Source: a bacterium (GTDB lineage: Bacteria; Myxococcota; UBA727; JAUIJE01). Taken from it: DNA of 64,000 bases. The notes beneath the pieces are model-generated. The model ran no database searches, was not told the DNA's origin, and saw nothing but the letters and a program-made list of their open reading frames with translations. This document shows, piece by piece, positions 1 through 64,000 of this stretch; the first letter of the stretch is position 1; each line of letters begins with the position of its first letter. Position numbers and translations under genes: made by a program. Location of the stretch: contig JAUIJE010000015.1 of NCBI GenBank assembly GCA_030431455.1, forward strand, positions 62,001 through 126,000. Direction: 5' to 3'.

Positions 1-1
1 C

Positions 2-2716
2 GGGTTTGGTTTGTGCGAGCCGGGGTGCGGATCGGTCGCGCCCCCCGCGCAGGTGCGCCTGAGCGAGATCATGTACCACGCGGTCCTCGACGAGGGCGAC
101 GAGGAGCGGGACGAGTGGGTCGAGCTGCACAACCGCGAGGCGGTGGCCGTCGACGTCAGCGGGTGGGACATCAACGGGGTCGACTTCACCTTCGGCCCGG
201 ACACGGTGATGCCCGCGGGGGCGTACTGGGTGGTGGCCAAAGATCCGGCACGGTTGATCGCGCTGTTTCCGGCCCTGGACGCGGCCGCGGTGGTGGGCAC
301 CTTCGCGGGCCGGCTGCGCAACGGGGGCGAGACCCTCGAGCTGCGGCTCCCGGACGGCACGGTGGTGGACCGGGTGGCGTACGAGGACGCGTTCCCCTGG
401 CCGCTCGGTCCAGATGCATTGGGCGCGGGCACGTCCTGGCTGGACCCGGCCTTGCTGCCCTTGGCCGACCACGCGGGAAAAGGGCACAGCCTCGAGCGGG
501 TGAGCTTCACCGTCGACGGCGCCGCGGTGGAAAACTGGGCCCCGTCTCCGCTCGATGGCGCCACCCCCGGTGGGCCCAACGCGGGGGCCCGCGACGTGCC
601 CCGGGACATCGTGCTCGGGCTCGAGACCGGCCCGGAGGGCGGGGTCACGTTCCCCGACGACATCGTGCGCGAGACGGATCCGGTGCGGGTGGAGGTCACG
701 TTCTCCGACCGGGGGGCGGTCACCGACGCGGTCCTGGCCTGGTTTGTCGACGACCTTGCCACCCCCGGCGAGGCGGTCACCGAGACCCCGCTGCTCGACG
801 ACGGGGTCGCCCCCGACCTGCTCGCCGGTGACCGCGTCTTCACCGCGGTGCTCCCCGCCCAAGCCGCGGCGTCCATCCTGCGCCTCCAGGTCCGCGCGGA
901 TGTTGACGGCGCCGGGGTGGCGGCGATCAGCCCGCGCCCCACCGATCCCATGCGGTACCACAGCCGCTACGTGAGCCCCGACCTCGGCACCGCCACCCGC
1001 ACCTACGAGCTGCACATCGATCCCGCCCAGTGGACCACGATGTACGAAAACGTCGACAACGGCCGGGTCGCGGGCTGCGACATCCGCCCGGAATGGAACG
1101 CGGAGGTCCCCGCGGTGTTCGTGCACCAAGGCCGGGTGCACGACGTGTTCGTCCGCTACCAAGGCAGCCGCTACCAGCGCGCCAACGGCACCAACATCGG
1201 CAGTTGGCCGGCGCCCGGCCCCGCGGCCCCGTCCCCGCTCAAGGCGCTGTCTTGGCGGGTCTCCTTCCCCCGCTATGCCCGGTTCGACGAGCGCCGCGTC
1301 ATCTTGCTCAACAAGCTCAAGCAGACCTGCCCCGGCACCGAAGCCGGGCTCGGCTTTTCCCTGTTTCGCAACGCGGGGGTCCCGGCCCCCGAGCACGTTC
1401 GGTTCGCCCGCTTTCACATCAACGGCGGCTACTACAACCACGCGCTGGAGCTCGACCGCATGGGCGAGGTCATGATCGAGCGCTTCTTGGCCGGCGAGGC
1501 CGCCGCCGCCGGCACCGAGCCTGAGCCCCTGGGCAACCTCTACAAGGTCAAGGGCCTGTTCGGCGATGAGGGCCCATGGGGACCGGGCAACGGCAGCGTG
1601 CTGCCCGATTCCTGCGGCTACCCCGCGGCCGAGCGCTACGCCTACACCTACGATCGCACCACCCGCACCTTCGGCGACAACACCGAGCTCATCACCCTCA
1701 TCGAGGAGATGAACCTCGCCCGGGCCCAAGACCGGCTCGCCTTGCGCGACTTCATACAACAACATTTCGACATCGAGCGGACGCTCAACTACCTCGCGGT
1801 GCGGCAGTTCTCCGCGCCCTGGGACGACAGCATCCACAACTATTTCCTCTACCAAAGCGGGGCCACCGGCAAATGGTCGCTGTTCGGCTGGGACCTCGAC
1901 CTGTCCTTCGGGCGGCAAGGCAAAAGCCGCCCCGAGAGCTCTCCCTACGTGGGCGAGGTGGGCAACCCTTGGAACCAAAATGGCAACGTGACCAACCTGT
2001 TCAAGGACGCGTTCATCAAGGCCTACCGCGTGGAGCTGCGGGACCGCATCCTGACCCTGCTCCAGTCCCAGCTCCATCCCGACACCACGGTGCCGATCCT
2101 CGACGCGTTCTTTGACACCGCGGACTGGGCCGAGGCCGACCAATCCGCGGTGGGGCTGGACTGCAACCCCGACAACGCCCGCAATGCCAATGCGAACTTC
2201 CTGCAGGGCCGCTACGACTACTTGTCGTCGCTGTTGCCGCCCCCACCCGGGACGCTGGAGATCGCCATCGGCCAGCCCGCCACCGCCTCGAGCACGTTCA
2301 ATGACTTCGAGGCCGGCCACGCGGTGGACGGGGCCGAACACCCCGACGGCAACAACGGCGGCCTCTTTCACTCCGGCAACGGTGACCTCGCCCCCTGGTG
2401 GCGGGTAGACCTCGGCGCGACTTGGCCGGTCAGCGGGGTGCAGCTCACCACCCGGCCCGACTGCTGCGCCGAACGCGACTACAACCTCGTCGTGGAGGTG
2501 CTCGATGAGGGCCAAAACCTCGTCTACGCCCACCCCGCGTTTTTGCCCTGGGACGGCAACGGCCAAGCCCCGGGGGCAGCCCAGCCCGCGCGCCTCGAGG
2601 TGGACCTGTCCGCGGCCCCGGTCTCGGGCCGGTACGTGCGTGTCCGCAAAGACGCCTTCGCGGGCAGCGAATACCTGCAGCTCAGTCACGTCGAGGTCTA
2701 CACGCCGCTGCCCTGA
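2..2716 (+). CDS. CotH kinase-family surface protein with lamin-tail and F5/8C domains (5' partial)
   Basis: The reading frame is already open at the left edge, so the true start and probably a signal peptide lie outside the window; the first usable start inside is TTG at 11. Roughly residues 15-190 (counted from 11) look like a lamin-tail domain (SEIMYHAVLDEGDEERDEW, GWDINGVDFTF). Residues about 370-740 resemble CotH: RYQGSRYQR, LYKVKGLFG and the hallmark FGWDLDLSFG that holds catalytic-type Asp residues. The last 140 residues (PATASSTFNDFEAGHAVDG, RYVRVRKD) form an F5/8 type C/discoidin carbohydrate-binding module. CotH proteins are atypical kinases that phosphorylate secreted proteins. The lamin-tail + CotH combination is common in large environmental genomes and is normally exported. 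Substrate unknown. Confidence 0.85.
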   Translation, partial: GFGLCEPGCGSVAPPAQVRLSEIMYHAVLDEGDEERDEWVELHNREAVAVDVSGWDINGVDFTFGPDTVMPAGAYWVVAKDPARLIALFPALDAAAVVGTFAGRLRNGGETLELRLPDGTVVDRVAYEDAFPWPLGPDALGAGTSWLDPALLPLADHAGKGHSLERVSFTVDGAAVENWAPSPLDGATPGGPNAGARDVPRDIVLGLETGPEGGVTFPDDIVRETDPVRVEVTFSDRGAVTDAVLAWFVDDLATPGEAVTETPLLDDGVAPDLLAGDRVFTAVLPAQAAASILRLQVRADVDGAGVAAISPRPTDPMRYHSRYVSPDLGTATRTYELHIDPAQWTTMYENVDNGRVAGCDIRPEWNAEVPAVFVHQGRVHDVFVRYQGSRYQRANGTNIGSWPAPGPAAPSPLKALSWRVSFPRYARFDERRVILLNKLKQTCPGTEAGLGFSLFRNAGVPAPEHVRFARFHINGGYYNHALELDRMGEVMIERFLAGEAAAAGTEPEPLGNLYKVKGLFGDEGPWGPGNGSVLPDSCGYPAAERYAYTYDRTTRTFGDNTELITLIEEMNLARAQDRLALRDFIQQHFDIERTLNYLAVRQFSAPWDDSIHNYFLYQSGATGKWSLFGWDLDLSFGRQGKSRPESSPYVGEVGNPWNQNGNVTNLFKDAFIKAYRVELRDRILTLLQSQLHPDTTVPILDAFFDTADWAEADQSAVGLDCNPDNARNANANFLQGRYDYLSSLLPPPPGTLEIAIGQPATASSTFNDFEAGHAVDGAEHPDGNNGGLFHSGNGDLAPWWRVDLGATWPVSGVQLTTRPDCCAERDYNLVVEVLDEGQNLVYAHPAFLPWDGNGQAPGAAQPARLEVDLSAAPVSGRYVRVRKDAFAGSEYLQLSHVEVYTPLP

Positions 2717-2742
2717 CCGGTGCCATCTGCTAAGCCGAGGCC

Positions 2743-4277
2743 ATGCGTTTTTTCGACGTGGCTGAGGCATCCGAGGAGGTCGCCCAAACCCGCTCCCGCA
2801 AAAAGAAGACCGCGGCCATCGCCCGGGCGTTGCGTCTGGCCTCGCCGCCGGAGGCCGGGGTGGTGGCGAAGATGCTCGCGGGGGAGCTGCACCAGGGCAA
2901 GATCGGCATCGGCCACCGCACCGTGCAGGAGGTGGGGCAGGGGGCGGCGGCGGCGGCCCCGCGTCTCACCGTGGGCGAGGTCGACCAGGCCCTGACCGAC
3001 ATCCAGGCCATCGCCGGCAAAGGCAGCAAGGCGGCGCGCACAACCGCATTGGGTGAGCTGATGGCCCGGTGCACCGAGGCCGAGCGGTCGCTGCTGCGCA
3101 GCCTGCTCGTCGGGGGCATCCGCCAAGGCGCGCTCGAGGGCATCGTGGTCGAGGGGCTGGCCGCGGCCCACGAGGTGAGCGGCGACCGGGTGCGGCGGGC
3201 GGTGATGCTCAGCGGCGACCTGGCCGCGGTGGCGGCGGGGTTGGCCGCGCAAGGGCCGGCCAGTCTCGACGGGTACCGCCTGCTGTTGATGCGGCCGGTG
3301 CAGCCGATGCTGGCCCAGACCGGGGAGAGCATCGGGGCGGCCGCGGGCCGGTTCGAGGGGTTCGCCCTCGAGGAGAAGCTCGATGGGGCCCGGGTCCAGG
3401 CCCACAAGCAGGGGGACGAGGTCCGGGTGTTCACCCGGCGGCTCAACGAGTGCACCGACCGCGTCCCCGAGGTGGTCGAGGCGGTGCGCGCCCTGCGGGT
3501 GGACAGCGCGATCCTCGACGGGGAGGCGTTGGCCCTGGCCGGCGACGGGCGGCCGCGGCCGTTTCAGGTCACGATGCGGCGGTTCGGGCGCAAGCTCGAC
3601 GTGGCCCAGATGCGCGAACAGCTGCCCCTGTCGGTGCGGTTCTTCGATGCCCTGCACCTCGATGGCGACATCCTCGACCAGGCCGCGGGCGAACGGTTCG
3701 CCCAACTGGGGCAAGCGGTGCCCGCGCGCCACCAGGTGCGCCGGGTGCTGGACCCCGACGCCGCCGCCGCCGAGGCCTTCGCCGACGAGGTGCTCAGCAC
3801 CGGCCACGAGGGGGTGATGGTCAAGGACCTCACCGCCCCCTACGAGGCCGGCCGGCGGGGCGCGGGGTGGCTCAAGGTCAAGCCTGCACACACATTGGAC
3901 CTGGTGGTGCTCGCGGTGGAGTGGGGCTCAGGCCGGCGCAAGGGCTGGCTGTCCAACCTGCACCTCGGGTGCCGGGACCCCCAGAGCGGCGGGTACGTGA
4001 TGTTGGGCAAGACGTTCAAGGGCATGACCGATGAGATGCTGCGTTGGCAGACCGAACGCTTCTTGGCCCTCGCCACCGAACAATCCGAGTGGGTGGTCAC
4101 CGTCCGCCCCGAGGTCGTCGTCGAGATCGCGTTCGATTCTTACAGGAGAGCCCCCACTACCCGGGGGGGTTGGCGCTCCGGTTCGCGCGGGTGAAGGGGT
4201 ACCGCCCGGACAAATCTGTGGCCGAGGCCGACACCTGGCAAACTGTGCAGAGCCGCTACGCCCAACAGCCCCAGTAG
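2743..4277 (+). pseudogene. ATP-dependent DNA ligase, -1 frameshift near the 3' end
   Basis: From ATG 2743 the protein has the architecture of archaeal/LigB-type ATP-dependent ligases: an N-terminal DNA-binding domain, then the adenylation domain with active-site EEKLDG (Lys212), LDGEALA, GHEGVMVKDL and WLKVKP, then the OB domain. After VVVEIAFD (about 4137) the frame gives an unrelated tail and stops at 4194. The conserved ligase ending ([18 protein letters not shown], then DK...EADT) continues in the next frame to a stop at 4277. Only five bases separate the two conserved halves where six are expected, so one base is missing and the whole would be 511 codons, normal for the family. It may be a real lesion or a sequencing error. 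The truncated product would lack motif VI (RFARVK), needed for adenylation. Confidence 0.85.
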
Positions 4278-4284
4278 GCGCGTC

Positions 4285-5073
4285 TCAGGCGCCGGGCCGG
4301 TTGAGCATCGCGGTGATGGCCCGGACCCAGCTGCGCGGGGACACGCGGACCGATTGGGTCAACAAGCTGTTGGTCACCCCGTGCACGGACAGCGACTTGC
4401 CCGCCATCATCGCCTTGTAGCCGTGCACCGCGCAGTCGTGGGCGGTGGCCACGCTGCCCTTTTTGAACAATGTGGTTTGGTCGTTGCCCGAGACCGCGGA
4501 AAACTCCGTGGCGGTGGGGCCGGGACAGTGCGCGGTCACCGTGACCCCCGTGCCCTTGAGCTCGTGGGCCACGGCCTCGGAGAAGCTGATCACGTAGGCC
4601 TTGGTCGCGTAGTACACCGCCATGTACGGCCCGGGCTGAAAGCCCGCGGTGGACGCGATGTTGAGCACGCGGCCCCGGCCCCGGGCGGCCATCTCGGGGA
4701 GGTAGAGCCCGCACAGGTGGGTGAGGGCGGCGATGTTCACGTCGACCTGGCCGAGCGCGCCGTCCACGTCGAGGTCGATGAACGCGCCGGTCTGGCCAAA
4801 GCCCGCGTTGTTGACCAGGTACTCGACGGTGACGCCGTCGTCGGTGAGCCGGCGGTGCAGATCACGCACCGCGTCGCGGTCGCTCAGGTCCGCGGCCATC
4901 ACCCGCACGTCGACGTCGTGATCGGCGCGCAACGTCGTGGCCAGCGCTTCGAGCCGGTCCTGGCGCCGGGCCACCAGCACCACCCGGTGCCCCGCCGCGG
5001 CGAACAGCCGTGCGTATTCCGTGCCCAGCCCCGCCGACGCGCCGGTGATCAGCGCCCATCCATCGTCGCTCAT
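4285..5073 (-). CDS. Short-chain dehydrogenase/reductase (SDR)
   Basis: Classical SDR of 262 residues, the usual family length. Visible are the Rossmann nucleotide motif TGASAGLG (10-17), NNAG (88-91), Ser141 and the catalytic Tyr154-x3-Lys158 (YYATK). ARR after the second strand (residues 35-37) suggests NADP(H) preference. The family catalyses NAD(P)-dependent oxidoreduction of alcohols and ketones in the cytoplasm, and the substrate cannot be read from sequence. The ORF is convergent with the ligase, with only seven bases between the stops. Nothing in the neighbourhood fixes a pathway. Confidence 0.9.
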   Translation of the reverse strand: MSDDGWALITGASAGLGTEYARLFAAAGHRVVLVARRQDRLEALATTLRADHDVDVRVMAADLSDRDAVRDLHRRLTDDGVTVEYLVNNAGFGQTGAFIDLDVDGALGQVDVNIAALTHLCGLYLPEMAARGRGRVLNIASTAGFQPGPYMAVYYATKAYVISFSEAVAHELKGTGVTVTAHCPGPTATEFSAVSGNDQTTLFKKGSVATAHDCAVHGYKAMMAGKSLSVHGVTNSLLTQSVRVSPRSWVRAITAMLNRPGA

Positions 5074-5159
5074 GACGTACCCCCGCGCCGCGACCCTACA
5101 AAGCCCACGGCGCGGCTCAAAGCCCTTCCAATGCGTGGGTTTCGCGCTAAACGGGGCCG

Positions 5160-6002
5160 ATGGCGCGACCGACCCTGTATTGCGCGACCCTTGTCGCCTC
5201 CCTGTTCGTGGTGGGGTGCAGCGGCAGCGCCCGCAAGCCCCACCAGGCGTACATCCCCCCGCCCCCCGACGTGGCCGAGGCCCCGCCGGAGGCCAGCGTC
5301 ACCGACGACGGCATCCAGGTGCTCGTGCTCGAACAAGGCGAGGCCGGCGGCGAGGAGCCCACCCCCCTCGACATCGTCGAGGTCGAGTACTCCGGGTGGA
5401 CCACCGACGGCACCTTGATCGACTCCTCGATCAAACGCGGGCGGCCGGCGCGTTTTCCCGTCGACGCGGTCATCCCCGGGTTTGCCGCCGCGGTGGTGCA
5501 CATGACCCCCGGCGACAAAGTGCGGGTGTGGATCCCCGCGCCCCTGGCCTACGGCGAAAACCCGCGCCAAGGTGCGCCCGCCGGCCCGCTGGTCTACGAG
5601 ATCAAGCTGCTCGCGGTCGACAAGTCGCTGCGCACCCCCGACAACTTGTTGGCCCCGCCGCCCGACGCCGAGCGCACCGAGTCGGGCATCGTGTACGCGG
5701 TGATGCGCGAGGGCTCAGGGACCGAGCGGCCCGAGTCGACCTCCCGGGTGCGTGTGCATTATTCCGGCTGGCAGCGGGATGGCTCGATGTTCGACTCATC
5801 GGTCCGTCGGGGCCAGCCCGCGGAGTTTTCCCTCGACCAGGTGATCCCGGGTTGGCGGGAGGGGGTGCAGCAGATGCGCGAAGGGGAGAAGACCCGGTTC
5901 TGGATCCCGGCCCACCTCGCGTACGGGGAGCGACCGGCCCGGCCGGGGGCGCCGGCGGGGGACCTGGTGTTTGACATCGAGCTGCTCAAGATTTTGAACT
6001 GA
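5160..6002 (+). CDS. Lipoprotein with two FKBP-type peptidyl-prolyl isomerase domains
   Basis: The first 20 residues are a lipoprotein signal ending in FVVGC, so the mature protein is probably envelope-anchored. Two FKBP domains follow. The first (about 60-155) contains VEVEYSGWTTDGTLIDSS and VWIPAPLAYGENP. The second (about 180-280) contains VRVHYSGWQRDGSMFDSS and FWIPAHLAYGERP. FKBPs catalyse cis-trans isomerisation at prolines and help fold exported proteins. Duplicated domains in one periplasmic lipoprotein resemble Mip/FkpA-like foldases but without the helical dimerisation arm. The gene lies upstream of a secreted peptidase gene, separated by about 110 bases of short repeats. Confidence 0.9.
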   Translation: MARPTLYCATLVASLFVVGCSGSARKPHQAYIPPPPDVAEAPPEASVTDDGIQVLVLEQGEAGGEEPTPLDIVEVEYSGWTTDGTLIDSSIKRGRPARFPVDAVIPGFAAAVVHMTPGDKVRVWIPAPLAYGENPRQGAPAGPLVYEIKLLAVDKSLRTPDNLLAPPPDAERTESGIVYAVMREGSGTERPESTSRVRVHYSGWQRDGSMFDSSVRRGQPAEFSLDQVIPGWREGVQQMREGEKTRFWIPAHLAYGERPARPGAPAGDLVFDIELLKILN

Positions 6003-6031
6003 CCGAGAAAACCGAACGAGCGCAAGGGCGC

Positions 6032-6085
6032 AAAGGCGCGAACGGCGCGAACGGCGCGAACGGCGCGAACGGCGCGAGGGCGCCA
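6032..6085. repeat. 9-bp tandem repeat (AACGGCGCG)
   Basis: Four perfect head-to-tail copies of AACGGCGCG (6041-6076) are flanked by one degenerate unit on each side (AAAGGCGCG, AGGGCGCCA). They fill most of the short gap between the FKBP gene and the S46 peptidase gene. The array ends 28 bases before the peptidase start, so changes in copy number would alter the distance between any promoter and the gene. Confidence 0.85.
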
Positions 6086-6113
6086 AAAAGGCGAGAAAGC
6101 GAAGGAGGACGTG

Positions 6114-8210
6114 ATGGCGCGATGGGGGATGGTGATTTTGGCAATGGCATTGGCTCTGCCCGCGGTCGCGGACGAGGGCATGTGGCCGTACAACATGGTG
6201 CCCAAGGAAGAGCTGAAGCAGAAGTACGGCTTCTCTCCGTCGGAGCAGTGGCTGGACAACGCGATGCTCGCCTCGGTTCGGTTCAACAACGGGGGCTCGG
6301 GGAGCTTCGTGACCCCCGACGGCCTGGTGATGACCAATCACCACGTGGGCGCGGACTGCATTCAGAAGCTCAGCCAGGGCGACGCCGACTACATGAAGAA
6401 CGGCTTTGTGGCCCAGGGTCGAGATGGCGAACTCAAGTGCCCGGACCTCGAGCTCAACCAGCTTCAGGCCATCGAGGACGTGACCGCCACCGTGGAGAGC
6501 GCGGCCCGGGACATGCCCAATGACGCGGCCAAGGAGGACGCGCGCAAGGCGGCCAAGGCGGCGATGGAGCAAGCCTGCACCACCGAGACCGGCCTGCGCT
6601 GCGACGTGGTGAGCCTGTACTCGGGCGGCGCCTACCACATGTACAAGTACAAGAAGTTCACCGACGTGCGGTTGGTGTTCGCCCCGGAGTTCCAGGCGGC
6701 GTTTTTTGGCGGGGACAACGACAACTTCGACTTCCCCCGGATGTGTTTGGACGTGGCCTTCTTCCGGGCCTACGAAGGCGACAAGCCGGTCAAGAGCCCC
6801 GCGTTTTTGCCCTTCTCACGTCGGGGCGCGCAGAAGGGCGACCTGGTGTTCGTGTCCGGCAACCCCGGGGCCACCGGCCGCTTCTCCACCGTGGCCGAGC
6901 TCGAGCACCTGCGGGACGTCGCCTATCCATGGTTGCTCGCGATGCTCAAAAAAGAACGCGACATGCTCAAGGCCCACATGGACAAAGGTGACGCGCAATA
7001 CAAAGCCGCCCGCGACGATTTCTTTGGCGTCGAAAACGGCATCAAGGCCATCACCGGCTATCTGCAAGGGCTCACCGACCCCGCGATGCTCGCCCAGGCC
7101 ACCTCGCGGCAGGCCGAAGTGCAACAGTTGGTGAAACAAAAGGTCGATCCCCAAGACCAACCGCGGCTCCTGCAGGCCTGGCCCCGGCTGTCGGAGGCGT
7201 ACAAAAAGAAGAGCGAAATCTACACCCGCTACACGCTGCTCGAGGGCCGCCACTTCGCGCCCGGGGGACACCTCGCGTCCATCGCCCGGCACCTGTACCG
7301 GCTGAAGACCGAGCTCAAAAAGCCTGGGGGCGAACGCCTGCGCGAATACCGCGACAGCAACCTCAAGAGCTTGGAGCTTCAGCTCTTCAGCGAGGCCCCC
7401 ATCGACAACGAACTCGAGATCGAAAAGCTCACCTTTTACCTCGAGAACCTCGTGCTCACCCTCGGGTCCAATGATCCTGCAGTCAAGGCCGCCCTCGCGG
7501 GCAAAGCCCCTCGGGCCCGGGCCACGGAGTTGGTGCAGGGCACCCGGCTCAAGGACGTGAGCGTGCGCCAGAGCCTCTACCAAGGCGGCGAAGCGGCTCA
7601 CAAAAAGGCCAACGATCCCATGCTCGCCTACGTGGCCGCCCTCGATGACGCCGCCCGCGCGGTGCGCAAGCGGCAGGAGACCGAGGTCGAGGCGGTGGAG
7701 AACAGCTACGCCGGTCGCATCGCCGAAGCTTGGGCCAAGGTCTACGGCAAAGGGGTGTACCCGGACGCGACCTTCACCCTCCGGCTCAACCACGGCGAGG
7801 TCAAGGGCTTCACCGAGCCCGATGGCACCGAGGTCAACTGGCGCACCCAGATGGGCGACCTCTACATCAAGGCCAAGCGCGAAGGCGAAAAAGAGCCCTA
7901 CACCCTCGCCCCCAAATGGAAAGCGCGCATGGGCTTTGTCGACTTCACCGTGCCCTTTGATTTCATCTCCACCAACGACATCATCGGCGGCAACTCCGGC
8001 AGCCCGGTGTTCAACAAAGCGGGCGAAATCGTGGGGCTCATCTTCGACGGCAACCTGCACATGTTGCCCAACCGCTTCGTGTACCGCATCGAACGCGGTC
8101 GGGCGGTGAGCGTGCACAGCCGCGCCATCCTGCACGCCCTGGATCGGGTGTACCAAGCAAAGGCATTGGCCAAAGAAATCCGCGACGCCCGCCAGGCGCC
8201 GCGGCAGTAA
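6114..8210 (+). CDS. S46-family dipeptidyl peptidase, DPP7-like
   Basis: ATG 6114 is preferred over the overlapping GTG 6111 because GGAGG ends about five bases upstream. The 698-residue product has a signal peptide (cleavage near PAVA-DEG) and matches S46 exopeptidases in length and motifs: TNHHVGADC (His pair 76-77), NFDFPRMCLDVAFFRAY with the catalytic-type Asp, and GGNSGSPV with nucleophile Ser628. S46 enzymes remove dipeptides from the N terminus in the periplasm. In the Porphyromonas enzymes the residue 18 after the Ser is Gly in DPP7 (hydrophobic P1) and Arg in DPP11 (acidic P1). Here the equivalent is Gly646 in FDGN, so DPP7-type specificity is inferred. The gene is likely single, ending seven bases from a convergent gene. 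Confidence 0.9.
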   Translation: MARWGMVILAMALALPAVADEGMWPYNMVPKEELKQKYGFSPSEQWLDNAMLASVRFNNGGSGSFVTPDGLVMTNHHVGADCIQKLSQGDADYMKNGFVAQGRDGELKCPDLELNQLQAIEDVTATVESAARDMPNDAAKEDARKAAKAAMEQACTTETGLRCDVVSLYSGGAYHMYKYKKFTDVRLVFAPEFQAAFFGGDNDNFDFPRMCLDVAFFRAYEGDKPVKSPAFLPFSRRGAQKGDLVFVSGNPGATGRFSTVAELEHLRDVAYPWLLAMLKKERDMLKAHMDKGDAQYKAARDDFFGVENGIKAITGYLQGLTDPAMLAQATSRQAEVQQLVKQKVDPQDQPRLLQAWPRLSEAYKKKSEIYTRYTLLEGRHFAPGGHLASIARHLYRLKTELKKPGGERLREYRDSNLKSLELQLFSEAPIDNELEIEKLTFYLENLVLTLGSNDPAVKAALAGKAPRARATELVQGTRLKDVSVRQSLYQGGEAAHKKANDPMLAYVAALDDAARAVRKRQETEVEAVENSYAGRIAEAWAKVYGKGVYPDATFTLRLNHGEVKGFTEPDGTEVNWRTQMGDLYIKAKREGEKEPYTLAPKWKARMGFVDFTVPFDFISTNDIIGGNSGSPVFNKAGEIVGLIFDGNLHMLPNRFVYRIERGRAVSVHSRAILHALDRVYQAKALAKEIRDARQAPRQ

Positions 8211-8217
8211 GCGCGGG

Positions 8218-9558
8218 CTACAGCTCCGCGTCGAGTTGACGGAGCAAGCGCATCACATCTTCGGATGCGCGCTCCATCTCGACGATGGCGGCGAGCCCGG
8301 CCTCGAAGTCGCCGTCGGTGATGAACTGCGCGGCCTTGATGCCGTGGGTGTGCACCCGCTCGTGCGGCCCCGCGAGCTGCTGGAACGCGGGGTGGCCGCG
8401 CATCGCGGGGTCTTTGACCCCGTCGTACCATTTGCCCAGCCGGCAGCTGTGGTTGTCGGCGAGCTCTTTGGGGTTCAGCTGGGCCCGGCCCATCATCATC
8501 ATCAGCAGGCGCTTTTTCCAGATCACGTGGTCGGACTGCGCGAGCTTGACCACCTTGTTGTGCAGGTCGAGGGCGGCGAGGTCGGTGAGCTTGTTCACCA
8601 GCTGGCTCTCCATGTCGTCGACCGCATCGACCACCGCGCCCACCCGCCGCACGCAGGCGTCGCTGAGGCCGGCGATGGCGGTGACCGACTGCGCCACCTG
8701 GCTGGAGGCGAGCTGCTGCTCATCGAGGATGTCCGCGATCTCTTGGACCTCGCCCACCATGTGGTCGACCCGGTCTTTGACCTCGAGGACCTCCTGGGTC
8801 ACGGCGTGGATCGCGGATTGGCCCTCGCTCACCGCTTGGTGGTTTTCGTGGGCGGCCTTCGCAATGTGACTGGTCTCTTCTTGGATGCGGGCGATGATCT
8901 CTTCGATCTCCACCGTGGCCTTGGCCGTCTCTTGGGACAGCTCTTTGACCTCGCCCGCCACCACCGCGAAGCCGCGCCCGCTTTCCCCCGCCCGGGCCGC
9001 CTCGATGGTGGCGTTGAGCGCGAGGAGGTTGGTCTGGTTGGCGATTTGGCTGATCGTGCCCGAGATCCGGCTCACCGCCTTGGACAGGTCGATGAGCGCT
9101 TGCACCTTGCCCTGCACTTCGTTGGTGGCGGTGACGATGCGTTCGATGTGGGCGCTGCTGGCCTGCAGGCTGGCCGCGCCCGCGTCCATCTTCTGCCGGG
9201 TGGTCTCGGCGTCGGCGGCGATGGAGCGCGTGGTGGTGAGGATGTTCTGGTTGGTGGCCTGCATCTCTTCGGCCGCGGCCGCGCTTTGGGCGGTCTGGTC
9301 GTCGACCTTGCGCAGGTCGGTGACGAGGTCGACGAACACCCGGGCGGTGTCGTTGAGCGTCACCGACAGACCCACGGTGTGCGAGAGCTCGTCGGTGCGT
9401 TGGTCGCGCAGGGCCTGGGCGAAGGCGCGCAAGGCGGCGGAGGTCGGGTCTTGCCCGGTGGGCACCCGGGTGTAGTCGCCGCGGGACCACGCCTGCAGGA
9501 GCCCTGACACGTCTTCCGTCCAACCTGCGGGGGCGCCCCCGATGTGCTCTCCGTCCAT
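8218..9558 (-). CDS. Soluble methyl-accepting chemotaxis-type protein with C-terminal CZB domain
   Basis: ATG at 9558 is chosen because GGAGGAGG lies eight bases upstream; the frame stays open to 9609 without a better start. The 446-residue product has no membrane segment. The central coiled-coil MCP signalling domain carries the conserved hairpin tip [20 protein letters not shown], which binds CheA/CheW. The last 110 residues form a chemoreceptor zinc-binding (CZB) domain with [17 protein letters not shown] and a later His in [11 protein letters not shown] domains bind zinc through three His and one Cys and sense oxidants or zinc, so a cytoplasmic redox or metal input is inferred. No chemotaxis genes are adjacent. 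Confidence 0.93.
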
Positions 9559-9648
9559 GCGCGTTCCTCCTCCCGGTGTCATCGACACGAAGGGGGACGG
9601 AGCCGACATGATCCGGCCGCGGGCGCGCCCCGGGCCGCGCGCAGGAGA

Positions 9649-10695
9649 CTATCGGCGCCGTATCCGGTCGCGGACGTGTTCGCCGAAGAGCACGTTCTGC
9701 ACGCCGTCGGAGGCCAAGAACTCGTGGGGAAAACCGAGCGAGACCCGGCTCACCTCGTCGAGCCGGGCCCGGTGTTCGTCCCGCAGTTGCACGTCGACCA
9801 CGCCGAGGGTGTCCTTGATTTGCTCCACCTTGCGGGCCCCCACGATGGGGATCACGTCGTGGCCGCGGCCTTGGTCCATGACCCACCGGCACGCGACCTG
9901 GGCCGAGCTGACCTGGAGGTCGTCGGCGACCTCGTCCACCACCCGCGCGATGGACAGCGCGCGCTCGGAGGTGCGCCCCCGGTGCTCGTTGCCCCCGGTG
10001 CGCAGGCTGTCGTTGTCGACGCCGGCCCGGGTGTACTTGCCGGTGAGCACCCCCGCGGCCAAGGGGGCCCAAGGCACAATGCTGATGCCGAAGTGCCGGG
10101 CCATGGGCAGGAGGTCGCGCTCGACGGTGCGCTCGAGCAGGCTGTACTCAATTTGCAGGGCACAAAACGCGCTCCAGCCGCGCAGCTCGGCGAGCACCTG
10201 CGAGGCGCTGACCCACCACGCGGGGGCATCGCTGATGCCCACGTACAGCACCTTTCCCGCCCGCACGAGGTCGTCGAACCCGCGCATCATCTCTTCGAAG
10301 GGCGTGACCCCGTCGTACGCATGGGCGTACAGCACGTCGATGTAATCTGTGCCAAGCCGCTCGAGGCTCTGCTCCACCGCGCGCACCATGTTCTTGCGGT
10401 GGTTGCCCGACTTGTTCGCGTCGTGGTGATCCATGGAGAGCGTGTATTTGGTGGCCACCACCGCCCGGTCCCGCTGCCCCCGCAGCCAGCTGCCCACGAA
10501 GCTCTCGGTCTGGCCCTGGTGGTACATGTTCGCGGTGTCGAGGAAGTTGCCCCCGGCTTCAAAAAAGGTGTCCAATACCCGGTGGCTCTCGGCCTCGTCC
10601 GCGCCGAAGCCCCAGGCCTGGCCAAAACTCATGGTCCCGAGGCACAGCTCGGACACCCGCAGGCCGGTGTTCCCCAAAAATGTGTAGCTGAGCAT
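9649..10695 (-). CDS. Aldo/keto reductase
   Basis: ATG 10695 begins LSYTFLGNTGLRVSELCLGT, the classic start of an aldo/keto reductase of the YajO/Tas type, giving 348 residues. The frame continues upstream through the repeat region, but that part has no gene-like features. The catalytic tetrad is recognisable as Asp in NFLDTANMY, its Tyr, Lys in VVATKY and His in VLYAHAYD. PWAPLAAGVLTGKYT and the late arginines fit the NADPH site. The family reduces aldehydes and ketones in the cytoplasm; substrate unknown. It is transcribed away from the sigma-factor operon across a 537-base repeat-containing gap. Confidence 0.92.
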   Translation of the reverse strand: MLSYTFLGNTGLRVSELCLGTMSFGQAWGFGADEAESHRVLDTFFEAGGNFLDTANMYHQGQTESFVGSWLRGQRDRAVVATKYTLSMDHHDANKSGNHRKNMVRAVEQSLERLGTDYIDVLYAHAYDGVTPFEEMMRGFDDLVRAGKVLYVGISDAPAWWVSASQVLAELRGWSAFCALQIEYSLLERTVERDLLPMARHFGISIVPWAPLAAGVLTGKYTRAGVDNDSLRTGGNEHRGRTSERALSIARVVDEVADDLQVSSAQVACRWVMDQGRGHDVIPIVGARKVEQIKDTLGVVDVQLRDEHRARLDEVSRVSLGFPHEFLASDGVQNVLFGEHVRDRIRRR

Positions 10696-10785
10696 GCGGT
10701 ACCCCCCCCGGTGGAGGACGAGAGGGTACCAACTGGACCGCGCGGCGCAGCCGGTTCGCGTGGCCGGGCATGGACGTGGGCTCAT

Positions 10786-10891
10786 GGGCCAGCCCACCCC
10801 CCGGGCCCCGACGTTTGCGAAGCAAACGCGAAGCCCCGTGGCGGCGCGCGCCCGGTTGGTATGGCGTTGGCAAACTATACAATTCACGCCC
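10786..10891. repeat. Direct repeat copy 1 (75 bp identical core)
   Basis: Copy 1 of a direct repeat. Bases 10817-10891 are identical over 75 bp to 10955-11029, and the preceding 30 bases are similar with small indels. The left part holds a perfect hairpin: 7-bp arms 10812-10818 and 10822-10828 around a GAA loop, whose centre is GCGAAGC. The core also contains the AT-rich word CAAACTATACAATTCACG, unusual in this GC-rich sequence. Confidence 0.9.
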
Positions 10892-10907
10892 CACGCGAAG
10901 CGTGGGG
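10889..10907. repeat. Perfect hairpin CCCCACGC-GAA-GCGTGGGG
   Basis: Eight-base perfect arms around a GAA loop sit between the two direct-repeat copies. The centre is again GCGAAGC, a heptamer known from in vitro work to form an exceptionally stable DNA mini-hairpin. Confidence 0.85.
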
Positions 10908-10925
10908 CCAAGCCGGAGCTTGCTC

Positions 10926-11029
10926 GGGCCAGCCCACCCTCTGGCCCCGACGTTGCGAAGCAAACGCGAAGCCCCGTGGCGGCGCGCGCCCGGTTGGTAT
11001 GGCGTTGGCAAACTATACAATTCACGCCC
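10926..11029. repeat. Direct repeat copy 2 (75 bp identical core)
   Basis: Second copy of the repeat, 138 bases downstream of the first. The 75-bp core is identical. The hairpin on its left side has lost one T relative to copy 1, leaving a 6-bp stem around GCGAAGC. The near-identity outside any protein-coding frame suggests recent duplication, conversion or functional constraint. Confidence 0.9.
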
Positions 11030-11039
11030 ACCTCCGGCC

Positions 11040-11062
11040 CCCCACCCCTTTTTTGGGTGGGG
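11040..11062. repeat. Perfect 8-bp hairpin with T-rich loop
   Basis: Arms CCCCACCC (11040-11047) and GGGTGGGG (11055-11062) enclose a CTTTTTT loop just after the second repeat copy. The T-run is in the loop and not after the stem, so it is not a standard intrinsic terminator. Confidence 0.75.
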
Positions 11063-11232
11063 CAAAAATTGCACGCCACCCGTCGGAGGGTGCACCCCTC
11101 CCGGCGACCGCTTGTCGCGGCAAATCAGACTGGTCACGAGCGCTTCTCCACTGAATCCGGAGACGCCGCCGGCCGGTTGCGTTTGGATCTGATTCCAACC
11201 CTTTGGGGTCCGGTCGCGTCATAGGGTGCACG

Positions 11233-11772
11233 ATGTCGATGGCCCTGCGCTCCCGCCCCCCACCCCCCGTGCTCGACGACGCCGTGCGCGCGGCCCAGCG
11301 GGGCGACGTCGAGAGCTTCGAGACCCTGTACCGGGCCCACGTGGGGCGCATCTACGCGTTCTGTTTGCGCAGCTGCGGGGATGTGCACCGCGCCGAGAAC
11401 CTCACCCAGGACACCTTCGTGCGCGCCTACAAACACCTCGGCGCGTTCAAAGGCGACAGCGCCCTGTCCACCTGGCTGTTCTCCATCGCCCTCAACCTCA
11501 TCCGCGACGACTACCGCAAGGCCAAAGGGGACATCTCCCTCGACGACACCGCAGAGCCGGCCGCGCCCCGCCACCGCGAAATGAACGCCGCCATCGATCT
11601 CGAACGCGCCATCGCCCGCTTGCCCCAAAAGGCCCGCATGGTGTTCCTGCTCCACGACGTGCACGGCCTCACCCACCAGCAGATCGCGGCCGGGCTCGAC
11701 ATCACCGACGGCACCTCCAAGGCGCAGCTGTCCCGCGCCCGGGCCCTCCTCCGGGAAAGGTTGACCGCATGA
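11233..11772 (+). CDS. ECF-type RNA polymerase sigma factor
   Basis: A 179-residue sigma-70 family factor. Region 2 is visible as FETLYRAHVGRIYAFCLR followed by AENLTQDTFVRAYKHLGAF and STWLFSIALNLIRDDYRK, the core-binding and -10 recognition helices. Region 4 is RLPQKARMVFLLHDVHG, then THQQIAAGLDITDGTSKAQLSRARALLR, the -35 recognition helix-turn-helix. ATG 11233 is chosen because the upstream in-frame GTG would add a tail rich in nonsense residues. The stop overlaps the start of the next gene (ATGA), typical of sigma/anti-sigma pairs. It probably directs transcription of its own operon in response to an envelope signal (inference). Confidence 0.95.
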   Translation: MSMALRSRPPPPVLDDAVRAAQRGDVESFETLYRAHVGRIYAFCLRSCGDVHRAENLTQDTFVRAYKHLGAFKGDSALSTWLFSIALNLIRDDYRKAKGDISLDDTAEPAAPRHREMNAAIDLERAIARLPQKARMVFLLHDVHGLTHQQIAAGLDITDGTSKAQLSRARALLRERLTA

Positions 11773-12284
11773 CCGACCACGATCCGATCCCCGGCCTCGA
11801 CCGGCTCGCCACCGAGATCGCGCCGGGCCGCGATCTGTTCGCGGACATCGAGCGCCGGGTGCAATCCCCCTTGGCGGCCCTGACCCGGGCGCTCCGGGTT
11901 CGCGTGGGCCTGAGCCTGGCCACCGCCGCGGCCGCCCTCGGGCTTTTCTTGTGGATGCCCCAACCCCCGCCGGCCCCGCCAACGGTGGCGCACGCCGACC
12001 CGGCGGCGCTGGGCGATCCGGCCTTGGCCGAGGCCCTCGCCACCTACCGGCAGGCGGGGGCGGCCCTGCAAAAGGCCCTCGAGGCCCGCCGGGAGGACAT
12101 CCCCGACCCGGTCTGGCGCGACGTCGCGCAGAGCCTGCGCGACATCGATGCCCAGCTCGAACAGATCGAGGCCGCCCTGGCCCAAGACCCCGCCGACCCG
12201 CGCCTTTTGTCCTTTGCCTTCGCCGCCCACCAACAGCGGGTGGCGGTGCTCGGCCGGTTGGTACAGACCTTTTCCCGCTCCTAG
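11769..12284 (+). CDS. Putative membrane anti-sigma factor
   Basis: This 171-residue protein starts inside the stop codon of the sigma gene. It has a cytoplasmic N-terminal stretch of about 42 residues, one membrane helix (about 45-63, VGLSLATAAAALGLFLW) and a helical, Glu/Ala-rich outer part ending QQRVAVLGRLVQTF. No HxxxCxxC zinc anti-sigma motif is present and I recognise no family. Position, overlap and topology make an anti-sigma role the best guess. The outer domain would sense the envelope and the inner part would hold the sigma factor. Confidence 0.5.
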   Translation: MTDHDPIPGLDRLATEIAPGRDLFADIERRVQSPLAALTRALRVRVGLSLATAAAALGLFLWMPQPPPAPPTVAHADPAALGDPALAEALATYRQAGAALQKALEARREDIPDPVWRDVAQSLRDIDAQLEQIEAALAQDPADPRLLSFAFAAHQQRVAVLGRLVQTFSRS

Positions 12285-12294
12285 GAGATTCGCT

Positions 12295-13140
12295 ATGCAC
12301 AAATTCGTTCGTCGATTGTTCTGGCCCGTGTTGGTTCACGCGGTGGCGCTGGGGGTGGCCGGCCCCGCGGGGGCCAAGCCGGTGGACATGGTCCACGACG
12401 CATCGGGGAAGACCACCGTCCAAATCGCCTTCCCCAAGGGCAAGCTCGACGTGGTTCCCTCCAGTGACAAGCGGGTGCACGTCACCGGCACGGTGTCCGA
12501 CGACATCGAGCGGGTCTACTTCCAGCAGGACGGCGACGTGCTCGCGGTGCGGTTTTCCCCGGACAAACCCAAGGACAACTTCGAGGCCAAGCTCACCGTG
12601 GCGCTCCCCGGCGGGGTGTCGTTCTCGGGCAACACCGTGAGCGCCAACATCGACCTGCGCGGCGCCCTGCGCCGGGTGCAGCTCAACAGCGTGTCCGGGC
12701 GCGTGGTCGCCGCGGGGAGCGCGGCCGAGCTGTCGGTCAACACCGTGAGCGGGGGCGTGACCTTGTCCACCCGCTGCCCCCGGACCGAGGTCAACACCGT
12801 GAGCGGCAACGTGACGTTGCGGTCGGTGGAAAAGGAGCTCTCGGTGACCACGGTGAGCGGGAAGAGCGAGGTCGCGTCCCCGGCCTTGTCCAAGCTCGAG
12901 ATGAGCACGGTGTCGGGCGACATCGACGTCGACGCGCCGTTGGTGGGCGGGGGGCCGTTCTCGTTGTCCACCCAGGCGGCGGATGTGACCCTCACGGTGC
13001 AGCCGGGGGCGCGGTTGAAGATCGACACCAGCACATTCTCGGGCCGGGTGCAGCAGCAGGTCGGCTCGTTCGACGATGGGGTCCCGGTGAACATCTCGAC
13101 CTTCGCGGGCAACATCACCATCCGCGAAAAGGGCCGGTGA
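12295..13140 (+). CDS. Exported DUF4097-type beta-repeat protein
   Basis: AGGAG precedes ATG 12295. The 281-residue product has a signal peptide (cleavage near AGA-KPV) followed by repeats of about 20 residues built on NTVSG: VSANIDLRG, NSVSGRVV, NTVSGGVTL, NTVSGNVTL, TTVSGKSEV, STVSGDIDV, STFAGNITI. This pattern is diagnostic of the DUF4097/putative adhesin beta-solenoid family, often found next to sigma/anti-sigma or envelope-stress genes. It follows the putative anti-sigma gene by 10 bases, so it is probably the output or sensor partner of that operon. No catalytic residues can be assigned. Confidence 0.85.
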   Translation: MHKFVRRLFWPVLVHAVALGVAGPAGAKPVDMVHDASGKTTVQIAFPKGKLDVVPSSDKRVHVTGTVSDDIERVYFQQDGDVLAVRFSPDKPKDNFEAKLTVALPGGVSFSGNTVSANIDLRGALRRVQLNSVSGRVVAAGSAAELSVNTVSGGVTLSTRCPRTEVNTVSGNVTLRSVEKELSVTTVSGKSEVASPALSKLEMSTVSGDIDVDAPLVGGGPFSLSTQAADVTLTVQPGARLKIDTSTFSGRVQQQVGSFDDGVPVNISTFAGNITIREKGR

Positions 13141-13143
13141 GGC

Positions 13144-13515
13144 TCAAGACCCGACGAGGCGTTCGATCGCCTCTCCCAGGGTCTTCACGTGGAAGGGCTT
13201 TTCGATCACCCCCTGGGCCCCGAGCCGGTCGGCCAGCGCGTGCAGGTCGGGCCGGGTCGCGGCGGTGAGGAACACCACCGGCAGGTCCCGGGTCCGGTCA
13301 TCGGCCCGCAGGGCCGCGAGCACGTCGGTGCCGTCGACCTTGGGCATGAGCATGTCGAGCAGCACCAGGTCCACCCCGTGTGCCAATGCCATTGAGACCG
13401 CCTCGGTGCCGTCGCGCAACGCGAACACCGACCAGCCGTTGACCAGCTCCAACGCGACCTTGGCCGTGGCGTGCACGTCGGGGTCGTCGTCGATGAGCAG
13501 GACTTTTTTGGACAA
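13144..13515 (-). CDS. Single-domain response regulator (receiver only)
   Basis: The protein SKKVLLIDDDPDVHATAKV... is a stand-alone CheY-like receiver of about 123 residues. Acidic pocket Asp9-11, phospho-acceptor Asp54 in LVLLDMLMP, Thr in FLTAAT and Lys in IEKPFH are all present. There is no output domain, so it acts through protein contacts. The start is uncertain: TTG 13515 sits behind GGGGGCGGG and gives a canonical N terminus, while GTG 13527 is an alternative. It lies 23 bases after rlmH on the same strand, and its stop is 3 bases from the convergent DUF4097 gene. Confidence 0.85.
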   Translation of the reverse strand: MSKKVLLIDDDPDVHATAKVALELVNGWSVFALRDGTEAVSMALAHGVDLVLLDMLMPKVDGTDVLAALRADDRTRDLPVVFLTAATRPDLHALADRLGAQGVIEKPFHVKTLGEAIERLVGS

Positions 13516-13538
13516 CCCGCCCCCCACAAGCCGGTCGG

Positions 13539-14015
13539 TTAGATCGGTCGTCGCGCCTTGTGGTAGGGACCGCCGCGGTCGATTTCCTGGGCGCGATACA
13601 GCTGTTCGGCCAGTAGAGCGTAACAGAGCCGGTGGGGCAATGTCATTGGGGAGAGCGAGATCACAGCGTCCGCCTGCTCGATCACCGACCGGTCGTGCCC
13701 CTGGGCCCCCCCGAGCAAAAACGCGACCTTGCGGCCTCGCTCGAGCCAGCCGCGCACGGTGCGGGCGAACTGCTCGGAGTCGAGCATCTGCCCGGACACG
13801 TCGAGCACCACCCGGGTACAGCCCGCGCTTTTGTCCAGCAGGCGCCGGCCCTCGTCCGCGGCGGCGGCGTCCTCGGCTTTGTGTTTGGCCGACTTGAGCG
13901 AGGTGCGCGCGGCGGCAAACGGGCCCCGGCACCGCTCGAGGTAGGCGTCGCCGGCCTCGATGAGCGCGTCCCGCGCGGTGTCACAGATGGACAGAACCCA
14001 AAGACGCTCGGCCAC
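13539..14015 (-). CDS. rlmH: 23S rRNA (pseudouridine1915-N3)-methyltransferase RlmH
   Basis: The SPOUT methyltransferase of 158 residues has the family length and signature: VAFLLGGAQGHD, the Ser/Leu-rich ISLSPMTLPH and the terminal EQLYRAQEI then GGPYHK. RlmH methylates pseudouridine 1915 in helix 69 of 23S rRNA on assembled 70S ribosomes, using SAM. It follows rsfS by nine bases; the rsfS-rlmH pair is a widely conserved ribosome-related operon, which supports both calls. Confidence 0.95.
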   Translation of the reverse strand: MAERLWVLSICDTARDALIEAGDAYLERCRGPFAAARTSLKSAKHKAEDAAAADEGRRLLDKSAGCTRVVLDVSGQMLDSEQFARTVRGWLERGRKVAFLLGGAQGHDRSVIEQADAVISLSPMTLPHRLCYALLAEQLYRAQEIDRGGPYHKARRPI

Positions 14016-14024
14016 GCGGGGGCC

Positions 14025-14468
14025 TCAGAGCGCTTCGCGGCGGGCCGCGACCTCGTCGCGGTGGGCCTCTTCCCAGGCCTTGCGGATCGCGACCCCGTCG
14101 TCCTCGACCACGTCCACCCGGGGCGCGTCGGCCCAGAGCCCCTCGAGGTCGTAATACTGCCGGGCCTCGTCGAGGTAGAGGTGGACCACGACCTCACCGT
14201 AGTCGAGCAGCACCCAGGCGCCGGACTCCTTGCCCTCGACCCCGAGCGGGCGCACCCCGCACTCGCGCATGCCGTCTTCGATCGCGCCGGCGATGGCGCT
14301 GACCTGCCGCTCGGACGGCGCGGACACGACCACAAAAAAGTCCGTGTACGAGGTCACCCCCTCGACGTGGATGATCACAGGGTCGTCGCCCTTTTTGTCG
14401 AGGGCGAGCGAGGCGCAGGCTTGGGCCAGGTCGAGTGAACGGTTGTCCGACAAGGGGATCTCCTCCAA
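14025..14468 (-). CDS. rsfS: Ribosome silencing factor RsfS (Iojap family)
   Basis: The 147-residue product begins with AQACASLALDKKGDDPVIIHV and carries the Iojap core: TSYTDFFVVVSAPSERQVSAI, GAWVLLDYGEVVVHLYL, ARQYYDLEGLWADAP. RsfS binds L14 and blocks 30S-50S joining when nutrients are scarce. AGGAG lies upstream. Commonly it follows nadD, but here the upstream gene is a thioredoxin-like lipoprotein gene, so the usual nadD link is absent. Confidence 0.95.
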   Translation of the reverse strand: MEEIPLSDNRSLDLAQACASLALDKKGDDPVIIHVEGVTSYTDFFVVVSAPSERQVSAIAGAIEDGMRECGVRPLGVEGKESGAWVLLDYGEVVVHLYLDEARQYYDLEGLWADAPRVDVVEDDGVAIRKAWEEAHRDEVAARREAL

Positions 14469-14520
14469 ACCCCATTTGTTAGGTCAGCTGACGCAGCTTG
14501 TCACCAGGGGCTGATCGCGG

Positions 14521-15033
14521 TCAGAGCAGGTCTTTGACCCGTTTGACGATGCCCACCGCGGACACCGTGGCCCCCGCGAGCTGCTCGGTGGCGGCGCCGT
14601 CCCGGTCGAAGATGATGAGCTGGGGGATCGCCACTTGGCCGAGGGCGGACCGGCCCTGCTCGGTCACCGGCCCGGGCCGGACCACGCGTTGGTGGACCCC
14701 GATGACCTCGCGGTAGCTGTGCACCGCCTGGGGTCCCATCAGGCCGTCGTCGAGCAACATGGAGATCATCACCACGTCGTCGCCGCACACTTCTTGGCAG
14801 GCGTTGTCGACCATGTTGGCGTTGAGCAGGCAGGGGTCAAACGAGGCCGCGCACACGTCGAGCACCACGACCTTGCCGAGCAGCTCGGCCATGGAGTGGG
14901 TCGCGCCCTCGTCGTCGAGGTAGTCGATGGTGGACAGGGGGGGCACGTCGCCGACGCCGCCTTCGGGGCTCGACGCGCAGCAAAGGCACAGGGCCAGGAC
15001 CGGAAAAGCGCACCACCGCATGGTGCGCGGCAT
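14521..15033 (-). CDS. Thioredoxin-fold (TlpA/redoxin-like) exported protein without CXXC
   Basis: A hydrophobic signal with a Cys cluster (LALCLCCASS) suggests a lipoprotein, although the lipobox is not canonical. The body reads as a redoxin/TlpA fold: LGKVVVLDVCAASFDPC, VMISMLLDD, the cis-Pro motif QVAIPQLIIFDRDG and a C-terminal helix. Where TlpA proteins have WCxxC, this one has Cys-x6-Cys (CAASFDPC), so ordinary disulfide exchange through CXXC is not expected. It may be a redox-inactive or peroxiredoxin-like variant. The start could instead be the ATG four codons later. Confidence 0.65.
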   Translation of the reverse strand: MPRTMRWCAFPVLALCLCCASSPEGGVGDVPPLSTIDYLDDEGATHSMAELLGKVVVLDVCAASFDPCLLNANMVDNACQEVCGDDVVMISMLLDDGLMGPQAVHSYREVIGVHQRVVRPGPVTEQGRSALGQVAIPQLIIFDRDGAATEQLAGATVSAVGIVKRVKDLL

Positions 15034-15072
15034 ACAAAAATCTGCGCGGGGAGAACACCCGCGTATTCCGCT

Positions 15073-15459
15073 TCAGACGTCGATGGGGGCGCGGCTCAGG
15101 CGGTGGTTCCAAAACGCGGCGCGCAGGGCGCTGATCAGCACCAGCAGCTCGATGCAGACCAAGGTGATGCCGAAGCCGGTGGCCCCTTTGGCCAGGGCGG
15201 TGAAGCCGATGGCGAGACCGGCCCCGACGATGCTGGCCGCGGGGAGGGCGCCGAGGATCTTCCAGGCGAGGTGCACCGGGCTCGCCGCGGCGTAGCCCAA
15301 GAGCCGGACCGCGGCCCACTGCCCGACGGTGGCGAACAGGATGGTGCCGCCGAACAGGCCGAGGATGACGAACGCCTCGTCGCCGCTCGGGCCACACGCC
15401 CAGGCGGGCGCGCTCAACATCGTGGCGAGGGCAGCGGCGAACAGAGCAAAGCGGTGCAT
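15073..15459 (-). CDS. Small membrane protein of unknown function
   Basis: ATG 15459 is chosen because GGGAGG lies five bases upstream (the frame also has a TTG at 15477). The 128-residue protein has a signal sequence cleaved near PAWA-CGP and then three hydrophobic segments (about residues 32-55, 68-95 and 97-118). I recognise no family. It is the first of a leftward run of closely spaced genes that continues into rsfS and rlmH. Confidence 0.6.
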   Translation of the reverse strand: MHRFALFAAALATMLSAPAWACGPSGDEAFVILGLFGGTILFATVGQWAAVRLLGYAAASPVHLAWKILGALPAASIVGAGLAIGFTALAKGATGFGITLVCIELLVLISALRAAFWNHRLSRAPIDV

Positions 15460-15586
15460 CGAACCTCCCAGGGACAAGCTCCATCATAAACACTCGCCGG
15501 TGGGCCCGCATTCCGCACCGCGTGATGGGGTGCACGAGGGGCAAGGCCGCGCGCCGAGAGGGCCTGGACGATGCTAGGTTCGCGAT

Positions 15587-16432
15587 ATGACGAGCGAATT
15601 CGATCCCGTGGTCGATTTCAAGCGGCCCGAGGCGGCCTTTCTGCGGCCCTGGATGCGCGCCCTCGAGCCGTGGCGGGTGCTGGCCAACCCCCGGTTCGAC
15701 GGCTGGGAGAACCTCCCCGCCGAGCGCCCGCTGCTGTTCGTCGGGCACCACACGTTGTGGGGGGTGCTCGACGTGCCGCTGCTGTGGCGGGAGTTGCTGT
15801 TCAAAAAGGACATCATCCTGCGCGGGCTCGGCGACCACGCGCACTTCAAGGTGCCCTACATGCGCGAGGTGTTGTGGCGCTTCGGGGCGGTCGACGGGAC
15901 GCGCAGCAACGCCCACCGCTTGCTCGAGCGCGGGGCGTGCGTGTTGGTGTTCCCCGGGGGGGCCCGCGAGGTCACCCGGCGCAAAGGCGAGAAGTACACG
16001 CTGCATTGGCAAGGCCGCACTGGGTGGGCGCGGCTGGCGATCCAGCATGGCTGCACCATCGTGCCCTGGGCCACGGTGGGCGGCGACGACGTGTTCGACA
16101 TCGTGATGGACAAGGACGACATCAAGCGCACCCGCATCGGCCGGGCGTTGGCCTGGGCGGGGTGGCGCAAGGATCTGTTCTTTCCCGTGATCAAAGGCAT
16201 TGGGCGAACGCCCCTGCCCAAACCCGCGCGCATCTACTTTCGGTTCTTGGACCCGGTGCGCACCCATGGGTACAAGGGGCGCGTCACCGACGAGGCGGTG
16301 GACGAGGTATGGGCCGAGACCAAGGCCCGCATCGAGGCCGGCATCGCCCAGTTGTTGATCGAGCGGCGCACCGACCCCAAGCGTTGGCGCTTTTTGCCCA
16401 CCACGTTCGACGATGGGTTGCGCGATGCCTGA
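15587..16432 (+). CDS. Acyltransferase of the DAGAT/phytyl-ester-synthase-like family
   Basis: The 281-residue protein resembles the acyltransferase half of plant phytyl ester synthases and diacylglycerol acyltransferases. It has LFVGHHTLWGVLD (the acyl-transfer His region), RGLGDHAHFKVP, then VLVFPGGAREVTRRKGEKY and TIVPWATVGGDD. FPGGAREV is the family's equivalent of the FPEG phosphate or acyl-acceptor motif. The expected reaction is acyl transfer to an alcohol or diacylglycerol at the membrane face, but the acceptor is not known. The stop overlaps the start of the next gene, an alpha/beta hydrolase. In plants the two activities are fused, which supports a joint function. Confidence 0.8.
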   Translation: MTSEFDPVVDFKRPEAAFLRPWMRALEPWRVLANPRFDGWENLPAERPLLFVGHHTLWGVLDVPLLWRELLFKKDIILRGLGDHAHFKVPYMREVLWRFGAVDGTRSNAHRLLERGACVLVFPGGAREVTRRKGEKYTLHWQGRTGWARLAIQHGCTIVPWATVGGDDVFDIVMDKDDIKRTRIGRALAWAGWRKDLFFPVIKGIGRTPLPKPARIYFRFLDPVRTHGYKGRVTDEAVDEVWAETKARIEAGIAQLLIERRTDPKRWRFLPTTFDDGLRDA

Positions 16433-17147
16433 GCAGAACACCCACATTGTGTTGTTGCCTGGTCTCGGCGGGGACAAGCGCATGTTCGACGCGCAGCGCG
16501 AGCGCTTTCCCCTGTTGTACACCCCGGACTGGATCGAACCCCGGCCCAAGGAGTCGTTGCCTGACTATGCCAAGCGGCTGGCCGACACCCTGCCGGTCAA
16601 GGACGGCCGGCCCTTGCTCCTCGGGGGCGCGTCCTTTGGGGGCATGGTCGCCCGGGAGGTCGCGCGCCATCTCGACCCCGACGCGCTGGTGTTGATCGGC
16701 TCCGCCCACCACCCCACCCACGTGCCCGCCTTGGCCCGGCACCTGTCCAAGAACGTCGCCTGGGTCATGTCCAAGGGCATCTACCAACGGGCCAAGCCCC
16801 TGGGCCGGCTGCTCACCCGGCCCTTCGGGGTCCACGAGCACAAGGACGAGCGCGAGCTGTTCTTGCGGATGTTGCGCGAGGCCGAACCCGACTTTCTGCG
16901 CTGGGCCGCGGGGGCGGTGGGCCGCTGGCAAGCCCCCACCCTCGACGACGTGCCCGTGTACCGGGTGCACGGGGGCAACGATCTGATCCTGCCGAAAAAA
17001 GACGCCAGCGTGCACGGCCCCATTCACATTGTGAAAGGGGCCGGCCACCTGGTGAACATGACCCACAAGGATGAGGTCAACGAGTTCTTGTCCCGCATCG
17101 CCAAACAGCTTCACGCCCTGGCCGACGCCGACGAGGCGCGGCCCTAG
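16425..17147 (+). CDS. Alpha/beta hydrolase
   Basis: ATG 16425 overlaps the upstream stop by eight bases. The 240-residue product has the alpha/beta hydrolase signature: IVLLPGLGGDKRMF (oxyanion loop), LLLGGASFGGMVA with nucleophile Ser70, an Asp in HGGNDLILP and the catalytic His in VKGAGHLVN. It is cytoplasmic, with no signal peptide. Coupling to the acyltransferase gene suggests esterase or acyl-release activity in neutral-lipid turnover (inference from context). Confidence 0.85.
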   Translation: MPEQNTHIVLLPGLGGDKRMFDAQRERFPLLYTPDWIEPRPKESLPDYAKRLADTLPVKDGRPLLLGGASFGGMVAREVARHLDPDALVLIGSAHHPTHVPALARHLSKNVAWVMSKGIYQRAKPLGRLLTRPFGVHEHKDERELFLRMLREAEPDFLRWAAGAVGRWQAPTLDDVPVYRVHGGNDLILPKKDASVHGPIHIVKGAGHLVNMTHKDEVNEFLSRIAKQLHALADADEARP

Positions 17148-17153
17148 CCCGCG

Positions 17154-17549
17154 TCAGTCGTTGTTCGCGCCGTCTTCGATCCAGGTCCGGACCAGGTCGA
17201 GCTTTTCGTCCGAGAGCGGCGCCCCCGGCGGCATCTGGCGAATGCCCTCCGCGCCTTCGGTGAGCACGGTGTACAGGAGGCTCGCGTCGACGTCCCCCGC
17301 GACCACGTAGTGTTTCCCCACCAGGCTTGACTCGACGTCCACCAGCTCACCGTACACATCGTCGGCGTCGAGCTTGAGGCCCCGCGCGGGCCCGTCTCCC
17401 CCGTGGCACACCGTGGCCGAGCAGCTGGGGGAGAAGATCTCGGCTTGGATCACGCTCAGCTGGGGCATGAGCCCCGCGTCGGCGGTGTCCTGACCGCTGC
17501 ACGCCGACGAAAGCCCCAGAGAACACAGCAGCAGCCGCGCCCGGATCAT
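17154..17549 (-). CDS. Lipoprotein with c-type-cytochrome-like domain
   Basis: The 131-residue product starts with a lipoprotein signal (SSAC). The mature part contains FSPSCSATVCHGG, a Cys-x4-Cys-His haem-attachment variant, and ends with QMPPGAPLSDEKLDLVRTWI, where the Met and the WIxDGA motif are typical of small mono-haem domains in Myxococcota and Planctomycetes. Covalent haem binding is likely but the x4 spacing is non-standard. Its ATG overlaps the stop of the gene upstream. It is the last gene of a three-lipoprotein operon with a copper monooxygenase-like protein and could carry electrons for it (inference). Confidence 0.75.
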   Translation of the reverse strand: MIRARLLLCSLGLSSACSGQDTADAGLMPQLSVIQAEIFSPSCSATVCHGGDGPARGLKLDADDVYGELVDVESSLVGKHYVVAGDVDASLLYTVLTEGAEGIRQMPPGAPLSDEKLDLVRTWIEDGANND

Positions 17550-17956
17550 GACCCACCGTCGGCGGTCTCGTCGCAGGCGAGGGGCAGGCAACCGGATTCG
17601 GAGTCGGGGTCGTCGGGGTCGACGGTGCACCGGGCCCCCGCGCCGCAGTCCTCGTCGAGCACGCAGGGGCGGGTGCAGAAGTGCAGCACCGTCTCGGTGT
17701 TGAAATCGGCGGAGCAGAAGATCGCGTTGCCAATGCCGTTGCCCGAACACTCGGCGCCCCCGCGGGTGCAGACCTGGCCCACCGCCAACTCGTTGCCACA
17801 GGGGTTCTGTGCCAAACACGGGTCGGAGGCGGCGGGGAGGTTGTCGGTGTTGCAGGTGGCGGCGTCGGCGGCCCCGGCGTCGGCTCCGGTCTCACCGCCG
17901 GTGCACGCGAGCGCGCAGAGCAGCAATCCGGGGAGGGCCCATGAAAGATGACGCAT
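17546..17956 (-). CDS. Cys-rich lipoprotein of unknown function
   Basis: GAGGT precedes ATG 17956. The signal ends LLCALAC. The mature 120 residues contain about 12 cysteines in spaced pairs (CNTD, DPCLAQNPCGNE, CTRGGAECSGNGI, FCTRPCVLDEDCGAGARC) and an Asp-rich segment, reminiscent of disulfide-knot EGF-like or tryptophan-synthase-linked Cys-rich modules in myxobacterial lipoproteins. It is probably oxidised and extracytoplasmic. The stop overlaps the next start (ATGA). Function unknown. Confidence 0.7.
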   Translation of the reverse strand: MRHLSWALPGLLLCALACTGGETGADAGAADAATCNTDNLPAASDPCLAQNPCGNELAVGQVCTRGGAECSGNGIGNAIFCSADFNTETVLHFCTRPCVLDEDCGAGARCTVDPDDPDSESGCLPLACDETADGGS

Positions 17957-17966
17957 GGTGACCTCC

Positions 17967-18932
17967 TCAGTTGCAGAACACGATGGGGTCTTCGGCATCG
18001 CGGGCGGGGAAGTAGTAGCCGACGAGGACGCACATCTCTTCGGGGAAGGTGATGTTCTCGCCCGTCTGGTTGTCATAGTTGCACGTGACGGTGAGGTGTT
18101 TGCCCTGGTCCATCACCAACGGGTCGGTGTCGGGGAACAGCGAGACCGGGGGCACGTCCCGGTATTCGTTGGTCCAGGCGTCGATCTCGTAGAGCATCTG
18201 GTCGTCGGCGCCGTCGGACAGGGTGGCGGAGAAGCTCTTACCGCGCTCGTGCATGTGGCCGAGCATGACGATGATGTTGAGGTCTTCGTCAATGTCGCAT
18301 TCGATGTTGGCGCTGCTCTCCCCCGGGGGGAGGTTGAGCTGGCCGTGGTTGGCGATGAAGTAGCTGGCGATGGTCTGCGCGGCCTCGTCCTCTTCGGGCA
18401 CAGTGATGAACTGGGCGACGTCCGAGATCCGGATCGGGTCCTCGCCGTAGTTGATGTAGTGAGATTGGATCACGATCTGGCTGTCCACCGGCAGGCGCAC
18501 CGCGAAGCCCTCGGGGAGGAGCTTTTGGGTGGCGAGGTCGGGGAGGATCAGGGGGTTGACCGAGGTCATGGCTTCGTTTTGCGTGCAGTCCCATTGGTCA
18601 CCGGCCTGGCGGGGGATGGCCGATTGCAGCGCCACCACGTGATGGCCGAAGGGGCTCTGCAGACCCACGAACTGCGAGACCAGGTACGACCGCTCGGGCA
18701 CCCAGTCCGGGATCCAGCAGATCATCTTCTCTTCGCCGGGTTGGATCACGGTCTCGGGCTGGGCGAACTGGATGACGTGGTCTTGGGGCGCGGGCAGGTC
18801 CACCCGGTGGTCGACGACGTCGTCGTCGGAGGGCTCGGGCTCGGTGCCGGTCCCGGTGTCGCAGGCCATGGCCCCGGCGAGGGTCGCGAACAGCAGCGGG
18901 AGGGCGAAGGACGGGGAAGGGTGGTGGGTCAT
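17967..18932 (-). CDS. Copper type II monooxygenase (PHM/DBM)-like lipoprotein
   Basis: The 321-residue protein starts at ATG 18932, with a lipoprotein-like signal ending AMAC. The copper ligands of peptidylglycine and dopamine monooxygenases can be matched one by one: HH at 97-98 (FGHHVV), His158 (QSHYINY), HxH at 226/228 (GHMHERG) and Met300 in EEMCVLVGYY, which resembles the DEMCNLYIMYY segment of PHM. The family hydroxylates C-H bonds using two copper ions, oxygen and a reductant. Substrate unknown. It heads an operon with a Cys-rich lipoprotein and a haem-like lipoprotein. A frame extension to 19085 has no translation signals. Confidence 0.78.
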   Translation of the reverse strand: MTHHPSPSFALPLLFATLAGAMACDTGTGTEPEPSDDDVVDHRVDLPAPQDHVIQFAQPETVIQPGEEKMICWIPDWVPERSYLVSQFVGLQSPFGHHVVALQSAIPRQAGDQWDCTQNEAMTSVNPLILPDLATQKLLPEGFAVRLPVDSQIVIQSHYINYGEDPIRISDVAQFITVPEEDEAAQTIASYFIANHGQLNLPPGESSANIECDIDEDLNIIVMLGHMHERGKSFSATLSDGADDQMLYEIDAWTNEYRDVPPVSLFPDTDPLVMDQGKHLTVTCNYDNQTGENITFPEEMCVLVGYYFPARDAEDPIVFCN

Positions 18933-19174
18933 GTCGTTCCTGGGCGGTGAGAGGCGTCGGAAATGATGAAGCTGCATTGTGCGCGACCGCGGGCGAGACG
19001 CAACCGGGTGGGGCCAGAAACCGCACGTAGACTTGCCTAAAGGCAAGGAAACAGCCACGGCCGAATGCGGCCCCGCGGAGTTCAATTGCCCTTTGGCAAG
19101 GAAAAGCCCCGGGCCCCCGCCCCGGGCGCGAAGAATGTAAGGTCGCCCCCGACCGTCACCGGGAAGGAATGTCC
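18933..19174. promoter_or_regulatory. Divergent promoter region with two operator-like palindromes
   Basis: This 242-base gap lies between divergent genes. It contains two copies of an inverted repeat extended by the same flank, TTGCC-N4-GGCAA-GGAAA, at 19033-19051 and 19086-19104. They are 53 bases apart, close to five helical turns. This arrangement suits a dimeric regulator bound on one DNA face controlling both directions. No regulator gene is adjacent. Confidence 0.5.
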
Positions 19175-21235
19175 ATGTCGCATCCCGCCTTGCTGCGCCG
19201 TCTCCGCGCCGTTCCGCTGGCCTTGTTGGGGGCCGCGCTGGCCGCGTCCTGCGGGCCGTCGCGCCCCGAGATCGAGCGGTTCCACACCTCGGGCCGGGTA
19301 GACCCCCGGGACTTCCCCGACGTGCCCGCGGTGGTGCTGCTCGACCGCACCGAGCTGACGTTCACCTTCGCCGCGGAGATGGGCCGGCCCTACGCCGCGT
19401 CGCTGCACACCCGGCGCATCCAGATTCTCCGCCCCGAGGCGCTCGACCTCGCCCGGGTGATGATCCCCTTCGATGACCGCAGCCGCATTCTGTACGTCCA
19501 GGCCAAACGCATCACCCAAGACGGGGAGATGATCCCCATGGCCGACGACCGCGCGGTGGACATGATGCGGTTCAAAAGCGGCAGCGTCGCGGCCAAGCTC
19601 TACGACGACAAAGGCTACAAGCTGACCAAGGTCTCGGGGGTCGAGGTCGGGGACGTGATGGAGGTCAGCTACCTGCGGGTCTACCGCGACCCCCGCTGGG
19701 TCGATCCCATCCGGGTCTCGGGCCCGTTGCCGGTGGTGCGCGGCGAGGTCGTCGTCGACCACCCCGTGACCTACGACGTGGACTTCCGCGTCACCAAGCT
19801 CGGGCGCACCGCCGACGTCAAGCCCACCCGCATCCCCACCCGGGTCAAGGGCCCGGAGGACACCGGCGAAGGCGTGCGCGGCACCCGCCACGTGTTCCTG
19901 TTCGAGAACGAACGCGCGCTGTTCGACGAACCCTGGCAGCCCGAGGTGGCGGCCCTGGCCACCCAGGTCCACGTGCAGCTCAAGGGCTACACCCTGCAGA
20001 ACAAACGCTACGTGGGGTTCCGCAACTTCGACGACGTGGCCGCGTGGTACCGCGAGCTCACCGCGGGCAAGACCAGCCCCGACGGCACGGTGAGCTCGAC
20101 GGTGGTGGGCCTCGGGGGCAAGGGCGGCACCAAACGGCAAAAGCTCAAGCGGGTGCAGCAGTTCCTGCAAAACGAGATCAAAGATGTGCCCACTTTCCTC
20201 AACCTCGCCGCGCTCCCCGCCCGCGGTCCCGGCGACATCATCAACGCGAAGTTCGGCGACTCCAAAGACCAAGCCTCATTGGGCTTGGCCATGCTCGCGG
20301 AGATGGGCATCGGCGCGTTCCCCGTGCTCGTGTCCCGGGTGGGCACCTTCGCGGCGGTGCCCGACCTCGCCACCCCCGCGCCGTTCAATCACGTCATCCT
20401 CGCGGTCCCGTCCGGGGGTCGCTATTCATACATCGATCCCGCCACGCCATTTTTGCCCACCGGTCGTTTGCCCGGCGCGCTCCAAGGGCAGCGCGGGCTG
20501 CTCGTCACCCCCACCGGCGCGGAGTTGGTGGACCTGCCCGAGGACCCGCCCGGGGCCAACCGCTCGGTGCTCAACTACGACCTCGCGGTGAACAAAGAAG
20601 GCATCGCCTCGGGCCAGGTCCGGGTCGAGCTCGACGGCTTGTTCGCCCAGGCCGCCCGGGAGGCGCTGTTCTGGGACCCCGAGAATGCCACTGCACGGAT
20701 CGCGACCCTGCTCGCGCCCTCCGAGAAAAAGGGCATGGTGTGGCGGGAGGTGCTCGCGGTGGGGGGCGAAAAGGCCAAGGACCCGGACAAGACCCTCAAG
20801 CTTCAGGTGGTGCTCGCCCCCGGCGAGATCGGCCAGCAGCGAGGCCCGGGCTTCACCGTCACCGTCGAAAAAATCGTGGGCCGGCCGTTCCCGTTCTTGT
20901 GGCGCGAGGTTCGCTATACCCCTTTGGTGTTCCCCTTCCGGTTCGTGGAGAACACCCGGGTCACGCTGTCGATGCCCCCCACCTACGGCATCGACGCCTT
21001 GCCGCAGGAGGCGTCGCGCGAATCGAGCTACGTCAACTTCCGTTTCCGCTGGGCCATCGCCAACGGTGAGCTGTTCTACAACCGCGAGACCACCGTCGAC
21101 GTGCGCGAGCTGTTGGTCACCGACTACATCGACCTGCGCCGCCCGGTGGTCACGGTGTGGAGCGCGTTGGCCGAGCCCTTGGCGGTGGTCACCGGCGGCT
21201 TTCGCGGCGAGAACTACGGCAGCGATCCCTTCTAG
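19175..21235 (+). CDS. DUF3857/transglutaminase-like lipoprotein with Cys-to-Ser change
   Basis: ATG 19175 is favoured because AAGGA ends six bases upstream (ATG 19169 touches it). The 686-residue protein has a lipoprotein signal (ALAASC), an N-terminal DUF3857 domain (RRIQILRPEALDLARVMIPF, LTKVSGVEVGDVMEVSY), a central transglutaminase-like domain (about 330-440) and a C-terminal DUF3858-like beta domain. The family motif is YGDCKDQA with a nucleophilic Cys; here it is FGDSKDQA with Ser363. The partner His (FNHVIL) and Asp (YIDPAT) are kept. It is therefore probably not a normal transglutaminase or protease, and a binding or scaffolding role is likely. Envelope-localised. Confidence 0.85.
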   Translation: MSHPALLRRLRAVPLALLGAALAASCGPSRPEIERFHTSGRVDPRDFPDVPAVVLLDRTELTFTFAAEMGRPYAASLHTRRIQILRPEALDLARVMIPFDDRSRILYVQAKRITQDGEMIPMADDRAVDMMRFKSGSVAAKLYDDKGYKLTKVSGVEVGDVMEVSYLRVYRDPRWVDPIRVSGPLPVVRGEVVVDHPVTYDVDFRVTKLGRTADVKPTRIPTRVKGPEDTGEGVRGTRHVFLFENERALFDEPWQPEVAALATQVHVQLKGYTLQNKRYVGFRNFDDVAAWYRELTAGKTSPDGTVSSTVVGLGGKGGTKRQKLKRVQQFLQNEIKDVPTFLNLAALPARGPGDIINAKFGDSKDQASLGLAMLAEMGIGAFPVLVSRVGTFAAVPDLATPAPFNHVILAVPSGGRYSYIDPATPFLPTGRLPGALQGQRGLLVTPTGAELVDLPEDPPGANRSVLNYDLAVNKEGIASGQVRVELDGLFAQAAREALFWDPENATARIATLLAPSEKKGMVWREVLAVGGEKAKDPDKTLKLQVVLAPGEIGQQRGPGFTVTVEKIVGRPFPFLWREVRYTPLVFPFRFVENTRVTLSMPPTYGIDALPQEASRESSYVNFRFRWAIANGELFYNRETTVDVRELLVTDYIDLRRPVVTVWSALAEPLAVVTGGFRGENYGSDPF

Positions 21236-21581
21236 AGCGCGCCCCCGGCCGGGTCGAAACCCTGTGATTCCCCCGCGGGGGCGCGTTCGCCGCGGGCCCT
21301 CTGCCCTGGGTCAGCTTCCCCACCGGGTGAGGGAGATCGCCCGCTGCGGCCGCGCCGGGTCTCGCGCGACGCCGTGCGCGGCGGTGCAATGACATTGCCA
21401 ACGGCCCCGCGGCCCTCGGTCGGGCGCGCCGCGTCATGGTTCGGACGCGCCACAGATTGGTCCAAACGCGCCAGAAACCCTGAAAACCCGTTGAAATACA
21501 GCGGCCTAGGACGGGCGGCCGATGTTTGGGGCGGTGCGCGCCCGTACTTCCAGCCGGTACCGAGAGGCAACGGGAGGTCAC
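21236..21581. other. Intergenic region with phased 21-bp repeats
   Basis: No gene is visible in these 346 bases. They contain one full CAATG-N-CATTG palindrome (21387-21397) and three direct repeats in register. Everything else looks like ordinary upstream sequence of the amidase gene. Confidence 0.6.
21418..21480. repeat. Three direct repeats with 21-bp period, operator-like
   Basis: Windows 21418-21438, 21439-21459 and 21460-21480 share the pattern G-(K)-(T/C)-C-(G/A)-(G/A)-(G/A)-CGCGCC at identical offsets. A 21-bp period is two helical turns, so all three lie on the same face. They end about 100 bases before the amidase/L,D-transpeptidase start, a plausible position for cooperative binding of a regulator. 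Confidence 0.5.
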
Positions 21582-24578
21582 ATGCGGCGTTTTTGGGTCC
21601 TGGGTTTGTTGGTGTGGAGCATCGGGTGCGGGGACGAAGGCACCTTGGTGACCATCGAAGAAGAGTCCGGGCACGATCCGTCCTTTTTCGCCGAGGGCCC
21701 CGATCTCGCGTCGCTGCTGCAGGAGATGGACGGCCACGTGCTCGCCCCCCCGGTGGCCGCGCACGGGGTGCCGTTTGATCGGGTGAGCATCCTGTACGAC
21801 GCCAACACCGACGGCCGGCCGGAGATGCGGGTGTCGGACGACGGGGGCCGGACCTACGGAGCCTGGGCGGCGACCGAGACGGTGTTCGACGAGGAAGGCG
21901 CGTTTGTGGCCTTGGCCGATGCGCCCGAGGGCGGCACCCATGTCCAGGTGCGCTTCGATGACGCCGCCACCGTGACCGCCTTGTCGGTGGCGCTCTACGT
22001 CGTGCCCGAGGGCGCGCCCGGGCTCGACGAGCAAGAGGGGCTCGACCTCGCCGCCGACGGCGAGACCGAGGCCGCGCTCAGCTTCTCGGACTTTGTCGTC
22101 CCCGGTTCGGCCTGGGGTCGCCGCGCGGCCACCGCGACCTGCGGCGGCTTTCACAGCCCCAACAAGATCACCATCCACCACACCGCCACCCCCACCAACG
22201 ACTCCATCTCGGTGGAGGCCCGGTTGCGCCAGATCGAAAGCGAGATGGTGTTCGGCCGCAACTTCTGCGGCATGGGCTACCACTTCATCGTCGGCCAGAA
22301 CGGCAAGGTCTACGAGGGCCGGCCCCGGGCCCGGGTGGGGGCCCACGCCAAAGGGGCCAACACCAATAACATTGGGATCTCGTTCATGGGCAACTACCAA
22401 GGCGCGCTCCCCTCGGCCCAGATGCGCGAGGCCGGCGCCACCATCCTCAAGATGGTGGCCGACGAGTACGGCATCGCCCTCAACCGCCAAAAGGTGAAGG
22501 GACACCGCCAGGTGGGCGTCACCGTCACCGACTGCCCCGGTCACGCGATGTACGGACACCTGGAAGCGTTCATCGACATGGCCAAAAATGGCACTGGACC
22601 CATCGATGACGATCCCATCGGCGAACCCGATTGTTCTTCCGCCACCGTCGGCACCAACGTGCCGTCGGGCTCCACCGTGCAGGTGACCTACGCGGGGTGT
22701 GGGCTCGATACCTGCGGTTGGTACCTCTGCGCCGCGGGCTCCTGGAGCTGCACCGCCGGCCCCGGGGCCGAGGACGCGTTCCCCAATGCCGCCTGCGACA
22801 ACGGCCCCATCGACGACGATCCCATCGACGACGACGGCTGCGCCTACGACGCCTGCCCCACGCAGCTGCCCTTCGTCTACAACGACTCCACCACCGGCGG
22901 GGGCGACGACTTCGACAACTACAGCTGCGCCCCCGGCACCAATGAGTCTGGACCCGAGCGCGTGGTGCAGGTCACCGTGCCCAGCGATGGGACCTTGTCC
23001 GCCACCGTGACCGACGGCGCGGGGGTGGACATCGACGTGCACATCCTGTCCGCCCACTCCGCGGGGGCCTGCCTCGACCGGGACGACGCCTCGGCCGAAG
23101 CCGCGGTCACCGCGGGCGAGTACTTCGTGGTGTTCGACAGCTACGTCAAACAGTCCGGGGCGGTGCAAGACGGCGCGTTCAACGCGGTGATCGACTTCGT
23201 GCCCGAGGAGGACGACCCCGGCGACACCACCCCGGTGTGCGACGCCGACGCCTGCACCGACACCTTCCCGTTCAACTACACCGCCAGCACCGTGGGCGGC
23301 AGCGACGACTTCGACATGTACAACTGCGCGCCTGGGACCAATGAAGCGGGACCGGAGCGGGTGGTGCGGGCCACGTTGCCCTCCACCGGCGTCATCACCG
23401 CCACCCTCAACAGCGCGGTCAACCCCGACAACGTCGACATCGACGTGCACATCCTCACCAGCCTCGACGACAACGCCTGCGTGAGCCGCGGTCACTGGGA
23501 AGCCGCCGCCCACCTCGGGGCCGGGGACGTCTACATCGTGCTCGACAGCTGGGTGAGCGGGAGCGGCACCGTGTTCGCCGGGGACTTTGACCTCGACGTC
23601 ACCTTCACCCCCGATGTGCCCGACACCGAACCGCCCCCGATGGGGGAATGCCCCACCGGCGTCACCTGCCTCAACACCTTCCCCGCCGCCATCGAAGACA
23701 CCACCGTGGGCGGGCCGAGCGATCTCGACGGCTACGCCTGCGCCCCCGACCTCGACGAGAGCGGGCCGGAGAAGGTCGTGCGGGTGACGTTGGCCGAGCC
23801 CGGCTTCCTCGGGGTGAGCCTCACCGACGGCGCCGATGTCGACGTTGACGTGCACATCCTCACCGGGGCCACCCCCTCGACCTGCGTGGACCGCGGGAAT
23901 GTGCAAGCGGGCGCGTTCTTGCCCGCGGGGGACGCCTGGGTGGTGTTCGACTCGTTCGACAACATGGCCGGGCCCTTCGAGGCGGACATCACCGTGTCCA
24001 CCACCAGCACCCTCACCGGGCACGGGTTGAGCCAAGCCGCGGCGGAGGCCGCCCTGCACGCCTACGGCACCGCCTACGCGCAGGGCTACAGCGACCGGCC
24101 CGAGTACACCGTGGTCGACTTCTCGTTGCCCTCGGACCAGCGTCGGCTCTGGACCATCAACCTCGCCACCGGGCAGCTCTTGTTCCACGAGTTCGCCGCC
24201 CACGGCAAGAACAGCGGGGACCCCGCCGACATCCGCCGCTCCAACAGCTTCTCCAATGTCAATGGGTCAAACAAGTCGAGCTTGGGCCTGGTCAAGACCG
24301 CGGAGTCGTACTTCGGGAGCCACGGCTTGAGCCTTCGCCTCGACGGTCTCGAACCCGCCAACTCCAACGTGCGGCCCCGGGCCATCGTGGTCCACGGCGC
24401 CTGGTATGCCGAGCCGAGCTTTGTGCAACAAAATGGCTACACCGGCCGGAGCCTCGGCTGCCCCGCGGTGTCCGACGCCAACGTGGCGAGCTTGGTCAAC
24501 ACCATCAAAGAGGGCGCGCTGATGTTCGGCTACTACCCGGACGCCGACTACATGGCCACGTCGCCGTTCATGCCCTGA
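21582..24578 (+). CDS. Peptidoglycan amidase + PPC-like repeats + L,D-transpeptidase fusion lipoprotein
   Basis: GGGAGG precedes ATG 21582. The 998 residues begin with a lipoprotein signal (SIGC). Residues about 185-340 form an Amidase_2/PGRP domain with zinc ligands His199, His308 (KGHRQ) and Cys318 (TDCPG). Next come an Asp-rich linker, a Cys-rich segment and three copies of a 110-residue pre-peptidase-C-like module (FxYxxSTxGGxDDFDxYxCAPG ... VDIDVHIL). Residues about 840-998 match the YkuD_2-type L,D-transpeptidase fold with HGAWY (His938) and SLGCPAV (nucleophile Cys960). One protein could thus cut stem peptides from glycan and also make or cut L,D bonds. Confidence 0.85.
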   Translation: MRRFWVLGLLVWSIGCGDEGTLVTIEEESGHDPSFFAEGPDLASLLQEMDGHVLAPPVAAHGVPFDRVSILYDANTDGRPEMRVSDDGGRTYGAWAATETVFDEEGAFVALADAPEGGTHVQVRFDDAATVTALSVALYVVPEGAPGLDEQEGLDLAADGETEAALSFSDFVVPGSAWGRRAATATCGGFHSPNKITIHHTATPTNDSISVEARLRQIESEMVFGRNFCGMGYHFIVGQNGKVYEGRPRARVGAHAKGANTNNIGISFMGNYQGALPSAQMREAGATILKMVADEYGIALNRQKVKGHRQVGVTVTDCPGHAMYGHLEAFIDMAKNGTGPIDDDPIGEPDCSSATVGTNVPSGSTVQVTYAGCGLDTCGWYLCAAGSWSCTAGPGAEDAFPNAACDNGPIDDDPIDDDGCAYDACPTQLPFVYNDSTTGGGDDFDNYSCAPGTNESGPERVVQVTVPSDGTLSATVTDGAGVDIDVHILSAHSAGACLDRDDASAEAAVTAGEYFVVFDSYVKQSGAVQDGAFNAVIDFVPEEDDPGDTTPVCDADACTDTFPFNYTASTVGGSDDFDMYNCAPGTNEAGPERVVRATLPSTGVITATLNSAVNPDNVDIDVHILTSLDDNACVSRGHWEAAAHLGAGDVYIVLDSWVSGSGTVFAGDFDLDVTFTPDVPDTEPPPMGECPTGVTCLNTFPAAIEDTTVGGPSDLDGYACAPDLDESGPEKVVRVTLAEPGFLGVSLTDGADVDVDVHILTGATPSTCVDRGNVQAGAFLPAGDAWVVFDSFDNMAGPFEADITVSTTSTLTGHGLSQAAAEAALHAYGTAYAQGYSDRPEYTVVDFSLPSDQRRLWTINLATGQLLFHEFAAHGKNSGDPADIRRSNSFSNVNGSNKSSLGLVKTAESYFGSHGLSLRLDGLEPANSNVRPRAIVVHGAWYAEPSFVQQNGYTGRSLGCPAVSDANVASLVNTIKEGALMFGYYPDADYMATSPFMP

Positions 24579-24605
24579 GCCCCCGGATTCCGACACACCA
24601 CACCC

Positions 24606-24637
24606 ACCGGCCCCGACGAGGGGCCGGTTCTTTTTTT
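24606..24637 (+). terminator. Rho-independent terminator
   Basis: A perfect 9-bp stem (ACCGGCCCC / GGGGCCGGT, 24606-24614 and 24620-24628) with a GACGA loop is followed by TCTTTTTTT. It lies 28 bases after the amidase/transpeptidase stop and before the convergent kinase gene. Confidence 0.9.
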
Positions 24638-24666
24638 GGGGAAGAGCGCCACGGGCTTGGTGACGT

Positions 24667-27408
24667 TCAGCGTGCGTAGCGATCGGGGAGCATGTCCCGG
24701 AACAGCCGGTCCATGCATTCGTTGTCGCCCCGCTTTTGCGCCGCCCGCACCGCCTTGCCCACCTTGTCCGACTTGGCCCCGACGTCCCGGAGCTGCTCGA
24801 GCGCAATTTTGCGATCCAGGCAGGTGGGCCCCTCGGCGAGATTCTTCAGGGCATAGCCGGCGACGTCCACGGGGTCGTCTTCGCCGCGGGCCTTGAGGGC
24901 TGCATAGGCATTGATGCGCTCGTGGTACTCGCCGTGCTTGACCTTCTGGGCCAGCCGCGCGCTCACCGCGTCCCCCGGCCAGCGGGTGAGCATCTCTACC
25001 TCGAGCCCGACGTCCTTTTGGTTGATGCGTTCGATCACCACGCCGAGGGCGCGGTCGTCGACCTCGCCTTTGCCCAACGCCGCGCGGTAGGCATCGACCG
25101 CTTCGTCCACGTCCCCCAGCGCTTGCAGGGCGTGCCCCCGCCGCAGCCAATCGGCCCCGGCGCGATCCGGGGCGGGGATGGCGTCGACATCCTCGAGGAC
25201 CGCGGCCGCGTTGTCGGGGGACACCGATGGCCCCGCGGCCGGCGCGGGGGGCAAGGCCAACACCGCCACCACCACCACGAACAGGATCAAAAACGAAGCG
25301 GGCACCACCCACAACACCACCGGCACCGAGCGGCAGAACTCGAGCATCGGCCGCAGCCCCCGGGCGAGCACGTCCTCGACCCGGCGGAGGAACGGGAATG
25401 TCTCCAGGGTGTGGCGGGCGGTGGCCGAGTGCCGGATCGCGTCGTAGACGCGGAGGCTGCCCTCGAGGGCGCGCAAGGGCAGGTCGTAGAGCGCGGCGTC
25501 CGCGGCCTGGCCCAATGCCGATGAAGGCATCTGGTGCAGGCGCGTGTCGCGGGTGTTGTGGCTCGGGCCCTGCCGGGGATCTTGAAAGTGGGGCCCGGCG
25601 GTGATCAGGGTGTCCCCCCGTTCGAAGGGGTCCTCGTCGTCGGCGGCGGTGGGCCGCATCTGTGGACGGGGGGCTGGGATCGTGACCGGTGCAGGCACAT
25701 TGGCAGCGGCGGCGGCGGGATCGGTGGCGGCCTCATCGAAGTTGTCGGTGGCCTCGTCCCAGGCGGGTCGAGCGGCTTGGTCCGCCACCGTGGCCTCGGT
25801 GCCGAAGGGCGCGTCCTCATACGGGGGCTGGTCGAAGGGCGCCTCCTCGAAGGGGGCCTCCACCGGGGTCTGGGGGGGCGCGATCAGGGTGCGGTCGAGG
25901 TCGGCGTCGCCTTCTTCGTGGGTGCGGTCGGTGCGCACATCGAGCGCGGGGCGCACAATGGGGCTGGCCAGGGTGGGGTCGTTGTCGATGATGTCTTCGT
26001 CGGACAGCGACTGTGACAAGCTGGGGTCGGAGTCGAACAGGCCGGAGGCGGGGTCGAGGTCGTCCGCGGACACGGGGATGCGCGAATCCGCCGGCCGCAG
26101 ATCGACAAAGCCCGCGGACTCGTCGCTGAGCAGGCCCGGCGCGCTCTCCATCGCCCGGCTCCGCTCGTCGACCTGGCGCAGGGCCTCGAGGAGCAAGAAC
26201 TGCGTGGGTTGGCTGATGTTGATGTCTTCCGGCTCCTGGCCGTAATGAATCTGGAAGCTGCCGTCGCTGACCTGGGACAGCTCCACGAACGCCGGCTCGC
26301 CAAACAGCTTGCCCATCTCCGCGTACAGCACCTGCCCGGTCTTGATGTGCACCTGCCCCCGGGGCGCGCCCCCCATCGGCATCACGTCGAGTCGGGCGGT
26401 CTTTTTGCCGTACTCGAGCATCTGCACGATCTCGATCAGCCCCATGCGCTTGAGCGAGCCCATCACCCCGGTGGGCAACCCCACCTGGGCGGCTTCGCTG
26501 TCGGCAAACGCGTCGAAGGGCGAGGCCGGGCTCTTCTGCGTCGCTTGGGGCGCGATGCCGACCACCTCGTGGGCGAGCACGGTCTCGAGCTCGCCGAGCA
26601 GCTGTTGGTAGTTGGAGAACCGTTCGCGCGGGTCCTTGGCCATCATGCGGGACACGAACCCGTCGAGGGCGTCGGTCACGCTCGGCCGGCGCGCCTTCAC
26701 CGACGGAACCGGCTCGCGCAAATGCGCGGTGATCACGTCGATGGGCGTGTCCCGCACGTAGGGGGGCTGGCCGACCACGAGGGTGAACAGGGTCGCGCCC
26801 AGCGAGTAAATGTCACTGCGTACATCGTCCCCCACCGCCCGGGCCCGCTCGGGGGCCAAAAACGCGGGCGTGCCGGTGACCAGCCCCTCGCTGGTCACCA
26901 TGGCAGAACCGTCCTGGGGGCGGGCGAGCCCGAAATCGGTGAGCTTGGCCTGTCCGTCGACGACCACGATGTTGGCCGGCTTCACGTCGCGGTGCACGAT
27001 GTCGAGCCGGGCCGCCGCTTGCAGCCCGCGCGCGGCGTCGGCGGTGTATTTCAACGCCTCCGCCGGGGCCAGCGGCCGCCGGGTGCGCATCAGCCAGCTC
27101 TCGAGGTCCTCGCCCTCGAGGAACTCCATCACCAGGTAGGGCCGCCCGTCGAGCTCACCGAACCCGAAGATGCTCACCACGTGCGGCGAACTGATGCGGG
27201 CCATCATGCGGCCTTCCCGCACGAACCGCTCCCGCCGCACCGCGTCCGCCGACGCTTCCCGGTGCAGAATCTTGACCGCCACCAACCGGCCGAGGGCCTC
27301 ATCGCGGCAGGCGAACACCTCGCCGGCGCCGCCTTTGCCGATCATCTTCACCACGGTGTACGGCCCGATTTGCTCGGGAATGTAATCGGAGGCGCGGTCT
27401 CGGCTCAT
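24667..27408 (-). CDS. Membrane Ser/Thr protein kinase with PATAN (DUF4388) domain
   Basis: ATG 27408 gives 913 residues. The N-terminal kinase domain (about 14-285) has IGKGGAGEVF, the Lys in VAVKIL, HRDVKPANI and DFGLA, all needed for activity. Residues about 325-440 are a PATAN/DUF4388 domain (MGLIEIVQMLEYGKKTARL, GQVHIKTGQVLYAE), a module of Myxococcota and Deinococcus signalling proteins. A long acidic, low-complexity linker follows, then one membrane helix (about 695-720) and a C-terminal region of about 190 helical residues with TPR-like spacing. It lies 99 bases after a PP2C phosphatase gene on the same strand, so kinase and phosphatase probably form a reversible switch. Confidence 0.92.
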   Translation of the reverse strand: MSRDRASDYIPEQIGPYTVVKMIGKGGAGEVFACRDEALGRLVAVKILHREASADAVRRERFVREGRMMARISSPHVVSIFGFGELDGRPYLVMEFLEGEDLESWLMRTRRPLAPAEALKYTADAARGLQAAARLDIVHRDVKPANIVVVDGQAKLTDFGLARPQDGSAMVTSEGLVTGTPAFLAPERARAVGDDVRSDIYSLGATLFTLVVGQPPYVRDTPIDVITAHLREPVPSVKARRPSVTDALDGFVSRMMAKDPRERFSNYQQLLGELETVLAHEVVGIAPQATQKSPASPFDAFADSEAAQVGLPTGVMGSLKRMGLIEIVQMLEYGKKTARLDVMPMGGAPRGQVHIKTGQVLYAEMGKLFGEPAFVELSQVSDGSFQIHYGQEPEDINISQPTQFLLLEALRQVDERSRAMESAPGLLSDESAGFVDLRPADSRIPVSADDLDPASGLFDSDPSLSQSLSDEDIIDNDPTLASPIVRPALDVRTDRTHEEGDADLDRTLIAPPQTPVEAPFEEAPFDQPPYEDAPFGTEATVADQAARPAWDEATDNFDEAATDPAAAAANVPAPVTIPAPRPQMRPTAADDEDPFERGDTLITAGPHFQDPRQGPSHNTRDTRLHQMPSSALGQAADAALYDLPLRALEGSLRVYDAIRHSATARHTLETFPFLRRVEDVLARGLRPMLEFCRSVPVVLWVVPASFLILFVVVVAVLALPPAPAAGPSVSPDNAAAVLEDVDAIPAPDRAGADWLRRGHALQALGDVDEAVDAYRAALGKGEVDDRALGVVIERINQKDVGLEVEMLTRWPGDAVSARLAQKVKHGEYHERINAYAALKARGEDDPVDVAGYALKNLAEGPTCLDRKIALEQLRDVGAKSDKVGKAVRAAQKRGDNECMDRLFRDMLPDRYAR

Positions 27409-27507
27409 ACGGCCCCGCGCGGTCGTCGGCGATGGCGCAACACCCCCCAACGATAGCGCCCAGGGCCCTCAACTTGGAGCCCAAAACACCGTCTGGCGCA
27501 TCATCGG

Positions 27508-28723
<1,216 letters not shown>

Positions 28724-28734
<11 letters not shown>

Positions 28735-29656
28735 GAGCGGGCTCCGCGGCCGCGGCGATGTCCTCGGCTTCGTCCGCGTCCACCACCTCGTCCTCGTCGG
28801 CCCGGACCGCTTGGCGGAGGTCGTCGAGAGATCCGAAGTGGTCCTCGGGGTTTTCGAACCACGCCTTGAGGTTCTTGGACATCTTGGCCGCATGGGACCC
28901 GTCGAGGATGCGGTGATCGAACGTGGCAAACACACGCATTGTTTTGCGCACCTGAATCTCACCGTCTTCGACCACCGGCTCCTCGCGCACCGCCCCCATC
29001 GCCAACAACAGCGGCACCCGGCTGTAGGGCACCAGCGGCACGTAGGCCTCCTCGAGACCGAGGCTGCCGACGTTGGTCACCATCACCGAGCCGAAGGGGT
29101 CTTTGGGCATGCCCAAAAAGCGCAGGTCGAGGTTGAGGGTGAAGGACAGAAAGCCGATGGTGTTGAGGAAGATGTTCAAGAAGAAGTACGGAATGCTCTT
29201 GAACAGATTGCGGGTGCTCTCGAGCTCCTTGTCCTTGCCCGAGCGCACGTTGTCGACGGTGGCCTTGAACTCATCGTAAATGGTGAGCAGCGACTTTTGG
29301 TCTGCGTCGTGCACGGTGGCCCCGGAGAGATCGATCTCCCCGGTGTCTCGGTCCTTGAGCGCGACCTGGAAGAAGACCCCGATGCGGTCCCGCAGGTAGA
29401 TGCGGTTGAAGCGCAGGATGGCGTTGGCGTCGGGCATGTCGTGGAGCACCCCCGCCACCGCCCGGGCCATCATGTGGCTGAGGGTGAGATGACGACCGGT
29501 GATCTCCCGAAACGCGTCCCGGTAGGCGAGGGCCGCGTCCATGGACAGCTTGAGGCTGCCGTAGACGCTCGGGTCAAACGCCGTCTTCCAGGTGCCGATG
29601 GCGATGCGACGAAAACTCGAGAGCTGCGTTTTTTTGCGAAGTTCGAGGTTCGGCAT
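28724..29656 (-). CDS. E2-type 2-oxoacid dehydrogenase acyltransferase domain protein lacking lipoyl domains
   Basis: The 310-residue protein is the catalytic core of the dihydrolipoyl acyltransferase (CAT) fold: ITGRHLTLSHMMARAVAGVL, then MVTNVGSLGLEEAYVPLVP, ending with the catalytic FDHRILDG (His248, Asp252). No lipoyl or E1/E3-binding domain is present, and a hydrophobic insert (FFLNIFLNTIGFLSFTLNL) sits mid-protein, unlike normal E2. There is no E1 or E3 gene nearby. A stand-alone CoA-dependent acyltransferase of unknown substrate, perhaps membrane-associated, is the best reading. It lies between a small lipoprotein gene (9 bases) and the phosphatase gene (overlap), so it belongs to a signalling operon. 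Confidence 0.85.
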
Positions 29657-29665
29657 GGCCCGCTC

Positions 29666-29887
29666 CTAGCGACATTTTTGATCGCAGTCGGCGCGGCACT
29701 TCTGGGCCGCCGCGCTGTTCTTTTGGGCCGAGCCCCCGACGTCGCAGAGCCGGTAACAGGACTGGCAATCGGTGGTGGCGCGAGAGCCTTGGCGGGCCTT
29801 TTGTGATTTTGTCTGCGCCGTCTGGCAGGCGGTCATCAAACACACCGCCGCGAGCAGTCCCCAACATGTACGACAAAGTGCGCGCAT
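29666..29887 (-). CDS. Small Cys-rich lipoprotein
   Basis: A 73-residue ORF with GGGAG upstream of ATG 29887 and a clear lipoprotein signal (CLMTAC). The mature 50 residues are Lys/Gln/Ala-rich with six Cys in CQSCYRLC and CRADCDQKC. I recognise no family. It is the first gene of the operon leading to the E2-like protein, the phosphatase and the kinase, and could be an envelope component of that system (inference from position only). Confidence 0.65.
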   Translation of the reverse strand: MRALCRTCWGLLAAVCLMTACQTAQTKSQKARQGSRATTDCQSCYRLCDVGGSAQKNSAAAQKCRADCDQKCR

Positions 29888-30057
29888 CGTGCTCCCTTCG
29901 CAAAAGCTACCTGGAGAGTTCGACGAAAGTCCACTCACGGACGACGCAGCCGCCCCGTGTCGGCCATCACCCGGGCGATGGCGGAACGTCGCACCCAGGG
30001 GGGGCCGCGTGCTATCCATCAGGACCACCGCTGACAGTTCGAACGGGGAGAGCGCGG

Positions 30058-31275
30058 ATGCGAAGACTGCGGATGACGATCGGGGCAGGGCTGGCCGGGA
30101 TCTGGTTGCTGAGCGCGCCGGGGCTCGCTCACCAGGCGCCGGCAGCGGGCCTCGACGCACCCGAGGGGCGCCTGGCCAAGCGCAAGCCGCGCAAGTCCAA
30201 AGCCGAGATCGAGGCCGAGAAAAAAGCCGCCGAAGAAGCCGCGGAAAAAGCCGCGGCCGCGCAAGAGCAACAAAAAGCCGAGGCCGAAGCCGCGGCCCGG
30301 GCCGAAGCCGAGCGCGCCGCGGCCGAGCAAGCCGCCGCGGCCGCCGCGGCCGAACAGAAAGCGGCCCAAGCCGCGGCCGACGCGGCCCGGGAAAAACAGC
30401 TCGCGGCCGCCAACGCCGCCCAAGAGGCGCGCGGCCTCGACGCCCGCACCCGGCGGCTGTCCGATGCATTGGCATTGTCGCTCAAGCGCCTGCCCGGCGA
30501 CCACCGCGACCAACGATTTGCCGTGCTCCCGTTTGACGATGTCAGCGACGAAGCCAAGCAGCGCCAGCTCGGGTTGGTGGTCAGCGACCTGGTGGTCACC
30601 AACTTGGTGCGCGACCACAACCTCCCCCTCGTCGAGCGCGCCCGGCTCTCGGCGGTGATCGGCGAAATCGCCCTCGGCCAGACCGGGGCCATCGAAGCGG
30701 GCCAAGCGGTCGAGTACGGCGGCGTGCTCGGGGTCCGCGCCCTGGTCACCGGCCAGATCGCCGACGCGGGCAACAACTTCAAGGTCACCACCCGCGTGCT
30801 CGACGTGGAGTCGGGCGCGGTGCTGCTCGCGGAGGAGACCGACCTGCCCAAAGAAGAACTCATCGCGGTGTCCACCGAGGCGGTGGTGCTCAAGAGCAAA
30901 GCCGGGGCGTTCTTCCGCTCGGCGGTGGCGCCCGGCTGGGGCCAGGTCTACAACGCCGAGCCGGTCAAGGCCGGGCTCGTCATCGGCGCGGTGGGGGCGC
31001 TGGCCGCGGTCACGCTCGTCAGCGCCGGGGTCGCGACCTACTTCACCGGCGCGTACTTGTTCTGGGACCGCGAGTCCCAGCCGGACAAAGACACCCTGAC
31101 CTTCGCCCAACAAAAGCAGCGCCTCGACGGGCTGCGCACCACCGCCAACGCCGCGTGGGGGGTGGGCGCGGTGTTCGCCGGCTTGACCGGCATCGCGTGG
31201 GGCAGCGGGGCCTTGGAAGCCTACTTGTCGGGGACCGACGTCGAGTCGTTGGACGCCGCCCTCATCCGGGAGTGA
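30058..31275 (+). CDS. CsgG/FlgO-like secreted protein with Ala/Glu coiled coil and C-terminal membrane helices
   Basis: GGGGAG precedes ATG 30058, giving 405 residues with a signal peptide (LLSAPGLAHQ). Residues about 40-125 are an almost pure Ala/Glu/Lys coiled coil. Residues about 145-270 resemble the CsgG/FlgO/TolB-N fold: RFAVLPFDDVSD, LGLVVSDLVVTNLV, LPLVERARLSAVI, ALVTGQIADAG, RVLDVESGAVL. The C-terminal part (FFRSAVAPGWGQVYN, then two hydrophobic segments) resembles DUF5683-like membrane regions. Such proteins belong to envelope assembly systems. The next gene starts 3 bases after the stop and has a similar fold. Confidence 0.75.
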   Translation: MRRLRMTIGAGLAGIWLLSAPGLAHQAPAAGLDAPEGRLAKRKPRKSKAEIEAEKKAAEEAAEKAAAAQEQQKAEAEAAARAEAERAAAEQAAAAAAAEQKAAQAAADAAREKQLAAANAAQEARGLDARTRRLSDALALSLKRLPGDHRDQRFAVLPFDDVSDEAKQRQLGLVVSDLVVTNLVRDHNLPLVERARLSAVIGEIALGQTGAIEAGQAVEYGGVLGVRALVTGQIADAGNNFKVTTRVLDVESGAVLLAEETDLPKEELIAVSTEAVVLKSKAGAFFRSAVAPGWGQVYNAEPVKAGLVIGAVGALAAVTLVSAGVATYFTGAYLFWDRESQPDKDTLTFAQQKQRLDGLRTTANAAWGVGAVFAGLTGIAWGSGALEAYLSGTDVESLDAALIRE

Positions 31276-31277
31276 TC

Positions 31278-32510
31278 ATGCGCCGCGCGCTTTTGGTGAT
31301 CGTGCCTTGGCTGTTGTTGTCCCAGGGGGCGATGGCGGCCCAGATCGTGTGTCTGGACATGAAGCCCGCGACCGCGGGCGAGGCCAGCTTGGCCGCGTCC
31401 TTGACCCCGATCCTCGTCGCGGAGGTCGGCCGCCGGGACGGGATGAGCGTGGTCAGCCAAGACGACGTGCGCGCCCTGCTCGAGCTCGAACAGACCAAAC
31501 AAGCGGTGGGCTGTGACGACGTCTCCTGCATGGCGGACATGGCCGGCAGCCTCGGGGCCGAGCTCTTGCTCTCGTCGACGGTGAGCCAGGTGGGCAAGAG
31601 CATTGTGGTGACCTTGTCGCTGCTCGACGTCGACAAGGCCCGGGTGATCAAGCGCAGCAAAGGGACCGCCCGGGACAAGTCCGGGGCGCAGGACGCGGTC
31701 ACCGAAGCGGTGCTCGACGTGTTCCGCTCGGGCCTGCCCGACGAGCTCAAGGGGCCGGCGTCGTTGTCGCGCCGGGGGTTTCAGGCCGCCCTCGCCGGGC
31801 TGCGCAAGTCGATCCTCACCCCGGGGTCTGACCCCCGCTCGTCGCGGCGCCGGGTGGTGCTCGACCTCGTCAACACCGAGCTCGACTACGACGCGACCCC
31901 GAAGCTGGAGATGTTCGACCTCGAGATCCGCCGCGGCTGGGGCGAGGCCGAGCGGTTGGCGTTGGGGGCCAAGACCAAAGAGCTGTTCGAGCACTACCTG
32001 CGCGGGATGGAGACCTACAGCGCGCTGCGCCACGACCACGGCCGGGTGGTGGAGATCCGGGCCCGGGCCCGCGAGCGGGGCATCGTGCCGTCGTCGCGGC
32101 CGTTGCGCTTTGAAGACCCCGAGCCCTACGACCGCCACAGCGAGCAAGCCTTCGTGCGCTATTGGAAAGCCGGCCTGGCCGCCCGCAAGGTCGCGGAGAA
32201 AGCCCTCGCCGCCTACGACCGGGGACAGCGCGACCGGTTCCTGAGCTTCTTCGTCGAGGACCGGCGGCGCACGGCCGAAAACAGCTACGACAGCAACAAG
32301 CGCTACGACGAGCGCAACCAGTACAGCTACCGGATGTTGCCGCAGCACGCGCACACCCCCCAGCTGCGCGAACGGTGCATCGACACCCTCGAGAAAAGCG
32401 ACCAGACCACCGTGTACGTCCTGCGCAACCGCAAAGGCGAGCCCTACGAAGCGCGCAGCGTGCGGCTCAAGAAGGTGGGCAAGACCTGGGTGATCGACTC
32501 GTTCATCTGA
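31278..32510 (+). CDS. Exported protein with CsgG/TolB-N-like domain
   Basis: The 410-residue product has a signal peptide (LLLSQGAMA-AQ) and an N-terminal domain of the kind that detects low-copy periplasmic components: LTPILVAEVGRRDGMSVVSQDDVRALLELE, GCDDVSCMADMAGSLGAELL, IVVTLSLLDVDKARVI. GCDDVSCMAD is common in Myxococcota homologues of CsgG-like lipoproteins. The C-terminal 200 residues are charged and helical, with a domain at the end (DQTTVYVLRNRKGEPYEARSV) that I cannot place. It is translationally close-coupled to the preceding gene, so the two probably work as a pair. Confidence 0.7.
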   Translation: MRRALLVIVPWLLLSQGAMAAQIVCLDMKPATAGEASLAASLTPILVAEVGRRDGMSVVSQDDVRALLELEQTKQAVGCDDVSCMADMAGSLGAELLLSSTVSQVGKSIVVTLSLLDVDKARVIKRSKGTARDKSGAQDAVTEAVLDVFRSGLPDELKGPASLSRRGFQAALAGLRKSILTPGSDPRSSRRRVVLDLVNTELDYDATPKLEMFDLEIRRGWGEAERLALGAKTKELFEHYLRGMETYSALRHDHGRVVEIRARARERGIVPSSRPLRFEDPEPYDRHSEQAFVRYWKAGLAARKVAEKALAAYDRGQRDRFLSFFVEDRRRTAENSYDSNKRYDERNQYSYRMLPQHAHTPQLRERCIDTLEKSDQTTVYVLRNRKGEPYEARSVRLKKVGKTWVIDSFI

Positions 32511-32650
32511 CCCCGATCGCACAACCTGTGTTCGCGCCCGGGGACGGACCCCGGCGCCGCGTCTCGACGTGGCAGAAAAGGCCCGCTCCCGTCGGTGAAT
32601 CGCGTCTATGATGGTCCCGTCGAACCCGAGCCCGGGATGTGGGAGGTGAC

Positions 32651-33229
32651 ATGTTTCGTGTGGTGATGGTGGCGTGCGTGGCGTCGATGTGGGTGTCTTC
32701 GGTGGCGGTGGCCGACGAGGGCAAAAAGCCGGCCGCGGTGGCGCAAAAGAAGGGCAAGACCGCGAAGAACGACGGTGACCGCGCGCGCGAAGCGGTGCTC
32801 GGCTACTACAACGCCTTGATCAAGGGCGACTTCGCCCGGGCGGGGAGTTTTGTGCACCCGAAGTTTGTCGGGCCCATGCGCCAACAGTTCAGCCGGGACC
32901 TGCAGAAGGCGACCGGGGCGCAAAAAGCAGCCACATTGAAAAAGCTCCAGGTCGCGTCCGAGGCCGAGCTGGCCGCGCTCACCGACGCGAAGTTTTTCAC
33001 CCGCTTTGTGGCCTCGAGCTACGGCGCGGGGTTGCAGCAGTTGGCCAACCCCGAGCTCGAGGCCAAGGTGAAAGGTCTCGTCGAGCGTTGTCGCAACGAC
33101 CGGGCGTTTTGCACCGTCGAGATCGAGCTCACCTCCAAAGGGCCCAAAGGCCCCGAAGCGCGCAGCCTCACCGTCACCGCGTCCAAGCACGACGGGGTGT
33201 GGCTGGTGGGCGAGCCCGCGCCCCGCTGA
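32651..33229 (+). CDS. Exported protein of unknown function
   Basis: GGGAGGTGA directly precedes ATG 32651, a strong ribosome-binding site. The 192-residue product has a signal peptide (SSVAVA-DEG), a Lys-rich linker and a helical domain starting AREAVLGYYNALIKGDFARAGSF, which is the pattern of NTF2/SnoaL-like or DUF4878-type lumazine-like folds, then beta strands (CTVEIELTSK, SLTVTASKHDGVWLVG). No catalytic residues are recognisable. Confidence 0.7.
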   Translation: MFRVVMVACVASMWVSSVAVADEGKKPAAVAQKKGKTAKNDGDRAREAVLGYYNALIKGDFARAGSFVHPKFVGPMRQQFSRDLQKATGAQKAATLKKLQVASEAELAALTDAKFFTRFVASSYGAGLQQLANPELEAKVKGLVERCRNDRAFCTVEIELTSKGPKGPEARSLTVTASKHDGVWLVGEPAPR

Positions 33230-33239
33230 GGCCGGGTCG

Positions 33240-34907
33240 TCAGCCGAGCAACGGCCGGTGCCAGACCGGCGCCCGCCGTTCGACAAAGGTCTCGGCCACC
33301 GCCGCGCACGCGAGCAGCACGTCCTCTTCAAAGGCCCGGCCCAACAGTTGAAAACCGATGGGCAGCCCGTCTTTGTCGTAGCCCGCGGGCATCGAGATCG
33401 CGGGCAGGCCGGTGAAGTTGGCGAGCACCGCGAACCGCATCACCGCTTCGAGCAAAGACAGGTCGCTTTCGCCCACCGCCTCGGCCCCGGCGTGGATGGG
33501 ACCGGCGGTGCAGCCGGTGGACGGGGTGGCCACCACGTCGACGGTGTGCAGGATGTCGTCGAGCCACGCGCAGGCCTGGCTGCGGATGCGCTGGGCCTGC
33601 ACGTAGTCGGTGGAGGGCAAGCCCTCGGCGAGGATGAGGTTGAGCTGGGTGTCGCCGGCATATTGTGAAAAGCGGTCGCGGTGGGCCATTTGGCTGGTGG
33701 CCATCTCCACCGCGATGGACACGAGGTGACCGAGCCGCACGAGGTTGAGCGAGGGGATCTCGACCTCGACCACGGTGGCGCCCCGCTCGACAAACCCGTC
33801 GAGGGTGCGTTGGCAGGCGGCGACCACATCCGGGTCCGCATCGTCGAACCACGGGCGGAACACGCCGATGCGCAGCCCCTCGACCACCGCGGCCGGCTCG
33901 GGGGCGAGGGCGACCGGGGGATTGTCCAATGTCGCTGGATCGTTCTCGTCGGGGCCGGCCATGGCCAAATACCCCCAGGCGCAGTCCCGCGCGGTGGCGG
34001 CGAGCGGGCCGACGTGGGCCACCGACCAGCACAGCGGCGCGGCCCCGTGTTCGCTCACCCGGGTGAAGGTGGGCTTGAGCCCGACCAGCCCGCACAGGGC
34101 CGCGGGGATGCGAATGGACCCGCCCCCGTCCGCCCCCACCCCGAACGGCCCGAACCCCGCCGCCACCGCGGCCGCGGTCCCGCTGGAGCTGCCGCCGGTG
34201 AAGCGCGCCAGGTCGTACGGATTGCGCGGGGCCCCGTGGTGCGGGTTGATGCCGGTGATGCCGATGCCGAGCTCGTGCATGTTGGTTTTGCCCACCAGCA
34301 CACAGCCGAGCGCCCGCAGCCGCGCGACCACGGTGGCGTCGAAGGGCGCGGGGGCGTCACCGAGAAAACACGTGCCCACGGTGGTGGGGTAGGGCGTCTG
34401 GTGGAGCTCGTCTTTGACCGGGACCATGACCCCGTCGAGGGGGCTGAGCGGCTTTTTTTGGGCATAGCGGTCGGCGCTCAGGCCCGCTTGCCGTCGGATG
34501 TCGTCGAAATCGGCGGCGATGAAGTGCCGCAAGGGGGGCCGGTGCGCGCGCTGGGCCTCGTGGTGGGCGATCACCCGTTCGGCCACGTCCACCGGGGTCA
34601 CGGTCCCGTCCCGGTAGGCGGCGGTGAGCGCATCCGCGGTCACAAACGGCGCGGGGCCAGGCGCGTCGTCGCGGGCGAAGGCGTCCAGGCTCGTCGGGGG
34701 CAGGTCGCGTTCGCGCGGGTGCAACACCGGGCCGAACGCGAGCGGGGCGTCCGGCCGGGCCGCGCGGAGCGCTTCGAAGCCCGCGGCGTCGGCCATCTGT
34801 TGGCGCAGCACCGGGCCCACCACGGGGCTGCGCGCCGCCTTGGCGAAGATCGTGAGGGGGGTGCCCCGCAAGCGGGGCAAGTTCACACGGGTCAGGTCGT
34901 AGGCCAT
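33240..34907 (-). CDS. Amidase signature-family hydrolase
   Basis: ATG 34907 gives 555 residues. The Ser-Ser-Lys triad is intact: Lys165 (VPVKDE), cis-Ser240 in TGGSSSGTAAAV and nucleophile Ser264 in GADGGGSIRIPA. The spacings (75 and 24) equal those of fatty acid amide hydrolase. The enzyme hydrolyses amide bonds (indoleacetamide-, fatty-amide- or aryl-acylamidase-like), and the substrate cannot be deduced. No signal peptide is visible. It follows the three GD-linker genes by 26 bases on the same strand. The stop is 10 bases from a convergent gene. Confidence 0.92.
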   Translation of the reverse strand: MAYDLTRVNLPRLRGTPLTIFAKAARSPVVGPVLRQQMADAAGFEALRAARPDAPLAFGPVLHPRERDLPPTSLDAFARDDAPGPAPFVTADALTAAYRDGTVTPVDVAERVIAHHEAQRAHRPPLRHFIAADFDDIRRQAGLSADRYAQKKPLSPLDGVMVPVKDELHQTPYPTTVGTCFLGDAPAPFDATVVARLRALGCVLVGKTNMHELGIGITGINPHHGAPRNPYDLARFTGGSSSGTAAAVAAGFGPFGVGADGGGSIRIPAALCGLVGLKPTFTRVSEHGAAPLCWSVAHVGPLAATARDCAWGYLAMAGPDENDPATLDNPPVALAPEPAAVVEGLRIGVFRPWFDDADPDVVAACQRTLDGFVERGATVVEVEIPSLNLVRLGHLVSIAVEMATSQMAHRDRFSQYAGDTQLNLILAEGLPSTDYVQAQRIRSQACAWLDDILHTVDVVATPSTGCTAGPIHAGAEAVGESDLSLLEAVMRFAVLANFTGLPAISMPAGYDKDGLPIGFQLLGRAFEEDVLLACAAVAETFVERRAPVWHRPLLG

Positions 34908-34933
34908 GGGGCTCCCCGGCCCCGACCTCGTGG

Positions 34934-35850
34934 TCAGCGACGCCGTCGTCGGGTGCGGACGGCCAGGGCCCCGCCCAGCAATAGCACCAATGCGCCGGTC
35001 GCAGGAGCGCGCACGGGGTCGGCGTGGGCACAACCGAAAGGCCCGCCGCCGTCGCCATCGCCGTCTCCGTCGCCGTCGCCATCTCCGTCGCCGTCGCCAT
35101 CTCCGTCGCCGTCGCCATCTCCGTCCCCGTCGCCGTCGCCCGGGCCCGTGGTGGTGCAGTCACCGCCGCTGGGGTTGTCGATGCATTGGGTCGGGTCGGC
35201 CGGATCGGGGCAGTTGTCGGGGGGCATCATGTTGTCTGCGTCGGGGCAGCTGTTGAAATCGCAGCTGTTGATCGTGGCGTCGGTGCAATCGCTGTCCAGC
35301 GCGCCACAGCCACAGTCACATCCCCCCGCGGGCTCGGCGCCGTCGCCGTACCAGTCGGGGTTGCAGAGCCAGCCGGCGGGGACCACGTCGCCGTCTCCGT
35401 CTCCGTCCCCGTCTCCGTCTCCGTCGCCGTCGCCGTCGCCGTCACCGTCGCCGTCGCCGTCACCGTCGCCGTCGCCGTCGCCGCAGCCGGCGGCGTCCCC
35501 CATCCCGCCGGTGTTGGTGTTGTCGGCGGGGTTGCCGGGGGCGATCTGGGTGCCCGCGGCGTTGGTCCAGGTGCAGCAGGGGTCGCCCAGCTCTTCCCCA
35601 TTGAGCGCGCCGTCGCTGTCTGAGTCCAGCGTACACACCGCGGCCCAGTCCACCGAGAACCCATCATTGGTGGCTTCGACGTCCGCTCCAAAGACATTGC
35701 GCGGGGTGCCGCCGCCGTTTTGGTGGCAGGTGTTGCAGTTGAGGATGCCGGTGGGCACGCCGGGGATCTGCAGCACGTACTGGGCTTTGGCCATCGCATC
35801 CGGCGCGAGGCTCACCACGAGGGCACACATCAAAAAGGCAACTTGCCGGA

Positions 35851-35854
<4 letters not shown>
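34934..35854 (-). CDS. Temptin-like exported protein with GD linkers and MYXO-CTERM-like tail
   Basis: 306 residues with a signal peptide (PDAMA-KA). The next 100 residues read like the temptin domain of marine pheromone proteins and their microbial relatives: YVLQIPGVP, CNTCH, NVFGADV, WAAVCTLDSDSDGALNGEELGDPCCTW, the last part a calcium-loop-like Asp repeat. CNTCH also fits a c-type haem site. Two (Gly-Asp)n linkers surround a second Cys-rich module. The end is Cys + hydrophobic helix + RTRRRRR, the tripartite sorting signal of MYXO-CTERM proteins. The start overlaps the stop of the gene upstream (ATGA). Surface exposure is likely. Confidence 0.8.
35047..35140. repeat. Hexamer repeat array encoding (Gly-Asp)n, first gene, C-terminal linker
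   Basis: About 15 near-perfect copies of a GTCGCC-type hexamer (plus-strand sense), with third-base variants (CCATCT, CCGTCC) that are synonymous. They encode the linker before the C-terminal sorting tail of the temptin-like protein. Every unit is two codons, so gain or loss keeps the frame. Confidence 0.85.
35386..35483. repeat. Hexamer repeat array encoding (Gly-Asp)n, first gene, middle linker
   Basis: About 16 hexamers, mixed CCGTCG/CCGTCT/CCGTCA variants, that separate the temptin-like domain from the second Cys-rich module. Confidence 0.85.
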
Positions 35855-36476
<622 letters not shown>

Positions 36477-36480
<4 letters not shown>

Positions 36481-37295
36481 CTCGACCTCGGCCCCCCCCG
36501 TCGTCGTCGGGCGACCAAAAGCCCGAGCAAAATCAAAGCCGCGCTCCCGCCGGACGATCCGGTGGTGGCGCAACCCCCCGACGTGTCGCCGTCGCCGTCG
36601 CCGTCCCCATCCCCATCCCCATCCCCGTCTCCGTCGCCGTCTCCGTCCCCGTCCCCGTCGCCGTCTCCGTCCCCGTCCCCGTCCCCGTCTCCGCTGATGT
36701 CTCCGTCGCCATCGCCGTCTCCATCGCCGTCTCCATCGCCATCGCCGTCTCCATCCCCGTCCCCGTCGCCATCCCCGTCCCCGTCGCCGCCGGGCACATA
36801 CGCGTCGAACGCGATGTTCTCCAAACACCACCCGTCGCCGTCCGGCACCGGCGTGCTGGTGAAGTTATCCGCGATGGTCACCTCGACAAGCTCCACCCCT
36901 TGCAGGCTGCCGATGATGCGGGTGTCCTCGACCCAGGTGTCGATCTGCAGCGTGCCCGACTGGGCCATGAACGTGCGCTCGCACCCACCTGGCATCACGC
37001 AGCTCTCGGAGACGCGCACGCAGTTGCCGCAGGTGGCGTATTGGGTGTCGTTGCCTTCGATGGCGTACGTGCCCGGTTGGGTCGCCCCGCCGTATTCCGC
37101 GCCGTAGAGCTCGATCACGAGCTCGTCCACGGGCTGGGCGGTGCCGCTCAGAAGTTGCACCACCTGGACGGTGGGGTGCACGGTGAGGCTGACGGTCTCG
37201 GCGTCAAACCCCTCGATGTTGCATTGTGCCGCGGCCGGGAACGCCCCAGCGCACGCCGCGGCCCAGATGCCGATCATTCCAGTCAAACGGTTCAT
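36477..37295 (-). CDS. Exported protein with very long GD linker and MYXO-CTERM-like tail
   Basis: 272 residues, first gene of the coupled trio. A signal peptide (FPAAA-QC) is followed by a 140-residue domain with six Cys (CNIEGFDAE, ATCGNCVRVSESCVMPGGC, WCLENIAFDAY) that I do not recognise. Then come about 70 residues of almost uninterrupted Gly-Asp, broken once by ISGD. The end, GGCATTGSSGGSAALILLGLLV then ARRRR, is a textbook Cys-helix-Arg sorting tail. It is not a temptin paralogue, so the three proteins share only linker and anchor. Confidence 0.75.
36585..36790. repeat. Longest hexamer repeat array encoding (Gly-Asp)n, third gene
   Basis: About 34 hexamers over 206 bases, with one interruption near 36693 (GCTGATGTC) that encodes Asp-Ile-Ser. 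Runs of CCGTCC, CCATCC and CCGTCT variants alternate in blocks, a sign of past duplication of multi-unit blocks. Confidence 0.85.
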
Positions 37296-37505
37296 TTTTT
37301 ATTCCTCGGTGCCCCGTCGACACGTCGTCGGGGCGATCCATCCGATACCTGTCAGTCTGCCTCACCCACGCCCGGAGCGCCAACCCCGAAGGGGGTCCGA
37401 TCTTGCCAATTTCACGTTCAAGATCAGTACGTTGTGCGGTGCTGCCCGCATGCAGCAGCCTGAGACAGGCGCGGGCGGGTTCGTTTTTCAACCGGCCGGG
37501 CCGAT

Positions 37506-38093
37506 ATGCCTACCGGTGGAGGCGCCGTGGAGCCGACCAAGATCGAACACGATGAAGATGAGGATTCGCTCTCCAAGACCGGCAGCGCCCGGCCGCGGCC
37601 GATCGTCGACCTCGACGCGTTCGGCTCGGGGCGTCCGGCGGACGAGCTCGCGTCCGACCGCGGCTTGGCCCCTGCGGCGTTCGAAGAAAAACACGGCCGG
37701 TGGTTTTTTGTGGTGCACGTCGACGACATCGCCCGGGTGGACCGCGAAGGCGGCCGCAGCCTGGTGAAGGTCGGGGTCACCATGGGCCGCGACGGCATGT
37801 ACGTCTTTTCGTTGCGGCCAAGGCTCGACCCGGGGCCGGTGGCGACCCTCGGCCGCGGCAGCGACAACGACGTGTTGTTGCCCCACGCGTCGGTGTCGCG
37901 CCAGCACTGCACGTTTTCGGTCACCGACGAGGGGTTGGTGGTGCGGGACGCGGCCTCGTCGTTCGGGACGTTCGTCAACGGGATCCGCCTCGCCTCCGAG
38001 GGCACCGCCCAGGACGGGGCGAGCCTGCGCATCGGCCAAATCGCGGGCATGGTCGTGCACGCCGAGACCCTGCGCGAGCTGCTCGACGGATAG
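37506..38093 (+). CDS. FHA-domain protein
   Basis: The 195-residue cytoplasmic protein has an acidic N terminus and a C-terminal forkhead-associated domain (about 108-185): ATLGRGSDNDVLLPHASVSRQHCTF, SSFGTFVNGIRL. Gly-Arg, Ser, Arg-x-His and Asn-Gly are the phosphothreonine-binding positions. FHA proteins read Thr phosphorylation, here probably by a Ser/Thr kinase such as the two encoded in this window. It stands alone, transcribed away from the GD-linker operon. Confidence 0.9.
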   Translation: MPTGGGAVEPTKIEHDEDEDSLSKTGSARPRPIVDLDAFGSGRPADELASDRGLAPAAFEEKHGRWFFVVHVDDIARVDREGGRSLVKVGVTMGRDGMYVFSLRPRLDPGPVATLGRGSDNDVLLPHASVSRQHCTFSVTDEGLVVRDAASSFGTFVNGIRLASEGTAQDGASLRIGQIAGMVVHAETLRELLDG

Positions 38094-38205
38094 CCGGCCC
38101 CGGGCGATTGCGGCCTCGAGGTCTCATCGGTCGGCAAACCGATGCAAACCACCGCCACCCCGCTAGGGTGGTGTGACTTCCCCAGCACAATCGGACGGAG
38201 CGCAG

Positions 38206-39570
38206 ATGCGACGGCGAGAGCGAGTGGCCAGCTTGGCCCTGGTGGGGATGTGTGGCCTGTGGACAGGGTGTGGCCTCGAGCCGGTGCCCGGGGAAGCGGC
38301 CGCGCCCGCGGTGGACAACCCCGACGACGACTGGGTCGACGAGCGCGGCGCGTTGTGCGTCGAACAGACCGGGGTGTTGCCCTGCGAGGGGGGCGAGGGG
38401 TGCCTGTTGTCGACGGGGACGTGTTCGGACGCGTTGCCCGCGTGTACCCCCACCGACGACGAGGCGGACTTCGCGCCGGTGTGCGACGGGGACGTGTTGG
38501 TGTTCGGGTGCACCGCCGCGGGCATGCCCCTGGCGGTGGACTGCGTGGCCGAAGGCGGAACCGGATGTGACGCCGGCGGTTGCCTCGACGTCGACGAGGG
38601 AGAGGCCTGCGTGGCCGGCCTGTTGGCCTGCGGGGGCGGACTCGACTGCGTGGGCGAGGACCTCGGCGAGGCGCCCGGGGTGTGCACGGTGCTCGCGGCG
38701 CCCGAACCGGGCGAGGGCGACAGCGGCCCCGACCCGTGGGGCAACGAGCAGGCCCAGGCCGCGGGCAGCGCCGCCGGCACCGCCGCGGCCCGGCAGGAGG
38801 CGGTGTTCGTCACCGCGAACATCGGGCGGGAGTACAAAGGCAACCGGGCGAAGATGGAAAAGGCCATCGATCGCATCGGTGATGTCATCGGCAGCAAGCC
38901 GGTGCCCAAATACATTGGCTGGCAAGAGATCGGCGGCAACGACCCGTGCGGCAACTGCGAGTTTGTCGAGATCCGAAAACGGTTCAGCCGGGCGAAGAAG
39001 TGGCGCAACGCGCGCCCCCGGGGCGTGCGCGGTGACTCGACCAAGGAGCGCGTGGCCGTGCCGGTGACGTCCAAAGGGGGCGGCCCCCACCGGGCCACAG
39101 CGACGTTTGTCTCGCCGGGCTGGGCCAAGGTGAGCGCCACCCGTTGGGTCACGCACGCGCACTATCCGGAGCGCAACCTCACCGTGCTCAACACCCACCT
39201 CATCGCGGGCGCGTGGTCGTGCAAGTCCGAGCGCGCCAAGCGCCGCCGGTACTGGAAACAAGGCTGGAAGGCGATCCAGGACGCGGTCAAGCACGAACGC
39301 CAGCAGGGCCGCAATGTCATTGTCACCGGGGACTTCAACCGGTTGCGCCGCAAGACCAAGTGCAACCCCGCGTGGGACCCCAAGTCGCTGCACCCCAAAG
39401 CGAGGGTCATCGGCGGCAGCGGGCTGGACTACATCTTCGCCGTGCCCGCCCCGGGGGAGAAGTTCGTGGTGTCCAAACGCGCCAACAACAAGCCCAAGCG
39501 CGGCAAGATCCACATCGGCATCGACGGCCACGACGCCTACTGGGTGCGCGGCCGCTTCAAGAAGAAATAG
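38206..39570 (+). CDS. Lipoprotein with endonuclease/exonuclease/phosphatase (EEP) domain
   Basis: ATG 38206 (GGAG upstream) gives 454 residues with lipobox LWTGC. The first 170 mature residues are Cys-rich (GALCVEQTGVLPCEGGEGC and repeats), like lineage-specific modules of Myxococcota surface lipoproteins. The C-terminal 250 residues carry EEP signatures: FVTANIGREYKG, IGWQEIGG, LNTHLIAG, VIVTGDFN, GGSGLDYIF and IDGHDAYW, covering the Glu, Asp, Asn and His of the active site. It could be an extracellular nuclease or phosphodiesterase. The terminal Lys/Arg-rich segments suit DNA contact. Confidence 0.85.
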   Translation: MRRRERVASLALVGMCGLWTGCGLEPVPGEAAAPAVDNPDDDWVDERGALCVEQTGVLPCEGGEGCLLSTGTCSDALPACTPTDDEADFAPVCDGDVLVFGCTAAGMPLAVDCVAEGGTGCDAGGCLDVDEGEACVAGLLACGGGLDCVGEDLGEAPGVCTVLAAPEPGEGDSGPDPWGNEQAQAAGSAAGTAAARQEAVFVTANIGREYKGNRAKMEKAIDRIGDVIGSKPVPKYIGWQEIGGNDPCGNCEFVEIRKRFSRAKKWRNARPRGVRGDSTKERVAVPVTSKGGGPHRATATFVSPGWAKVSATRWVTHAHYPERNLTVLNTHLIAGAWSCKSERAKRRRYWKQGWKAIQDAVKHERQQGRNVIVTGDFNRLRRKTKCNPAWDPKSLHPKARVIGGSGLDYIFAVPAPGEKFVVSKRANNKPKRGKIHIGIDGHDAYWVRGRFKKK

Positions 39571-39754
39571 CCCCCAAGCCGCTCTATACAGATACATTGC
39601 GCTTGGGTGGGTGGGCCTCCGCACGGGAAGGGGACGGGATATCCCCTCCAGCCGCTGGTTGCATCCGACAGGATGCGACCCGGGCCGACGGGCCGGAGGC
39701 CCTTGGAGGGCCGACTCGGGGGTGAGACCCGATTCGGCGAGCTCGCGAGCCGTG

Positions 39755-39775
39755 AGGGGGGAGGAACTCCCCCCT
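39755..39775. terminator. Perfect GC-rich hairpin between convergent genes
   Basis: Nine-base arms AGGGGGGAG and CTCCCCCCT enclose a GAA loop, a few bases from the dnaJ stop and about 190 bases past the EEP gene. There is no T-run, so it is a transcription-ending or RNA-stabilising hairpin rather than a standard intrinsic terminator. The rest of 39571-39779 includes another hairpin (GCATCC-GACA-GGATGC, near 39661) and no gene. Confidence 0.5.
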
Positions 39776-39779
39776 GTGG

Positions 39780-40877
39780 CTAATCGAACAGCTCTTTGAC
39801 CTTGTCGAAAAAGCCCTTGTGCTCGGGGTGGCTGTCCTCGCCGGACAGCTCCGCGAATTGTTCGAGCAGGTCGCGCTGTTGCTTGTCGAGTTTGGTCGGG
39901 ACCTCGACCCGCACGGTCACCAGCTGGTCGCCGCGCGTGTTGTGGCGCAAATGGGGAATGCCCTTGCCGCGCAGGCGGAACACCGTGCCCGGTTGGGTGC
40001 CGCTCGGGATCTTGAGCTTCACTTTGCCGTCGAGGGTGGGCACCTCGATGCTCGTGCCCAGGGCGGCCTGGGTGAACGACAGGGGCACCCGGCAGAGCAC
40101 GTTGTCCTCTTCCCGCTCGAACAGCGGGTGGGCCTCGATGGACAACACCACGTACAGGTCGCCCCGCGGCCCGCCGCCCCGGCCGGCCTCGCCTTCGCCG
40201 ACCAAACGCAGGCGCGTGCCCTCGGACACCCCGGGCGGCACCTTGACCGCCATCGAGCGCTCGACCTCGATCTGGCCGGCGCCCCGGCAGTCGTCGCAGG
40301 GGTTCTGCACCACCCGGCCGCGGCCTTCGCACACGTGACAGGTCCGGGCGATGGAGAAGAACCCCTGGCTCACCCGGATTTCGCCCAGCCCGCCGCAGGT
40401 CTGGCAGGTCACCGGCTCGGTGCCGGCCTCGGCCCCGGAGCCGTTGCAGGTCCCGCAGTTCTCCAAGCGCGGGATGGTGATCTCGCGTTCGGTCCCGAAG
40501 GCGGCGTCCTCGAACGAGATCTCCATGTGGTACCGCAGGTCGGACCCGCGGGCCGCGCCCCGTCGTCGTCCCCCGCCGAAGATGTCCCCGAAGATGTCCC
40601 CGAAAATGTCCTGGATGTTGATGCCGAAGCCCGAGCCCATCCCGTCCCCGCCGAGGCCCGCGTGGCCAAAGCGGTCGTATTGGGCGCGCTTGTCGGCGTC
40701 GGACAGGATCGCGTAGGCCTCGGACGCTTCTTTGAACTTGTCTTCGGCGGCCTTGTCGCCCGGGTTCTTGTCCGGGTGGAACTGGTGGGCGAGCGCCCGG
40801 TAGGCCTTTTTCAGGGTGCGCTCGTCGGCGTCCCGCGAGACCCCGAGGACCTCGTAATAATCCCGCTTATCCGACAT
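39780..40877 (-). CDS. dnaJ: Molecular chaperone DnaJ
   Basis: ATG 40877 gives 365 residues with full type-I DnaJ architecture. The J domain has the HPD motif (34-36), followed by a short Gly/Phe stretch ([12 protein letters not shown]) and four CxxCxGxG zinc repeats ([32 protein letters not shown]). The C-terminal substrate-binding domains contain [20 protein letters not shown]. It stimulates DnaK ATPase and delivers substrates. dnaK/grpE are not adjacent. It is preceded by an 11-base overlapping hydrolase gene, so it is probably translated as part of a three-gene operon. Confidence 0.96.
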
Positions 40878-41928
40878 GGTCTTCCTCTGACGCGGCCAGG
40901 GGCGTTTGCAGAGCTTCCAAAATGCGCCCCAGCGCGTCCTCGTCAAGGGGCACCAGATGGTGGTCATGCCCCTCGAGCACGAGGCCCTGGGCGCCCTCCC
41001 GGCTGCCCCAGGCATCGATCTGTTTTTGGTCGGGGCGCGCGAACTGCTTGTCGTCGCCGCCGCGCACCACCACCCACGGCACCGCGGGCATCGCCTCGCC
41101 CGGCACCTGCCCGGTCAGCTCGATCCACGCTTTCCAAAACCGCACCGTGGCCCCGAACAGCCGCGTGTCCTCGGGAAACTTGCCCCCGGCCAAGGCCTTG
41201 AACGTCTCGTCCAACGACGCCGCGCGGTTTTTGACGTCGAGCGCGCGCTGGGCGGCCTCTTTGTCGCCGGATTTTTGCGCCGCCCGGTGTTCGCGCTCGG
41301 CCCGGGCATACAGCGCCGCGGTCATCACCCGGTCGACCCGCCGGGGGATGGGCGAGACCAACACCAGCGCGGCCGCGGTCTTCGCGCAGGTGCTCGAGAG
41401 CGCGACCTGGGCGCCTTGCCCGTGCGCGTAGAGCACGATCCGGCCATCCGCGTGGGGGTCGGCCCGCAGCGCGGCACAGGCCGCGTCGACGTCTTTGACC
41501 AGGGCCGCGGGGCCTTCCGCGTCGATGTCGGCTTGGGGGTATTTGTCGCACGCGGGGTCGTCGCGCGGGCCGCACGAGCGCTTGTCGTAGGCGAGGGTCA
41601 AAAACCCTTGGGCGGCAAAATAGCGCGAGAGCTCTTGGGTCACGTGCACGGGCCCGTCGTAGCTGTCGGTGCCGTTGCTGGTGCGCGTGCCCCGCCGCGA
41701 GATGTTGCCGCCCCCGGGCACGAACACCATGCCCGGGTGCAGGTCGCCATCGTCGAGGCGCAGGCTGACCGCGCGCACCGCCGCGGTGGTCTGTGCGTCG
41801 ACGGGCACCGACAGGGTCAGGTCCTCCTCGACGAAATCGGGGGTGGTCGCTTCGCCCCGCGCGCCGCCGGTCTTGCAGGCCGGACACACGCCGAGCACGG
41901 CCGCGAGGGCCCACACCAGGCGGGTCAT
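40867..41928 (-). CDS. Alpha/beta-hydrolase-like exported protein with atypical nucleophile elbow
   Basis: 353 residues with a signal sequence and early Cys residues (GVCPAC). The fold is that of S9/dienelactone-type hydrolases: [25 protein letters not shown] (oxyanion region), [26 protein letters not shown] and a late EGHDHHLVP. In the nucleophile elbow the family has GHSxGG; here it is AHGQGA, so the expected Ser is Gly. Catalysis by the usual route looks impossible unless the neighbouring Gln or another residue substitutes. Its start overlaps the upstream stop by 4 bases and its end overlaps dnaJ by 11, indicating a coupled operon. Confidence 0.7.
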
Positions 41929-42485
41929 GCCGCGTCCACGAGGGTGGTGTCGGCGCCGGACTTGGCCGCGGGATCTGTCTTTTCCTTGGCCTCGAAGCCG
42001 TCCGCGGCCCGGGCGGCCTCGAGCCGGGCCCGGGCCTCGTCGGGACCGCACACCAAAAGCTCCCCCGCGCCGGCCGAAAAACGCCGGGCTTCGCACAAGC
42101 GCAGCACGTCGGAGGTGTCGTCTTCGCTCATCTCGGCTTTGCCGAACCACACATCGACGCACACCGTGCCGTCGTCTTGCGGGCGCACGTAGGCGCGGGC
42201 GGTGTCCCCGGCGAGCTCGTGCAGCACCGCGGGCTCGACCACCCCGAGGTCGATCACCGCTTGGCCCGCGAGCACCACGCCCCGGCAGAGGCCCTCGCGC
42301 ACCGCCGCGGTGCTCGCGTCGTGTTGGGCGAGACAAAAGGGCAGGCCCGCGAGCTTCAGCCGGCGGGCCTTGGTCGAGAGCGCGCGCGCGATCAGGGTCA
42401 CGCCCTCGGCGTCGAACCCATCCGCCGGCCGGCCGCGGATCGCGGCCTCGGCGAAAAACGAACGCAACGGCAAGCTGTTCGACAT
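41925..42485 (-). CDS. Protein of unknown function upstream of dnaJ operon
   Basis: AGGAG sits six bases before ATG 42485. The 186-residue soluble protein has a compact alpha/beta look (VREGLCRGVVLAGQAVIDLGVV, VRPQDDGTVCVDVWFGKAEM) and a low-complexity tail. No family is recognised, and no signal peptide or membrane helix is seen. It is the first gene of the operon that ends with dnaJ. Confidence 0.65.
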   Translation of the reverse strand: MSNSLPLRSFFAEAAIRGRPADGFDAEGVTLIARALSTKARRLKLAGLPFCLAQHDASTAAVREGLCRGVVLAGQAVIDLGVVEPAVLHELAGDTARAYVRPQDDGTVCVDVWFGKAEMSEDDTSDVLRLCEARRFSAGAGELLVCGPDEARARLEAARAADGFEAKEKTDPAAKSGADTTLVDAA

Positions 42486-42606
42486 CGACGCTCCTGTGCG
42501 CGTGGGCGCGCAGCCCCGCATCGCATCTTTTGGGCGGGCTTGAAAGGCCGGCGCATCGTGTCGAGACAAACCGGACAGACTTGAAAGGTGCACGGTACAA
42601 CACGGA

Positions 42607-43974
42607 ATGTCGTCGTTCCCGGACAATCCCTTTGAAGACGATGCGATTCCGCGCACCGGTCCGGGGGGCAGCTCCGAGATCGACGCGCTCACCGGCCTGC
42701 CCAACCGCAACGGGTTCTTGGGGGCCTTGGCCCACGTCGACCCGCGGCAAGAGGACGGCGACGGGTTCGCCATCGTGGCCCTCGACATCGACCAGCTGCG
42801 GTTGATCAACGAGAGCCTGGGCCAGGTGGCCGGCGACCGGGCGCTGCTGTCCATCGCCGCCGACCTCGGCCAGGCCCTGACCCCCAACGACGTGCTCGCC
42901 CGCCTCGACGGCGACGAGTTTGTGGTCTGGCTGCGCGACGTGCCGGACGTGGCCTTCGCCGAGGCGGTGGCCCAGCGTCTGCAGCGCATCGTGTCCCGTC
43001 CCCGGGAGGTGCAGGGCACCGAGGTCATCCTCTCCACCGCCTGCGGGCTGGCCTACGCGGACAGCTTCGACGGCTATCCCCGCGAGGTGCTCAAGGACGC
43101 CGAGACCGCGCTCTACCGCGCCAAGAACCTCGGCCGGGGCCGGATGGTCACCTTCGAGCAGCAACATTCGCGCAGCTTCCGCCGGCCCGAGCGCGAAGCC
43201 GAGCTGTTGCGCGCGCTCAACGCCGAGTCGTTCAAGCTGCACTACCAGCCGATCATCTCCCTCGAGAACGACCGGGTCGCGGGCTTCGAGAGCCTCGCCC
43301 GCTGGGAAAAAGATGGACAGCTGGTGAGCCCGGCGTTGTTCATTCCCCTCGCCGAGGAGTCGGGCGCGATCATCCGCCTCGGCCAACAAATGGTGAACCA
43401 AGCGGTGAAGACCCTCGCCGACTGGCGCGCGGCCGGCATCGACATCAACAAGACCTACGTCACGGTCAACGCCGCGGCCCGGCAGTTCCAGGACGACCGC
43501 CTGTACAAGGTGGTGGCCAGCGCTCTGATGGAGCACAACGTCAGCCCCAGCTGCCTCGCCATCGAGCTCACCGAGTCGGCCTTCATCGGCAGCTCCAAGC
43601 TCGTCGAGGAGAACTTCAAAGGCCTCCAGGACCTCGGGGTGCGCATGCTCCTCGATGACTTCGGCACCGGCTATTCCTCATTGTCGTACTTGGCGCGGTT
43701 CCCCGTCGACGGGCTCAAGATCGATCGCAGCTTCGTCAACGCCATCGAATCCCAAGGGGTGTCCGGCCCCATCGTGCTCATGGTCCTCGGGCTCGCCCGC
43801 AACCTCGGCATCCCCGTCGTGGCCGAGGGCATCGAGACCGAATCCCAGCGTCAAAAGCTCAAGGGGCTCGGCTGCGAATACGCCCAAGGCTATTACTTCG
43901 CCAAGCCGCTCCCCGGCGACGACGCCCTCGCGTATTTGAAGAAGTACTTCGAGCCCGGTTCGCTCCGGCCTTGA
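42607..43974 (+). CDS. GGDEF-EAL c-di-GMP signalling protein
   Basis: The 455-residue soluble protein has a GGDEF domain (about 25-185) whose signature is DGDEF in RLDGDEFVV, a first-Gly change that usually lowers or abolishes cyclase activity. The EAL domain (about 195-450) keeps ESL for EAL and the metal and catalytic residues: ELTESAF, DDFGTGYSSL, LKIDRSF, AEGIET and QGYYFAKPLP. The most likely activity is c-di-GMP phosphodiesterase, with the GGDEF part binding GTP or c-di-GMP. No sensory domain is attached, so the input comes from partner proteins. Confidence 0.92.
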   Translation: MSSFPDNPFEDDAIPRTGPGGSSEIDALTGLPNRNGFLGALAHVDPRQEDGDGFAIVALDIDQLRLINESLGQVAGDRALLSIAADLGQALTPNDVLARLDGDEFVVWLRDVPDVAFAEAVAQRLQRIVSRPREVQGTEVILSTACGLAYADSFDGYPREVLKDAETALYRAKNLGRGRMVTFEQQHSRSFRRPEREAELLRALNAESFKLHYQPIISLENDRVAGFESLARWEKDGQLVSPALFIPLAEESGAIIRLGQQMVNQAVKTLADWRAAGIDINKTYVTVNAAARQFQDDRLYKVVASALMEHNVSPSCLAIELTESAFIGSSKLVEENFKGLQDLGVRMLLDDFGTGYSSLSYLARFPVDGLKIDRSFVNAIESQGVSGPIVLMVLGLARNLGIPVVAEGIETESQRQKLKGLGCEYAQGYYFAKPLPGDDALAYLKKYFEPGSLRP

Positions 43975-44014
43975 CCCTCGCCCCCGATCTCCCGCTGTGC
44001 GATAACCAGCGACG

Positions 44015-45085
44015 ATGATCAAATACTTGGGCTCCAAGCGCACCCTCATCCCCCTGCTGCTGGAGGTGATGGGGCCCGCGGACGGGCGCACCGTCCTCGA
44101 CGTGTTCTCGGGGACCGCGCGGGTGGCCCACGCCCTCAAGGCCGCGGGGTTCGCGGTGCGGGCCAACGATCACAATGCCTATGCATACCGCTTGGCCCAG
44201 ACCTACGTCGAAGCCGATGACACCTGGGCCCCGGCCGCGCACAAGCTCGTCGCCGAGTTCAACCGGCTCCCGGGCCAAGAGGGCTATTTCACCGCCACCT
44301 ACTGCCGCGGCGCGCGCTACCTACACCCCAAAAACGGCGCCAGGGTCGACGCCATCCGCCGGGCCATCGCCGACAAAGCGTTGCCCCCGCTCCTCGAGGC
44401 GGTGTGTTTGACCGCGCTCATCGAGGCCGCCGACCGGGTGGACAGCACCTGCGGGGTGCAGATGGCGTTCTTGAAAAAATGGGCCAAGCGGGCCCACAAC
44501 GACCTCGAGCTTCGGGTGCCCGCGCTGCTCCCCCGCGCCGCGGCGGGACCGGGCTTTGCCCACCGGCAAGAGGCCCTTGATTTTGTGCGCGCCCACCCCG
44601 CCGACGTCGCCTATCTCGACCCGCCGTACAACCAGCACAGCTACCTCGGCAACTACCACGTGTGGGAGACGTTGGCCGCCCAAGACGAGCCCGCGGTGTA
44701 CGGCATCGCCCACAAACGCGTCGACGTGAAGACCCGCAAAAGCCCCTTCAACCGCAAGACGACCTTCCGCGGGGCGTTTGAAGAGCTGGTCGCGGCGGTG
44801 AGGGCCCCGACCTTGGTGGTGTCGTTCTCGGACGAGGGCTACCTCGACCGGGCCGCGCTGGAGGACATCCTGTCTCGCCGGGGGCGCGTGTCGGTGGTGG
44901 CCACCGACTACAAGCGGTACGTCGGGGCCCAGATCGGCATCCACAACCTCAAAGGGGAAAAGGTGGGCCGGGTCTCGCACCTGCGCAACACCGAGTACGT
45001 CTTCGTGGTCGAGTCCGGCGCCGCCTCTCGCCGCGCGGCGCCCGCGGGTGTGACCGGGGCCGGGGCGGGGCCGGTCGCGGGTTGA
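44015..45085 (+). CDS. D12-class DNA adenine-N6 methyltransferase, orphan
   Basis: 356 residues, starting MIKYLGSKRTLIPLLL, the typical D12/Dam-family opening (KYxGSK). The SAM-binding loop is VLDVFSGTARVAHALKAAG and the catalytic motif is DPPY at 202-205 (YLDPPYNQHSYLGNYHVWE). The product methylates adenine N6 in DNA. No restriction endonuclease, specificity subunit or phage gene is near, so it looks like a solitary methylase. Its target site is not deducible from sequence. The C-terminal 35 residues are a Gly/Ala-rich tail. Confidence 0.88.
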   Translation: MIKYLGSKRTLIPLLLEVMGPADGRTVLDVFSGTARVAHALKAAGFAVRANDHNAYAYRLAQTYVEADDTWAPAAHKLVAEFNRLPGQEGYFTATYCRGARYLHPKNGARVDAIRRAIADKALPPLLEAVCLTALIEAADRVDSTCGVQMAFLKKWAKRAHNDLELRVPALLPRAAAGPGFAHRQEALDFVRAHPADVAYLDPPYNQHSYLGNYHVWETLAAQDEPAVYGIAHKRVDVKTRKSPFNRKTTFRGAFEELVAAVRAPTLVVSFSDEGYLDRAALEDILSRRGRVSVVATDYKRYVGAQIGIHNLKGEKVGRVSHLRNTEYVFVVESGAASRRAAPAGVTGAGAGPVAG

Positions 45086-45135
45086 GATCCGTGATTTGGG
45101 TGTGCGACAATCCCGGCAACGGCAGGAGGTCAGGC

Positions 45136-45639
45136 ATGTACGGCGTTCGTCTGGTGCTGGGGCGGCTTTTGATGATCGGCGCGGTGGCGCTGTTTTCGTA
45201 TTCGTTCCTCCAAGGCGCGGTGTGTCGCTGCCACCTGGCGGACGACCTGCCCGAGCTGATGATCAGCGACGCGCAGTTCGGCATCGAGACCTGGGACGCC
45301 GACGCGGGCTACATCTACGACGAGACCGACACCGTGGTGCTCGAGCCGGGCACGAGCTTTGGGTGGCGCATCAAGTTGAAGAATCCCGTCACCACCGTGC
45401 GCCTCACCGAGGAGTTTGTGCTCCCCGCGCCCCCCGCGCATTGGGGCCTGACCCGGGACACCGAGGTGACCGCCGACCGCCGGGTGGCGGTGACCGAAAA
45501 GAACGTCACCCCCGAGGACGGCTGGATCGACAACGGTTGGGTCGTGACCGAAGGCGACCCCGAGGGGCTGTACGAGATGCGCATCTACCTCGACGGCGAC
45601 CTGGTGCAGACGTTCCGCTTCAACGCCGTGAAGCCCTGA
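45136..45639 (+). CDS. Membrane-anchored or exported protein of unknown function
   Basis: AGGAGGT precedes ATG 45136. The 167-residue protein has an N-terminal hydrophobic helix (LLMIGAVALFSYSFLQGAV), then CRC and a soluble beta-rich domain (LEPGTSFGWRIKLKNP, EEFVLPAPPAHWG, GLYEMRIYLDGDLVQTFRF) resembling the ligand-facing part of bacterial immunoglobulin-like domains. No catalytic motif. A strong terminator follows 24 bases after the stop. Confidence 0.7.
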   Translation: MYGVRLVLGRLLMIGAVALFSYSFLQGAVCRCHLADDLPELMISDAQFGIETWDADAGYIYDETDTVVLEPGTSFGWRIKLKNPVTTVRLTEEFVLPAPPAHWGLTRDTEVTADRRVAVTEKNVTPEDGWIDNGWVVTEGDPEGLYEMRIYLDGDLVQTFRFNAVKP

Positions 45640-45662
45640 CCGCGCCCTGGGTGTGTCCCCAC

Positions 45663-45692
45663 AAAAGCCGTCGCCGCCGCGACGGCTTTTTT
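45663..45692. terminator. Bidirectional rho-independent terminator
   Basis: AAAAGCCGTCGC and GCGACGGCTTTT form a perfect 12-bp stem with a CGCC loop, ending in six T on the plus strand and with four A ahead of it. It can serve both the upstream plus-strand gene and the convergent minus-strand gene at 45704. Confidence 0.93.
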
Positions 45693-45703
45693 GATCGCCG
45701 GCG

Positions 45704-46024
45704 CTAGGGGGTGTGGGGCCGGTCCCGCAAAAGGTCGCCCCCGTCGAGCACCTCGAGGGTGTGCAGGGTCTCGATGGTCTCGCAGCTGTCCCGCATGGCC
45801 TGCGAATGGGTCTCGGCCTCGTCGGGAAGAGCGGTCTTTTGCGCCCAGGTGGCGCGGTCGGGCCATTGGGCGTAGGCGATGAAGCTCTGGCCCGCGGCCC
45901 GGTGCAGGCGCGACCCGAGGCTGCCCCGGTGGGTGTAGATGAGGTCGGTGAGGCCGGCCCACGCCGCGACGAACGCGTCCTCTTGACCGGGGTGCACCAC
46001 GAAGCGGTAGATGACGCAAAACAT
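45704..46024 (-). CDS. ABM (antibiotic biosynthesis monooxygenase)-fold protein
   Basis: 106 residues: FCVIYRFVVHPGQEDAFVAAWAG, IYTHRGSLGSRLHR, FIAYAQWPDRATWA. The dimeric ferredoxin-like ABM fold of this length is common in small oxygenases and in proteins of unknown role. No cofactor residues can be identified, so a specific reaction should not be assumed. Single gene. Confidence 0.75.
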   Translation of the reverse strand: MFCVIYRFVVHPGQEDAFVAAWAGLTDLIYTHRGSLGSRLHRAAGQSFIAYAQWPDRATWAQKTALPDEAETHSQAMRDSCETIETLHTLEVLDGGDLLRDRPHTP

Positions 46025-46219
46025 GCGCCAGGGTAGCCCAGGACCCGGCCGGCCGGTGGTCAATTGTGGATAGCGGGGGTGGGGTCTTGGTGTGAAGGCC
46101 CCGGGGCCGGCGGTGTGACGACGGCGGCGCGGCCCCGGCGGGGTGCGGCCTGGCCCCGGTGGCGTGGGGCTTGCTTTGTCGGGTGGTGAACGCCCCCAGC
46201 GGCCCGGTCGGGCCAGGGG

Positions 46220-46870
46220 ATGCCTGTGTTTTTGCTGTTGTGGTGTGGGGTGGTGGCGGCGTCTGCGCCCGCGGGGGCGCCGGCCGATCCCGCGGACCGG
46301 CCGTCGGGGGTCGAGGCGCCGGCGGTCGCGGCCGGCGACGAAGCCATCGCGGTGGGCCGGGCGGTCTTGGTCGCCGGGGTGTTGCCCGCAGTGGTGGGGG
46401 CCGGTCTGGGCACGGCGGCGGCGGCGGTGGCGCTCACGGCGTGGGGCCCCGGGCAAGGCCAGTGGTACAGCGAGCCGGCGTGGGTGGGGTGGGGCGCGGC
46501 CTCGGCCGCGCTGGCGCTGTGGGCCGCGCTCGGCACGGTGTGGGGGCTGCTCGCCGCGGTGTGGACACGCTGGGAACAGACCGGGGACGGGGGGGCGGCG
46601 TTGGCCACCGCCACCGCCGGGGTGGGGGCCGCGGTCGTGGGGGGCGTGGCCGGCGGGGTCTTGACCGCGCCGCTGGGCGCCTTGGCCACGGTCTTGGCCT
46701 ACCACGCGTGGGGGGTGAAGGCGGGCCCGGCGGCCTACTACGTGTGGTCGTTGATGACCGGCCTCGCGGTGGTGCCCGCGTGCGCGTTTGGGGTCGCCTT
46801 GGGGGCGGTCACTGCAGTGACACTGGGCACGGTGGCCTCGGTGGTGGTCCCCGGCGGAGGGGACGAGTAG
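46220..46870 (+). CDS. Polytopic membrane protein of unknown function
   Basis: The 216-residue product starts with a signal-like helix, then a Pro/Ala-rich loop and four or five hydrophobic segments (about 45-75, 88-118, 128-160, 170-205) dominated by Ala, Gly and Val. Such composition is common in GC-rich genomes and I cannot place it in a family. A second frame overlapping it on the same strand belongs to the upstream extension of the exchanger ORF and is not gene-like. Confidence 0.55.
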   Translation: MPVFLLLWCGVVAASAPAGAPADPADRPSGVEAPAVAAGDEAIAVGRAVLVAGVLPAVVGAGLGTAAAAVALTAWGPGQGQWYSEPAWVGWGAASAALALWAALGTVWGLLAAVWTRWEQTGDGGAALATATAGVGAAVVGGVAGGVLTAPLGALATVLAYHAWGVKAGPAAYYVWSLMTGLAVVPACAFGVALGAVTAVTLGTVASVVVPGGGDE

Positions 46871-46941
46871 AGGCGGGGTTCCCGACGACTTGCCCCCGCG
46901 CCCGGACCTGCTATGTCGTAGGCCGAAGGGGGCCGCGACGT

Positions 46942-48003
46942 TTGTCTTTGGTCATCAGTCTCGTCATCATCGTGGCCGCGGTGTACGTGCTCAGCGTCGT
47001 CACCGAGGACTTCTTTGCCGTCTCGCTGGACGAGATCGCCCTCAAGCTGAACATGCCGTCGTCGGTCGCGGGGGCTTCGCTCATGGCCATGGGCAGCTCT
47101 GCCCCGGAGCTGTGCATCGCCCTCATCGCGCTGTTTCAGGGCGGGGGCGAACACTCTGACGTCGGCATCGGGACCATCGTCGGCTCGGCGGTGTTCAACA
47201 TCTTGATCATCACCGGGGCCTCGGCCATCGCCCGGCCCGCGCGGGCCCGCCTGAGCGTGGTGCTGCGCGACGCGGTGGTCTACGTGCTCGCCATCGGGGC
47301 GTTGCTGTTGGCGATCTACGACGGACACGTGGTGTGGTGGGAGACGCTGATTCTGCTCGGGTTGTACGCCGGCTACCTGGTGCTGTTGTTGCGCTGGAAA
47401 CAAGAAGAGCTCGACGACGACTCGGTGACGTTGGAGACCCAGGACGTGATCGCGGGGCCGGTCGACGACCACCGGCCGCCGCTGTTGTTGCGCGTGGTGC
47501 CGGGGGCGATCCGGCTTCTCACCGGCGACCCGGTGAAGCACTACCTGTGGACGTTTGTGCTCTCCATCGCGATCATCGGGGTGGTGTGTTGGTTCCTCGT
47601 CGATGCGGCGGTGAGCTTCGCGTCGATCTTGGGCATTCCCCCGGTGGTGGTGGGGCTGACCGTGCTCGCGGGGGCGACCTCGGTGCCGGACATGATCAGC
47701 TCGATGGTGGCCTCGCGCAAGGGGCGCGGGGAGATGGCCATTGCCAATGCCATTGGGTCCAACATCTTCGACATCTTGATCGGTCTCGGGGTGCCTTGGC
47801 TGGTGGCCATCGCCGCGCTCAACCAAGCGGTGGACATCGGGGTCGACGGCCTGTGGACGTCGACGCTCATCCTGCTGGCCACGGTGTTCTTGCTGGTGGG
47901 CATGATGTCGTTCGGCCGGGTGTTGAGCCGGGCCAACGGCTACATCCTGGTGGCGACGTACATCGGGTACGCGGTGTGGGTCTGGCTCACCGGGGGCCGC
48001 TGA
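46942..48003 (+). CDS. Na+/Ca2+ exchanger-family membrane protein, NCKX-like
   Basis: TTG 46942 is the only in-frame start near the first membrane helix, with a purine-rich GAAGGGGG further upstream. 353 residues with about ten membrane helices. Both alpha repeats of the cation/Ca2+ antiporter superfamily are seen: alpha-1 AMGSSAPELCIALIALF and GTIVGSAVFNILII; alpha-2 AGATSVPDMISSMVASRKG and ANAIGSNIFDILIGLGVPW. The GSSAPE / TSVPDMISS versions match the K+-dependent NCKX branch. Likely role is export of calcium in exchange for sodium (with or without potassium). Confidence 0.9.
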   Translation: MSLVISLVIIVAAVYVLSVVTEDFFAVSLDEIALKLNMPSSVAGASLMAMGSSAPELCIALIALFQGGGEHSDVGIGTIVGSAVFNILIITGASAIARPARARLSVVLRDAVVYVLAIGALLLAIYDGHVVWWETLILLGLYAGYLVLLLRWKQEELDDDSVTLETQDVIAGPVDDHRPPLLLRVVPGAIRLLTGDPVKHYLWTFVLSIAIIGVVCWFLVDAAVSFASILGIPPVVVGLTVLAGATSVPDMISSMVASRKGRGEMAIANAIGSNIFDILIGLGVPWLVAIAALNQAVDIGVDGLWTSTLILLATVFLLVGMMSFGRVLSRANGYILVATYIGYAVWVWLTGGR

Positions 48004-48083
48004 GCCCCCGAAGGTCCCGCGGTGACCGACGATGAAGGCGCGCAGGGGCTGGCGATCGACGCGCGCTCCGGGGGGCGAGAAGG

Positions 48084-49868
48084 TCAGTCTCCCGCCAAGC
48101 GCCGGGCAAGTTGGTCCTCGAACAATGAGGCTGGCCAGAGGCTCGGTCCCTGGCCTTCGCCTTCGACAAAGTCCGCCGGCTCGGTGCCCTGCTTTTTGCC
48201 GGTGAGGTCAAACCCGCCGAGGTCGGCCTGCACGTTCACGTCGAGGGTTCCGATGACGTAGCCGTGGCCGTACTGATAGCTCTCGAGCACGCCGCCGGTG
48301 AGATTCCAAAAGACGTTCTCGTGGGCAGAGTGGCCGGCCCCGCTCGAGTAGTCCTGGCGGTTGAGCGCGGCCCAGCCGTCGTCGGCGAAGCTCTGGTCGA
48401 TGAGGTTGGCGGTGGCCAACGAGTGGTGAAACTCGCTGGTGCCCACCGTGCCGATGGGATCCCACTGCGCAATGAGACTGCGCCCGGCGTGGGACGCGCA
48501 CCGCAGCCACACCACCCCCGAGGTCCCGAAGTCCCAGTTCTGGATGAAGTTGTGCCGGCCGGCGCGGCCGACGTCATCGACAAACAGGACTTCGTTGCTG
48601 CGCGACACCTCGAAGAGGTACCCATTGCCGCCTCCGCCGCGGTTCTGGGCGTACGCGAGCACGCTGTCGGCCACCGTGACCCGGTGGCTGTCGAGCACGT
48701 ACACGCCCGACGACTGCAGGTGCATTCCGTCTTCGCCCGCCGGGCTCGCGAAGCTGTGCACATTTTTGATCCAGCCGTCGCGCACATTCTCAAACCGCAC
48801 CGCGTGCACCCGGTCGAGCGACCAGGCGACGTCGTCCGCGGTGGCGTTGGACAGCGCGAGGTCCTCGAGACCGACCTCGGCCAGGCCCCCGCTGACCACA
48901 AAGAGCTGCGCTTGCTCATCGGTGCGCAGCTCGTCCCGCAGGGGCACATCGAGGGTGACCCGCGCGGGGGTCACGGTGTCGTCCAGCGCGACGATCACCC
49001 GGCGGTAGATGTGCTTGGTCTGGTCCACAAACGCCACCCAGGTGCCGGTCATGCCGTGGCGCGCGATGAAGCCCGGGGTGATCACGTGGCCCAATGTCAC
49101 TTCATCGCCGACCGACAGGTCGGCCACGTCCGCGACCTCGACAAAGCCTTGCCGGGGGGCGGCATCCGCGGCCAACGGGCGCGCGCCGCCGTAGGTCTGG
49201 GCCGCGCCGAAGCGCAGGTGGCTCTGGCCCGCCATGTTCGCGGTCTGGGTGAAATACACCCGGGTCTGGTCCGGGCCGGCGCCGCGCAGGACGGTGTGCG
49301 AGCTGCTCACGGTCAGGCGCCCCTCGACGCGGTACAGGCCGGGGCCGAGCAACACCACGCCCCCGCCCGCCGCGGCCGCGTCGTCGATGGCGTCCTGGAT
49401 CGCCAAGGTCGCGTCGGCGGTGCCCAGGGGGTCGGCCCCGGTCACGGCGAACACCGGCCCGGTCACGTCGGGGAGCGGGGCCTCTGAGCGCCGGTACCCG
49501 GCGTAGGAAAAATCGTGGAGGAACCGTCCTTCGTCGTCGGTGAGCGCCGGGGTCCAGTTGTCCGGGTACAGGCTCGATCGCCAGCAGGCCGGACAGGGTC
49601 CGCCCGCATCGGGTCCGCCCGCGTCGGGTGCGCCGGCGTCGGGTGTGCCGGCGTCGGGTGCGCCGGCGTCGGGTGCGCCCGCGTCGGGACGCGGGCCCGC
49701 CGCGTCGGGTGCGCCGGCGTCGGGTTCGGCCGCGTCGGGTGCGCCGGCGTCGGGTGCGCCCGCATCGGGACGCGGGCCGGCCGCGTCGGCGGCGCCCGCG
49801 TCTGCCCCGGGTGGGCCAGGGCAGGCCAGGCACAGGGCGAGGCCCAGACAGGGCACGACACGAACCAT
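48084..49868 (-). CDS. Lipoprotein with DAGAP linker and pectate-lyase-like parallel beta-helix
   Basis: ATG 49868 gives 594 residues with a lipoprotein signal (LALCLACPG). Residues about 25-100 are a Pro/Asp/Ala/Gly repeat (DAGAP units). The rest starts VFAVTGADPLGTADATLAIQDAIDDAAAAGGGVVLLGPGLYRVEG, the standard opening of Pectate_lyase_3/glycosyl hydrolase family 28-like beta-helices, then LTVSSSHTVLRGAG, DGWIKNVHSF and HRVTVADSVL, successive beta-helix rungs. It probably binds or cleaves an extracellular polysaccharide; catalytic residues are not certain. Confidence 0.85.
   Translation of the reverse strand: MVRVVPCLGLALCLACPGPPGADAGAADAAGPRPDAGAPDAGAPDAAEPDAGAPDAAGPRPDAGAPDAGAPDAGTPDAGAPDAGGPDAGGPCPACWRSSLYPDNWTPALTDDEGRFLHDFSYAGYRRSEAPLPDVTGPVFAVTGADPLGTADATLAIQDAIDDAAAAGGGVVLLGPGLYRVEGRLTVSSSHTVLRGAGPDQTRVYFTQTANMAGQSHLRFGAAQTYGGARPLAADAAPRQGFVEVADVADLSVGDEVTLGHVITPGFIARHGMTGTWVAFVDQTKHIYRRVIVALDDTVTPARVTLDVPLRDELRTDEQAQLFVVSGGLAEVGLEDLALSNATADDVAWSLDRVHAVRFENVRDGWIKNVHSFASPAGEDGMHLQSSGVYVLDSHRVTVADSVLAYAQNRGGGGNGYLFEVSRSNEVLFVDDVGRAGRHNFIQNWDFGTSGVVWLRCASHAGRSLIAQWDPIGTVGTSEFHHSLATANLIDQSFADDGWAALNRQDYSSGAGHSAHENVFWNLTGGVLESYQYGHGYVIGTLDVNVQADLGGFDLTGKKQGTEPADFVEGEGQGPSLWPASLFEDQLARRLAGD
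49603..49798. repeat. 15-bp minisatellite encoding DAGAP linker
   Basis: About 13 copies of a 15-bp unit (GCGTCGGGTGCGCCG, plus-strand sense) code for the DAGAPDAG linker. Two longer 60-bp blocks containing GGGACGCGGGCC interruptions are nearly identical, which suggests block duplication. Units are whole codons, so copy-number change keeps the frame. Confidence 0.85.
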
Positions 49869-50034
49869 GCCCTGGGCTGTACCCCCGTGAGCGGCGCGCA
49901 CAAGCGCGGGCCCCGTGACCGGACGCGCCAGCTTGGCTCAAGAAATCGCGTCAGGGGGTTTTCGGTTGTTTGGGTCGCGACCGCCCCCCCGGTCGCGCAT
50001 GGTCATTCTGTCCACAGCCAAAACCGGAGTCCCG

Positions 50035-50457
50035 ATGAGAATACGCGGGGGCGTACTCGTGCGCCTGACCCACCAAAGGCACAGCCGCGCGCAAATCCTG
50101 CGGTGGCTGACCGAGTGCGCGGTCCCGACCGAGGCCGTCGACGACGATTGGCACCGGGTGCTCGAGCCCGGCGCCGGCGAGGACACCGCCCGCAAGATCT
50201 CGGTGGCGGTGCAGTCGTTGACCGTCGCTTACCGGCTCAGCCCCGACGGCTTTTGCTGGACGATCTTCGACCGGGGCCAGCCGGTCACCGCCGGGGCCCA
50301 CCACCCCCCGATCGCCCCCGGCCGCGACGACGTCGCGGTGCTCGCCCACTGGCTGGGCGAGGACGACGCGCCGGCCCAAGGCGCCCGGCCCGCCGGGGGC
50401 CGCGCGCCGGGCAAAGCCCCCGTAGGCGGACGCGCACGGTTTGCTAGTCTGCATTGA
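50035..50457 (+). CDS. Protein of unknown function upstream of DUF2252 gene
   Basis: CGGAG lies before ATG 50035. 140 residues: a helical N half (LVRLTHQRHSRAQILRWLTECAV), a beta-rich middle (VAYRLSPDGFCWTIFDRGQPV) and a Pro/Ala/Gly-rich tail. No family is recognised. Its stop codon shares one base with the start of the next gene, so the two genes are translationally coupled. Confidence 0.65.
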   Translation: MRIRGGVLVRLTHQRHSRAQILRWLTECAVPTEAVDDDWHRVLEPGAGEDTARKISVAVQSLTVAYRLSPDGFCWTIFDRGQPVTAGAHHPPIAPGRDDVAVLAHWLGEDDAPAQGARPAGGRAPGKAPVGGRARFASLH

Positions 50458-51680
50458 TGCGCGTCGGCAAAAAACTCGTGACCCCTCCGCGGGTGGTGCG
50501 CGGGCCCTCGACGGACCCCGCGCCGGCCGCGCCGGCCGCGCCCGCCCCGCGGGGGCCCGCCCCCAAGGCCGAGCTGTCCGGCTTGGCCCAAAAAGGGGCC
50601 GCGGGCCAGTCGCCCCTCGGGGTGCGCCTGTTCGGGCTCAACCCGTTTGTGGCCGGGCTCGGTCCCCTCGATGACGAGCTCCGCGCGGACATCACCGGTC
50701 CCGGCGGGGCCCACGTGCTGTTGCGGCGCCTGCCCGAGGTGTTCGCGGCCCGGGCCCAAGACCGGCTCGCGGCCCACATCGACCTCGACCACGCGGTGCA
50801 GGTGCAGTTGCATGGGGACGCCCACGTCGAGCAATACGTCCAAAACGGCGCGCGGTTCGGCCTGTCCGACCTCGATTGCACCCGGCGCGGCGCGTTCGCC
50901 GAGGACTTGGTCCGGCTGTGGTCGTCGGTGTTGCTCAAGAGCAAAGACTTTGGGCCCGGGACCGAGGCCCAGCTTCAGGCCGCCCTGCGCGAGGGCTATC
51001 TCGCGGGCGTGGCCGAGGCCGACGCCCGCGCCCCGGCCTCGTCCCCCTCGCTGTTCCAGGATCCAGAGGCATTGTCCTCGGCCCGGTCCTACCTCGACGC
51101 GGGGTCGTACCTCGCGCGGTTGATGCGCGAAAACCCCCTCCCGGTGGACGACCCCCGGGTGGTGGACCTCGTGGCCCAATACGCGGCCACCTGTGAGGGT
51201 GACCTCCCCGCGGCCGCGTTCCGCATCGTCGAGGCCGGGGCCACCCGGTCCACCGGGGTGGCCAGCCGCGGCAGCGAGCGGCTCATGGTCGTGCTCGAAG
51301 GGGCCAGCCTGGGCCGGGACGACGATGTGTTCGTGGAGTTCAAGCCCCAGGACATGCCCGGGGCCGAGGCGGTGGCGGCCAACCGCCTGTTCGGCACCCC
51401 CGAGCGCATGATGGGCCACGCCACCCGCGACGGTATTCACTATTGGGTGCATGAGCTGGACGCGGCCTGGCAAGAGCTGGAGACCCTGCGCTCCCCCGCC
51501 CACGCCGCGGCCGCGGTGTCGGCGATCGCGCGGCAGCTGGGCCGCGGCCACGCCCGGTCCGCGGACGACAAAGCGGCGCTGGTGGACCAGGTGCAATCGT
51601 GGCTCGATGAGGTCTGCGTCGTCGGCCGCGCCCTCACCGAAGAGATCGAGCAGGCCCGGGACCAGCTGCGCGCGGCCTGA
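50457..51680 (+). CDS. DUF2252-family (kinase-fold-like) protein
   Basis: 407 residues. The Ala/Pro-rich N terminus is followed by the DUF2252 signature: VQVQLHGDAHVEQYVQNG and LSDLDCTRRGAFAEDLVRLW, where Gly-Asp-Ala-His and Asp-x-Asp are the conserved acid and metal positions. FVEFKPQDMPGAEAV and the closing helices also fit. The family is distantly related to protein and small-molecule kinases, with no established biochemical role. The stop lies 11 bases from a convergent histidine-kinase gene. Confidence 0.85.
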   Translation: MRVGKKLVTPPRVVRGPSTDPAPAAPAAPAPRGPAPKAELSGLAQKGAAGQSPLGVRLFGLNPFVAGLGPLDDELRADITGPGGAHVLLRRLPEVFAARAQDRLAAHIDLDHAVQVQLHGDAHVEQYVQNGARFGLSDLDCTRRGAFAEDLVRLWSSVLLKSKDFGPGTEAQLQAALREGYLAGVAEADARAPASSPSLFQDPEALSSARSYLDAGSYLARLMRENPLPVDDPRVVDLVAQYAATCEGDLPAAAFRIVEAGATRSTGVASRGSERLMVVLEGASLGRDDDVFVEFKPQDMPGAEAVAANRLFGTPERMMGHATRDGIHYWVHELDAAWQELETLRSPAHAAAAVSAIARQLGRGHARSADDKAALVDQVQSWLDEVCVVGRALTEEIEQARDQLRAA

Positions 51681-51691
51681 GCGGTCGCGCC

Positions 51692-53614
51692 CTAGGCGGG
51701 GGCGAGGTCGAGGAGCTGTCGCACGCGTTCGGCGAGGTCGCCCGGCCGGAACGGCTTCTGTAAAAGCTCCACCCCGGCGTCGAGCACCCCGTGGTGGACG
51801 ATGGTGTTCTCTGAGTAGCCGGAGATGTAGAGCACGCGCACCCCGGGCCGGGCGGCCTCGACCCGGTCCGCGAGCTCCTTGCCGTTGAGACCCGGCATGA
51901 TCACGTCGGTGATCAAGAGGTGAACGGGCCCGGCGTGGTCGTCGAGGGCGCGCAGGGCCGACTCCGCGGAGTCGCACGCGATGAGGGCATAGCCAAGGCG
52001 CTCGAGGGTCCGGACGGTGAGTCGCCGGACCTGGTCGTTGTCTTCGGCCAGCAAGATGGTCTCGGACCCGCCGCGGGCCTTGGGGGCCGGAGGCACCACG
52101 TCGGCGTCGAGCGCGTCCAGCACCCGGGGGAGATAGACCTTAAACGTCGATCCTTGGCCGACCTCGGAGTACACCCACATGAAGCCCTCGGCCTGGCGAA
52201 CAATGCCATAGCATGTGGACAGGCCGAGACCGGTTCCGGTGCCGGGGGCCTTGGTGGTGTAGAAGGGATCGAAGATGTGGTCCTTGACCTCGGCGGTCAT
52301 GCCCTCCCCGTCGTCAGAGATCATGAGCGCGACATAGTCCCCGGCGGGGATGACCTGGCCTTTGGCGCCAGACTTTTCATGGGCGAGGGACACGTTGGCG
52401 GTCTCGATGGTGAGGCGGCCGCCGCGGGGCATGGCGTCCCGGGCGTTCACCGCGAGGTTGATGATCACCTGTTCGAGCGCGTTGGGATCGATGCGGGTGT
52501 GCCAGAGGTCCGCGGCCAAGTGGGTGGCGTAGTGGATGTCTTCGCCGAGAATGCGGCGCATCATCGCTTCCACCTTCTGCACCCGCCGGTTGATCTGCAC
52601 CACCCGGGGGATCACGGTTCGTCGTCGAGAAAAGGCCAACAACTGCTGGGTCAACGCCTTGGCTTGATCCGCGGCCCGGACCACCTCGCGGATGTCGCCT
52701 TCGGCCGGGTGCCCCGTTTGCAGCCCCGCGAGGGCGAACTCCGAGAAGCTGAAGATCGCGGTGAGGATGTTGTTCAGGTCGTGGGCGATGCCCCCGGCGA
52801 GCCGGCCGGTGGCTTCGAGTTTTTGCGACTCCCGAAGCTGCTCCTCGAGCTGCCGGCGCGTGGTGATGTCCTGGGCCACGCCCAGCAGCATGGTGGGGGC
52901 ACCCTGGTCGTCGTGCACCACCCGGCCGTCGATCACCACGTACCGCCGCGTGCCGTCGGGGCGCACGATCGCGTGGTCGAACTGGAAGGGGCCACCGGCT
53001 TTGATCGCCGCTTTCACCCGCTCATCGACCGAAGCCTTCTCCTCGTCGGGAACGGCGCGGGCGTAGTGGTCGTACGACAGCGGCACGGTCTGGGGGTCGA
53101 CCCCAAACAGCTCGTACACCTCCTTCGACCAGGTCACGACCCCGCTGTTCAAGTCCCATTCCCAATAGCCCAGCCGGGCGAGGCGCTGGGCCTCGGCGAG
53201 ACGACGGTGGGCCTCCTCCAGGGCGCCCTCGGCCGTCTTCCGCGCGGTGATGACCTCGGTGGTCACGACGATGCCGCCGATGGCGCCGTCCTCGGTGTGC
53301 CAGGGACGAACATCCCAGTTGGCCCACTCGACCCGCCCGTCCGGTCGCACCAAGGAATCTGCGGTGCCGCTCTCCCCTTGACCGGCGAGGCAACGTTGGT
53401 GGATCTCCCGGATTCGCGGGGGCAGGTCGGGGAACACCTCGTAGTGGGTTCTGCCCACGAGCTCCTGATCCCCGAGGGCGTAGTGGTCGCGGTACCGCTC
53501 GCTGTGCACCAAATAGCGCATGTCCCGATCGAACACCGCGATGGCGATGGGCGAGTGCCGCACGATGTCCAACAGGTTCGCGCTCAGGGCGGCGTCAGGG
53601 GTGCGGCGGCTCAT
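51692..53614 (-). CDS. Soluble hybrid histidine kinase (PAS-PAS-HisKA-HATPase-REC)
   Basis: 640 residues without membrane helices. Two PAS domains (about 20-125 and 145-250) are followed by HisKA with GRLAGGIAHDLNNILTAI (phospho-acceptor His near 277). The ATPase motifs are N-box (INLAVNARDAMPRGG), DDGEGM, FDPFYTTK and GTGLGL. A C-terminal receiver (about 515-635) has LLAEDNDQ, the phospho-Asp in LLITDVIMPG and Lys in LLQKPF. It senses a cytoplasmic signal through PAS and passes phosphate to its own receiver, then probably to a phosphotransfer protein or separate regulator. No cognate regulator is adjacent. Confidence 0.95.
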   Translation of the reverse strand: MSRRTPDAALSANLLDIVRHSPIAIAVFDRDMRYLVHSERYRDHYALGDQELVGRTHYEVFPDLPPRIREIHQRCLAGQGESGTADSLVRPDGRVEWANWDVRPWHTEDGAIGGIVVTTEVITARKTAEGALEEAHRRLAEAQRLARLGYWEWDLNSGVVTWSKEVYELFGVDPQTVPLSYDHYARAVPDEEKASVDERVKAAIKAGGPFQFDHAIVRPDGTRRYVVIDGRVVHDDQGAPTMLLGVAQDITTRRQLEEQLRESQKLEATGRLAGGIAHDLNNILTAIFSFSEFALAGLQTGHPAEGDIREVVRAADQAKALTQQLLAFSRRRTVIPRVVQINRRVQKVEAMMRRILGEDIHYATHLAADLWHTRIDPNALEQVIINLAVNARDAMPRGGRLTIETANVSLAHEKSGAKGQVIPAGDYVALMISDDGEGMTAEVKDHIFDPFYTTKAPGTGTGLGLSTCYGIVRQAEGFMWVYSEVGQGSTFKVYLPRVLDALDADVVPPAPKARGGSETILLAEDNDQVRRLTVRTLERLGYALIACDSAESALRALDDHAGPVHLLITDVIMPGLNGKELADRVEAARPGVRVLYISGYSENTIVHHGVLDAGVELLQKPFRPGDLAERVRQLLDLAPA

Positions 53615-53779
53615 CGACTGCGCTCTCCGGGGGCGATACCGGCCCTTGGTCCGTGGCCGGGCACCGGCACACGTCTTCTTTCGGTGATCTCATGTACCAC
53701 CTTTGGCGCGGAGACCACACGCTGTCACCGCATTCCGCTGCGGTCCCGCGCGCCGACCCCGGGACAGTGGGCGCGAGAC

Positions 53780-53793
53780 GTACCGCGCGGTAC
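53780..53793. promoter_or_regulatory. 14-bp perfect palindrome, operator-like
   Basis: GTACCGCGCGGTAC is perfectly palindromic and lies 78 bases before the ferritin-like gene and 166 before the histidine-kinase gene on the other strand. It is a candidate binding site for a dimeric regulator, within the 256-base divergent gap 53615-53870, which otherwise holds one CAGCTTCATTG-type site and no gene. Confidence 0.45.
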
Positions 53794-53870
53794 AATGAAG
53801 CTGAACCCGCCCTTTCCGCGCCGACCTCTCCAGCGGCGACCCCCCGGGGCGGGCCACCCAAGGAGTGGTC

Positions 53871-54923
53871 ATGACCGATCCCATCCGCCGCGCGGCGTCC
53901 CGCGCGAAGCGCAAAAGCCTCCGCCAGCTGGTGCGGCTCAAGCGTCAGGGGCTGTTGCCGTTTTCCATGTTTGACGATGTGGCCGACCGCACCCAGCGCG
54001 AGCAGCGCGCGGCCCAGAAGCTGGAGCGCATCTATCACCAAGGGCAGTCTTTGGCCTGGGAGGGGCGCGCGGTCCTGGACGAGCTCATGCAGAAACATGG
54101 TGGGGTTCATCTGTCTCCCGCCCACACCGCGGCGATTCAGGAGGTGTTCGCGATCATCTTGTGGGGCGAGCTCGCGGCCTGGAAAGCCTCGGCCCGGCTG
54201 GCCATGGAGCTGGTCCCGATGGACGCGAAGATGGCCGCCACCAGCCAAGCCCACGACGAGGCCCGGCACTTTTACGTGATGCGCGAGTACCTCGCCGCGG
54301 TGGGCGAGGTGCCGGGCGGGGTCAAAAAGCACACCGACAAGCTGTTGCTCCGGGTGCTCGAGGCCGACCACCTGGCCAAGCTGTTGCTCGGGATGCAGCT
54401 GGTGATCGAGCCCCTTGCGTTGACATTGTTCCACCTCGTGCGCGAGCGGCGGGTGGACCCCGTGCTCGGCGACCTTCTGGTCTACTACGAGCGGGACGAG
54501 GCCCGGCACGTGGCGTTGGGGGTGCTCTACTTGCCGGAGGTCTTGCGGCGCATGTCCCGGCGGGAGCAGCTCAGCCTCGCCCGGTGGCAGCTCAAGAGCT
54601 ACCTGATGCAGTTCGACATTCTGCGCGAGATCGAGCCCCACCTCGCAGCCTTGGGCGTCGACGTGCGGGAGGCGATGCGGCTGGCCCGCAAAAAGCAGGT
54701 GCAGGCCACCGCGCTTTTGGCCGAAGCCATGGGCCGGGACCTGCCCGTCACCGAGGTGTTCTTGCGGGTGGTGGACTTTAAGGCGGAGTTTTCGTTTCCG
54801 CGCGAGCGGTACCGCAGCACCGCGGCCAAGGTGGTGGGCGCGGCCCGCTCGGCCCTGTCCGGCCTCGATGGCGACCACGCGTTGTTCGAGGGGTTGGGCC
54901 GGGCCGCGCGCGACCGCGCCTGA
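53871..54923 (+). CDS. Ferritin-like di-iron protein
   Basis: AAGGAG precedes ATG 53871. 350 residues, all helical. Two Glu/Asp-Glu-Ala-Arg-His motifs (SQAHDEARHFYVMREYL near 125-140 and YYERDEARHVALGVLYL near 205-220) are the ExxH signatures of ferritin-like di-iron carboxylate proteins, and WGELAAWKASARLAMEL adds the first-helix Glu. The family includes R2-like oxidases, AurF-type N-oxygenases and fatty-acid hydroxylases; which activity applies is unknown. The gene is followed by an acyltransferase gene behind its own promoter, so a lipid link is possible. Confidence 0.82.
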   Translation: MTDPIRRAASRAKRKSLRQLVRLKRQGLLPFSMFDDVADRTQREQRAAQKLERIYHQGQSLAWEGRAVLDELMQKHGGVHLSPAHTAAIQEVFAIILWGELAAWKASARLAMELVPMDAKMAATSQAHDEARHFYVMREYLAAVGEVPGGVKKHTDKLLLRVLEADHLAKLLLGMQLVIEPLALTLFHLVRERRVDPVLGDLLVYYERDEARHVALGVLYLPEVLRRMSRREQLSLARWQLKSYLMQFDILREIEPHLAALGVDVREAMRLARKKQVQATALLAEAMGRDLPVTEVFLRVVDFKAEFSFPRERYRSTAAKVVGAARSALSGLDGDHALFEGLGRAARDRA

Positions 54924-55033
54924 GCGCGCCCGGTGTTGTCCGCGTGTGGCGGGCCCCGCGGCGGGGGTGTGAGGCCGGTTGGTGTGGCCCGGCGCACGCC
55001 GATGTAAGTATCCGATTTTATTTATAAATTGGT

Positions 55034-55050
55034 TTGGCACGGGGCTCGCT
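55034..55050 (+). promoter_or_regulatory. Sigma-54-type (-24/-12) promoter candidate
   Basis: TTGGCACGGGGCTCGCT matches the sigma-54 consensus (TTGGCACG-N4-TTGCW) except for one base in the -12 element, with GG and GC exactly 12 apart. The predicted start would be about 15 bases before ATG 55078. It sits just downstream of an AT-rich tract (55007-55030), the most AT-rich stretch I noticed in the window, which could be a bend site. No enhancer-binding-protein gene is adjacent. Confidence 0.55.
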
Positions 55051-55077
55051 TTGGCCGGGGGTGAGGAGGGCACCCCC

Positions 55078-56457
55078 ATGACCAGCCAAGCGAAGACCCC
55101 GACCGCCCTGTCCACCGTGCGCCACCAAAAAAAGATCGGCGAGGTCTTTGTCGAGCCGAAGGCCAACCGGCTGATCATGGCGGTGACCCTCTTTTTGATC
55201 CACCACCTGGCCTACGCGGGCCTGCCGTTCTTGCGGTTCTTTGTGGGCCTGCGCCGCTTCATTCCGTTCCTCCGGGGCATGGACATGACCGGCCTCGACC
55301 TCCCCGCCGCCGACGTGCTGCGCGCCCAAAAAGCGGTGCAAGACGGCGCGGTGTACTTCGCGCCCAACCACCCCGAGATGTTCACCGACTGGCTGATCGA
55401 CTGGGACGTGATGTCGAAGGTGCAGAGACGTTGTGCGTTCTGGGGTGGCTTCGACATCGTCAACGGCGGGCTCTCGTGGCTGTGGCTTCGGCACAATCTC
55501 ATTGCCAACACCCCCGGCGGCGGGGGCAAGGCGTACTCGGTGAAGGTCGCGGCCCGGGGCGATGGCGTGCTCCTGCACCCCGAGGGGGACGTGGCCTACA
55601 CCGCGCGAACCCTGCAGCCGGTGTTCCCCGGGGTGGCCGACCTCGCCGAGCGGACCGCGGCCACCCTCGATGGACAAAAGCCCACATACATTGTGCCGAT
55701 GGTGTACCGCTACCGCTTCGTCGAGGACCCCCGGCCCGGTCTGCACCAACGGTTGAGCACCCTGGAGCGGCGGCTCTCGTTGCCGTCCACCGGGGGCCAG
55801 AACCTCGGGCCGCGCTTTTTCGCCTTCCAGCGCCATCTCCTGGCCCGCCTCGCCGAGCGGCACGACATCGACCTACCCGCGGTGGCCGACGACAACTACT
55901 TCCAGGTCAAACAACATTTCGTCGAGCGGTTGCTCGGCCGCATGGAGCTGACCCTCCACCTCGCCGGCACCGGCACCGTCACCGACCGCGTGCGCCGGGT
56001 GCGCAAGACCCTGCGGGCGATCCGCCGCCAAGGCCCGGCCCACGAGGGGCGCTTTCGGGAGGGCATGGCCAAGGCCAGCGTGATCGAGGCCCTTCACCGC
56101 TACGACCCCGAGAGCTACGGCCAGGCCCGGCTCACCGCCGAGCAGATTGCAGAGACATTGACCCGGCTGCGCGGCGCGTTGCTGGCCGACAGCTGGGTGG
56201 ACACCCTGCGTTCGTTCATGCCGCTGGGCTGCGCCCGGCGCACCGCCCACGTCCGGGTCCTCGCCCCGCTCGAGGTCCAGCCCCACCGGGGGCGGTCCGC
56301 GGACCGGGCCGCCCACGTGGCCGAGACCTTGGACCGGTACCGCGCGGCGATGACCGCGGGGCTGTCCGCCCTCGACGCGGAGTTCGCCGCCGCCGACGGG
56401 GCCTACGCGGTGGACAACGCCTTTCGGGTGACCCGCGCGCTGCGCCGGGCGGCCTGA
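55078..56457 (+). CDS. PlsC-like membrane acyltransferase
   Basis: ATG 55078 with GAGGAGG 9-12 bases upstream; the frame extends back to 54979 but through the AT-rich promoter. 459 residues: a hydrophobic segment (MAVTLFLIHHLAYAGLPFLRF), then APNHPEMFTDWLIDWD, a variant of the NHx4D acyltransferase motif with one extra residue, and LLHPEGDVAYTAR, the FPEGxxx motif. IVPMVYRYRF follows. The C-terminal half is helical and family-specific. Acyl transfer to a lysophospholipid or another lipid acceptor is the likely reaction. Confidence 0.82.
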   Translation: MTSQAKTPTALSTVRHQKKIGEVFVEPKANRLIMAVTLFLIHHLAYAGLPFLRFFVGLRRFIPFLRGMDMTGLDLPAADVLRAQKAVQDGAVYFAPNHPEMFTDWLIDWDVMSKVQRRCAFWGGFDIVNGGLSWLWLRHNLIANTPGGGGKAYSVKVAARGDGVLLHPEGDVAYTARTLQPVFPGVADLAERTAATLDGQKPTYIVPMVYRYRFVEDPRPGLHQRLSTLERRLSLPSTGGQNLGPRFFAFQRHLLARLAERHDIDLPAVADDNYFQVKQHFVERLLGRMELTLHLAGTGTVTDRVRRVRKTLRAIRRQGPAHEGRFREGMAKASVIEALHRYDPESYGQARLTAEQIAETLTRLRGALLADSWVDTLRSFMPLGCARRTAHVRVLAPLEVQPHRGRSADRAAHVAETLDRYRAAMTAGLSALDAEFAAADGAYAVDNAFRVTRALRRAA

Positions 56458-56515
56458 GCGATGGCCGGGGGGACGGTCGTTGTGCGCGGGGCGGTGACCG
56501 GATAGCTCGCGCGGC

Positions 56516-57394
56516 ATGTCCGACGTGGTGACCACCTGGCTGTCAAAAGACGGAGAGCTTCGCCTGCGCATCGCGCGCACCTCGGCCCTCACCCGCGAGG
56601 CGGTGACCCGCCACCAGGCCGCGGCGTACGCCGAGGTGGCCTTGGGCCGCGCGCTCAATGTTGCTGCATTGATTCCCATGACCTGGAAGGACGCCGACCG
56701 GGTGTCGATCCAGTTCTCCGGGGTGGGGCCCCTGGGCACGGTGATGGTGGAGATGCGCAAAGGCGGCACCCTCCGCGGCTACGTATCGAACCCGCAGGCC
56801 GAGGCCCCGCGGCCGTTTCGGCGTCATCCCCGCCCCCACACCGTGGGGTGGGACGCGCGCGGTCACCTCGTGATCACGCGGCAGGTGGCCACCGGGACCC
56901 ACGCCCAGAGCGATGTGCACCTGTTCGACGGCAGCATCGACGGGGACGTGGCCCATTGGTTTGACCACAGCGAGCAGGTGCCCACCCGGTTGCGGGTCGA
57001 CGAGCACGACGGCGAGGTGGTGGGGGTGCTGGTGCAGGCGTTGCCCGGTCCCGAAGGCCAGAGCGCGCGCCGCGAGGGGCTGAGCGATCTCGATGCGGTG
57101 CCGCGGTTTGTGGGGCGCACCGATGAGGAGTTGATGGACGTGTTGTGCCCGGGGGCGCGCAAGCTCGACGAAGTGACGTTGCGGTTTGGGTGTCCCTGTT
57201 CCCGGGAGCGATCCGCCGCGGGGGTGGCCATGCTCGACGAGGACGAGCTCTTGGCGATGATGATGGAGGACCAGGGGGCCGAGGTGCGCTGCGAGTTCTG
57301 CGCCGAGGTCTACGCCTTCACCGCGCAGGACTTGGCCTCGATCATCGACCTCAAGCGCGCGGTGCAGACCTCCACCGAGGGCGGCGACGCCTGA
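56516..57394 (+). CDS. hslO: Hsp33 redox-regulated chaperone
   Basis: 292 residues, normal Hsp33 length. The substrate-binding domain contains TREAVTRHQAAAYAEVALGRAL and SIQFSGVGPLGTVMVE, and the C-terminal zinc switch has Cys226-x-Cys228 and Cys259-x2-Cys262 (FGCPCS, RCEFC). Under oxidative stress the four Cys form disulfides, zinc is released and the holdase becomes active. The middle part (YVSNPQAEAPRP, HLVITRQVATG) also matches. Standalone gene. Confidence 0.95.
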   Translation: MSDVVTTWLSKDGELRLRIARTSALTREAVTRHQAAAYAEVALGRALNVAALIPMTWKDADRVSIQFSGVGPLGTVMVEMRKGGTLRGYVSNPQAEAPRPFRRHPRPHTVGWDARGHLVITRQVATGTHAQSDVHLFDGSIDGDVAHWFDHSEQVPTRLRVDEHDGEVVGVLVQALPGPEGQSARREGLSDLDAVPRFVGRTDEELMDVLCPGARKLDEVTLRFGCPCSRERSAAGVAMLDEDELLAMMMEDQGAEVRCEFCAEVYAFTAQDLASIIDLKRAVQTSTEGGDA

Positions 57395-57456
57395 CCCCGC
57401 GCGCCCCCGGAGGCCAAAGATTTGACCTCGTCGGGCCAGGGCGAAACCCTGGTTCG

Positions 57457-58656
57457 ATGGCCGACCGGCGCGAACACATGGGCGACTTCACGGTGCTGTG
57501 CCCACCGTTGACCCGGATTTCGCGGGCCTACGCGGGCGGGGCGCCGGTGTTGGTGGGCGACATCGCCCAAATGCCATTGCTCAGCTTGTTCAACATCTTG
57601 ACCCAAGGCCGCGAGACCGGGCGGTTGTTGCTCCGGCGCGAACGCATCGAGCGGGTGGTGCTGCTCCGGGAGGGCGACCTCGGGGCCATGGGGGGCAATG
57701 GTCCTGCAGACAAGCTGGGGGCCACGCTCCTGCGCAGCGGCCGGGTCACCCGGGGACAGTTCGATCAGGCCCTGGCCGCGGGCAAGCAGGCCGGGATCCG
57801 GGTGGGGCAGGCGCTGATCGACATGGGGGTGCTGCAGCCCCATGAGCTGTTCGACGTCATCCGCGAACAGGTCACGGAGATGTTCTGCGATTGCGCGTCG
57901 TGGAGCACGGGGTCGTTTTTTCTGTACCGGCTGCCGGACGGGTTTCGTTTCCCCCCCGCGCCCCCGGTGTCGCTCACCGGCCTGGTGCTCGAAGCGGCCC
58001 GGCGCGCGGACGAGCTCGCCTTGGTGCGGTCGCAGATCGGCGACGACGAGACCCCCATCGTGCTCACCGGAAAAGTGCTCGACGGGGACGAGGGGCTACA
58101 GGCCGCGCACCTCGTGTACGCCCAGCTCGGGGAACCGCCCCTGTCGGTGGGGGAGTTGACCCGGCGCACCCGCTTGAGCGCGTTCGATTGTCTGCGCGGC
58201 ATCCAGCGGTTGATCCAATGTCAGGTCGCGCAGATCGCGTGCGACGACACGCCCGGGGCCGGACCCGAGGACGTGGCCCCGGTGACGCTCACCGACGAGC
58301 AACGCGCGGACATCGATTGTGTGCGCCTGGGCTTTCGCGAGATCGAACAAGCCCTCGCCATCGGCGATCACACCGACGCGTTCCGGGCCGGCATCGAGCG
58401 GTACCTGGGCCATGCCGACGCCCACACAAAAACATTGCTGGAGGACATCGATGAGCCCACCGTGCACCTCGACGCCCACCAGCTCACGCTCAACATTGCG
58501 CGGCTGCCCGGTCCGCAGCGGGTGAGCCAGGCCCAGGCCTGCCTGGTCGAGCTTTTGAAGTTCGCCGCGTTTCAAGCCGGCGAGCTGCTCTCGCCGGTGT
58601 TCGAGATCGCCCTCACCGACCGGCTGCGCTCGGTGTGTGGCCGCTTGATGTTCTAA
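57457..58656 (+). CDS. PATAN (DUF4388) domain regulatory protein
   Basis: 399 residues, no signal peptide. The N-terminal part (about 35-165) is a PATAN/DUF4388 domain: GDIAQMPLLSLFNILTQGRETGRLLLRRE, RVVLLREGDLGAM, LGATLLRSGRVTRGQFDQALAA (the last like a T2SSE-N/GSPII_E module), CDCASWSTGSFFLYRLPD. The C-terminal part has helical repeats and a winged-helix-like LSVGELTRRTRLSAFDCLRGIQRLIQ. ATG 57478 is an alternative start. PATAN domains link to phosphorelay and gliding/two-component systems. Same domain as in the kinase at 24667-27408. Confidence 0.82.
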   Translation: MADRREHMGDFTVLCPPLTRISRAYAGGAPVLVGDIAQMPLLSLFNILTQGRETGRLLLRRERIERVVLLREGDLGAMGGNGPADKLGATLLRSGRVTRGQFDQALAAGKQAGIRVGQALIDMGVLQPHELFDVIREQVTEMFCDCASWSTGSFFLYRLPDGFRFPPAPPVSLTGLVLEAARRADELALVRSQIGDDETPIVLTGKVLDGDEGLQAAHLVYAQLGEPPLSVGELTRRTRLSAFDCLRGIQRLIQCQVAQIACDDTPGAGPEDVAPVTLTDEQRADIDCVRLGFREIEQALAIGDHTDAFRAGIERYLGHADAHTKTLLEDIDEPTVHLDAHQLTLNIARLPGPQRVSQAQACLVELLKFAAFQAGELLSPVFEIALTDRLRSVCGRLMF

Positions 58657-58667
58657 GGCCGGCGCGG

Positions 58668-59396
<729 letters not shown>

Positions 59397-59507
59397 AGCG
59401 CCTCTTACCAATGTGAAGAATGGCGAAAAAGGAAAACCGAGGTTGGCCCGACGACCCCGGGGCACTATGCCGACGAAAACGTTGCCGTCGGCGCACGGGA
59501 GGTCTCG

Positions 59508-60053
59508 GTGGGCAAAAAAATCGGAATCGGTCTCGTCGGGTTGTTGGTGCTGCTGCAGCTGGTCCCCTACGGATGCAGCCACGACAACCCCGCGGTCAAA
59601 CAAGAGCCGGCCTGGGACCGGCCCGAGACCCGGGCGCTCGCCCAGCGGGCGTGTTTTGACTGCCACAGCAACGAGACGGTGTGGCCCTGGTATTCACACG
59701 TGGCCCCGGTGCGTTTTTTGGTCGCGCACCACGTCGAGGACGGGCGCAAACACCTGAACTTCTCGGAGTGGGACCGCCCCCAAAAGCACGCCCACGAGGC
59801 GGCCGAAGAGATCGAAGAGGGCGAGATGCCCATGGCCGGGTACGTGCTGTTGCACGGCGAGGCGGACCTGAGCGAGGCGGAGAAAAAGCAGTTGATGGCG
59901 AGCTTCGCCTCGATGTTCGGCAAGGACGAGCACGACGAGCACGACACGCCGGACGCGCCCGACAAAACGCCGCCGGCCCCCCCCGGCGACGACGCCAGCG
60001 ACGATGTCGGCCACGACCACGTGGACGGCGAAGCGCCCGCTGACGACACCTGA
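59508..60053 (+). CDS. Haem-binding domain protein (membrane-anchored)
   Basis: GGGAGG precedes GTG 59508. 181 residues: an N-terminal hydrophobic helix (GLVGLLVLLQLVPYGCS), then RACFDCHSNETVWPWYSHVAPVRFLVAHHV, the signature of the bacterial haem-binding (haem_bd) domain with C49-x2-C52-H53, and RKHLNFSEWDR and GEMPMAGYVLLHGEADLS with a probable distal Met. The C terminus is an acidic His/Asp-rich tail (DEHDEHDTPDAPDK). It is probably a periplasm-facing cytochrome. Single gene. Confidence 0.88.
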   Translation: MGKKIGIGLVGLLVLLQLVPYGCSHDNPAVKQEPAWDRPETRALAQRACFDCHSNETVWPWYSHVAPVRFLVAHHVEDGRKHLNFSEWDRPQKHAHEAAEEIEEGEMPMAGYVLLHGEADLSEAEKKQLMASFASMFGKDEHDEHDTPDAPDKTPPAPPGDDASDDVGHDHVDGEAPADDT

Positions 60054-60328
60054 TCGCGGGCCCGGCCCGGGCCCAGATCCCGCGCGGCGTGCCACGCAAA
60101 CCGCCCAGGCCTGGGCGCACGGCGACGCGGTGTCTCGGTCCGGATCTGTGGGGCGCGCCGCGTGCCCAGGCCCTGGGGGCCGGCCCCGGCGATGGATCTG
60201 CGGGTTTGTCCCGCGGATGTCGCGTACCCCGCGTGCCCCCGATTCGCGTTTTTGTCCCCCGACTTGCGCCCGCTGCCGCGGGCGACGCGGGGGGGCACTT
60301 CTTTGGTACCGTCGAAGCCGCGAAGCAC

Positions 60329-61720
60329 ATGGCCCACGAGGAAGACACGATCCCGTTGCGGGCGACCCACCCCCGGGTGCAGGTGGCCGAACCCCCCGCG
60401 CCGGCCCCCGCCGCGCGCGCCGAACCCGCCGAACCCGCGCCGGCCCAGGCCGGGGACTACGTCCTCGGGGCGCGCATCGGAGAAGGGGGCTTTGGGGATG
60501 TGTTTCGCGCGCGCCACCGGGTCATGGACCGGCCCGCGGCGGTCAAGATTCTCAGCCACCGGTACTCGGCCGACCCCGACATGGTCGAGCGCTTCGTGCG
60601 CGAGGCGCGCGCGGTGTGCGCGATCCGTTCGCCCGACATCGCCGACGTGTTCGACTTCGGAACCCTCCCCGACGGGCGGCGGTATTTCGCGATGGAGCTG
60701 CTCGAGGGCGAGACGTTGCACGAGCGGTTCGTGCGCCAACCGGTGTTGCCCCCCGACGAGGTCGTCGCCCTGCTCACCCCCATCGCCCGCGCCCTCGACG
60801 CGGCCCACGAGGCGGGGGTGGTGCACCGGGACGTCAAGCCGGGCAACATTTTCATCGAGCAGGACGGCGGCCGCACGCGCCTGCTCGACTTCGGCATCGC
60901 GCGCCTCGACGAGCCCAAGGCGGGCGAACGCCTGACCCAGACCGGGCACACCGTCGGGACCCCGACGTACATGGCCCCGGAGCAGGCCCTGGGCCGGCCC
61001 GTCGACGGGCGGGCGGACATCTACGCGCTCGGCATCGTGGCGTTCGAGGCGTTGACCGGCGAGGTGCCGTTCGACGCGGGGTCGTTTCACGAGACCCAGG
61101 CCGCGCACATTCACGAAGCCTTGCCCGACGCCCACGAACGCAACCGCGCCCTGTCCCGCGACGTGAGCCGGGTGCTCGCCTACATCGCGGCCAAAGACCC
61201 CGCCGAGCGGCCCGGGTCGGCCCAGGCCGCGGTGGCCGAGCTCTCCCGCGCCCTGTGCGGCGAGCGCCTGCGCGACACCCCCGCGCGCCCCCGCGGCCGC
61301 CGCGCTCCCTGGGCGGTGGCGGCGCTCCTCGGGGCGGCCGGGCTCGGGTGGTGGACGCTCCGCCCCGTCGACGCGCCCCCCGATCCGGTGCCCGCGCCCG
61401 TCGCGCCGGTGGAGATCATCTCCGTGCCCGCCGCGCCCCCGGTCGAGACCCAGGTGACGTTCGCGCTCACCCCCGCCGACGCCACCGTCCACGACCTCGC
61501 GGGCGCGGTGCTGCGGCGCGGGGCGGGGGTGGTGTCGTTTGTGGGGGACGAGCCCCGCACCTTTGTGATCCGCGCGCCGGGCCACGAGCCGGCCGAGGTC
61601 ACCGTCCCCGCGGGGCCGGCCACGGTGGTGCCGGTGACGTTGACCGCGACCCCCGAAGACAAAGCGCCGGTACCGGCAGAGGAGCCGAAGCGTGGGCCCA
61701 ATGACATTGAACCCTGGTGA
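60329..61720 (+). CDS. Membrane Ser/Thr protein kinase
   Basis: ATG 60329 gives 463 residues; the frame continues upstream to 60089 but without homology-like content. The kinase domain (about 45-310) has IGEGGFGDVF, Lys in AAVKIL, HRDVKPGNIF (near 166), DFGIA and GTPTYMAPEQ. A single membrane helix (about 326-344, WAVAALLGAAGLGWWTL) leads to an exported C-terminal domain with PEGA-like beta repeats (QVTFALTPADATVHDLAG, TFVIRAPGHEPAEVTV). This is a transmembrane sensor kinase. The next gene starts inside its 3' end, so both are coupled. Confidence 0.94.
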   Translation: MAHEEDTIPLRATHPRVQVAEPPAPAPAARAEPAEPAPAQAGDYVLGARIGEGGFGDVFRARHRVMDRPAAVKILSHRYSADPDMVERFVREARAVCAIRSPDIADVFDFGTLPDGRRYFAMELLEGETLHERFVRQPVLPPDEVVALLTPIARALDAAHEAGVVHRDVKPGNIFIEQDGGRTRLLDFGIARLDEPKAGERLTQTGHTVGTPTYMAPEQALGRPVDGRADIYALGIVAFEALTGEVPFDAGSFHETQAAHIHEALPDAHERNRALSRDVSRVLAYIAAKDPAERPGSAQAAVAELSRALCGERLRDTPARPRGRRAPWAVAALLGAAGLGWWTLRPVDAPPDPVPAPVAPVEIISVPAAPPVETQVTFALTPADATVHDLAGAVLRRGAGVVSFVGDEPRTFVIRAPGHEPAEVTVPAGPATVVPVTLTATPEDKAPVPAEEPKRGPNDIEPW

Positions 61721-64000
61721 CGCGTTGGGGCTGTTTTTGGCCTGTACCGCGCTGAGCGGCGTGCTCGCTTGTCATGATTTCGAGGACCTCGAGGCCGACG
61801 GACGGTGCGGCAACCGGGTGCTCGAGCCGCGGCACGGCGAGGACTGCGATGGCGCCACCGATCTGCCCGGGGCCGCGTGCGGGGCCCCGTCGTCATCGGC
61901 CCCGTGCCGGTACGTGTGCACCGACGGGGCGGCGTGCCCCGGGGGGTGGGGCTGCGGGGGCGACGGGGTGTGCCGCAGCCCGGCGGGTGGATTCGGCCCC
62001 CCCGAGGTGGTGCCCTTTGCCGGCGGGCACCTGAGCGTGGGCGACGCGGACGCCGACGGCTGGACGGACCTGGTGGCGTTCAACGATCGGCGGATTCAGA
62101 TCGCCTACGGCGACGGCGACGTGCCGTTTTTGGTCACCAGCGAGACCACCACGCCGGGCTTCGACCTCGCCCCGCGGCTGGCCCGGATCGACGGGGACCA
62201 AGCGGTGGACGTGCTCGCGCCGTTTTTGGCCGGGGTGCAGCTGTTTCGTGGCGACCCGGGACGCAGCGTGGTGCCGATCGCGTTGCCCACCGCGGAGTTG
62301 ACCCCGGCCGAAGAAAACGTGCCCCTGGGGGTGCGGGCCGCGATCCCGTTTGTGCACGACGACACCCTGCTCGTGCAGCGCACCGCCCAAGGGGTGGGCA
62401 TGGCGGTGCAGGGCAAACCCACCGAGGCCGCCGCGGTGGAGCAGATGTTGAGCAACACCACCGGCGCGTTGGCCCGGCGCTTGGCCATCGCCGACATCGA
62501 TCCCCCCGACGACGACGAACGCCCCGAGGGGAGTCCGGAAGAGGTGGGTCTGGCCTTCGCCAACGCCACCTTCGTCGATGTGGTGAGCGTGGCCTGCGAG
62601 GATGGCACCGGGCCGGACATGCCCGGCAGCTGCGCGGTGGAGCCGCGCCAGCGGTTGCCGCTCCCCGCCGGCAAGGTGGTGCTGCCCGACGGGGGCACGT
62701 TCTTCGGAGACCGCAACGGGGACGGGTGGCCTGACCTGTTGGTCACGGTGGACGCGGAGGATGGTGAGTCAAAGATCGCAGTGGCATTGGCGGACGGCAG
62801 CGGTGGCTTCGCCGCCCTGGCGGTCGATGAGGCGTTGAACGACGCGGTCGCCTGCCGCAACTGTGACAACCTGCGGGACTCGGGGTTGCTGGCGGTGGCC
62901 TACCTGGACGATGACGACACCATCGATTTTGTATCCGTGAACACCGTCTATTTCACCGACGCCGCGACCCTCGCCCTCGAGGAGAAGGCCCGGGCGCCAC
63001 GGCGCTGGCGCAGCGCGGTGGTGGGCAATCTGGATCAAGGCACATCGCTCGACGTCGCCGGGGTGGGGCCGGGGCGCATCGACGTGTTGACCCAACGCGA
63101 GGACGGCGAGTTCAATCTCAACACCATCGGGGTACAAGGGGTGCCGGAGACCGTGCACGCGGGCGACTTCGACGGTGACTACTACACCGACCTCGCCTGG
63201 GCCGCGGGCAACCAGATCCACGTGTTGTATGGACAAGACACCGTGGGCTTGGCCCAGCCGTCGGTGGTGGCCGACGTCGGGCCCCCCGAGCGGTTGCAGA
63301 CGGTGCGCGTGCCCGGCGATGTGTTCGACGATCTGTTGTTCACCACCGAGACGCCGGACGGGACATCGCTGCTCTACGCCCTCGAAGGGCAGGGCACGCG
63401 GCAGATGACCTCGCTCATCGCCAAGGAAGGCCCGTTGCTCGTGGCCACCGAGCCCTTCGCCCGGGGGGGCGACGCCGACGAGGTGTTGTTGGTCGAGATC
63501 GGGCCGCCTCCCGGCCCGCGGCGGCTGGTGTTCCGCCGGGTGGAGGTCGCCGCCCGCGCCGAGGGCCCGCCGCCCTCGGTCGACCTCGCGGTGCCCGGCG
63601 ATTGTCCGATTCCGCGGCGCATCGGGGTGGCGATCCGCCCCACCGACCTCGACGGGGACGGCGTCGACGAGATCGTGGCGGTGGAGACGGACAGCCCGGA
63701 GGCGATCCAGGACGGGGACCCCGCGGTGGATGGGGTCTGGCGTTTGACCGTGATGCGGCTCGACGACCAAGACACATTGTCGTGCACCGCGATGCCCTCG
63801 CTGACGTTTGACGGGGCGCCCAACAAGAACGCAGTGACATTGAGCGACGTGGACGGGGACGGGCGGCTCGATGTCATCGCCGCCCTCGGGCCCTACCCCC
63901 CGGGGCTCGATCAGCGCGCGGGGGTGGCGGTGTGGTGGGGCAACGCCGCGGGCGGGTTCGACGCGCCCACCGCCTGGCCGCTTGAGGCCGGCCGGGTTCA
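61701..64000 (+). CDS. FG-GAP/VCBS-type repeat lipoprotein (3' partial)
   Basis: ATG 61701 overlaps the end of the kinase gene (20 bases) and the frame is open to the window end. The signal ends in GVLAC (Cys24). A Cys-rich segment (CTDGAACPGGWGCGGDGVC) follows, then FG-GAP-like beta-propeller repeats with calcium loops: VGDADADGWTDLVAF, GDRNGDGWPDLLVTV, GDFDGDYYTDLAWAA, DLDGDGVDEIVAVE, DVDGDGRLDVIAA. Integrin-like beta-propellers of this kind bind calcium and polysaccharide or protein partners outside the cell. Translational overlap suggests it works with the membrane kinase (inference). Confidence 0.88.
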   Translation, partial: MTLNPGDALGLFLACTALSGVLACHDFEDLEADGRCGNRVLEPRHGEDCDGATDLPGAACGAPSSSAPCRYVCTDGAACPGGWGCGGDGVCRSPAGGFGPPEVVPFAGGHLSVGDADADGWTDLVAFNDRRIQIAYGDGDVPFLVTSETTTPGFDLAPRLARIDGDQAVDVLAPFLAGVQLFRGDPGRSVVPIALPTAELTPAEENVPLGVRAAIPFVHDDTLLVQRTAQGVGMAVQGKPTEAAAVEQMLSNTTGALARRLAIADIDPPDDDERPEGSPEEVGLAFANATFVDVVSVACEDGTGPDMPGSCAVEPRQRLPLPAGKVVLPDGGTFFGDRNGDGWPDLLVTVDAEDGESKIAVALADGSGGFAALAVDEALNDAVACRNCDNLRDSGLLAVAYLDDDDTIDFVSVNTVYFTDAATLALEEKARAPRRWRSAVVGNLDQGTSLDVAGVGPGRIDVLTQREDGEFNLNTIGVQGVPETVHAGDFDGDYYTDLAWAAGNQIHVLYGQDTVGLAQPSVVADVGPPERLQTVRVPGDVFDDLLFTTETPDGTSLLYALEGQGTRQMTSLIAKEGPLLVATEPFARGGDADEVLLVEIGPPPGPRRLVFRRVEVAARAEGPPPSVDLAVPGDCPIPRRIGVAIRPTDLDGDGVDEIVAVETDSPEAIQDGDPAVDGVWRLTVMRLDDQDTLSCTAMPSLTFDGAPNKNAVTLSDVDGDGRLDVIAALGPYPPGLDQRAGVAVWWGNAAGGFDAPTAWPLEAGRV

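Follow-up and report, generated by a model that had tools for sequence, protein, structure and literature searches.

The two-enzyme gene examined here raises a question about how bacteria organise work on their walls. Wall hydrolases and cross-linking enzymes need coordination, and the two kinds of activity normally reside on separate proteins. An open reading frame in the stretch of Myxococcota DNA analysed here (64,000 nucleotides in full, hereafter the window) encodes what appears to be both in one chain. The original prediction, made from the nucleotide sequence, placed a peptidoglycan amidase and a YkuD_2-like domain at opposite ends of a single lipoprotein, connected by three Asp-rich modules, and proposed that such a protein could remodel the wall or act on the walls of prey. 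In this study, the gene, its domains and its relatives were analysed with regard to the following: (i) whether the two enzymes truly share one native gene; and (ii) what the joined protein would do.

Results

Gene structure and genomic setting

The start of the gene was placed at the ATG at 21582 rather than at an in-frame ATG at 21522, because a GGGAGG element lies directly 5' of the former (Table 1). GC content at the three codon positions was 0.66/0.47/0.89, 0.64/0.51/0.93 and 0.57/0.50/0.93 in the successive thirds of the gene, a coding pattern throughout; GC3 was uniform along the frame, and both frame and codon bias were continuous. A Pfam scan of the protein returned Amidase_2 and YkuD_2 with the E-values listed in Table 1, and an NCBIfam scan gave chance-level matches only. 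The intact 998-codon frame, the ribosome-binding site, the codon GC and the Pfam matches therefore place the observation well beyond chance. A 1004-aa open reading frame on the reverse strand (21189-24203) covers nearly the whole gene; it was rejected on the strength of codon-position GC, which speaks for the forward frame, and it is probably a by-product of high GC.

The gene lies mid-contig (G000:C23:83582-86578) in a genome of 7.7 Mb assembled in 28 contigs. A DUF3857 protein is encoded upstream, and a Ser/Thr kinase and a PP2C phosphatase are encoded on the opposite strand; in this latter region (24667-28962 of the window, reverse strand), a kinase carrying DUF4388 adjoins a phosphatase carrying a cyclic-nucleotide-binding domain.

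Table 1. Features of the fusion gene and its product, in window positions
Feature	Positions	Strand	Details
Amidase/YkuD_2 fusion lipoprotein gene, complete CDS	21582..24578	+	998 aa plus stop, uninterrupted frame
Shine-Dalgarno-like GGGAGG	21572..21577	+	ends 4 nt 5' of ATG 21582
Predicted lipoprotein signal MRRFWVLGLLVWSIG-Cys16	21582..21629	+	PROSITE PS51257 matched
Conserved N-terminal domain, no Pfam name	21681..22076	+	residues about 34-165, about 130 aa
Amidase_2 / PGRP-type zinc amidase domain	22155..22541	+	residues 192-320, E 7.6e-22
His199, zinc ligand	22176..22178	+	sequence position
Tyr233, PGRP catalytic Tyr position	22278..22280	+	sequence GYHF
His308, zinc ligand	22503..22505	+	sequence position
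Thr316 and Cys318 (T-D-C), catalytic Thr and zinc-ligand Cys	22527..22535	+	sequence position
Acidic Cys-rich linker	22599..22835	+	residues about 340-418, six Cys, no Lys/Arg
PPC-like module 1	22839..23217	+	residues 420-545
PPC-like module 2	23238..23639	+	residues 553-686
PPC-like module 3	23643..24005	+	residues 688-808
YkuD_2 domain	24024..24533	+	residues 815-984, E 9e-53; model pLDDT 96.2
His938, YkuD_2 catalytic His	24393..24395	+	invariant in 46 homologues
Arg956-Ser957-Leu958-Gly959-Cys960, motif GRSxGCP, catalytic Cys960	24447..24461	+	sequence

Lipoprotein signal and N-terminal domain

Both enzyme domains are encoded in one intact reading frame, as originally predicted, and the lipoprotein part of that claim is softened. 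Cys16 fits the PROSITE pattern PS51257, but the stricter box [LVI][ASTVI][GAS]C is unmatched owing to Ser at -3; lipidation is likely rather than certain on this pattern-based prediction. Because the residue at +2 is Gly, the anchor would probably be held in the outer membrane. The following domain of about 130 residues has no Pfam match and also precedes the amidase in relatives, many of which align by BLAST from query residues 5-65 onward.

The amidase half

The Amidase_2 profile (PF01510) scored 78.5 bits against a curated cut-off of 26, and the best solved relative of the domain is PGRP3 (PDB 4z8i, E 3.2e-22). The zinc ligands named in the original prediction (His199, His308 and Cys318) are all in place. 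Tyr233 and Thr316, which by analogy with T7 lysozyme and the PGRPs we take to be the remaining catalytic positions of PGRP amidases, are consistent with the PGRP3 alignment, and the catalytic set is complete. The likeness to PGRP3 and T7 lysozyme lies in the domain match and in this set of His, Tyr, His, Thr and Cys; unlike those amidases, the present one follows an unnamed N-terminal domain on a predicted lipoprotein and is joined to a second enzyme. Judged by these residues, the amidase half should cleave the bond between N-acetylmuramic acid and L-alanine. Eight Amidase_2 domains are present in the genome. Among lipoproteins of the phylum that combine the N-terminal domain with Amidase_2 (L047, L049, L051-L055 and L057-L065), the tails are freely swapped, with SH3_3, B_lectin, CarboxypepD_reg, FG-GAP and GH114 all seen in this place.

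The YkuD_2 half

The YkuD_2 profile (PF13645) scored 178.6 bits against a cut-off of 27 and was covered from position 4 to 169 of 169, whereas the match to canonical YkuD (PF03734) reached 13.8 bits, under its cut-off of 23.4. His938 and Cys960, the two residues originally proposed as the active site, are in place and, together with Arg956, occupy columns invariant in 46 homologues; the loss of an active-site residue, which had been named as grounds for abandoning the fusion, is seen in neither half. The active site reads GRSLGCPA, with no His before Gly-Cys and no Arg at C+2, unlike the SHGC-x-R pattern; a characterised L,D-transpeptidase (LDT) has a motif of the SHGCIR type (PMC10434034). 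By its sequence, the C-terminal half belongs with YkuD_2 and not with canonical YkuD. The genome encodes YkuD_2 once and three PF03734 YkuD domains at other loci.

The model of the domain has the L,D-transpeptidase fold, aligning with 4xvo (Z 13.5, 109 residues, rmsd 2.0) and with Bacillus subtilis YkuD (1y7m, Z 13.3), and the list of fold matches includes DpaA and the cell-shape proteins of Bdellovibrio and Campylobacter. Sequence comparison with solved structures found no relative of YkuD_2. One crystallised chain aligns with the model at Z 10.7 (120 residues, rmsd 3.5) and is a possible precedent for the fusion; the published descriptions found for it treat its peptidoglycan-binding domain alone.

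YkuD_2 proteins of other phyla are 42-51% identical to the domain in the window and share the invariant His and the GRSxGCP motif. They are mostly 220-335 aa in length, and none examined holds an amidase. Lpg1697 of Legionella, for example, has 225 aa and a plain predicted signal peptide, unlike the fusion lipoprotein; its knock-out causes osmotic and carbenicillin sensitivity with muropeptides unchanged (PMC10117105). A literature search found no YkuD_2 member with proven chemistry. For this reason, and because the His-Gly-Cys-x-Arg pattern is lacking, the making or breaking of L,D cross-links or the attachment of proteins, originally proposed for this half, is plausible but unproven.

Linker and modules

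The three modules between the enzymes are related repeats, modules 2 and 3 being 49% and 43% identical to module 1, and describing them as Asp-rich is fair (Asp plus Glu 16-18%, against about 2% for Lys plus Arg). Their assignment as PPC-like held less firmly. No module matched the PPC family (PF04151) in a Pfam scan at E up to 1, and a model built from three sequences only (pLDDT 70) resembled the C-terminal domain of Tk-SP (Z 7.6) and the PPC domain of a Bacillus collagenase (Z 6.7), with the collagen-binding domains of ColH and ColG also among its best structural neighbours. Because all fold matches score below Z 8, PPC-like is a reasonable label without being an established one; the modules are predicted to form a beta-sandwich that is weakly PPC-like in fold.

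Copies of the module recur across the phylum on many further proteins, frequently preceded by a lipoprotein-like signal and a low-complexity linker; some of these proteins look chitinase-like, phosphoesterase-like or SGNH-like, as guessed from reading their sequences. Judged from this distribution, it is a phylum-wide general surface accessory unit that is not special to wall enzymes. The originally suggested role in positioning the two ends about the wall is therefore possible but not specific, since the modules decorate many unrelated surface enzymes. In the loci L153-L172 of the same phylum, the module spans about 115 aa with the motif DxDVHLLSxL...CLxRG and is found on varied surface proteins; one recurring partner there is a domain of roughly 180 aa (MPATGPxVLEAHLVTxEE...).

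Distribution of the domain pair

A PF13645 search detected YkuD_2 in 13 of the 195 genomes of the phylum, and a whole-protein search of the 195 found amidase and YkuD_2 matches within one open reading frame in the window alone. Outside the phylum, the domain was detected in Bacteroidota (144 of 395 genomes), Acidobacteriota (18 of 297) and Gammaproteobacteria (57 of 369). The fusion was not found by PF13645 search in these 1,061 genomes, a result that for Bacteroidota covers the best-scoring matches among the 395 genomes, all of those listed being at most 335 aa long. Eighty further YkuD_2 loci from named genomes held no amidase fusion, and a whole-protein scan of the contig set from which they came gave no match. 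Longer YkuD_2 frames (L070, L075 and L173-L179) were considered as fusions and rejected, because none contains an amidase and their extra length comes from a frame that runs on upstream or from a tail at the C-terminus. The pairing is apparently a rare, new combination of known domain families. The relatives recovered included none from the same genus or family, and the fusion was seen in no close relative that would indicate its upkeep by selection.

Separate halves in relatives

In G003 and G010, the closest genomes with both halves and members of the same order, the amidase and YkuD_2 genes lie apart on different contigs. Their predicted amidase lipoproteins (G003:C37, L047, and G010:C327, L049) share the N-terminal domain and Amidase_2 with the fusion protein at 40% and 38% identity and end in a bacterial SH3 domain (SH3_3), in place of which the fusion protein has the modules and YkuD_2. 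Their YkuD_2 proteins (G003:C77, L048, and G010:C860, L050) are predicted lipoproteins in which a PPC-like module precedes YkuD_2; they are 47% and 41% identical to the last module and YkuD_2 domain of the fusion protein, but have one module and no amidase, against its three modules and amidase. The first YkuD_2 tree had very long branches and was rebuilt without the longest of them; in the rebuilt tree, the YkuD_2 domain of the window groups with the two PPC-YkuD_2 proteins of the order (support 93/85). The amidase domain falls in a group that holds the order's amidases together with those of some further families in the phylum (81/81).

Because these order-mates carry the halves separately, the fusion probably arose within the lineage from existing amidase and PPC-YkuD_2 lipoprotein genes, with module duplication. 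Around the relatives' genes for either half, the neighbours seen in the window do not recur apart from kinase-like and scattered weak matches, and gene order therefore does not indicate which of the two loci received the other. Two other arrangements were observed in the order. A predicted lipoprotein of G004 (L056:7749-8933) has one PPC-like module and a YkuD_2 domain without the catalytic His and Cys, an apparent pseudo-enzyme of the PPC-YkuD_2 family. In G001 (L010 and L066), a short YkuD_2 fragment is separated by about 2 kb from a predicted lipoprotein that is PPC-like and has no YkuD_2 domain, which suggests that a PPC-YkuD_2 gene has decayed or split.

Discussion

The reading that we put forward as the most likely, and consider about evenly balanced between right and wrong, is that the gene is a native fusion encoding a two-enzyme surface lipoprotein. 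Sitting on the outer-membrane side, this protein would remodel or repair the wall of its own cell, cutting at one end and joining at the other. A lipid anchor, probably in the outer membrane, would hold the N-terminal PGRP-type zinc amidase, which would strip stem peptides by cutting the bond between N-acetylmuramic acid and L-alanine. The Cys-rich linker and the three PPC-like modules in a row would carry the C-terminal YkuD_2 cysteine enzyme, which should form an acyl-enzyme with a stem peptide and then transfer it to another stem or to an amine, thereby re-linking or substituting stems within reach of the stalk. The intact frame, the domain identities, the catalytic residues and the separate halves in relatives are shown; we infer lipidation, location, both activities, their cooperation and the target wall. 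The more specific proposal, that the removal of stem peptides and transpeptidation of the L,D type are coupled on one lipoprotein over a distance set by the three-module stalk, is tentative, and we regard it as rather doubtful.

A different chemistry for the YkuD_2 half would change the picture. It may be mainly a hydrolase, either an L,D-carboxypeptidase or a protein-detaching enzyme in the manner of DpaA, and the fusion would then be a dual wall-degrading enzyme. The motif without Arg at C+2 speaks for this, as DpaA, a member of the YkuD family that detaches Lpp, is described as lacking an arginine conserved in L,D-transpeptidases (PMC12729407), and DpaA and the cell-shape proteins of Bdellovibrio and Campylobacter share the YkuD fold. 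On the other hand, the invariant Arg956 of YkuD_2 lies near the Cys and could substitute, and the sensitivities of the lpg1697 knock-out (PMC10117105) resemble those that follow loss of a cross-linking enzyme. We consider a mainly hydrolytic role unlikely.

Attachment of proteins offers another use for a joining enzyme at this site, in which YkuD_2 would tie peptidoglycan to outer-membrane proteins, or to the very lipoprotein that bears it, while the attachment site would be released or renewed by the amidase. In several Gram-negatives, lipoproteins and beta-barrel proteins of the outer membrane are joined to the wall by LDTs (PMC12729407, PMC11527210). An LDT that is lipid-anchored and carried on a long stalk of modules would be well placed to do so, and the YkuD_2 proteins of the same order are, from their sequences, also predicted lipoproteins. 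However, the analysis found neither an acceptor motif at a C-terminus nor a partner protein, nor any experiment that links YkuD_2 to protein attachment; such tethering seems quite unlikely.

The walls of prey or competitors, raised in the original prediction, are a still less probable target for a secreted or displayed attack, which we judge improbable. The phylum's amidase family bears diverse tails of a secreted type (B_lectin, GH114, CarboxypepD_reg and FG-GAP) and the modules decorate many extracellular enzymes, but peptide joining provides no obvious route to killing, and none of the neighbouring genes was identified as serving secretion, predation or immunity; nothing in the analysis speaks for predation.

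Finally, an assembly chimera of an amidase gene and a YkuD_2 gene, against which the original prediction had warned, is highly improbable. The halves are indeed separate genes in the relatives examined, which fits a lineage-specific fusion, and repeat modules sit at the join. However, the modules have diverged in DNA (best identity about 72%, over 138 nt), the genome has no other copy that is nearly identical and no repeat of a length or similarity that could mislead assembly, and related amidases lack any PPC module that could serve for recombination; frame and codon bias are continuous and the gene lies mid-contig, with no obvious sign of misassembly.

A native fusion that remodels the cell's own wall would bear on wall biology in several ways. 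L,D cross-links inhibit lytic transglycosylases (PMC11390936), and an enzyme of such a kind could therefore affect autolysis. The fusion also draws attention to YkuD_2, a domain that is common (144 of the 395 Bacteroidota genomes sampled) and for which no solved sequence relative or demonstrated chemistry was found. Where an amidase and an enzyme of the L,D-transpeptidase fold are naturally fused, the fusion shows which two activities the lineage found useful to couple, and it provides a construct whose halves can be taken apart to test this coupling. If coupling over the three-module stalk proves true, gene fusion in one lineage would have produced a machine that edits the wall by itself.
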